Below, piece after piece: positions 1 through 34,260 of a stretch of 34,260 bases of DNA. Below the pieces are notes generated by a model that saw nothing but the letters and a program-made list of their open reading frames with translations, did no database searches and had not been told where the DNA came from. The translations under genes were made by a program, and so were the position numbers. Numbering within the stretch: position 1 is the stretch's first letter; every line of letters begins with the position of its first letter. The stretch spans positions 1 through 34,260 of the forward strand of contig JAHDDI010000009.1 in assembly GCA_020629435.1 (NCBI GenBank), given 5' to 3'. The DNA is from Minisyncoccota bacterium. GTDB taxonomy: Bacteria; Patescibacteriota; Minisyncoccia; Phycocordibacterales; GCA-2747955.

Positions 1-26
1 AAGCCGGGACTTCGACCCCGGCTTTT
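1..26 (+). terminator. Intrinsic terminator of an upstream gene outside the window
   Basis: Perfect 8-bp inverted repeat AAGCCGGG (1-8) / CCCGGCTT (17-24) with 8-nt loop followed by TT. Confidence 0.6.
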
Positions 27-80
27 GCAATGCCAGATTATTCACAGGACACATGTAGTTGGGCATAGTACAATGAATAT

Positions 81-1220
81 ATGGATACATCAGAACTATT
101 TATTGGAGCAATGTTGCCGTCGGTAACTTTTTTACTACTCTCGGCACTGGCAACCTTTGGGTTTTTCTACTTTTTGCGCAAGACCAAACCAGACGATTCA
201 AAACAAGACAGTGAATCAATGGTAATGCTACAACAACAACTACAGGAGATTTTACGATCAAACCAAGATATTAAATTATCTAACGAACAATTAAAATCCG
301 ACCTATCAGAAAAATTGAACGAAAAACTGGGTCAGTCACATCGTGACATGTCTGCGTCTGTGCAAACACAGTTCCAAGAGTCACAGAAACTAATAAAGGA
401 AATCACTGGTGAATTAGGAGACGTTAAAAAAGGACAAGAAAAAGTGGCGGGTTTTACTGAACAATTAAAAAATTTACAAGACATTTTACAAAACAGTAAA
501 CAACGTGGGGCATTGGGTGAATATTTTTTGGAATCCACCATATCCAATATATTACCGCCAGATAATTATGAATTTCAATATAGCTTTAAAGACGGCTTGA
601 TTGCAGATGCGATTATCAAATTAGAAGCAGGAAAAATTTTGGCTATTGATTCAAAATTTAGTTTAGAAAACTATAACAATATTATTTCAGAGTCTGATTC
701 GTCAAAACGAGAAGTGTTTGAAAAAGTATTCAAAGAAGATTTGAAAAAACGAATCATGGAAACAACAAAATATATAAAGCCCAACGAAGGAACTATGGAC
801 TTTGCGTTTATGTTTATTCCGTCAGAGGGAATTTATTATGATCTGTTAATTTCTAAAATTGGTGTGGTTAATAGTCAGAACTTTTTGGAATATGCCTTTC
901 GAGAAAAAAAGGTAATTGTCGTCTCGCCGTCGACACTGTACGCATATCTGCAGACTATCATGCAGGGACTCAAGGCCTTGCAAATAGAAAAGCAAGCAAC
1001 AACCATCATCAAAAAGGTAGAAGACTTACAAAAACATGTTAATTCATATCAAACCTATCATGAAAAATTAGGGAATAGTCTCAGTACAGTCGTAAACCAC
1101 TATGATGCGTCTGGAAAACAATTAAAAATGATTTCCCGCGACACCTTGAAAATAGTTGGAGATGGGGAAGTGTTTGAGCCATCTGCATTAGATAAACCTA
1201 AACCATTAATTGAAGACTAG
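81..1220 (+). CDS. rmuC: RmuC family DNA recombination protein
   Basis: N-terminal TM helix, coiled coil, then RmuC core (RGALGEYFLESTI...ILAIDSKFSLENY...FMFIPSEGIYYDLL...VIVVSPSTLYAYLQTIMQGLKALQIEKQA). TACAAT at 69-74 ends 6 nt before ATG. Confidence 0.93.
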   Translation: MDTSELFIGAMLPSVTFLLLSALATFGFFYFLRKTKPDDSKQDSESMVMLQQQLQEILRSNQDIKLSNEQLKSDLSEKLNEKLGQSHRDMSASVQTQFQESQKLIKEITGELGDVKKGQEKVAGFTEQLKNLQDILQNSKQRGALGEYFLESTISNILPPDNYEFQYSFKDGLIADAIIKLEAGKILAIDSKFSLENYNNIISESDSSKREVFEKVFKEDLKKRIMETTKYIKPNEGTMDFAFMFIPSEGIYYDLLISKIGVVNSQNFLEYAFREKKVIVVSPSTLYAYLQTIMQGLKALQIEKQATTIIKKVEDLQKHVNSYQTYHEKLGNSLSTVVNHYDASGKQLKMISRDTLKIVGDGEVFEPSALDKPKPLIED

Positions 1221-1222
1221 TC

Positions 1223-1924
1223 ATGAATGAAACACCTGGTACTGAAAGAACGAACGGTGAGTCACTTTATAATCCTGATTTTTTTACCGAAGAAGCATTG
1301 GCACTAAAAAGAGAGATGCTTGATACTTTTATCTATGCATCTGGTTTGGTTCCTCAGACCTTTGTTTTTGTCACACCTCAGATGATGTCGATCCATGCAA
1401 AACGTAACCAAGCTGGATATGATCAGCTGTTGTTTACACAACTAAAACCAGAAGAAAAACTTCAGTTTGGAAAACAGCTCGAACGATCAAGAGATAATGC
1501 GCATAGTGGAGCGGATATACCTATGCGAAATAACCCAAGTACCGTATTTGATTTGTACGACGGTCTTTACAAGAATGCTGGTGTTAATTTGAGCGAAAGG
1601 GTGTATTCGTATTTTGCTGGGGCTGGTGTCTCTGACGAGAATATCATGATGTTCGCAGAATGGTTAAGAGAATTTTACTTACGGAATAAAGATGTGTTAC
1701 GGGAATACAAAAAGGCACTATCTGATAGATCAAAAGTGGCAGTAGGGAGTGTTCCTCCAGGCGAGGATCCAAGTCAGTTGTTACAAGGTCTCGTGAATAA
1801 CGCAGCCATGGAATTTAGAGAGTCGGACGTATATTTATCAATAAAGAAAAGTGCAGCCAATCCTAGTGTCGTAGATGAGTTATTAGATGAATATGTATTT
1901 CCGCATAGTGTTTTAGTTGGATAG
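1223..1924 (+). CDS. Hypothetical protein
   Basis: 233-aa ORF starting 3 nt after rmuC stop, so likely co-transcribed; no family recognised. Confidence 0.75.
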   Translation: MNETPGTERTNGESLYNPDFFTEEALALKREMLDTFIYASGLVPQTFVFVTPQMMSIHAKRNQAGYDQLLFTQLKPEEKLQFGKQLERSRDNAHSGADIPMRNNPSTVFDLYDGLYKNAGVNLSERVYSYFAGAGVSDENIMMFAEWLREFYLRNKDVLREYKKALSDRSKVAVGSVPPGEDPSQLLQGLVNNAAMEFRESDVYLSIKKSAANPSVVDELLDEYVFPHSVLVG

Positions 1925-2003
1925 CTGTGTATAAAATATTATAGCGAATCTTTATAAACAGATAGTTTATGTTGTGCGGTCATGCACTTGGTATAATTGG
2001 TGT

Positions 2004-2972
2004 ATGCATAAAAAAGTAGTAACCATTGGAGGAGGGACAGGGTCTTTCATGGTATTGTCGGAACTAAAAAAACGGGAAAATATCGAAATTACAGCAATCG
2101 TAAACATGACTGATGCGGGCGGGTCAACTGGACAGCTACGTGATGAAATAGGGGTACTACCTGCTGGTGATGCAAGACAGGCATTAATAGCATTGGCACA
2201 GTCAGAACAACAGTGGCGAGACCTCATGACCTACAGGTTTGAAGATGGAAACATGTCTGGGCATAGTTTTGGAAATTTACTCTTAGGGGCACTAGAGAAA
2301 ATATCAGGCTCGTTCGAGCAAGCACTCGAACGAGCCAGTGAATTATTGCAGGTCAGAGGGACTGTTGTTCCTATTACTCTTGATGATTCACAGGTAATAA
2401 TAGAGTCACAAAATGACGAAATTTTTTACGGTGAAAACAAGATAGATGAATCAGTCGTTGCAAACCCTAAAGCAATTTATTTTAATAAATCCACCACACT
2501 GAACCCAGTTGCTGAACAAGCAATCAAGAAGGCGGATATAATTATTATTTGTCCAGGTAATTTTTACTGTTCAATAATGCCAAATTTGCTGGTTTCTGGT
2601 ATGCACCAAGCGCTATCAAAGTCCCGTGCTAAAAAATATTTTATTGCAAATTTAGTTTCTAAATACGGACATACAACTGACATGACCGTCTTCGATTTTA
2701 TAGACCGTGCACATAAGGCAGTTGATTTATCTTTTATCGATACAGTAATCTATAACACTCAAACAACAATAGACCCTCAGTTACAAGCAATTTACGATGC
2801 AGATGGTGAGCACTTGATAAGTGTAGGGGATATGGATTCATACAGAGACATCGAGCAAATTGGCGTTGACTTGATTGCTGAAGACACAATTGCTCAAAAT
2901 ACATATGACACAGTAAAAAGGTCGCTTATTCGTCACGATGCAAAAAAATTAGTAGACATTATTCTTAAGTAG
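2004..2972 (+). CDS. yvcK: YvcK/CofD-like family protein (gluconeogenesis factor-type)
   Basis: KKVVTIGGGTGSFMVLSELKK...VNMTDAGGSTGQLRDEIGVLPAGDARQALIAL...SGHSFGNLLLGAL. Start moved from 1974 to ATG 2004 because TATAAT (1992-1997) lies exactly 6 nt upstream. Confidence 0.92.
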   Translation: MHKKVVTIGGGTGSFMVLSELKKRENIEITAIVNMTDAGGSTGQLRDEIGVLPAGDARQALIALAQSEQQWRDLMTYRFEDGNMSGHSFGNLLLGALEKISGSFEQALERASELLQVRGTVVPITLDDSQVIIESQNDEIFYGENKIDESVVANPKAIYFNKSTTLNPVAEQAIKKADIIIICPGNFYCSIMPNLLVSGMHQALSKSRAKKYFIANLVSKYGHTTDMTVFDFIDRAHKAVDLSFIDTVIYNTQTTIDPQLQAIYDADGEHLISVGDMDSYRDIEQIGVDLIAEDTIAQNTYDTVKRSLIRHDAKKLVDIILK

Positions 2973-2994
2973 ATTTATTTGCTATTATATTGAC

Positions 2995-4239
2995 ATGAAA
3001 CAATCACAACTATTTACAAAAACACGAAAAGAAGCACCAGCAGACGAAACAGCCAAAAATGCACAATTGTTAATCCGAGCAGGTTTTGTTCACAAAGAAA
3101 TGGCAGGAGTGTATAGTTTTTTACCTCTTGGTTGGCGCGTTTTTAATAATATTTCAAATATTATTCGTGATGAATTAAATAAATCGGGTGCACTGGAAAT
3201 GCACATGTCGACTCTGCAGGAAAAAGAAAAATGGCAAAAAACAGACCGGTGGAGTGATGATGTTGTAGACAACTGGTTTAAGACAAAACTAGTTAACGGA
3301 ACAGAGTTGGGACTGGCTTTTACTCATGAGGAAGACATTGCAAATATTATGACAAATTTTGTTAGTTCGTATAAAGATTTGCCATTTTATGCATATCACA
3401 TTCAAAACAAACTCCGAAATGAATCGCGAGCAAAATCCGGTGTTATGCGTGGACGTGAATTTTACATGAAAGATTCTTATTCATTTTCTAAAGACAAACA
3501 ACAGCACGAAGAATATTATGAAAAAATGAAAGACGTGTATATGAATATTTTTACCCGATTAGGAATCGGAGAGCAAACATTTATTACTGTTTCAAACGGC
3601 GGAAGCTTTTCTAAATATAGTTATGAATTTCAGACTGTGTGTGATGCAGGAGAAGACGTTATTTATATTGATGAAAAATCCGGTCTTGCAATCAACGCAG
3701 ACGACTGGAACGATGAGACTGTCGCTGATTTTGGATTTGAAACTGACAAATCAAAATTAAGAGAAGAAAAGTCTGCTGAAGTGGGGGACATATATTCATT
3801 AGGTACAAAATATTCAGAAGCACTTGGTTTGATGTTTAATGACGAAGAAGGAAAGAGTCAGCCTGTTGTTATGGGGTCTTACGGTATAGGTGTAAACCGA
3901 TTGCTCGGTGTGTTGGCAGAAGTATTTGGTGATGAAAATGGATTAGTGTGGCCCGAGTCCGTTGCTCCATTTCAAGTACACATTATTTCAATCAACGAAG
4001 ATGAAAAAGCAATCGGGCTTTATAATGAACTAGTAAAACGCGGTGTTGATGTTTTGTTAGATGATCGAGACGCACGTCCGGGACAAAAATTTGCTGATTC
4101 AGATTTAATCGGTATTCCACACAGAATTACAATTTCAAGTCGCTCATTAGAAAATGGTGGATACGAATACAAAAAACGGACTGAAGATGAATCAAAGATT
4201 ATTCTTCCGGAAGAATTTAATTCAATGTTTACTCGATAA
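2995..4239 (+). CDS. proS: Prolyl-tRNA synthetase, short form apparently lacking the INS editing insertion
   Basis: Class II aaRS motifs (AGVYSFLPLGWRVFNNI; FTHEEDIA; NKLRNESRAKSGVMRGREFYMKDSYSF; VVMGSYGIGVNRLLGVLAE; anticodon-binding domain HIISINEDEKAIGLYNELVKRGVDVLLDDRDARPGQKFADSDLIGIPHRI). 414 aa. Confidence 0.93.
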   Translation: MKQSQLFTKTRKEAPADETAKNAQLLIRAGFVHKEMAGVYSFLPLGWRVFNNISNIIRDELNKSGALEMHMSTLQEKEKWQKTDRWSDDVVDNWFKTKLVNGTELGLAFTHEEDIANIMTNFVSSYKDLPFYAYHIQNKLRNESRAKSGVMRGREFYMKDSYSFSKDKQQHEEYYEKMKDVYMNIFTRLGIGEQTFITVSNGGSFSKYSYEFQTVCDAGEDVIYIDEKSGLAINADDWNDETVADFGFETDKSKLREEKSAEVGDIYSLGTKYSEALGLMFNDEEGKSQPVVMGSYGIGVNRLLGVLAEVFGDENGLVWPESVAPFQVHIISINEDEKAIGLYNELVKRGVDVLLDDRDARPGQKFADSDLIGIPHRITISSRSLENGGYEYKKRTEDESKIILPEEFNSMFTR

Positions 4240-4284
4240 AATACACAAACGTTGTTATTTATTACAGATACTGTATATTCTTAT

Positions 4285-4604
4285 TACTTCTACGGAAGAT
4301 AGTTACTCTACGGAGAGGAAAGTCCGGACTTGTGATGATTTGATTCATAAAGCGTAGCAGGTAACACCTGTCGGGGGCGACCCTAGCGATGCGAGCAGAG
4401 ACGCCGAAACAGAAATGGGACGGCACCCATCTTGGGTGAGTCAACACGGTAACGTGTTGGGTGAAACGGCTAAATTCGTACGTGCAAGCAAAGTCGTACT
4501 GCAGTAATGCAGAGTGCCGCAAAGAATCATGTGGCAACATATGATCAAGATAAATGACTATCCTGTGTTTACACAGACAGAATCCGGCTTACGAAGTAGA
4601 AGAT
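4285..4604 (+). ncRNA. rnpB: RNase P RNA (bacterial)
   Basis: Conserved 5' core GAGGAAAGUCCGGACU (about 4314-4329) and 3' core ACAGAAUCCGGCUUA (about 4577-4591). P1 pairing CTTCTAC (4287-4293) / GTAGAAG (4596-4602). TATATT -10 at 4274-4279 places the TSS at about 4286. Confidence 0.95.
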
Positions 4605-4607
4605 ATC

Positions 4608-4637
4608 AAAAAACGGCGCTAATGGCGCAGTTTTTTT
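4608..4637 (+). terminator. Terminator downstream of rnpB
   Basis: AAAAAACGGCGC taat GGCGCAGTTTTTTT hairpin with U tract. Confidence 0.75.
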
Positions 4638-4714
4638 GTTAGCAAATTTACGTCATGAGCATGACAAAATTAACAACAAGCAGTACACCTTTCTAAAATG
4701 GTATAATCTTGTTT

Positions 4715-5839
4715 ATGAGAAAAGTACGATTGTATAAATACAATAAACCTTTGTTGGTACTCACCAGTATTTTGTGTGCACTTGGTTTGCTAATTTTATT
4801 TTCTGCAGCGCTAGGAGAGTTAAATTCTACAGTTAATTTCTACAGAATTATGCTTGTTCAACTTGTTGGTCTTGCCTTGGGATTTGCTGTGATCTTTGTC
4901 GCTATCAGTAATAAAAAAGTCGACTACAGATGTTTTTACAAAAAGTACTATGCACTATATTTTTTTGTTTTTTGTATTATTTTTCAATTACTGGTTTTTT
5001 CTCCTATTGGAATAGAACGAAAAGGGGCCACAAGATGGGTAGATGTCGGAGTCACCACTGTACAACCATCTGAGTTTCTTAAGATTGGGCTCATCCTTTT
5101 CTTGGCGTCATTATTGGTTGGTTTCAAAAAAGAAATCAAAAGTATTAAATATCTGTCCATATTATTGGTATCAAGTGTCGGATTTGTTGCATTACTTATG
5201 TTGTTAATCAGGGACAAAGGTACACTGATAATCATTGGTTTGGCTTCTCTGGCAATGTTGCTCGTATCAAAAGCGAGCAATAAACATATCGCCATCTTGG
5301 CCCTTGCGGCCATGGTTGCTCTGGGTGGTCTGATAAGCCTCAATAGTAACGACGGTTATGCGCGTGACCGTATATTGTCATATCTAAATATCATAGAGAG
5401 CCCTACTGGTCAGGACTATCAAATTAATCAAGCAATCGTAACTATCGGATCAGGGCAAATTAGTGGAAAGGGGTACGGGCAATCGGTACAAAAGCACAAA
5501 TACTTACCCGAGACACTCAACGACAGTATCTTTGCAATCTATGCAGAAGAATGGGGATTTATGGGTTCAGTACTGCTAGTGGTACTTTTCTTGCTGTTTG
5601 CATGGTATGGCTTAGCAATTGCCCGTAATGCCCGAGATGAATACGGTAGATATATTGTTGTTGGGTTAACGGTATTGATCACAGCCCAAGCGTTTTTTAA
5701 TATAGCGGCACTTATGAAATTGGTACCTCTCTCAGGTATGCCTTTGATTTTTATCTCAAAAGGTGGTTCGTCATTGTTGGCGTCGCTTATTATGGTTGCA
5801 ATAATTTTAAATGTTTCTCGGTTCAACAAGAGCTCATAA
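4715..5839 (+). CDS. ftsW: FtsW/RodA/SpoVE (SEDS) family protein, probably FtsW
   Basis: Multi-TM; RKGATRWVDVGVTTVQPSEFLKIGLILFLA; LPETLNDSIFAIYAEEWGFMGS; LPLSGMPLIFISKGGSSLLASL. murG follows. TATAAT 4702-4707 suggests ATG 4715 rather than TTG 4709. Confidence 0.92.
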   Translation: MRKVRLYKYNKPLLVLTSILCALGLLILFSAALGELNSTVNFYRIMLVQLVGLALGFAVIFVAISNKKVDYRCFYKKYYALYFFVFCIIFQLLVFSPIGIERKGATRWVDVGVTTVQPSEFLKIGLILFLASLLVGFKKEIKSIKYLSILLVSSVGFVALLMLLIRDKGTLIIIGLASLAMLLVSKASNKHIAILALAAMVALGGLISLNSNDGYARDRILSYLNIIESPTGQDYQINQAIVTIGSGQISGKGYGQSVQKHKYLPETLNDSIFAIYAEEWGFMGSVLLVVLFLLFAWYGLAIARNARDEYGRYIVVGLTVLITAQAFFNIAALMKLVPLSGMPLIFISKGGSSLLASLIMVAIILNVSRFNKSS

Positions 5840-5867
5840 AAGATAAATATTTTGTTACAATGTACTT

Positions 5868-7004
5868 ATGAAAATAGTAATTACTGGTGGAGGCTCTGGA
5901 GGCCATTTTTATCCGCTTATTGCAGTAGCAGACAAAATAATTGAGCAGTCAGAGAATCGTAAAATTCTAAAGCCAGAAATTTATTATCTTGCTGATACTC
6001 CCTATGATGAAAAACTTTTGTTTCGGAAAGATATTCGTTTCCGAAAAATATCTGCCGGAAAACTGAGAAAGTATTTTTCTATTAAGAATTTCTTTGATGC
6101 ATTCAAAACACTGTGGGGGACTGTGCGGACTTTTTTCCTTATGTTTAGCCTGTATCCAGATGTAGTGTTTACTAATGGGTCGTATATAGCAATGCCTGTT
6201 TTGATTTCTGCAAAGATATTACGTATCCCAGTCTTGGTTCATGCATCTGACACGGTACCTGGACGTGCCGTAGTTTTTGGTTCAAAATTTTCAAAGAAAA
6301 TATCAATTGCATTTCAAGAAGCAGCTGAGGGATTTAGAGAAAAAGACAGAAAAAAAATTGCACTATTAGGTAATCCAATCCGAGATGAAATATTGCGACC
6401 ATTGCACAATGGTGCGTTCGAATTTTTGGAACTAGATAAAAACCTGCCAACTATTTTGATTATGGGTGGTTCACTCGGCGCACAGGCCATGAATGATGCA
6501 ATCGTAGATGCATTACCTCAGTTATTATTAAAATACAATGTTATCCACCAGTGCGGTAAGGCGAATCATGTTGAAGTATTGGGACGGTCTGATGTTCTTT
6601 TGTATGATCATCCATACAAAAATAGGTACCGACTATTCCCATATTTAGATGACTTGGCAATTCGTATGTCAGTGGGGGCATCGCAATTGGCAATAATTCG
6701 CGCAGGAGCTGGTACTATTGCTGAAATTGCCAATTGGGGGGTTCCATCAATCACAGTTCCAATACCGTCTGCCATATCTCATGACCAAGAGAAGAATGCT
6801 TTTGCTTATGCACGAAGTGGTGCATCTGTAGTTATGAAGCAAAGAAATTTGTCTGCAAACTTAATCATCTCGGAAGTTGAGCGAATTATGAACGACGCAC
6901 AATTACAAGAATCCATGTCTCAATCTGCACGAGCATTCGCCAAGCCAGATGCAGCCCAAGCAATTGCTAACGCGGTACTAGACATTGCCATCGATCACGA
7001 ATAA
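5868..7004 (+). CDS. murG: UDP-N-acetylglucosamine--N-acetylmuramyl-(pentapeptide) pyrophosphoryl-undecaprenol N-acetylglucosamine transferase
   Basis: MKIVITGGGSGGHFYPLIAVADKI; TNGSYIAMPVLISAKILRIPVLVHASDTVPGR; LIMGGSLGAQAMNDAIV; RAGAGTIAEIANWGVPSITVPIPSAISHDQEKNA. Confidence 0.95.
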   Translation: MKIVITGGGSGGHFYPLIAVADKIIEQSENRKILKPEIYYLADTPYDEKLLFRKDIRFRKISAGKLRKYFSIKNFFDAFKTLWGTVRTFFLMFSLYPDVVFTNGSYIAMPVLISAKILRIPVLVHASDTVPGRAVVFGSKFSKKISIAFQEAAEGFREKDRKKIALLGNPIRDEILRPLHNGAFEFLELDKNLPTILIMGGSLGAQAMNDAIVDALPQLLLKYNVIHQCGKANHVEVLGRSDVLLYDHPYKNRYRLFPYLDDLAIRMSVGASQLAIIRAGAGTIAEIANWGVPSITVPIPSAISHDQEKNAFAYARSGASVVMKQRNLSANLIISEVERIMNDAQLQESMSQSARAFAKPDAAQAIANAVLDIAIDHE

Positions 7005-7008
7005 TTAT

Positions 7009-7332
7009 ATGAACACCGTTAAACGATTTCAAAGACGAAAAGAAGATTTTGAATGCGCTGTCTGCAAAACACAAGTAGTCGGTACTGGGTACACCAATCA
7101 CTGTCCCGAGTGTCTCACTAGCAAGCATGTAGATATTTTTCCTGGTGACAGACTAGAAGAATGTGGAGGAGTCATGCCTGTTGTTGAAATAATAAGAAAA
7201 GGAGATGGATATACCTTGGTACATAAATGTCTTACCTGTAAATATACTCACACCGATCACTTCAGAGACAACGCTGATAATATAGATTCTTTAATTACGT
7301 TGTCTAAAAAACTCGCCAAGTCTAAGAGTTAA
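7009..7332 (+). CDS. RNHCP domain-containing protein
   Basis: RFQRRKEDFECAVCKTQVVGTGYTNHCPECLTSKHVD...GDRLEECGGVMPVV...GYTLVHKCLTCKY: paired Cys motifs and NHCP signature. Start taken as ATG 7009. Confidence 0.85.
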   Translation: MNTVKRFQRRKEDFECAVCKTQVVGTGYTNHCPECLTSKHVDIFPGDRLEECGGVMPVVEIIRKGDGYTLVHKCLTCKYTHTDHFRDNADNIDSLITLSKKLAKSKS

Positions 7333-7367
7333 GTGTTTTTTTAATACATTTTGTTATACTGCTAGCC

Positions 7368-8756
7368 ATGAATAAATACAGATTATTTTTTGTTGTAATC
7401 ATTGCTGTGATAGCCATGCTCGCATACTACGTTGCAGTAAGTGGTTCAGAAACAGAGAACAAGGGTTTCGATTTTGGATTGGATCTTGCTGGGGGAACAC
7501 AACTGACTTATGAAGCAGACATATCTCAACTAGAAACAACTGATGTGCAGGGATCGATTTCTGCCTTACGTAACGTTCTTGAATCTAGATTAAACGCACT
7601 AGGCTCATCTGATATCAAGGTGACAACAGAAACGGCATCAGTTTTCTCTGAAAACAATGAAAATTACTATCGCGTGAATGTGGAAATACCAGGGGTATTT
7701 GATGCAACCGAAGCAAAAAACCTTATTGGAAAAATCCCATTATTGGAGTTTCGTTTAGAAGTTGACCAGTCTACATTGTTGTCAGAAATTTCGGAAGCTC
7801 AAACTGCAGGATCAAGCGTTGAAGATTTAAGTACTGAAGAATATTTTCAGGCACTAGATGCACTTGATCCTTATGATTTATATACTGCAACAGGTCTGAC
7901 GGGGCGTTATGTTGAAAACGCAGTGCTCTCTACAGGTAATGGGTCTATTGAACCCACTGTGCTATTGCAATTTGATGCAGAGGGTAGCATGCTATTTGCA
8001 GAAATAACAAAAAATAACATCGGGCGAGCCATGGCGATTTTCTTGGATGGGCAAGTCATTTCTGCGCCAATTTTGCAGGCTGTAATATTGGATGGGAACG
8101 CACAGATTTCAGGTAATTTTACTACCGAAGAAGCAACCGCACTGGTTCGAGATCTTAAATTTGGGGCACTACCAGTACCTATTAATTTGGTTTCTACGCA
8201 ATCTATATCGCCTACACTAGGTACAGATGTTGTCTCTGGTGGAATTGATGCAGGTGCGTGGACGTTTATTTTGGTGTCACTTTTGTTGATTTTCTTGTAC
8301 AGGATTGGTGGTATTGTTGGAACTATTGCACTGAGCATGTACACGCTACTTTTACTCTCGTTTTTCAAGTTCACCGGACTTGATTTAACTGCTGCAGGGA
8401 TTGCTGGATTTATAATCACTATTGGTATGGCGGTTGATGCAAACATTTTGATCTTCGAGAGAATCAAAGAAGAACTACGAAACGATGAACAGAGTGTGGA
8501 GTACGCAATTCGAGATGGTTTTTCTCGAGCATGGTTGTCTATTCGTGATGGAAACACATCATCAATCATAGTAGCAGTAATTTTATATTTCTTGACTACG
8601 TCCTTCATTAAGGGGTTCGCACTTACATTTGGTGTTGGAGTATTGATTTCAATGTTTACCGCAATTACTGTTACACGAACAATACTACTAGCGGTAAGTT
8701 CTGACAACAAACACTTCCGTAATTTATTAGTTGGTCCGATAAAAAATAAACAATAA
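7368..8756 (+). CDS. secD: Protein translocase subunit SecD
   Basis: GFDFGLDLAGGTQLTYEADIS; P1 head domain; AGIAGFIITIGMAVDANILIFERIKEELR. TATACT 7355-7360 lies 7 nt before ATG. Confidence 0.95.
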   Translation: MNKYRLFFVVIIAVIAMLAYYVAVSGSETENKGFDFGLDLAGGTQLTYEADISQLETTDVQGSISALRNVLESRLNALGSSDIKVTTETASVFSENNENYYRVNVEIPGVFDATEAKNLIGKIPLLEFRLEVDQSTLLSEISEAQTAGSSVEDLSTEEYFQALDALDPYDLYTATGLTGRYVENAVLSTGNGSIEPTVLLQFDAEGSMLFAEITKNNIGRAMAIFLDGQVISAPILQAVILDGNAQISGNFTTEEATALVRDLKFGALPVPINLVSTQSISPTLGTDVVSGGIDAGAWTFILVSLLLIFLYRIGGIVGTIALSMYTLLLLSFFKFTGLDLTAAGIAGFIITIGMAVDANILIFERIKEELRNDEQSVEYAIRDGFSRAWLSIRDGNTSSIIVAVILYFLTTSFIKGFALTFGVGVLISMFTAITVTRTILLAVSSDNKHFRNLLVGPIKNKQ

Positions 8757-8757
8757 T

Positions 8758-9756
8758 ATGTATATATTAAAACACAAAATCACACTTGCTTTAATTGCAG
8801 TTATCGCCATTGTACTTTCTCTTGTCTCAATAGTGGTAAATGGGTTTAACCCAAGCGTTGATTTTGCGGGGGGAACAATCTATGAAATAGAATATGCGTC
8901 TAATGCCCCTAGTATTTCGTTAATTAGCCCTGAGATCTCTATTATTACTCCAGGAGCAATCGTTCAAACAACTGGTGAACTAGGAGTCATTATTAAGGCA
9001 ACAGAAATTTCTGATCAACAAAAAGAAGATATTGATGCGGTTTTGTCACAAAACGAAAACTATACATACGAAGAATTACGCTACAAACAACTAGGGGCTG
9101 CGATATCAACAGAGCTGCAAAACAAATCAATATTTGCAATTTTATTTGTAGTACTAGTTATTGTCGGATTTATTGCATATACATTCAGACATGTATCCCA
9201 ACCTGTCTCGTCGTCGAAATACGGTTTGGTTGCAGTGGTTGCATTGGTACATGATACGTTTATACCACTTGGAATCTTTGCATTACTGGGTAGCCTATTT
9301 ATTAGCTACCAAATTGATGTCTTGTTTGTTACTGCATTGCTGGCGACTCTCGGATATTCGATTAATGACACAATTGTTGTATTTGATCGTGTTCGTGAAA
9401 ACTTGCGTTCAGCACACGAAAATAAGCAACCTTTCCAAGGTGCAGATTTTGAAAAAATTGTAGGTAAGTCACTGGAGCAGACTTTCAAAAGATCGTTTTA
9501 CACATCGGTTACGACCCTCTCTGCATTAGGTTTGTTATTCTTTATTGGAGGGGAGGCAACACAAGCATTTGCACTTGTACTGGCAATTGGAGTGATTGCC
9601 GGAACCTATTCATCACTATTCTTGGCGTGTCCACTGTTGGTCCTTATTGAGAGACTGCAAAAAGACCCCCATGTCCACATAGATGTTGATGACCAGACTC
9701 CAGGTGATGATTTGCCAGACGATATTCAACGTTTTCTTGCTAAGCAGAATAAATAA
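8758..9756 (+). CDS. secF: Protein translocase subunit SecF
   Basis: NPSVDFAGGTIYEIEY; LATLGYSINDTIVVFDRVRENLR; SFYTSVTTLSALGLLFFIGGEATQAFALVLAIGVIAGTYSSLFLACPL. Confidence 0.94.
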   Translation: MYILKHKITLALIAVIAIVLSLVSIVVNGFNPSVDFAGGTIYEIEYASNAPSISLISPEISIITPGAIVQTTGELGVIIKATEISDQQKEDIDAVLSQNENYTYEELRYKQLGAAISTELQNKSIFAILFVVLVIVGFIAYTFRHVSQPVSSSKYGLVAVVALVHDTFIPLGIFALLGSLFISYQIDVLFVTALLATLGYSINDTIVVFDRVRENLRSAHENKQPFQGADFEKIVGKSLEQTFKRSFYTSVTTLSALGLLFFIGGEATQAFALVLAIGVIAGTYSSLFLACPLLVLIERLQKDPHVHIDVDDQTPGDDLPDDIQRFLAKQNK

Positions 9757-10706
9757 TGACCTACCTTGCAATCGTTTTACTCTTAGTACTTTCGGCGTTA
9801 TTTTCTGGTCTGACACTTGGCTTTCTGGGTCTGGATAGATCTGAATTAGAAAGAAAAAAGAACTTAGGGAATCATAAGGCACGCGTAATATATGAAGTAC
9901 GAAAAAACAATAATTTACTATTGGTAACATTGTTAGTGGGAAACGTACTTGTAAATGCGATTTTATCTGTGATGCTTGCGTCGATCACATCGGGGGCATT
10001 TGCTGTAGCAGTCTCCACTTTTTTAATTGTTATCTTTGGTGAAATTATTCCGCAAGCATTTTTTGCAAAATACGCACTTACCGTCGGCTATTTTTTTGTA
10101 CCGATAGTGCGATTACTATTGTTTGTTTTTTACCCTATTGCGTTTCCTGTTGCATGGATGTTGGAAAAAGCAATGGGGAAGGAGCAGGACACCATTTGGT
10201 CCAAAGAAGAGCTGGCTGAGGTAATAAAAAGCCATGAAGATAGTAGTTTTTCTGAATTAGATTCTGATGAAGAAAAAGTTATTTTGGGTGCGCTTACTTT
10301 TTCTGACAAAAAAGCAGGTGAGGTCATGACCATGAAAAAAGAGTGTTTTATGTTATCAGAAGGTAGTATGTTAACTGAGTCGGTACTTCATAATATCAAG
10401 GAGCGTGGACATACGCGCATTCCCGTATACTACAAAAAACAACGCAATATTGTTGGGGTTCTATTTACCAAAGACCTCATTACACTGCGCGAAACAAAAC
10501 CCCTTGCGACTGTATATCGACCAGATACAATATTACAGGTGCACACACGCGAGTCCTTAGATGATGTTTTGAATAAGTTTCTTCACAAACGTATTCATAT
10601 GGCCTATGTAGTAAATGGAGACAACAAATTTGTCGGCCTAATAACACTTGAAGACATAGTCGAGGAGATAATAAAAACAGAGATAAATGATGAGTCAGAT
10701 GAATAA
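9756..10706 (+). CDS. CNNM/HlyC/CorC-like membrane protein with CBS pair
   Basis: N-terminal DUF21-type TM region (FSGLTLGFLGLDRSELERKK...FGEIIPQAFFAKYAL) followed by CBS domains (HTRIPVYYKKQRNIVGVLFTKDLI; MAYVVNGDNKFVGLITLEDIVEEI). Overlaps secF stop. Confidence 0.88.
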   Translation: MTYLAIVLLLVLSALFSGLTLGFLGLDRSELERKKNLGNHKARVIYEVRKNNNLLLVTLLVGNVLVNAILSVMLASITSGAFAVAVSTFLIVIFGEIIPQAFFAKYALTVGYFFVPIVRLLLFVFYPIAFPVAWMLEKAMGKEQDTIWSKEELAEVIKSHEDSSFSELDSDEEKVILGALTFSDKKAGEVMTMKKECFMLSEGSMLTESVLHNIKERGHTRIPVYYKKQRNIVGVLFTKDLITLRETKPLATVYRPDTILQVHTRESLDDVLNKFLHKRIHMAYVVNGDNKFVGLITLEDIVEEIIKTEINDESDE

Positions 10707-11319
10707 AATAAAACTGCCAAAAAGAATACGGAACCATGTTAACCCACTTGCAGATAGAACCGAAATAAAATTTGGTGGATTTACTGACAATAGACCAATC
10801 ATGATAGACATCGGAGCATATCGGGGTGAATTTTCGATGCAGTTAGTAGAGAAGTTTTCTGACAGTCACAACTTTATTGTCACTGAAATCAGAAAACCAT
10901 ATGCAAATTATTTACGTGAACTTTTTGTAGATAATCACAATGTAGCAGTATTTGATGGTGATAGCGCTAAAAACATAAGCGGGCTTTTAAAAAAATCTAT
11001 AGAAAATGGTACACTTGTGGAATATATTTTTATTAATTTTCCAGACCCTTGGTTCAAGGAAAAACACAAAAAACGTCGAGTATTGAATAGTCAATTTTTA
11101 TCTGACCTGTACTCAATCGTACCCAATAGTGATACAAAAATTATATTTCAAACTGATCAGAAGCCATTGTTCGACGAAACAGTTGAATTAATTGAAAACG
11201 ATGGGCAATGGGATATAGAATATTTTGATGAACCATTATGGAACATTCAAAGTTATTGGGAAAAAATGAAGCTATCTGAAGGTGACTCGGTCAACAGAAT
11301 GATTCTTAGCAAGAAATAG
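10687..11319 (+). CDS. trmB: tRNA (guanine-N7-)-methyltransferase-like
   Basis: IDIGAYRGEFSMQLVEKF; EYIFINFPDPWFKEKHKKRRVLNSQFL; IIFQTDQKPLFDETVELI. Confidence 0.87.
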   Translation: MMSQMNKIKLPKRIRNHVNPLADRTEIKFGGFTDNRPIMIDIGAYRGEFSMQLVEKFSDSHNFIVTEIRKPYANYLRELFVDNHNVAVFDGDSAKNISGLLKKSIENGTLVEYIFINFPDPWFKEKHKKRRVLNSQFLSDLYSIVPNSDTKIIFQTDQKPLFDETVELIENDGQWDIEYFDEPLWNIQSYWEKMKLSEGDSVNRMILSKK

Positions 11320-11648
11320 GTTGTCATAAATATCTAGCTGTGCTAGTTTAGTCATAGAGGTTCAGTCTTAGGAATCCACAAGTCTCCAACTCCGGTCTTA
11401 TATTGCAAATCTTTGCCGAAATATCTCTACTGATCACAGAGAAGCAAAGTCAGTATAATTCAATTCAGAGCATGATTTGTACTTGTGTATTCTGAATCAG
11501 GCAGCTGTGAGCTCGCAAAAGGATAAGCGAAAAACCTTAACTGACGAAATGTTTATGGTTTACTGTTCTTACATGGACAAACTAGTCGTGAAGCACAATG
11601 GAGAGGCGAGAAGCGCTCCAAACATCAAGCATTATTGTGATAAACAAA

Positions 11649-11681
11649 AGCCCAGGCAGTTTAGATTGCCTGGGCTATTTT
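11649..11681. terminator. Bidirectional terminator
   Basis: AGCCCAGGCA (11649-11658) / TGCCTGGGCT (11667-11676) with A/T tracts on both sides. Confidence 0.8.
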
Positions 11682-11692
11682 TAATGAGTAGA

Positions 11693-12295
11693 TTATGGGT
11701 AAAGAGTATGGTGTTCTGATATTTGAATATATACGGTACTTGTCTGAGATGTTCCTCGGTGTATTTTTCCGCAAAGCGACCCGTCGCCACCATCATAAAA
11801 AGTATCCAAGTAGTCAAATATTTCTGGACCTAATGGTCGGTTCATCATGTCTTGCGCCAAAATAGACACGCCACGGTGTGACCCAGTTGAACAATCACCA
11901 TAGTCGTAAGTCTGCAGTGCACCACCACTTACGTCAGGATTTGCATGGTATCGATACCGAACATTAAAGCTTTGATCAAGTTCAGGAAAGGGGGTTACAT
12001 TAATATCAATTAATCCGTTTTCTTGAAGATCAAGAATGTCAGGTCCAATGGAACAGCTATAAGATTGACCGGTTATTGCTTCGATTTCGTCACATAATTC
12101 ATTATGGGTTGGATAGCGTACATCATTAGAGAATGCTAACTGGATTGCACTCTCGATTGCTTTCACATCTTTAATAATATCAGTCGCTTTTGCTTTCACT
12201 CGTGCGTCTTGTAAATTTATTACAATAAAAAGTGACAACAATCCAATGATCGCAATAACCACCAAAAGTTCAATAAGAGTAAACGCTTGTTTCAT
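11693..12295 (-). CDS. Type IV/II prepilin-like protein with N-terminal methylation motif
   Basis: MKQAFTLIELLVVIAIIGLLSLFIVINLQDARVKAKATD. TATAAT on minus strand at 12307-12302 lies 6 nt before ATG. Confidence 0.9.
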   Translation of the reverse strand: MKQAFTLIELLVVIAIIGLLSLFIVINLQDARVKAKATDIIKDVKAIESAIQLAFSNDVRYPTHNELCDEIEAITGQSYSCSIGPDILDLQENGLIDINVTPFPELDQSFNVRYRYHANPDVSGGALQTYDYGDCSTGSHRGVSILAQDMMNRPLGPEIFDYLDTFYDGGDGSLCGKIHRGTSQTSTVYIQISEHHTLYP

Positions 12296-12345
12296 AGATT
12301 TATTATATCAACTATATTCGTAACCTTACAGTAGTATGCCCACAT

Positions 12346-13761
12346 CTAATTGTCGAGTTTCTCTATTTTTTGACCATCTGCTGTGTCAAGAACTATATAA
12401 CCTAAACTTGCTATTTGATCGCGCAAATCATCTGTTAGCTGCCAGTTTTTTACCTCACGTGCCTCTTTTCTTTGTTGAAGTAAGTCTTTAATATCTTCTG
12501 GTACTTCGCTGACATTAACATCTTTTGATTCATGCAAATTAAGACCCAGCACTTTATTAAATTCCATTATCGTTGCGCGCTTATCTGCATCAGAGATATC
12601 TGATTTCAAGACGTCACTTATAACTGCCAACGCACCTGCTGTATTAAAATCATCTTTAATACAGTCTAAAAAATTATTTACCTGTACCTCATTAATTGTC
12701 CCGCCCTGAGGTAGTAACTTAATTTTACTTTTTAAACGCTCAAGTGCAGTTGCAGATGCCTGTAGGGCGTCCCAAGTAAAATTCTGCTTACTACGATAGT
12801 GGGCCTGCAAAAAGAAATACCGCAAATCAATCGCATCGAAACCAGCGTCTTCAACATCTGAAATAGAAAATGATGTTCCATCTGACTTAGACATCTTTCC
12901 TCCGTTTACATCGAGGTGCTCATTGTGTAGCCAATAATTTGCAAGAGATTTGTTGTTGGCTGATTCGGACTGTGCAATTTCGTTGGTATGATGAATAGTG
13001 ATGTGTTCAATTCCACCAAGGTGAATGTCGATTGAATCTCCCAAAATATCTTTGATCATTGCAGAACATTCGATGTGCCAACCCGGGAAACCATCTACAG
13101 ATGAGAACGGGTTGCTCCAGGTCTGAAGAGCGTGTTCGTGCGAACCAGATTTAAAAAACCAAAGTGCAAAATCGGAACTGTTCTTTTTCTTTTCATCCGA
13201 GACATTACCGTGGCCATGACCTGATTGCAACATGTCTTTGTTTTGCCCTGATAACTTGTAGTAATCATCTTTTTTACTCGTGTCAAAATATATTGCCAAA
13301 TCCGTTTGATAAGCGAAGCCCTTTTGTAGTAAGTCAGTCGTCAAATGTATCATTGCGTCAATATAATCTGTGGCAGCTGGCCTATGGTCGGGGGTAATTA
13401 CTTGTAATTTCTCTAGATCGGTGTCGAATTGATTTTTGTAAAAAGCAGCAATTTCTTCAGGCGTTTTCATCTCTCTTTTTGCTGCTTTTTCCATTCTGTC
13501 TATACCAGAGTCAGCATCTCCTTCGTTGTCTCCTGATAAATGTCCCACATCCGTGTAATTTCTAACAAAGGTTACTTTGTAGCCCAGTTGACGTAGAGAC
13601 CTATTTACAATATCACCAAAAAAAGCTGCTCGCATATTTCCAATATGCTGTGTCCAGTACACTGTTGGGCCACAATGATATACAGTTACATTTTGCTTAT
13701 TAAGTGGCTTAAAAGCTTGTTTTTCACGCCCTAGAGTATTAAATAGTTGTAATTCTTTCAT
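12346..13761 (-). CDS. cysS: Cysteinyl-tRNA synthetase
   Basis: YHCGPTVYWTQHIGNMRAAFFGDIVNRSLR; GFPGWHIECSAMIKDILGDSIDIHLGGIEHITIHHTNEIAQSE; GGKMSKSDGTSFSI. Confidence 0.95.
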   Translation of the reverse strand: MKELQLFNTLGREKQAFKPLNKQNVTVYHCGPTVYWTQHIGNMRAAFFGDIVNRSLRQLGYKVTFVRNYTDVGHLSGDNEGDADSGIDRMEKAAKREMKTPEEIAAFYKNQFDTDLEKLQVITPDHRPAATDYIDAMIHLTTDLLQKGFAYQTDLAIYFDTSKKDDYYKLSGQNKDMLQSGHGHGNVSDEKKKNSSDFALWFFKSGSHEHALQTWSNPFSSVDGFPGWHIECSAMIKDILGDSIDIHLGGIEHITIHHTNEIAQSESANNKSLANYWLHNEHLDVNGGKMSKSDGTSFSISDVEDAGFDAIDLRYFFLQAHYRSKQNFTWDALQASATALERLKSKIKLLPQGGTINEVQVNNFLDCIKDDFNTAGALAVISDVLKSDISDADKRATIMEFNKVLGLNLHESKDVNVSEVPEDIKDLLQQRKEAREVKNWQLTDDLRDQIASLGYIVLDTADGQKIEKLDN

Positions 13762-13785
13762 ACAAAGAATTGTACCATGACGGAG

Positions 13786-14487
13786 CTATCTACGTCCAAA
13801 GATTTTCTCTATGAATTGCTTGGTTTTTGATTTACCATTGTCGCAATGCACATGGACCAAGCCTTGCTCTTTAATTATCACTTGCAGTTTTTCATACTCA
13901 TCCATAATTTGCTGCAGAGAATCGCTGCTTTGTAAGTTAGCAAAAAATTCTAAAGCTATGGCAGAAAATACACTAAATACTTGTTCGTGATTTATCATTG
14001 CATCTTGATACTGTTGTAGCATTTTATGAGTTTCATGATCACTAGGTTCAAACCTACTTAGAATTGGAATTTCATAAATAATGTCTTGTTTGATGTGCTG
14101 GTAAATTGAACCTAAAATTGTTTGCAAAAAAAACAGGGAAAAGGTGTCAGGTTGAACAGGTTGTTTTTTTAAGATTTTTTTTGCTTGTTTAAATCCTCGT
14201 ACATCACCAAAACGTACCGTGATTACAAAATCACTTCCAAGTACAAATGACACTCGCTTATGCGTAATGACATTTTTTTGTTCAAAATCTTCTATGCAGG
14301 GGACAAATAGTGAAATATAGATGCAGTTTTTATATACGAGCACTCCTGTGTCGTTATTGTCATTTGCTATCTTACGAACAATGTCTTTTTCAAGGTCGTA
14401 TATTGCAGAAATCTCTAACAGTTCTTCTGTATCGGCAGAGACCACATCGAACCAAGTTGTGCCTGAATAGACATATTTTCTGTACAT
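13786..14487 (-). CDS. CorA-like cytoplasmic-domain protein without the pore/TM region
   Basis: Start TTWFDVVSADTEELLEISAIYDLEKDIVRKI and FVLGSDFVITVRFGDV resemble the CorA soluble domain. ORF ends with a basic tail, with no TM pair or GMN motif. Confidence 0.5.
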   Translation of the reverse strand: MYRKYVYSGTTWFDVVSADTEELLEISAIYDLEKDIVRKIANDNNDTGVLVYKNCIYISLFVPCIEDFEQKNVITHKRVSFVLGSDFVITVRFGDVRGFKQAKKILKKQPVQPDTFSLFFLQTILGSIYQHIKQDIIYEIPILSRFEPSDHETHKMLQQYQDAMINHEQVFSVFSAIALEFFANLQSSDSLQQIMDEYEKLQVIIKEQGLVHVHCDNGKSKTKQFIEKIFGRR

Positions 14488-14559
14488 GTTCTAATTATAA
14501 TACACTTTAACACGATGTCAAAGTTTTGTTATCTGTGTTTATTTGAGATAATAGCGTTC

Positions 14560-15993
14560 ATGGATACAGAGAAAAGAAATATTGAACTTGTTAGAAAATA
14601 TACCCGAGAAAAAAGCATGGGCTTGTTTGGAAAAATTAATATTTGGATGTTAGGAGTTTCAGCTTTTTTGCTTATAAGCGTCTTCCTCGTATTTGTCTCT
14701 TTTTCAGTTGGAATGGCCATCGGGAAGCATCAATTCAGTGACCTTGTCTCTGGAAAATTCGGAGCAATCTACAGCAGTCCTAGCAGTGAAGACGTTCTTG
14801 TGGATGTTGACTTCCAGCCATTCTGGGATGCATGGGTGCTCCTGGAAGACAATTTTGTTGGGGGAGCATCAGTAGCGTCTTCAACAACAGAGGACGACGA
14901 CACTGATCAGGATAGAGTCTGGGGGGCGATTGAGGGTTTGACTCGTTCATATGGGGACCCATTCACTTCATTTTTACCACCAGAGGAAAGTGAAAATTTT
15001 GCAGCTGACATAGCAGGTGAATTTAGTGGAGTCGGAATGGAGATTGGAAACAGAGATGGGTATTTAACGGTCATTTCACCATTACCGGGCACTCCCGCAG
15101 ACAGAGCAGGTATGCTACCTCAGGATGTTATTTCAAAAATTGACGGAGTCGACGCACTGCGTATGCCCACAGAACAGGCGGTTAAATTAATTAGAGGACC
15201 AAAAGGAGAACCTGTTGAGCTTACTATTCTTCGGTCAGGTGAGATTGATGAACTTACGATAACTGTTGTTCGTGATGTTATAAAAATACCAACACTCGAG
15301 ACTGCAGTCATCGATGACGTATTTGTTATAAAACTATATTCTTTTACTGCTGAATCCCCAAAACTATTCCAGAACGCAATCAAGGAGATGGCTGAATCAG
15401 GAAAAGACAAACTTATCCTTGACCTACGTGGTAATCCCGGAGGATATCTAGAGGCTGCAATTAGTATGTCATCATGGTTTTTACCTGCAGATAAAACAAT
15501 TGTTACCGAAGAATATGGATCCGGTAAACCAAACAAAGAACATGTTTCAGCAGGGTACGATGTATTTAGCGATAACTTGAAAATGGCAATTTTAGTAAAT
15601 GGCGGATCAGCATCTGCATCTGAAATTGTTGCTGGCGCACTTCGTGATCACAATATCGCACTACTATTAGGTGATACAACATTTGGAAAAGGGTCTGTTC
15701 AGGAATTATTTAACTTAACAAAAGAAACCTCAATAAAAATAACAATTGCAAAGTGGCTAACGCCATCAGGAGACCACATTAGCGAAGACGGTATTGTGCC
15801 AGACATATTTTTGGCACCTATCGAACGTGACGACTCTGACGAAGGCTCCTATAATTCTGACCTTTCTCAGGACCAACAAATTATAGACACGATTAAGGTT
15901 CTTCAAAGAAGTGACTTTAAACAATTATTCGATTCAGTGCCAGAAGAGCTCCAGTATCGGACAGCTACTAGTACTATAGAAATTAATAACTAA
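14560..15993 (+). CDS. S41 family carboxy-terminal processing protease with PDZ domain
   Basis: [43 protein letters not shown]; catalytic region [25 protein letters not shown]...[46 protein letters not shown] 14547-14552 is 7 nt before ATG 14560, so the ORF start at 14515 is probably too long. Confidence 0.93.
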
Positions 15994-16000
15994 AAAGCAT

Positions 16001-16426
16001 ATGAAAATAATTTTACTTAAAGATGTCAAAAAAATGGGACAAAAGGGGACAATCATTGACGTTGCAGACGGATACGCAAACAGTTTCTTAATCCCAAAAG
16101 GTATGGCAAAGGTAGCTAGTGCAAACGACATTTCTGGGTCTGCGCAAAAAATTGCATCCGCAATAGAAAAGAAAGAAAATAAAGACCAGGCTGATAATGA
16201 TTTGTTTAAAAAATTAAATAAAAAAACGGTTACTATTTCTGGAAACACAAACCCTCAGGGACACCTGTTTGCTGCAGTAAAAGCAACTGACATCACTTCG
16301 CAATTGCCAGGGTTAAAGCCTGAACACTTGATACTAAAGGGAAGTATAAAAGAAATCGGTCAGTACGAAATTCCATTGAAAATCGGAAACAACAAAGGGG
16401 TAATCATTGCAGATATTCAGCGATAA
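16001..16426 (+). CDS. rplI: 50S ribosomal protein bL9
   Basis: [39 protein letters not shown]. Confidence 0.94.
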
Positions 16427-16461
16427 ACAAAAAAACACTCAGTCCGAGTGTTTTTTTGTTT
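16425..16461. terminator. Bidirectional terminator between convergent rplI and rpmA
   Basis: Perfect 16-bp inverted repeat AAACAAAAAAACACTC agtcc GAGTGTTTTTTTGTTT. Confidence 0.9.
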
Positions 16462-16738
16462 ATGCTGTGACTACGTTTGCAACTTTTCTTCGTGTAGTAG
16501 TGTTATCAAAATTCAACTTTCTTTTGCTTGTGAATTTAACTTTACCATCTGCTAGAGCAAATAATGTGTGGTCTTTTGCAACACCGACATTTTCTCCAGC
16601 CATAATTTTTGTTCCTCGTTGTCGTACGATTGATTGTCCTGTTCGTGCAGCTTGCCCGTCAGTCAATTTTATCCCTAAATATTGTGGATTAGAGTCTCGT
16701 AGGTTTTTTGCCGAACCACCGGCTTTTCTATGTGCCAT
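16460..16738 (-). CDS. rpmA: 50S ribosomal protein bL27
   Basis: [69 protein letters not shown]. Confidence 0.96.
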
Positions 16739-16838
16739 ACTGTTTATTTATTAATTAAGTTAGCGGTATTATAGCGTTTTTTTTCTTCTCTGCAAGGGTT
16801 AATTACACAGTATCGATTATTGATGATAAAATATAAGA

Positions 16839-17153
16839 ATGACAAATAAAAAAACAGACAGCAGTGATAAAGAAAACTTTTTTAAAAATCTTAATGATTT
16901 TCTTATTAAGAGTGGGGCAGTAGCAGCAGGTATTAAAGCCGTGACAACTAATTTCTCGGCAAAAGTAGAGGAGGTAAAAAAAGATACTGAAAAAAAGGCG
17001 ATCATGGGTGGGCTGTCATTTTTCGGAGCAATATTGGCATTTTATGGATCTGCTCAATTGATTATGTTTTATCTAGATTTGTCTATGTACACAAATCTTG
17101 CTGTGGGTGTTATTTTCTTGATCGGAGCTTTGTGTATTAAGGCATTTAAGTAA
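16839..17153 (+). CDS. Small hypothetical membrane protein (two predicted TM helices)
   Basis: 104-aa ORF with AIMGGLSFFGAILAFYGSAQLIMFYL and NLAVGVIFLIGALCI; TAAAAT at 16827-16832, 6 nt before ATG; terminator follows. Confidence 0.75.
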   Translation: MTNKKTDSSDKENFFKNLNDFLIKSGAVAAGIKAVTTNFSAKVEEVKKDTEKKAIMGGLSFFGAILAFYGSAQLIMFYLDLSMYTNLAVGVIFLIGALCIKAFK

Positions 17154-17162
17154 GAAGTTACA

Positions 17163-17194
17163 AAAAAACCATTACTGTAGAGTAATGGTTTTTT
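17163..17194. terminator. Bidirectional terminator
   Basis: AAAAAACCATTACT gtag AGTAATGGTTTTTT perfect inverted repeat. Confidence 0.9.
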
Positions 17195-17216
17195 GCTACA
17201 TATTTTATACGATGTC

Positions 17217-17978
17217 TTATGGTCGTAACCGATAGCCAGTTTTGAATATCCACAAAATGATTAATGTGTTTATTGTCGCAAATGCAGCTACCACTGTCAG
17301 GCAAAGTAGGGGGGAAACATCGGATATTCCATAAAACCCGTAACGCAGTCCGTTAATCATGTACACAAATGGATTAAATAAAGACACCGTTTGCCAAAAT
17401 GGAGGCAGTATGTCGATACTATAGAAAATTCCACCCAAGAACGACATTGGTGTAATAATAAAATTAGGAATCAGAGCTAACTGGTCAAATGATTTTGACC
17501 AAAGCCCCAAAACAAATCCAAACAATGCAAATGACAGTGTAACTAGCAATGCAAATCCAATACTAAATAGCGGATGTGCGATTGTAATATTTACAAAAGC
17601 CAAGGACACGAACATTATAATAATCGCAATAATTACTGCTCGTGTCGCTGCAGCCAAAACAAATCCAAGACAAATTTCCAAATATGACAACGGAGCAGAG
17701 AGCATTTCATAAATAGTTCCTGCCCATTTCGGGAAGAATATTCCAGATGATGCTGCTGACAGTGCATTAGTTGTCAGCGCCAACATGATCAGACCTGGGA
17801 CAATATACGCCCCATATGAAACACCTTCAATGTGAGAAATGGTGGTGCCTAATGCGGCCCCGAATACCACAAAGTAGAGTGAGGTGGAGATAACCGGCGC
17901 AAGTATAGTCTGTGACATAATACGCAACGTACGATTCATTTCTCGTTTATAAATGGTTAATAATCCAATATAATTCAT
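17217..17978 (-). CDS. ABC-2 type transporter permease
   Basis: Six-TM pattern; REMNRTLRIMSQTILAPVISTSLYFVVFG; APLSYLEICLGFVLAAATRAVII; PMSFLGGIFYSIDILPPFWQTVSLFNPFVYMINGLRYGFYG. Confidence 0.92.
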   Translation of the reverse strand: MNYIGLLTIYKREMNRTLRIMSQTILAPVISTSLYFVVFGAALGTTISHIEGVSYGAYIVPGLIMLALTTNALSAASSGIFFPKWAGTIYEMLSAPLSYLEICLGFVLAAATRAVIIAIIIMFVSLAFVNITIAHPLFSIGFALLVTLSFALFGFVLGLWSKSFDQLALIPNFIITPMSFLGGIFYSIDILPPFWQTVSLFNPFVYMINGLRYGFYGISDVSPLLCLTVVAAFATINTLIILWIFKTGYRLRP

Positions 17979-17989
17979 AGTATTTATAA

Positions 17990-18715
17990 TTAGTATTTTT
18001 TAGTCAGTTCCACGTAAATGTCTTCTAATGATTTTCCTGGGTATTCAGCCATCAACTCCTCCTTTTTCTTCACAAAATGCAATACACCGTTTGCGATATA
18101 CCCAATACGGTCAGCGTATCGCTCTGCCTCTTCAAGATAGTGTGTAGTCAAAAATACAGTTGTTCCATCAGATTTTAATTGTTTAACCATATCCCACATA
18201 CTACGACGCAATTCAACATCAACACCTGCAGTTGGCTCATCCAAAAAAAGCAATTCTGGTTCATTCATAAGCGCCTTGGCAATGAGAACACGTCGTTTCA
18301 TACCTCCAGACAATTGTGCGGTTTTCGAATCTTTTTTCTCCCATAAACCAACACTCTTTAGCACCTTTTCTTCTAAATCATGATCAGTCTTTTTGCCAAA
18401 ATAGCCACGCGCTAGTCTGATTGTCTCTAGTACTGTAATAAACGGGTCAAGCATGATTTCTTGAGGCACCAACGACAGTTTTGACCGTGCAGAGCGATAA
18501 TCAGACCACGCATCATGACCACATACCGATATAGTCCCTGATGTTGGCTGAACAATACCGCATACAGAATTAATCAGCGTTGTTTTCCCAGCACCATTTG
18601 CACCTAAAAGGCAAAATATTTCTCCTGAACGAACCTGTAAATTGACGTCAGACAGGGCAGTGTGACCACCGTCGTATATTTTGTTTAAATTAGTAATTTC
18701 TAGCGAGTTTTTCAT
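17990..18715 (-). CDS. ABC transporter ATP-binding protein (drug/export type)
   Basis: Walker A LLGANGAGKTTLI; signature QLSGGMKRRVLIAKALM; Walker B LLFLDEPTAGVD; H-loop LTTHYLEEAERYADRI. Start at ATG 18715 with TACAAT 6 nt upstream on the minus strand. Confidence 0.95.
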   Translation of the reverse strand: MKNSLEITNLNKIYDGGHTALSDVNLQVRSGEIFCLLGANGAGKTTLINSVCGIVQPTSGTISVCGHDAWSDYRSARSKLSLVPQEIMLDPFITVLETIRLARGYFGKKTDHDLEEKVLKSVGLWEKKDSKTAQLSGGMKRRVLIAKALMNEPELLFLDEPTAGVDVELRRSMWDMVKQLKSDGTTVFLTTHYLEEAERYADRIGYIANGVLHFVKKKEELMAEYPGKSLEDIYVELTKKY

Positions 18716-18846
18716 TTTGCAATTGTAACATACTACTTTTGGCACGAGTGATCACATCAGTAAAAAACAAGTTATCGTGATCTACCAATGTTTTGTCTTT
18801 TCTTATTATGTACATATACGCTATAATTTAACTAAAGGAGATTGGT

Positions 18847-19254
18847 ATGTCCAAAAAAAACCAAAATGAGAGCTATTCGATTGATACTCTGATTGATAAA
18901 TGTCTTGAATCAGAGAGAAACGCGCACGACGTTTACATAACGATTAATGACGAGTACTCCGAAACACATGATTATGTTGGGCTTGTGACCTTTGTCACTA
19001 GAACAAGAATCGGGGCTTGGTTTAAAGACCAGATAACAGGTGAGTGCATCTTTTTGTCTAACTTGATACACGATCACCAGGGTGGTGTTGACTGGAAAGT
19101 TATCACAAACGAGGCCGAAGCAGCCAATGCAATTGCTTGTGTTAAAGCTTGGCACAAGAAATGGCTTCCAGTCGATAGTGCATTATTCGAAAATGCAGCG
19201 GGGCTTGAAACACTGAGAATGTTCGACTCAGAATCGAGACGAAGACAAACGTAG
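18847..19254 (+). CDS. Hypothetical protein with SD-type start
   Basis: 135-aa ORF; TATAAT followed by AAAGGAG, then ATG. Confidence 0.65.
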   Translation: MSKKNQNESYSIDTLIDKCLESERNAHDVYITINDEYSETHDYVGLVTFVTRTRIGAWFKDQITGECIFLSNLIHDHQGGVDWKVITNEAEAANAIACVKAWHKKWLPVDSALFENAAGLETLRMFDSESRRRQT

Positions 19255-19270
19255 GGGGCAGATAGGTCAC

Positions 19271-19379
19271 CCTATTTGCTTATTTGTTTATGTCGCACGA
19301 TATACATCTTGCGACATAATAACACATACAAATAGGCTAATTCTTCAACTAGCCCTTCTGGCGCCAAATTGCGCCAGAA
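19271..19379. other. Intergenic cluster of nested inverted repeats between convergent genes
   Basis: CCTATTTG (19271-19278)/CAAATAGG (19329-19336) enclosing TTATGTCGCA (19288-19297)/TGCGACATAA (19310-19319); then TTCTGGCGC (19356-19364)/GCGCCAGAA (19371-19379). Confidence 0.7.
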
Positions 19380-19395
19380 CTATCTATCTTAACAG

Positions 19396-19752
19396 TTATA
19401 GTCTGCATCCAATATCTTCAACGAAGACCATCGCCTCAGCAAGCGACATTTGAATAGTATTGCCTCTGCGTGTAACGATTGCATGTGGTAATCCTAATCC
19501 AACATACCTGTACCTGTTGCAGTCATCCTCCTCGACAAAGATGATCCGTGTTGGCTTGAGACCATTGAGACCTGAAATGGACTCTGGACTATGACACGTA
19601 TACGCGTCGCAGATGGCGTCTAGTCGACCAAATGTGCTTGTATCGATGACTTGCATCGATTCGATTCTGTCTTTTTCTGCTGTAAATTTTTCTTGGGCAT
19701 TTTCTACGCCGTTCCACAGCAGTGTCATTACTGAAAATAAAATCTTTAGCAT
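19396..19752 (-). CDS. Hypothetical protein, possible N-terminal signal/TM segment, SD-type start
   Basis: 118-aa ORF MLKILFSVMTLLWNGVENAQEK...; GCGAGGAATTGAAATG upstream. Confidence 0.55.
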   Translation of the reverse strand: MLKILFSVMTLLWNGVENAQEKFTAEKDRIESMQVIDTSTFGRLDAICDAYTCHSPESISGLNGLKPTRIIFVEEDDCNRYRYVGLGLPHAIVTRRGNTIQMSLAEAMVFVEDIGCRL

Positions 19753-19831
19753 TTCAATTCCTCGCTTTGGCTCTGTTACTTCCCTGCACTCTTAATAAAA
19801 CAATACGTTTTATTAATTAAAAAGTCAAGTT

Positions 19832-20197
19832 TTATTGTTCCACCTGAGGACTATTGTTTTGGATAAATTGCTCTGAACTAACGCTTGCGTTGCTCCAGTC
19901 AAAATTCTCTAGTGTTCTCCATGCAAATTCGATCATAGGACCTATAATATTCCATATAACAGCCCAATACTCTGCCAAGTAATTATTCCATATATCAGCA
20001 ATAAATTGTCCTAAAAAAGAGAAATTCGCCTCTGTTTGTGGATTTTCGACTGCTGCGCGAATATCAAAACCTAGAACCGATATAATAATGATTCCAATCA
20101 CAATCACTACGGCCATTTTTAAAAGACCTTGTTTATTCCCAGGATGATACTTATCAATTAGTTGTGCGCGTTTTTCAGGTGATATTAGAAGTTTCAT
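19832..20197 (-). CDS. Hypothetical single-pass membrane protein
   Basis: 121-aa ORF with TM LLKMAVVIVIGIIIISVLGF; directly follows a 52-aa membrane ORF. Confidence 0.65.
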   Translation of the reverse strand: MKLLISPEKRAQLIDKYHPGNKQGLLKMAVVIVIGIIIISVLGFDIRAAVENPQTEANFSFLGQFIADIWNNYLAEYWAVIWNIIGPMIEFAWRTLENFDWSNASVSSEQFIQNNSPQVEQ

Positions 20198-20199
20198 AT

Positions 20200-20358
20200 T
20201 TAGAATACAAAGAAATTAGTAATTAGTAGTGCAACATCATTAAACCAATCGAGTGCAATGATATCTTTGGCGGTTACACCAAATGCAGACAAAACTAGTA
20301 TCCACGCCGTAATAGTAAAAATAATTTTTATAAAACTACCATTTTTTTTTGATGACAT
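20200..20358 (-). CDS. Small (52 aa) membrane protein, not in the supplied ORF track
   Basis: Read on the minus strand: MSSKKNGSFIKIIFTITAWILVLSAFGVTAKDIIALDWFNDVALLITNFFVF*. Stop lies 2 nt before the next ATG; TACGAT box 6 nt upstream of its ATG. Confidence 0.55.
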   Translation of the reverse strand: MSSKKNGSFIKIIFTITAWILVLSAFGVTAKDIIALDWFNDVALLITNFFVF

Positions 20359-20410
20359 ATTATAATCGTAACAGGATTAGTAAAATTGTAAACAAAAACT
20401 GTTGAAATTC

Positions 20411-21085
20411 CTAGGAATTGTCCCTGCGCCACTGTTCAATTTTTTTGTGATCACCTTGCAGCAATACTCTGGGTACACTATATGTTTTGCCTTTGTGTTT
20501 AATAACCTCTGGTCGAGTATAGTATTTCCCCGCGGCTATTCGCTGTTCTTCACGAGAGTCTGTATCCCCCAAGACACCAGGTAATTGTCTGGTTACACTG
20601 TCTATTACAACCATTGCTGGTAGCTCTCCACCGGTCAGTACATAATCCCCAATAGACAATGTTCGTCCTGGATACATTTCGTTAATACGACTATCAATTC
20701 CCTCGTACCGTCCACAAACTATAACCAAATCAGTGATTGCAGATTTTTTAAGTAACGACTCTTGTGCAATTTGTTTTGCAATTTCTGTAGTAAATTTTTC
20801 TGCTCTGGGAGCAAAGTGTACTACCCCATAATTTCGTTTTCTCCCTATTGCTGCTTTAATTGCAGCCATGACTGGTTCTGCGCGAACCACCATTCCAGGT
20901 CCACCTGCGTATGGTTTGTCGTCGACTCGTCGTGGTAATTTTCCGTATTTTGAGTCTTCTGTGTAATCCATGGGGTTGTAGCACTTTATCGAGATAATCT
21001 TGTTTTTTTGTGCCCGCCCTAAAATTGATTCATTAGTGTATGAATCAAGCATTTTTGGAAATAATGTGATGACGTGAAATTTCAT
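20411..21085 (-). CDS. trmD: tRNA (guanine-N1-)-methyltransferase
   Basis: MKFHVITLFPKMLDSYTNESILGRA; RRVDDKPYAGGPGMVVRAEPV; LVIVCGRYEGIDSRI; SIGDYVLTGGELPAMVVIDSVTRQLPGVLG. Confidence 0.95.
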   Translation of the reverse strand: MKFHVITLFPKMLDSYTNESILGRAQKNKIISIKCYNPMDYTEDSKYGKLPRRVDDKPYAGGPGMVVRAEPVMAAIKAAIGRKRNYGVVHFAPRAEKFTTEIAKQIAQESLLKKSAITDLVIVCGRYEGIDSRINEMYPGRTLSIGDYVLTGGELPAMVVIDSVTRQLPGVLGDTDSREEQRIAAGKYYTRPEVIKHKGKTYSVPRVLLQGDHKKIEQWRRDNS

Positions 21086-21086
21086 A

Positions 21087-21482
21087 TTATATGCCGCAGC
21101 AATTAGAGGTTTGTTCTAAAACCGTGCTCCATATTACAGGCACAGCAACCGTGACAAAAAAATAATAAAGAATTGTTGTAAACACAATTGTCTGAATCAC
21201 TGTTAGGACAATTACTGTTTTATTTCTTATTATATCTGCATGCGAAGTAATCCCTTGATGGTAAAAAAACAATACTACCGAGACAGCTAAAATAACAAAC
21301 CCTACTACTAATAACTGCCACCAATAATCAACAAAAAAATACTGAATGCTAGTAAATCCAAAAAGAAAAAATAAGGGTGTGGTCGCACAACATCCTGCCG
21401 CAAACACAGACGGCATCAGTGACAATCCCAGAATTGTTTGTGCGTTTGTATTTTCTAACTGATTATTCTCCTTCTGGCTCAT
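21087..21482 (-). CDS. Small multi-TM protein with Cys pairs (possibly MerT-like), in khpA-trmD operon
   Basis: Three to four TM segments; AAGCCATTPLFFLFGF and C-terminal NCCGI; overlaps khpA end and abuts trmD start. Confidence 0.65.
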   Translation of the reverse strand: MSQKENNQLENTNAQTILGLSLMPSVFAAGCCATTPLFFLFGFTSIQYFFVDYWWQLLVVGFVILAVSVVLFFYHQGITSHADIIRNKTVIVLTVIQTIVFTTILYYFFVTVAVPVIWSTVLEQTSNCCGI

Positions 21483-21714
21483 TAACTTTTAGGTTTACCC
21501 GTGCATTGTGTTTCATTCCAACTACCCGCAACAATGTTCTGATTGATTTTGCCGTGTTCCCCATTTTCCCGATAATCTGCCCCATATCATCTGGATTGAC
21601 TGTCAGCGTTAGCAAAACTCCCATTTCGTCTACTTTGCGTTCAACGACAACATCGTCTGGGTTTTGCACCAGTTGCTTAACTATATATTCTAGAAATTCT
21701 TGATCGTGTTCCAT
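21463..21714 (-). CDS. khpA: KH domain RNA-binding protein (KhpA/YlqC-like)
   Basis: EYIVKQLVQNPDDVVVE...LTLTVNPDDMGQIIGKMGNTAKSIRTLLRVVG. Confidence 0.9.
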   Translation of the reverse strand: MEHDQEFLEYIVKQLVQNPDDVVVERKVDEMGVLLTLTVNPDDMGQIIGKMGNTAKSIRTLLRVVGMKHNARVNLKVNEPEGE

Positions 21715-21764
21715 ATATTATTTATTATATTTTGATACTACCTGTCCGGACTATATTTCGCAAG

Positions 21765-22745
21765 CTACCCCCTAACTCGCTTATATACTTTTCTCAGAAC
21801 CGTATATACAAACCAAGCGAGTAGTGCATACACAATCAAGAGTGGTAACATCACAGCCATCGCTACAAGTTTATCTACAAGGCCTGTTAGTCCGACTAGT
21901 AAATTTTGGTACGACTGTCGAATATTATCCCATGGCGACCAAGACACACCTGCAATTTCATATTGTTGTTCTGATTCTAAATATACGTTTATTGTCGAAA
22001 GTTCGATTTGGTTTGAGAGAACGTTTAGCTGCCCTTCCAGTCGTTCTGCGTCTGATCGTGCCTGTTCAACATATCGGGTTACTTCTAATATATCGCTTAT
22101 CTTGGCTGCCTTTTTTAAGATTTGTCTGTATTGTGCTTCCTCAGCTAGTTTGTTTTCAAGACGTAACTGCAAGTCTGCATACTGTTCAGTTACATCAGAC
22201 GAATTTGTATTGTCGGACGTGACAACCAATGCGATTTCTCTTAATTGGGTCATACTTGCCTCATAATTGTTTGTTGGAATCCGTAAAACCATAGAGCCAT
22301 AACGCCCTCCCGGTTCAATTGCATATTCATTTCTGTTGTATGATTGCCCAAAACTATTTGACGCAACAAACCCCTTGTTGGAAAGTACAATATTTTCTAT
22401 CTGTGTCCGTGCCGCAGCAATATCTTTTACTACCAAATTCAAAGACCCATTTTTGATCAGCTGTCTTTCGGACTGTTCGTCATAAGGCGCTTCGTTTACC
22501 GATGGTGCTGGCAGATAACTCTCTGCCATGTCACTTTCAATGCGGGCGCTTTTGAACATCCCCATGTCCATAGATTCGTCATAACCCAGTGATTGTGTTG
22601 CAATCGTCGAGTTACCTGAATATGAATAGTTTTTATTTGTGTCTTTTGTAAATGCGTACAATCCAACTACTAATAATCCAATAATTAGAATTGGTGTGTA
22701 TTGTTTTGTCTGTTTTATTTTTCTAAAAATTCTTTCTTTATTCAT
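21765..22745 (-). CDS. DUF4349 domain-containing protein
   Basis: RQLIKNGSLNLVVKDIAAARTQIENIVLSNKGFVASNSF...VLRIPTNNYEASMTQL...SSDVTEQYADLQLRLENKLAEEAQYRQIL; C-terminal TM. Confidence 0.85.
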   Translation of the reverse strand: MNKERIFRKIKQTKQYTPILIIGLLVVGLYAFTKDTNKNYSYSGNSTIATQSLGYDESMDMGMFKSARIESDMAESYLPAPSVNEAPYDEQSERQLIKNGSLNLVVKDIAAARTQIENIVLSNKGFVASNSFGQSYNRNEYAIEPGGRYGSMVLRIPTNNYEASMTQLREIALVVTSDNTNSSDVTEQYADLQLRLENKLAEEAQYRQILKKAAKISDILEVTRYVEQARSDAERLEGQLNVLSNQIELSTINVYLESEQQYEIAGVSWSPWDNIRQSYQNLLVGLTGLVDKLVAMAVMLPLLIVYALLAWFVYTVLRKVYKRVRG

Positions 22746-22747
22746 AA

Positions 22748-23509
22748 TTATTTTGTGATCTTATAAGTAATAGATACTTGGGATTGTAATTTGTCTTCCC
22801 CTGTTGGAATTGATGCCTCGGCAACACCATATTCGGCATCTTCTGCAAATGACCGCGCGTACACGGGTCCGTAATAATTATTGCCGTTGTTTTCGTTAAA
22901 GCCCACAATAACATCTAATTCTACCCCTAAATCACGTGCTAATTTTTTTGCTTCTTGCTTGGCATCATCGATTGCTTCTGTTCGTAATTCTTCTCGGATT
23001 TCTTCATCCTCGTCTACAAAAAACCGTAATCCTGATACATTGTCTACTTCAAACGAAGCAATCTGCGTCATGATGGGTCCCACCTGGTCCAAGTCCCTGA
23101 TTGTCAGCTGCAATGATTGGTTAATCCGGTAGCCATCAAAAGTTCTTTGTCCGTCGTTTCGGTTATATACGTACTGTGGATTGACCGAATAATTTGTTGT
23201 TTTGATGTCCTTTTCTTCAATACCAAATCCAGACAACTGTTTTATCATTTCAGAAATACGAGAATTCACAGAATCTGTCGCGACAGATAAACTGTTGTTT
23301 TTTCTAGTCATGGAAAAAGTCACACTGGCTGTATCTGGCGCTACCAAACGTTCTGATTGTCCCGAAACAGTAATTGTGTTTTCTTGACTGTCGTCGCTCA
23401 ATTGAACATCGACTGTCGATTGAGATTTCATAATCAATACCAATGCAACCAGTGCAACCAGTGCAACCAGCGCCACAATAACTATGTGATTTTGTTTTAA
23501 ATTTTCCAT
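22748..23509 (-). CDS. SIMPL (DUF541) domain protein with N-terminal TM
   Basis: ITVSGQSERLVAPDTASVTFSMTRKN...GIEEKDIKTTNYSVNPQYVY...YRINQSLQLTIRDLDQVG...AIDDAKQEAKKLARDLGVEL. Start trimmed to MENLKQNH at 23509. Confidence 0.88.
   Translation of the reverse strand: MENLKQNHIVIVALVALVALVALVLIMKSQSTVDVQLSDDSQENTITVSGQSERLVAPDTASVTFSMTRKNNSLSVATDSVNSRISEMIKQLSGFGIEEKDIKTTNYSVNPQYVYNRNDGQRTFDGYRINQSLQLTIRDLDQVGPIMTQIASFEVDNVSGLRFFVDEDEEIREELRTEAIDDAKQEAKKLARDLGVELDVIVGFNENNGNNYYGPVYARSFAEDAEYGVAEASIPTGEDKLQSQVSITYKITK
23444..23470. repeat. Three exact tandem copies of TGCAACCAG within the SIMPL gene TM segment
   Basis: 23444-23452, 23453-23461, 23462-23470 identical; encodes (LVA)3 within VALVALVALVALV. 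Confidence 0.9.
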
Positions 23510-23564
23510 GATTTTCTGTTTATTTCTAATGTATAATAATTGTATCACGAGCAAGAGTAAAAAT

Positions 23565-24281
23565 ATGAAAATAATCACACTAGTTACAAAACGTTCAGTC
23601 AGAGAGACTCTTAAGGAGCTGCGTTACAAAAAATACTATTCTTCGTCTGAATTTCATCCAGGTGACGTGATAGAAATTATTGATGGCAACAAAAAGTCAC
23701 CTGCCATTATTCTTAAATCAGAACCAGCATCAGCATACAAACAACAAATTCGTGACGGCAGTCTAGATATTTCAAAACCGAAATTTTCGAAAACAGGTGA
23801 ATTTGCGAATGGTGTGGTGGTTTGTAGTTTCTCAATGGACGATATTCGAAAATACCTAAAGGATCCTGCGTTGGCACACAAAACCGACAATAAAATTCTC
23901 AAGGATTTCTTTCCAAAAAAGAAACCAGTTCAAAACAAAGAACCCAAAAAAGTGTCTGCAACTAGTGACGGTACACTCTCTACCCTGTCTCTAGACCGAT
24001 ACAAACAAACAGACAAAACACATCACAGCGAATTACAGTTGTTTGTAGACGAAGTACGAAAATATTTCGGAGAACAAGCGCGCTTTGGTCAGGGTTCGTT
24101 TTCTTATTATCTAGGATTCTGCAAAAAAATTCCCATGACAGATTTATGGCAAATGTTTGGTGAAGCCAAACAATCCAGGAAAAACCACGAAGGACAAAAG
24201 AAATTGTTTTGGTGGAAAATTGGACAACATTTGCGTGGTCCAAAAGACGACACAGAAATTGACAACACAAAAAATAATTAG
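23565..24281 (+). CDS. Hypothetical protein
   Basis: ORF from ATG 23565, divergent from the SIMPL gene; conserved-looking C-terminus HHSELQLFVDEVRKYFGEQARFGQGSFSYYLGFCKKIPMTDLWQMFGEAKQS. Confidence 0.7.
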   Translation: MKIITLVTKRSVRETLKELRYKKYYSSSEFHPGDVIEIIDGNKKSPAIILKSEPASAYKQQIRDGSLDISKPKFSKTGEFANGVVVCSFSMDDIRKYLKDPALAHKTDNKILKDFFPKKKPVQNKEPKKVSATSDGTLSTLSLDRYKQTDKTHHSELQLFVDEVRKYFGEQARFGQGSFSYYLGFCKKIPMTDLWQMFGEAKQSRKNHEGQKKLFWWKIGQHLRGPKDDTEIDNTKNN

Positions 24282-24313
24282 TATTGTAATAAAAAATCTT
24301 TAGGAGAGTATAA

Positions 24314-24640
24314 ATGGTTGCAGCGCACAAGTCATCAATCTATGACGACTGCGAAATTGAGAATAATTACCCCTGTGTTGACGGTATACACAGAGACGCA
24401 CTAATTATGCCCGGGCACTTGTTTTTAGATCATGATTCTACTCATGACTCACACCATCAACTTCATGACTATTTTGCTGAAATGAGATACTGCTTGTTCT
24501 GGTACAGTCAGATTAAGTTTCCACACCAGCCAAATGTTAATGTTGCCCAATGGAGATTCGAACATCATAAAATTTGGTTCAAAGATGGTGATGACCCAGC
24601 ACAAAAAGCGAAAGATTATGTTCGGTCTCACTCTTTATAG
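24314..24640 (+). CDS. Small hypothetical protein, SD-type start
   Basis: 108-aa ORF; TAGGAGAG upstream of ATG; followed by a terminator. Confidence 0.6.
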   Translation: MVAAHKSSIYDDCEIENNYPCVDGIHRDALIMPGHLFLDHDSTHDSHHQLHDYFAEMRYCLFWYSQIKFPHQPNVNVAQWRFEHHKIWFKDGDDPAQKAKDYVRSHSL

Positions 24641-24650
24641 TCTCGCACCG

Positions 24651-24682
24651 CCCCGCATCAGACTTGAATGCGGGGTTTGTTT
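24651..24682 (+). terminator. Intrinsic terminator
   Basis: CCCCGCAT (24651-24658)/ATGCGGGG (24668-24675) followed by TTTGTTTT. Confidence 0.85.
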
Positions 24683-24711
24683 TATCAAATTTGATGATTA
24701 TAAAAACAATA

Positions 24712-25488
24712 CTAGACAATCAGCTTAGATTTAAATCCAAGTATATTAGTATACCTATTATTTCCGAACAGTATTGGATAAAAGTCTTCTCGAGAGTAGA
24801 CATTCTCACCAGATTCACTGGTACATACTATTTGACCTTTCTTACATAAACTAAAATTCTCCATAGCAGCATCTAGTGTGTAGCCTCCCACAAAATCCTT
24901 TTCAAAAGCTGCATAGACATCGTAGATTTTTGTTTTTTTATAAATCCTAGGATTACTATAAGGATTATTTTTTATGATCCCACTGAAAATTAGTATTTCA
25001 ACAATATCAAATAACGTTGCCTGTAAAACATCGTGACTATCATCCATTCCGTATTCAAATGCGATCCCAGCCTTTGCTGCTGATATCAATGCATTATCAG
25101 ATTTGTATTTCATTAATAATACTTTTGGGGGCTTAATAGTGTCTATAATCTCTTGAGTCTCAGAATTAATTTTTGTCACTATCAACATGGAATCATCTCC
25201 CAAGTCAGTTGTTTTTGTAGAATGCACGTCTATAACAATATCAAAATCTTCTATAATAGACTGCAGTTGGTCCGCTCTTCGTTCCTCATAATTACCGTCT
25301 TTCTTACCTGGAAATATTCTATTGAGATCACTCTCTAGATATGGAATATTCTTTTCAGAGGCCATAGGGTTACCTATCTCTAAACGTAAAGAGGTCTTAT
25401 CTATTTTTAGCTTAACAAGCTCCTCTATCACCTTCAGGCCAATACGTTCGTGTCCATGTGTTGACGCTACAACAAGTACTTTTTTCAT
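24712..25488 (-). CDS. Succinylglutamate desuccinylase/aspartoacylase-like (M14) protein
   Basis: VVASTHGHERIGLKV (zinc His/Glu), IGNPMASEKNIPYLESDLNRIFPG, DIVIDVHST. TATAAT lies 7 nt before ATG on the minus strand. Confidence 0.82.
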   Translation of the reverse strand: MKKVLVVASTHGHERIGLKVIEELVKLKIDKTSLRLEIGNPMASEKNIPYLESDLNRIFPGKKDGNYEERRADQLQSIIEDFDIVIDVHSTKTTDLGDDSMLIVTKINSETQEIIDTIKPPKVLLMKYKSDNALISAAKAGIAFEYGMDDSHDVLQATLFDIVEILIFSGIIKNNPYSNPRIYKKTKIYDVYAAFEKDFVGGYTLDAAMENFSLCKKGQIVCTSESGENVYSREDFYPILFGNNRYTNILGFKSKLIV

Positions 25489-25517
25489 AGAACAGATTAT
25501 ACATGAAAAAAATATGT

Positions 25518-25547
25518 GAAAAAGGCCCTCGAATGAATCCGAGGGCC
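25518..25547 (-). terminator. Intrinsic terminator for the GNAT/methyltransferase/trpS block
   Basis: GGCCCTCG (25524-25531)/CGAGGGCC (25540-25547) followed on the minus strand by TTTTT. Confidence 0.8.
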
Positions 25548-25552
25548 CCTAG

Positions 25553-26254
25553 TTATCTGCGCCAAACACAATACGCAGCATCGCCATTATCTTGATCAAG
25601 ACTGGCAAAGTTTGTGCCAATGCTTTTCTTGACGATGTCGTAGTCGCGTCCATACATCGATGAACCGTATACCCCTCTTGAAACAAGAGTGGTGGGATCG
25701 AGATGTGTATCGTCTATGACATTTGCAATACATGTAGCAGCATTTTGGACATCCTGCGGTATCTCTTTGTCACCGAAAAGGAACAAGTCTTTGGTCCCCG
25801 TCACTTTTGCAAAGCATTTCTGCATTACTGGGTTCTGAGTACGAAGAACCATGTGAGACCATTCTGAAGCGTGCTCACTGGAATGATCGACAACATACCT
25901 GAGCATTGAAGTTCCCACTCCTTTGCCCTGCGAATGCTTGTCAACGCACATTCCCGCCAGGTAGATAACAGAACTATCGCCCATAGGTATTCTGTCCCAC
26001 ATACGAAACGCCCTTGGATTCCCCGAGAGGTCACTCAAGACCACCACATCAGAATTCATCATAACGTGATCGTATACATCTTGATGAAACTCAGGATTAT
26101 CCTTCTGATTGAACGCACTACGAGCGATAGGATACAGCTCCTCAATGAGTTCATCTTTGGACTTGTCGTCGAGTTTTTGTGGGCACAAGTGATGCCCAAC
26201 AAAGTTTTTATTGCCTCCTACTTCACAGGAGACGGTTAAATCTCTCCATGGCAT
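25553..26254 (-). CDS. GNAT family N-acetyltransferase-like protein
   Basis: VIYLAGMCVDKHSQGKGVGTSMLRYVVD acetyl-CoA binding signature; AAGGAG 8 nt upstream of ATG. Confidence 0.72.
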   Translation of the reverse strand: MPWRDLTVSCEVGGNKNFVGHHLCPQKLDDKSKDELIEELYPIARSAFNQKDNPEFHQDVYDHVMMNSDVVVLSDLSGNPRAFRMWDRIPMGDSSVIYLAGMCVDKHSQGKGVGTSMLRYVVDHSSEHASEWSHMVLRTQNPVMQKCFAKVTGTKDLFLFGDKEIPQDVQNAATCIANVIDDTHLDPTTLVSRGVYGSSMYGRDYDIVKKSIGTNFASLDQDNGDAAYCVWRR

Positions 26255-26259
26255 TGGAC

Positions 26260-27363
26260 TTACTCCTTCTTGCCTGTTACGAGCAGATATGCTCCTTGGT
26301 TAGTGTCAGAAAGAGTTCTATCAATTTCCGAAATCTTTTTGGTTACAGTGGTATTTTTTAAGATAACCCTTGGAACCAAAGAAGACACAACGGGATAGGA
26401 ATTCTTTCCTTCGATGACAAGACCTTTTGGAACCATGTCATCTATTTGCTGCAAAGAATATGGTGTTGCGTGTATGCGGTAGGTTTTGCCTGCCACCTTC
26501 ACGTTAAGACACTCTTCATCAACGTCGATGAATGCTGCCCAACCATTGTGCACCGGAACATATGATGACTCATACATCAATGCCTCAGAATTGTGAAAAG
26601 AGAGAACGAAACGCCCACCTGGACGCAGAACTCTCTGCACTTCTCGGAACAAGTTCTCTGCTGAAGACAGATTACTTGCAGAACCAAGACCCATCACAAT
26701 CATCGAGGCGCTTTCATCTTCCAAGGGAATACCCTCGTCCAAATCTGCTACCTCGAATTTTCCTTTTGGAAACTGACCTTGTGCTGCAGCAATCATGTCG
26801 GGACTAATGTCGTACCCGCGCACAACATCGAACTTAGGAGACAGCCATGGGAAAATATTTCCCTTGCCACACCCTAAGTCGACTGCTACACCGGCAACCT
26901 CTACCCTTGAGACCACTTCCTGAATAACCTCACCTTCATACACAGCATAGTCGGCTGTTGCGGGATATTCAGCAAAGCGCAGCTGATGATCTGTTGCACT
27001 TACCACTTTAGCAAGTTCCAAAAGATTCTTTTTGCACCATTTCAAACGCTCTTCTGCGTCTTGTGGTTGAACAACCGAATCTCCTGATTGGAGCTGGATC
27101 ATCTGCTGTTTGCATGATTCACCAATCAAGGCGTAGAGCATGCTTTCAGCGAAATTCGGACTCAGGTCGATGCTTTCGGCAAAGACCCTTATCTCTGCGA
27201 TCCTATCGTCTTCAATCTCGCTCCTGAAGATAGGGTCACCCGTTGTCTGCTTGGATGCTCCCACCAGAAGTGCAAGCTCCATTCTCTTTCGCGCTAGACG
27301 CATTATTTCGAGGTCGACACCCTTGAGTCTCGTCCCCAAGATGGATAAATTTAGCTGTGGCAT
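26260..27363 (-). CDS. Chorismate mutase (AroQ)-like N-terminal domain fused to class I SAM methyltransferase
   Basis: N-term LKGVDLEIMRLARKRMELALLVGASKQTTGDPIFRSEIEDDRI...ALIGESCKQQMIQ; C-term VAVDLGCGKGNIFPWL...GYDISPDMIAAAQ...VQRVLRPGGRFVLSFHN. Confidence 0.75.
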   Translation of the reverse strand: MPQLNLSILGTRLKGVDLEIMRLARKRMELALLVGASKQTTGDPIFRSEIEDDRIAEIRVFAESIDLSPNFAESMLYALIGESCKQQMIQLQSGDSVVQPQDAEERLKWCKKNLLELAKVVSATDHQLRFAEYPATADYAVYEGEVIQEVVSRVEVAGVAVDLGCGKGNIFPWLSPKFDVVRGYDISPDMIAAAQGQFPKGKFEVADLDEGIPLEDESASMIVMGLGSASNLSSAENLFREVQRVLRPGGRFVLSFHNSEALMYESSYVPVHNGWAAFIDVDEECLNVKVAGKTYRIHATPYSLQQIDDMVPKGLVIEGKNSYPVVSSLVPRVILKNTTVTKKISEIDRTLSDTNQGAYLLVTGKKE

Positions 27364-27376
27364 TTTCTTTTCCTTT

Positions 27377-28378
27377 TCAGTAAGTTACGATTCCCATTTT
27401 ATCAGAAACCAACCCGATAGTGGGCATAATGATTTGACGGGCCTTTTTTCCTCCCTCATGAAGGATTTCCCGAACCATTTCGTCTTTATCTTCGAACGAG
27501 GCTCTGCGTTCTTGAAACAATTCAAGCTGATCACTGATGCGGTCAGCAAGTAAACCCTTGCACTGTGCACAACCAATTTCAGCGGCCATGCACTTTTTTG
27601 CAATTGTTCGAGATTGTACTTCACCTGGTGAAACAAGTTCGTGGACAGGATAGACTGACAAGCAGTCTTCGTATGGGTTACCTGGATCGCTGACCGAAAC
27701 ACGATTTGCATCGGTTACACCGAATCTTCTATACCGATCATGAACCTCTTCCCTTTCCATTGTCAACGAAATAGCGTTATCGGCGTCTGACTTCCCCATT
27801 TTATTTCCATCAAGGCCGGGAACCTTTACCATTTCTTCCAACATTTCAGGGATAACGAAAGTCTCACCGAAACGCTTGTTGAATTTTCGCGCTAGCTTTT
27901 GGGCTAGCTCAACGTTTGGAATTTGGTCACTGCCCACAGGTACGATGTTTGCCTGTGGACCCAAAATATCTGCCGCCATCAAAACTGGATAGCTAAACAA
28001 ACCATGGGTTACCCTGTTTGGGTTCTTTTTGACCAAGTCCTTGTAGGTGGGAATATTCTTAAGCGCACCGAACGACTGCAGCATCCCCAAATACATCGAG
28101 AGCTGCGCAATCTCCGGAATACTCGACTGAGCATACAAGATCGACTTGTCCGGGTCTAAACCCGCAGCAAGGTAATCTTTTACCATTTCGGTCAAGTTTA
28201 GTTTCATTGCTTCGGGATCGTCGAGGGTGGTCAGTGTGTGGAAGTCAGCAACAAAATACATACAACGTGTGTCTGCATCGTCTTGAAACTTCACAAAATT
28301 CTGAACAGCCCCAAGGAAACTACCGAAGTGAAGTCTACCTGTTGCTCGGATACCCGAGAGTACTGTCTTACTATGCAT
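27377..28378 (-). CDS. trpS: Tryptophanyl-tRNA synthetase
   Basis: LSGIRATGRLHFGSFLGAVQNF; HGLFSYPVLMAADILGPQANIVPVGSDQIPNVELAQKLARKFN; GLDGNKMGKSDADNAI. Confidence 0.95.
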   Translation of the reverse strand: MHSKTVLSGIRATGRLHFGSFLGAVQNFVKFQDDADTRCMYFVADFHTLTTLDDPEAMKLNLTEMVKDYLAAGLDPDKSILYAQSSIPEIAQLSMYLGMLQSFGALKNIPTYKDLVKKNPNRVTHGLFSYPVLMAADILGPQANIVPVGSDQIPNVELAQKLARKFNKRFGETFVIPEMLEEMVKVPGLDGNKMGKSDADNAISLTMEREEVHDRYRRFGVTDANRVSVSDPGNPYEDCLSVYPVHELVSPGEVQSRTIAKKCMAAEIGCAQCKGLLADRISDQLELFQERRASFEDKDEMVREILHEGGKKARQIIMPTIGLVSDKMGIVTY

Positions 28379-28460
28379 GTTCTTGTCCTTTGTGTTTGCG
28401 TTGTAAAGAGCATAAATATCTCTTAAAATTAACTATAAACTGAATAATTTTATTGTCAAA

Positions 28461-29348
28461 CTATCCTCTTGTTAGTTTTTGCAGAACTCTTTTTTGTTTA
28501 TCCACACTTAGGTTACCGAACGTGTTATTGATTATTGTTGTTACATTAGAAATTCCTTTGTTCGGACAAATACTCACCACCAACGAACGGCCTTTTTCAT
28601 ACTGCTTTATGAAATATTTTTCCTCTGAGAAAAAAGACTTCGCCAGATTAAACAAAAAATCTTTTCGATACCAGCATGAGGAAAAAATAGTGTCCCCATT
28701 ATCATCTTCACTTAGAACCATCACTCCGTTTTTCTGTTTATTGCAAATATCCAAAAATGTTTTTTTATTTTCATCTTTGTTTTTTTGGTACTCTTCAATA
28801 CTGCACGACCAGAGCACTTTATCTTCTGAAAGAGAATCCTCGTCACTAAAATCAAGCGCGTGTATCTTAAAAGCACTCCCTAGTTTATTACTTTGCATGT
28901 ACATATCTAATGCAGAGTACTCTGAGCTATCCTGTGGTGCGAGACTGTCGATGTTGTATACACCAAGCATTAAACATCCTGGTTCATTTGGATTCGTATC
29001 AATCGCCTCTTCGATATCTCCCGTGAATGTCGAACAGTCAGAGAGTGGAAATTTATTCTTTATATTTCTTTCTGCAAGAACCACCATCTCCGACGAAATG
29101 TCATTAAAAAAAATACTTTCCACCTCTACTTTCATATTTGTAAGAGTCTCAATTAAAAAAATTGGGTCTCGTAGCCCTGTTGCTCCTCCATAAGTTGTCA
29201 CGTTTAATTTATCACCAGACAACCACAGCTCCTCACATATGTCACTCAATATATCTAGTTCACCTTCATTATCAGTGAGGGATGCCTCATCATAAATACC
29301 TGCTCTTTCATCCCAAAAGTTTTTAATTTTTTTTTGATCAATTTTCAT
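28461..29348 (-). CDS. SAM-dependent methyltransferase-like protein
   Basis: FWDERAGIYDEASLTDNEGEL...LNVTTYGGATGLRDPIFLIETL...IFFNDISSEMVVLAERNIK: degenerate Rossmann SAM-binding pattern. Start set to MKIDQKK (29348) because TATAAT ends 6 nt upstream. Confidence 0.6.
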   Translation of the reverse strand: MKIDQKKIKNFWDERAGIYDEASLTDNEGELDILSDICEELWLSGDKLNVTTYGGATGLRDPIFLIETLTNMKVEVESIFFNDISSEMVVLAERNIKNKFPLSDCSTFTGDIEEAIDTNPNEPGCLMLGVYNIDSLAPQDSSEYSALDMYMQSNKLGSAFKIHALDFSDEDSLSEDKVLWSCSIEEYQKNKDENKKTFLDICNKQKNGVMVLSEDDNGDTIFSSCWYRKDFLFNLAKSFFSEEKYFIKQYEKGRSLVVSICPNKGISNVTTIINNTFGNLSVDKQKRVLQKLTRG

Positions 29349-29531
29349 AACCATATTATACACAATAATGTGTGCTAGGTAATATGGCACATAGATAATA
29401 TATTCCACAGAATACACACAATAGCTAGCTGTTTCTAGTGAAAATTACAAAAATTACTATGAAATCTAATCGAGATCAAGCCTGCATTTGTTTTTTTCAT
29501 TTTATGTAAATACATTTGTTATAATAGACAC

Positions 29532-30119
29532 ATGAAAAACAGAGACCTCTCTATTGATGACCCCGTAGTTCAGGACGGTGACGCAGTCCTGCGCAAGAAA
29601 GCACTGGCTGTTGCACCAGAACTGATTGGTGGCAAAACCATTACAGCTGAAATACAAAAAATGAAAGACATCCTGGCCCTAGAATACGATGGTGTAGCCA
29701 TCGCCGCACCACAGATTGGCTATTCTCGGCGTATTTTTGTGGTTTCTGGGCGTGCATTCCAAGAAAAACCATCTGACCCCCTGCCAGCTGATATGGTCTG
29801 TATTAATCCAGAAATAGTCAAACGTTCTTCCAAAACAGAATTAATGGACGAGGGTTGTTTATCGGTTCGATATCACTATGGTCAGGTCAAACGACACACC
29901 AATGTATCGTTACAGTACACAGACGAACAGGGGTCTGTGCATCTGCGTGGCGCAGGTGGACTGTTGGCCCACATATTTCAGCACGAAATCGACCACCTGG
30001 ATGGAATACTCTTTACTGACAAGGTGCATAATTTAGAAGTCATGAAAGGTAAAGACAAAATCCAACTAGACAGGCAGCGCCAAAATTACATTGAATCACA
30101 AATAAAACATGGACAATAA
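29532..30119 (+). CDS. def: Peptide deformylase
   Basis: GVAIAAPQIGYSRRIFVV; MDEGCLSVRYHYGQV; AHIFQHEIDHLDGILFTD. TATAAT 29520-29525 lies 6 nt before ATG. Confidence 0.95.
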   Translation: MKNRDLSIDDPVVQDGDAVLRKKALAVAPELIGGKTITAEIQKMKDILALEYDGVAIAAPQIGYSRRIFVVSGRAFQEKPSDPLPADMVCINPEIVKRSSKTELMDEGCLSVRYHYGQVKRHTNVSLQYTDEQGSVHLRGAGGLLAHIFQHEIDHLDGILFTDKVHNLEVMKGKDKIQLDRQRQNYIESQIKHGQ

Positions 30120-30939
30120 CAAAAAAATTAAATGGGTGTTTATGGGGACACCGCAGATTGCTGTTGATTTTTTGCAGAGTCTCAAAGACAACTACGATAT
30201 GATCCCCGATTTAATTGTGTGCAATCCAGACGAAAAAGTCGGGCGCAAACAAATAGTCACTGCCCCACCCGTTAAAAATTTTGCTCTTGAAAATAACATT
30301 CCACTGTTGCAGACACATACACTGGATTCTATTGAATCAGATATTTCAGGATACGATTTATTCTGTGTCTTTGCATTTGGTTCATTACTAAAACAAAACC
30401 ACTTGGATTTGCCCAAACATGGTGTCGTTAATATTCACCCATCACTGTTGCCACAGTACCGTGGTCCATCTCCTATTGTATCGGCTATTTTAGATGACCA
30501 AAAAGAAACAGGTGTTACACTAATGCAGCTAGAACGTGCAATGGACAGCGGCCCAATTATCGCCCAAAAACCAGTAACAATTACTGAATGGGAAAAATAC
30601 TATGTTCATGAAAAAAACATGGCTGTAATCGGGGCCGGTTTATTTCACGACACTATTGAAAAATATATATCACAAGAAATAACACCCGAGATACAAAACC
30701 ACGAACAAGCAACATATTGTGGTAAATATAACAAATCTGACATGCAGATTGACCTAGACAGCAATTATTATGCACAATATTTGACCTACTGTGCCTTTGA
30801 AAAACCATGGTTTTTCAACAAAAAACGGTTTGTAGTTACTGCCGCACACTATGATGCAGAACACGATAAATTTGTTATACTACGCGTTGTTCCAGAGGGG
30901 AAAAAAGAGCGAGACTTTCTAGAGCAAGACATACTATAA
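30109..30939 (+). CDS. fmt: Methionyl-tRNA formyltransferase
   Basis: WVFMGTPQIAVDFLQSL; GVVNIHPSLLPQYRGPSPIVSAILDDQKETGVTLMQLERAMDSGPIIAQ. Overlaps def. Confidence 0.94.
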   Translation: MDNNKKIKWVFMGTPQIAVDFLQSLKDNYDMIPDLIVCNPDEKVGRKQIVTAPPVKNFALENNIPLLQTHTLDSIESDISGYDLFCVFAFGSLLKQNHLDLPKHGVVNIHPSLLPQYRGPSPIVSAILDDQKETGVTLMQLERAMDSGPIIAQKPVTITEWEKYYVHEKNMAVIGAGLFHDTIEKYISQEITPEIQNHEQATYCGKYNKSDMQIDLDSNYYAQYLTYCAFEKPWFFNKKRFVVTAAHYDAEHDKFVILRVVPEGKKERDFLEQDIL

Positions 30940-30940
30940 A

Positions 30941-30969
30941 TTGACAATTCATATAATAATTGCTATAGT
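30941..30969 (+). promoter_or_regulatory. Consensus-like sigma70 promoter for a candidate ncRNA
   Basis: TTGACA (30941-30946), 17-bp spacer, TATAGT (30964-30969); predicted TSS about 30976. Confidence 0.65.
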
Positions 30970-30975
30970 AGTACT

Positions 30976-31130
30976 AGATTGTGACATCACTGTCGCAGTT
31001 CAACCTTAGGTTTACATTCTGTAAATCTAAACAATCAAAAAATTTCTTTCCCAAATCACTTTTTTGTTGAACTGTGACATTGAAATCATAATCAAAACAA
31101 AAACCACATACATTGTGGTTTTTGTTTTGA
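30976..31130 (+). ncRNA. Candidate structured small RNA of unknown family
   Basis: Closing helix 30977-31004 with 31066-31093 (24 Watson-Crick pairs or wobbles flanking short mismatches, plus further wobble detail in findings); hairpin 31006-31015/31021-31030; terminator 31090-31132; dedicated promoter upstream. Confidence 0.55.
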
Positions 31131-31132
31131 TT
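31090..31132. terminator. Bidirectional terminator between fmt/ncRNA and FKBP gene
   Basis: Perfect 19-bp inverted repeat AATCAAAACAAAAACCACA tacat TGTGGTTTTTGTTTTGATT. Confidence 0.9.
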
Positions 31133-31136
31133 AATT

Positions 31137-31493
31137 TTATTGAATATCAAATAGTTCGACTTCAAATATCAAATCTGACCCCGCAGGAATCAATGGTGAC
31201 GGTGACATGTCTCCGTATGCCAAGTGTGCTGGAATGTTAAATTCAAACACATCCCCTACTGACATTAATTGCAGACCTTCTGTCCAACCAGAAATAACCT
31301 GGTTTAGTCCAAACGAAATTGTTTCACCCCGTGCTCGTGATGAATCAAATACTGTTCCATCTGCCAATGTTCCGTGATAATGGACTGTTACCTGCGATAC
31401 TTCTGTTGGGTTTTCTGTCCCTGTACCCTTGTTGATTACACGGTACTGTAGTCCCGAATCAGTTTTGGTATATTGTGATTGTTCTTCTGTCAT
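31137..31493 (-). CDS. FKBP-type peptidyl-prolyl cis-trans isomerase
   Basis: VTVHYHGTLADGTVFDSSRARGETISFGLNQVISGWTEGLQLMSVGDVFEFNIPAHLAYGDMSPSPLIPAGSDLIFEVELFDI. Confidence 0.95.
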   Translation of the reverse strand: MTEEQSQYTKTDSGLQYRVINKGTGTENPTEVSQVTVHYHGTLADGTVFDSSRARGETISFGLNQVISGWTEGLQLMSVGDVFEFNIPAHLAYGDMSPSPLIPAGSDLIFEVELFDIQ

Positions 31494-31526
31494 ATGATCT
31501 ATTATTTATAATAATCTATTAGAATT

Positions 31527-31886
31527 CTATTGCATTCGTAATAGTTTTTTTGCCATTGCGGCTCCTTTCTTAAATTTAGTAATACGTTTATCTTTGTGAT
31601 GAGTAATCTTTTTTTGCATTTCAGCCCGCAGTTCATCAATTGCTCCATACATTGTTTCGGCGTGTGCGCTGGCACCAAAGTTCTTTTTAGCAGTTTTCAG
31701 CTGTCCGTCTGCATGAAAAATATCACCTTTGTTTGGTCCACCCTCTTTTGAAAATCGCAAATTCCAACGCATGTTGTCTTGATTTTTTACCAAGTCTTGT
31801 AGTGTTCCCAAATGTTTTTCTGCGTATTCCAACACCTCTTCTTGGTTATCAATATTTTTGAATTGAGTCTTTAGTTTCTTAAGCAT
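31527..31886 (-). CDS. Ribosome hibernation factor-like (HPF/RaiA) protein
   Basis: IFHADGQLKTAKKNFGASAHAETMYGAIDELRAEMQKKITHHKDKRITKFKKGA resembles the HPF/RaiA beta-alpha core with C-terminal basic helix. Confidence 0.72.
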   Translation of the reverse strand: MLKKLKTQFKNIDNQEEVLEYAEKHLGTLQDLVKNQDNMRWNLRFSKEGGPNKGDIFHADGQLKTAKKNFGASAHAETMYGAIDELRAEMQKKITHHKDKRITKFKKGAAMAKKLLRMQ

Positions 31887-31960
31887 AATATAAGATTATT
31901 AGAATGATAAAGTGATTACCTTTTTATTATAGCAAACAATGTTTATGGTCCTGTTTATAA

Positions 31961-33994
31961 TTATTTCGACTTTTCAATTTGTACTTGCAAATAGTTTATT
32001 TCATCGCGCAAGACTGCTGCTGTTTCAAAATCCAATTCTGCTACCGCTAGTTCCATTTCTTTTTGCTTTTTCTTAACAAATTTTTCTGGATTCTTTTCGA
32101 AATCTGATTTTTCAGCAGACAGTGCAGCCATTACGGTCTTTTTGTGTTTTGATTCTATTTCGTTGGTAATGTCTTTGATGTTCTTTGCAATTGTCTTGGG
32201 TGTGATTCCGTGTTTTTTGTTGTATGCCAACTGTGTGTCGCGGCGTCGCTGTGTCTCATCCATGGCACGCTTCATGGAATCAGTAATCCTGTCAGCATAC
32301 AATATTACACGTCCATTTTCATTACGTGCTGCACGTCCAATTGTCTGCACCAAGGCCGTTTCACTACGCAAGAATCCTTCTTTGTCAGCGTCCAAAATAC
32401 CAATCAACTCTACTTCGGGCATATCCAGGCCTTCTCGTAACAAGTTCACTCCCACTAGAACATCATATTTCCCTGCTCTAAAGTCAGATATGATGGCAAT
32501 GCGATCTAGAGTGTCTACTTCGCTGTGCAGATATACTGCCTTTATATCTTTGTCTTTTAAAAATTCAGATAAATCCTCTGCCATTTTCTTGGTCAGAGTT
32601 GTTGCCAACACTCGAGCATCTCGTGCAATTATTTTTTCTGCTTCGGCAATAAAATCAAATACCTGTCCTGGATATTTTCCTTTTTCAATAACTGGTCGCA
32701 CAACAATCACCGGATCAACAAGCCCTGTTGGGCGAATGATTTGCTCTGCAACATTTTGTTGGTTGGCGGCCTCGAACCGGCTAGGTGTAGCAGAGACCAT
32801 CACCATTTGCCCGACTCGGTCCTGAAATTCTTCAAACTGCAGTGGTCTATTATCGCGTGCCGACGGCAGTCGGAACCCATGGTCAACCAAGTTTTGTTTT
32901 CGTGACCTGTCTGCGTTATACATCCCACCAATTTGCGGTAATGTCATGTGTGATTCATCAATAAAACAAAGAAAATCGGGGTTACCGTGTTCGTCTTTTG
33001 GAAAATATGACAACAGAGTGTCCGGCGCTTCTCCTTGTTGTTTTCCTGACAGATGTCTCGAATAGTTCTCTACTCCTTGGCAAAATCCAATTTCTCGCAA
33101 TAGTGCCAGGTCTTGGCGTGTTCTACGCTCTAGGCGTTGCGCCTCAAGCAGTTTATTTTCTTTTTCAAAATAGGCCAATTGTTCTTCTAGTTCGTTTTCA
33201 ATTTTTGTAATTGCCAATTCTAATTTTTCGGGAGCAGTTACAAAGTGTTTTGCTGGAAACAAAAATACTGTTGGCACCTCTTCTTGAATCTGTCGTGTAA
33301 CTGGGTCGACCACAAGAACCGCTTGAACATGTCCTGCTTGCACTTCGATACGAAATACAATCTCTTCATTAACAGGCATGATTTCAATCACGGGGCCAAC
33401 CACACGAAACATTCCTGGTTCCAAGTCAGCGGTGGTTCGTTTGTACTGGATTTCTATCAAATGTTTTAGAAACTCAGACCTGTTGTGTTTGTCACCTACC
33501 GAAATCGGCATGTGTACTTTTTTGTATTGTTCAGGACTACCTAAACCATAGATACAAGACACAGACGCAACGATTATCACATCTTTGCGGGTCAGCAGTG
33601 ACTGAGTAGACGCATGACGTAGCATGTCAATTTCTTTATTAATTGTTGCTTCTTTTTCTATAAACGTGTCTGATGCAACCACGTATGCCTCTGGTTGGTA
33701 GTAGTCATAATATGACACAAAATAATGCACAGCATTATCGGGGAAAAATGTTCTAAATTCTTGGGCTAATTGTGCTGCCAGTGTTTTGTTATGGGCGATT
33801 ACCAACGTTGGTTTTTGACGGTCAGCAATAATATTTGCCATGGTAAATGTCTTACCAGTCCCTGTAGCGCCATGCAGTGTCTGGTAACGCAGGTTGTTGT
33901 CTAGTCCGTCAACAATAGATGCAATAGCGGTTCCCTGGTCACCAGCGGGTTTATAGTCACCAAATAGTTTAAATTGTTGCTCTGTCTTTTTCAT
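31961..33994 (-). CDS. uvrB: Excinuclease ABC subunit B
   Basis: LHGATGTGKTFTMANII; YFVSYYDYYQPEAYVVASDTFIEKEATINKEIDMLRHASTQSLLTRKDVIIVASVSCIYGLGSPEQY; FLCFIDESHMTLPQIGGMYNADRSRK; C-terminal UVR domain. Confidence 0.98.
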   Translation of the reverse strand: MKKTEQQFKLFGDYKPAGDQGTAIASIVDGLDNNLRYQTLHGATGTGKTFTMANIIADRQKPTLVIAHNKTLAAQLAQEFRTFFPDNAVHYFVSYYDYYQPEAYVVASDTFIEKEATINKEIDMLRHASTQSLLTRKDVIIVASVSCIYGLGSPEQYKKVHMPISVGDKHNRSEFLKHLIEIQYKRTTADLEPGMFRVVGPVIEIMPVNEEIVFRIEVQAGHVQAVLVVDPVTRQIQEEVPTVFLFPAKHFVTAPEKLELAITKIENELEEQLAYFEKENKLLEAQRLERRTRQDLALLREIGFCQGVENYSRHLSGKQQGEAPDTLLSYFPKDEHGNPDFLCFIDESHMTLPQIGGMYNADRSRKQNLVDHGFRLPSARDNRPLQFEEFQDRVGQMVMVSATPSRFEAANQQNVAEQIIRPTGLVDPVIVVRPVIEKGKYPGQVFDFIAEAEKIIARDARVLATTLTKKMAEDLSEFLKDKDIKAVYLHSEVDTLDRIAIISDFRAGKYDVLVGVNLLREGLDMPEVELIGILDADKEGFLRSETALVQTIGRAARNENGRVILYADRITDSMKRAMDETQRRRDTQLAYNKKHGITPKTIAKNIKDITNEIESKHKKTVMAALSAEKSDFEKNPEKFVKKKQKEMELAVAELDFETAAVLRDEINYLQVQIEKSK

Positions 33995-34056
33995 GTTGTG
34001 ACATTATAACACCTATCAGCATGTTGCTGATTCCAAGTTATTAGTCGTTGCATGTT

Positions 34057-34260
34057 TTATGTACTCAACCAGTGGTCGCGATAGGTCTGTAATTCTGCAA
34101 TTGATTCCATAATGTCATCTAGTGCACGGTGTGAACCTTCTTTGTTGAATTGTGTCTGTATTATTGGATTCCACCGCATTGATAATTCTTTTAATGTAGA
34201 CACATCGATATTTCGATAATGAAAATGTTCTTCCAATTCTGGCATGTCTTTGTACAACAC
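34057..34260 (-). CDS. orn: Oligoribonuclease, C-terminal part (5' end beyond window)
   Basis: [22 protein letters not shown]...[19 protein letters not shown]: ExoIII motif of Orn/DEDDh exonucleases; ORF runs to window edge. Confidence 0.88.

Follow-up and report, generated by a model that had tools for sequence, protein, structure and literature searches.

Introduction

RocR of Legionella pneumophila is a trans-acting sRNA whose seed pairs with a box shared by several DNA-uptake mRNAs, and which represses competence (PMC9674577, PMC9977716). It depends on RocC, a chaperone with a ProQ/FinO domain, and the mRNAs that it represses are those of comEA and the type IV pilus (PMC9674577, PMC9977716). 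The csRNAs of Streptococcus pneumoniae, which are CiaR-dependent, use open stretches to pair with comC where its translation begins, and their effects add up (PMC4507080). Natural transformation occurs in Patescibacteria, in the Saccharibacteria at least, where com genes and pili are reported to have separable roles; ComEC, DprA and ComFC make up the core com set conserved across Patescibacteria (PMC10633639). Our literature search found no paper on base-pairing sRNAs in this group.

Here we analyse a 34,260-nucleotide stretch of DNA from a Minisyncoccota bacterium, hereafter the window, which belongs, as one of 26 contigs, to a genome of 698 kb (G000). The results support the conclusion that it contains a gene, so far unannotated, for a structured RNA with a promoter and a terminator of its own. 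The most telling part of this gene is a motif at 31040-31056, taken together with the complement of that motif at com gene starts, a feature that an earlier note on this DNA had missed.

In the function that we propose for it, the RNA would resemble RocR in setting one seed against several DNA-uptake mRNAs and in repressing competence. It differs from RocR in its predicted targets, which are comEC (both halves), dprA, comM and comFC at their start codons, in its form, which is that of a long closed rod, and in that pilus genes are not enriched among its matches. The doubled seed that we find in a sister genus could play an additive role similar to that of the csRNAs. These, however, are directed at comC, the pheromone precursor, with pairing around the Shine-Dalgarno sequence and the AUG, whereas the predicted targets of the window RNA are uptake machinery genes, and most of its sites are at the AUG, or immediately past it, in mRNAs that appear to be leaderless. 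The window RNA thus appears to be analogous, not homologous, to RocR and the csRNAs; nothing supports homology.

A structured RNA gene downstream of fmt

The features of the locus are as follows.

30109..30939, + strand: fmt (methionyl-tRNA formyltransferase), the syntenic upstream neighbour, given for context only
30941..30969, + strand: promoter, with -35 TTGACA at 30941-30946, a 17-nt spacer and an extended -10 TATAGT at 30964-30969
30976..31137, + strand: predicted sRNA transcript of ~157-160 nt, its ends inferred from the promoter and terminator
30977..31004, + strand: 5' arm of the closing helix P1, present in the MFE and centroid structures, with double-sided changes at 8/16 aligned pairs across four species
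31006..31030, + strand: inner hairpin, 11 pairs and a 3-nt loop in the MFE structure
31040..31056, + strand: conserved single-stranded motif AAATTTCTTTCCCAAAT, the proposed seed for pairing with com mRNAs, from conservation, unpaired probability and com complements
31066..31093, + strand: 3' arm of P1, present in the MFE and centroid structures, with the same covariation as the 5' arm
31089..31133, no strand assigned: intrinsic terminator, symmetric and A/T-flanked, from folding and a terminator scan
31137..31493, - strand: FKBP-type peptidyl-prolyl isomerase gene (PF00254), the convergent neighbour, given for context only

The fmt stop codon occupies 30937-30939, and a single base separates it from the -35 box. 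The sRNA promoter makes 11 of 12 consensus matches, carries TG before its -10 box and was the top site in the 2.7 kb scanned. With its own promoter and intrinsic terminator, the sRNA is by sequence an independent transcription unit, which is one of the marks of a trans-acting, base-pairing sRNA. The 5' arm of the terminator shares a few nucleotides with the outer end of P1, and the terminator can serve both the sRNA on the + strand and the convergent FKBP gene on the - strand. Elsewhere in the genome, another terminator-like inverted repeat (C26:7652-7707) resembles the window terminator on both strands.

Folding 30976-31132 gives an MFE of -58.5 kcal/mol (z -10.1). Folded without the terminator, the rod has an energy of -40.1 kcal/mol (z -9.3), which none of 200 shuffles reached.

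The earlier note's description of this region is accurate to within a base or two. It had placed TTGACA-17-TATAGT just after the fmt stop and a terminator at 31090-31132, and both are found, at 30941-30969 and 31089-31133 respectively; it had also seen no meaningful ORF inside the RNA, and we found no convincing one. The RNA folding that it had suggested as a check gives the long helix, the inner hairpin and the terminator, all in the MFE structure, and reproduces both the helix 30977-31004/31066-31093 and its two interruptions (1x1 and 2x2). The position of the inner hairpin holds, its size does not, the MFE version being slightly longer than described, and a proposed third hairpin is seen merely as five A-U pairs. 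The note had further argued that the G.U wobbles point to the + strand; consistent with this, the opposite strand of the rod folds more weakly (-34.2 kcal/mol, z -4.7, vs -40.1 kcal/mol for the + strand).

Conservation and covariation in related genomes

BLASTN of the element against 60 relatives returned mostly A/T-rich noise, because the helix sequence diverges. DNA similarity search having failed, the sequence that follows fmt was read in genomes of the same family, and homologues were recognised there. The element stands directly after fmt in all three sister-genus species examined (G001, G004 and G006), and a promoter with 17-nt spacing directly follows fmt in all four species, the hexamers being TTGACA/TATAGT, TAGACA/TATATT, TAGACA/TATTGT and TCGACA/TATTCT. 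Common to all four are the long closing helix, the inner hairpin and the invariant motif AAATTTCTTTCCCAA on the 3' side of the open region; in the three relatives the inner hairpin occupies the same place with a different sequence. The homologues fold with z values of -5.7 to -10.7. The closing helix of the sister genus continues straight into a T-tract, as read from sequence and folds, and looks as though it were itself the terminator. In G001 and G006 a tRNA-like sequence (read by eye) follows the RNA instead of FKBP. Reading the regions downstream of fmt in G002, G003, G005, G007, G009 and G011 showed the RNA to be absent there. Wherever this region was covered in the family's other genera, no such RNA follows fmt.

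A covariance model built from the three relatives alone finds the window with 29.3 bits (E 4.6e-4 genome-wide), and the window is its sole match at E <= 0.05 in G000. Matches in other orders of the class (up to 34 bits) were rejected, being unrelated long hairpins without the motif. The exact 15-mer motif occurs in 10 of 397 genomes of the order, but within this RNA structure only in G000, G001, G004 and G006; the copies in the six other genomes lie inside coding sequence and were rejected as RNA homologues. As far as the genomes examined show, the RNA family is lineage-specific.

Aligning P1 without gaps from its shared inner end, TTCA, gave 16 pairs, with the arms anchored by hand in four sequences. 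Of these pairs, 8 are changed on both sides and 93.8% of cells are paired, which none of 500 shuffles matched; with the partner shifted by 1-3 columns, 28-39% are paired. Four covarying pairs are seen within the sister genus alone. Given four sequences and hand-anchored arms, we regard this covariation as strong but not final. The earlier note had named a lack of conservation and covariation as the finding that would speak against its candidate; what we see are syntenic homologues in three other species that keep the promoter, and that keep the helix by compensatory changes.

These results bear on the alternative that there is no RNA gene here, but just a bidirectional fmt/FKBP terminator next to a chance inverted sequence. 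While a near-symmetric terminator between convergent genes is what this alternative would lead one to expect, the rod retains a z of -9.3 once the terminator is removed, and promoter, helix and motif are kept in two genera with compensatory changes. We give the alternative almost no credence.

A separate observation concerns genus g4 of the same family, in which in-frame TGA codons occur in fmt, comEC and other genes (L042, which is the fmt of G009; L272, L273, L284, L292 and L329-L331). One TGA of G009 fmt aligns with a Trp conserved in relatives, and TGA therefore probably reads as Trp in this genus. In G000, TGA ends genes (57 of 703 ORFs). If true, this would be a change of code inside one family.

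Comparison with Rfam and 6S RNA

The earlier note had called for a comparison with Rfam. Searching the window returned no family at gathering score; sub-threshold matches were mostly to the A/T-rich terminator or to long hairpins. The note had also remarked on a loose likeness to 6S RNA, and the two do have in common a long closing helix around an asymmetric open region. This likeness goes no further. RF00013 had no match at gathering score in the window or in 98 relatives, although positive controls were found, and the geometry and conserved sequence are unlike those of 6S RNA: the stretch after the 5' arm forms a hairpin, it is the 3' side that is open, and the conserved part is an open, pyrimidine-rich motif. 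We thus rejected 6S identity, and find it barely credible that this is a 6S-like RNA, mimicking an open promoter and sequestering RNA polymerase. That the RNA represents a new family, and a real one, is a conclusion in which we have high confidence.

An open motif with complements at com gene starts

Within the motif, CUUUCCC has a mean unpaired probability of 0.91. The sequence AAAUUUCUUUCCCAA is invariant and single-stranded, with one copy in G000 and two in G001, G004 and G006; depending on genus, the RNA carries one or two open copies of UUUCUUUCCCAA. A conserved, largely unpaired seed, here AAAUUUCUUUCCCAA in four species, is a second mark of a trans-acting, base-pairing sRNA.

An initial scan for the complement of the motif gave matches at competence gene starts, the complement lying ~20-30 nt or less from the start codons of the comEC channel, the ComEC nuclease half, dprA, comM and comFC. 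All ORF starts, picked by a crude rule, were then ranked by the energy of the duplex that their surroundings would form with the seed region. In G001, comEC ranks first of 752 (ATGAATAATTTGGGAAAGATT), dprA second (ACTGGGAAAGAAATTTAATATG), comM third (ATGAACTTGGGAAAG), the MBL (nuclease) half of ComEC fifth (ATGAGGGAAAGAATTT) and comFC 29th. The G000 ranking, of 796, is headed by a PaaX/Cas2-like regulator, with a lamin-tail-domain protein encoded just downstream of that regulator second, comEC fourth (ATGTCATGGGAAAGACAA), ComEC-C seventh, comM 33rd and comFC 79th; dprA was not found in the incomplete G000 assembly. A homologue of the first-ranked G000 regulator is also first in G004, of 399 (ATGGGGAAAGAAATTT), where comFC ranks ninth. 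The com-start complements are thus shown by computation to be far above expectation in two genera, bearing in mind that comM, ComEC-C and PaaX joined the wider target set once the matches had been seen. The PaaX/Cas2-like regulator may be part of the com circuit.

Gene names rest on Pfam and NCBIfam models (PF03772 for ComEC, TIGR00732 for DprA, TIGR00368 for YifB/ComM); the identity of ComFC rests on a TIGR00201 ComF-like match below the curated cut-off, and that of the ComEC nuclease half on a match to the C-terminal part of TIGR00361 ComEC/Rec2. Since the alignment of the MBL proteins covers positions 423-663 of the ComEC/Rec2 model, this family has ComEC divided between two genes. The membrane channel gene and the separate MBL nuclease gene lie at distant loci (C22/C12 in G000, C11/C20 in G001 and C6/C20 in G004).

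Protein conservation does not explain the comEC site, since it is read in different frames in G000 (ATGTCATGGGAAAGA) and G001 (ATGAATAATTTGGGAAAGA). The comM site may derive partly from a conserved protein start, M-x-L-G-K.

Two other observations come from the same rankings. In G000, at C24:75973-76800, the PaaX/Cas2-like regulator is followed by the lamin-tail/PKD-domain protein, and both starts are seed-complementary. In G001, good seed-complementary sites also occur at genes for a BI-1-like membrane protein (C20, Bax1-I family, rank 6/752) and an oligoribonuclease-like protein (C18, rank 7/752).

Controls and limits of the com signal

For ComEC, DprA and ComFC, a core set that was named independently of this work (PMC10633639), the Fisher combined p over three genomes is 4e-7, and for the same three core genes without G001 it is 0.0014; both values exclude G004 dprA, which is outside the ranked set and has no site. 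Shuffled seeds reach the observed com score in 0 of 300 cases in G001 and 1 of 300 in G000. The reverse-complemented seed gives no com signal, its score being near the shuffled mean, and thus the com match is strand-specific. In relatives that lack the RNA, com starts score ~ -2 to -9 kcal/mol, vs -13 to -21 kcal/mol at comEC, ComEC-C and dprA in G000 and G001. No enrichment for seed complementarity is seen at PilB, RecA or most prepilins; as regards the pilus genes, this fits the separable com and pilus roles in Saccharibacteria (PMC10633639).

The picture in the two remaining species is different. In the part of G004 covered (356 kb), comEC, dprA and comM have no good site, nor do dprA and ComEC-C among the few loci covered in G006, despite two seed copies in the RNA of each. 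In G004, 146 of 300 shuffled seeds reach the observed score, and in both species GGGAAAGA is hardly above its reversed control genome-wide. Coherent complementarity near starts, a third mark of a trans-acting, base-pairing sRNA, is therefore seen in G000 and G001 and is missing from most com genes of G004 and G006. Either the regulon has been rewired, or the com matches of G000 and G001 have another cause.

Two other explanations can be put forward. Protein-titrating RNAs of the CsrB/CrcZ type carry a repeated short single-stranded motif, and the window RNA could likewise be a structured sRNA that titrates a protein, such as one of the cold-shock type or another that binds single-stranded RNA, through its open pyrimidine motif, the com matches then being coincidental. 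An invariant single-stranded motif, present twice in the sister genus, is in keeping with such RNAs, as is the lack of most com sites in G004 and G006. However, in the window family a single long helix frames the motif, which occurs just once or twice, and the complement of this motif is found in a coherent gene set; titration does not predict complements at com starts, in the sense orientation only, in two genera. We consider this explanation unlikely.

Alternatively, TTTGGGAAAG could be the DNA operator of a transcription factor that controls com genes, with the sRNA gene merely containing the same operator. The sites lie just downstream of -10 boxes, which is a usual position for a repressor operator, and the gene of the PaaX/Cas2-like regulator itself has a site in G000 and G004. 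Yet the motif of the sRNA lies ~65-80 nt inside the transcript, in antisense orientation and unpaired, between covarying helices, and the opposite orientation at com starts gives no signal. An operator is, in our view, a still less probable explanation, and decidedly so.

A proposed role in natural competence

On balance, we favour the view that the RNA is a trans-acting, base-pairing sRNA that controls natural competence. We are evenly divided about a more specific proposal, in which this undescribed Patescibacteria RNA family is dedicated to the repression of competence and recognises leaderless com mRNAs, including those of both split-ComEC halves, at their 5' ends, by means of one or two fixed seed copies held open by a long covarying helix.

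Many com mRNAs are apparently leaderless, given that a -10 box directly precedes the AUG. More generally, 89 of 694 G000 starts have TATAAT a short distance upstream, and the presence of -10-like words before starts suggests that G000 mRNAs are mostly leaderless. TATAAT-like hexamers are the commonest words right before G000 start codons, and Shine-Dalgarno words are nearly absent; some AAAGGAG is present in G001 start regions. An anti-Shine-Dalgarno role for the motif was considered and rejected, since G000 start regions show TATAAT and no Shine-Dalgarno sequence, and GGGAAAG is directly upstream of 0 of 694 starts.

As we envisage the base-pairing mechanism, the sRNA would be transcribed from its own promoter, and its long helix would serve as a stable handle, holding the motif in single-stranded form. 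The motif would pair with the extreme 5' ends of com mRNAs, and pairing at the first codons would hide the start codon and block ribosome loading. DNA uptake would be kept off until production of the sRNA stops. In the sister genus, the two seed copies could give stronger binding by one RNA, or could engage two mRNAs.

If this proposal is true, Patescibacteria, for which our literature search found none, would have a regulatory RNA with a predicted regulon, and antisense control would here be adapted to leaderless translation, showing how antisense RNAs act on mRNAs with almost no leader. The seed and its named targets make the regulation of competence in Patescibacteria open to a simple reporter test. 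The RNA would also, if true, mark the times at which these host-dependent cells permit gene exchange.
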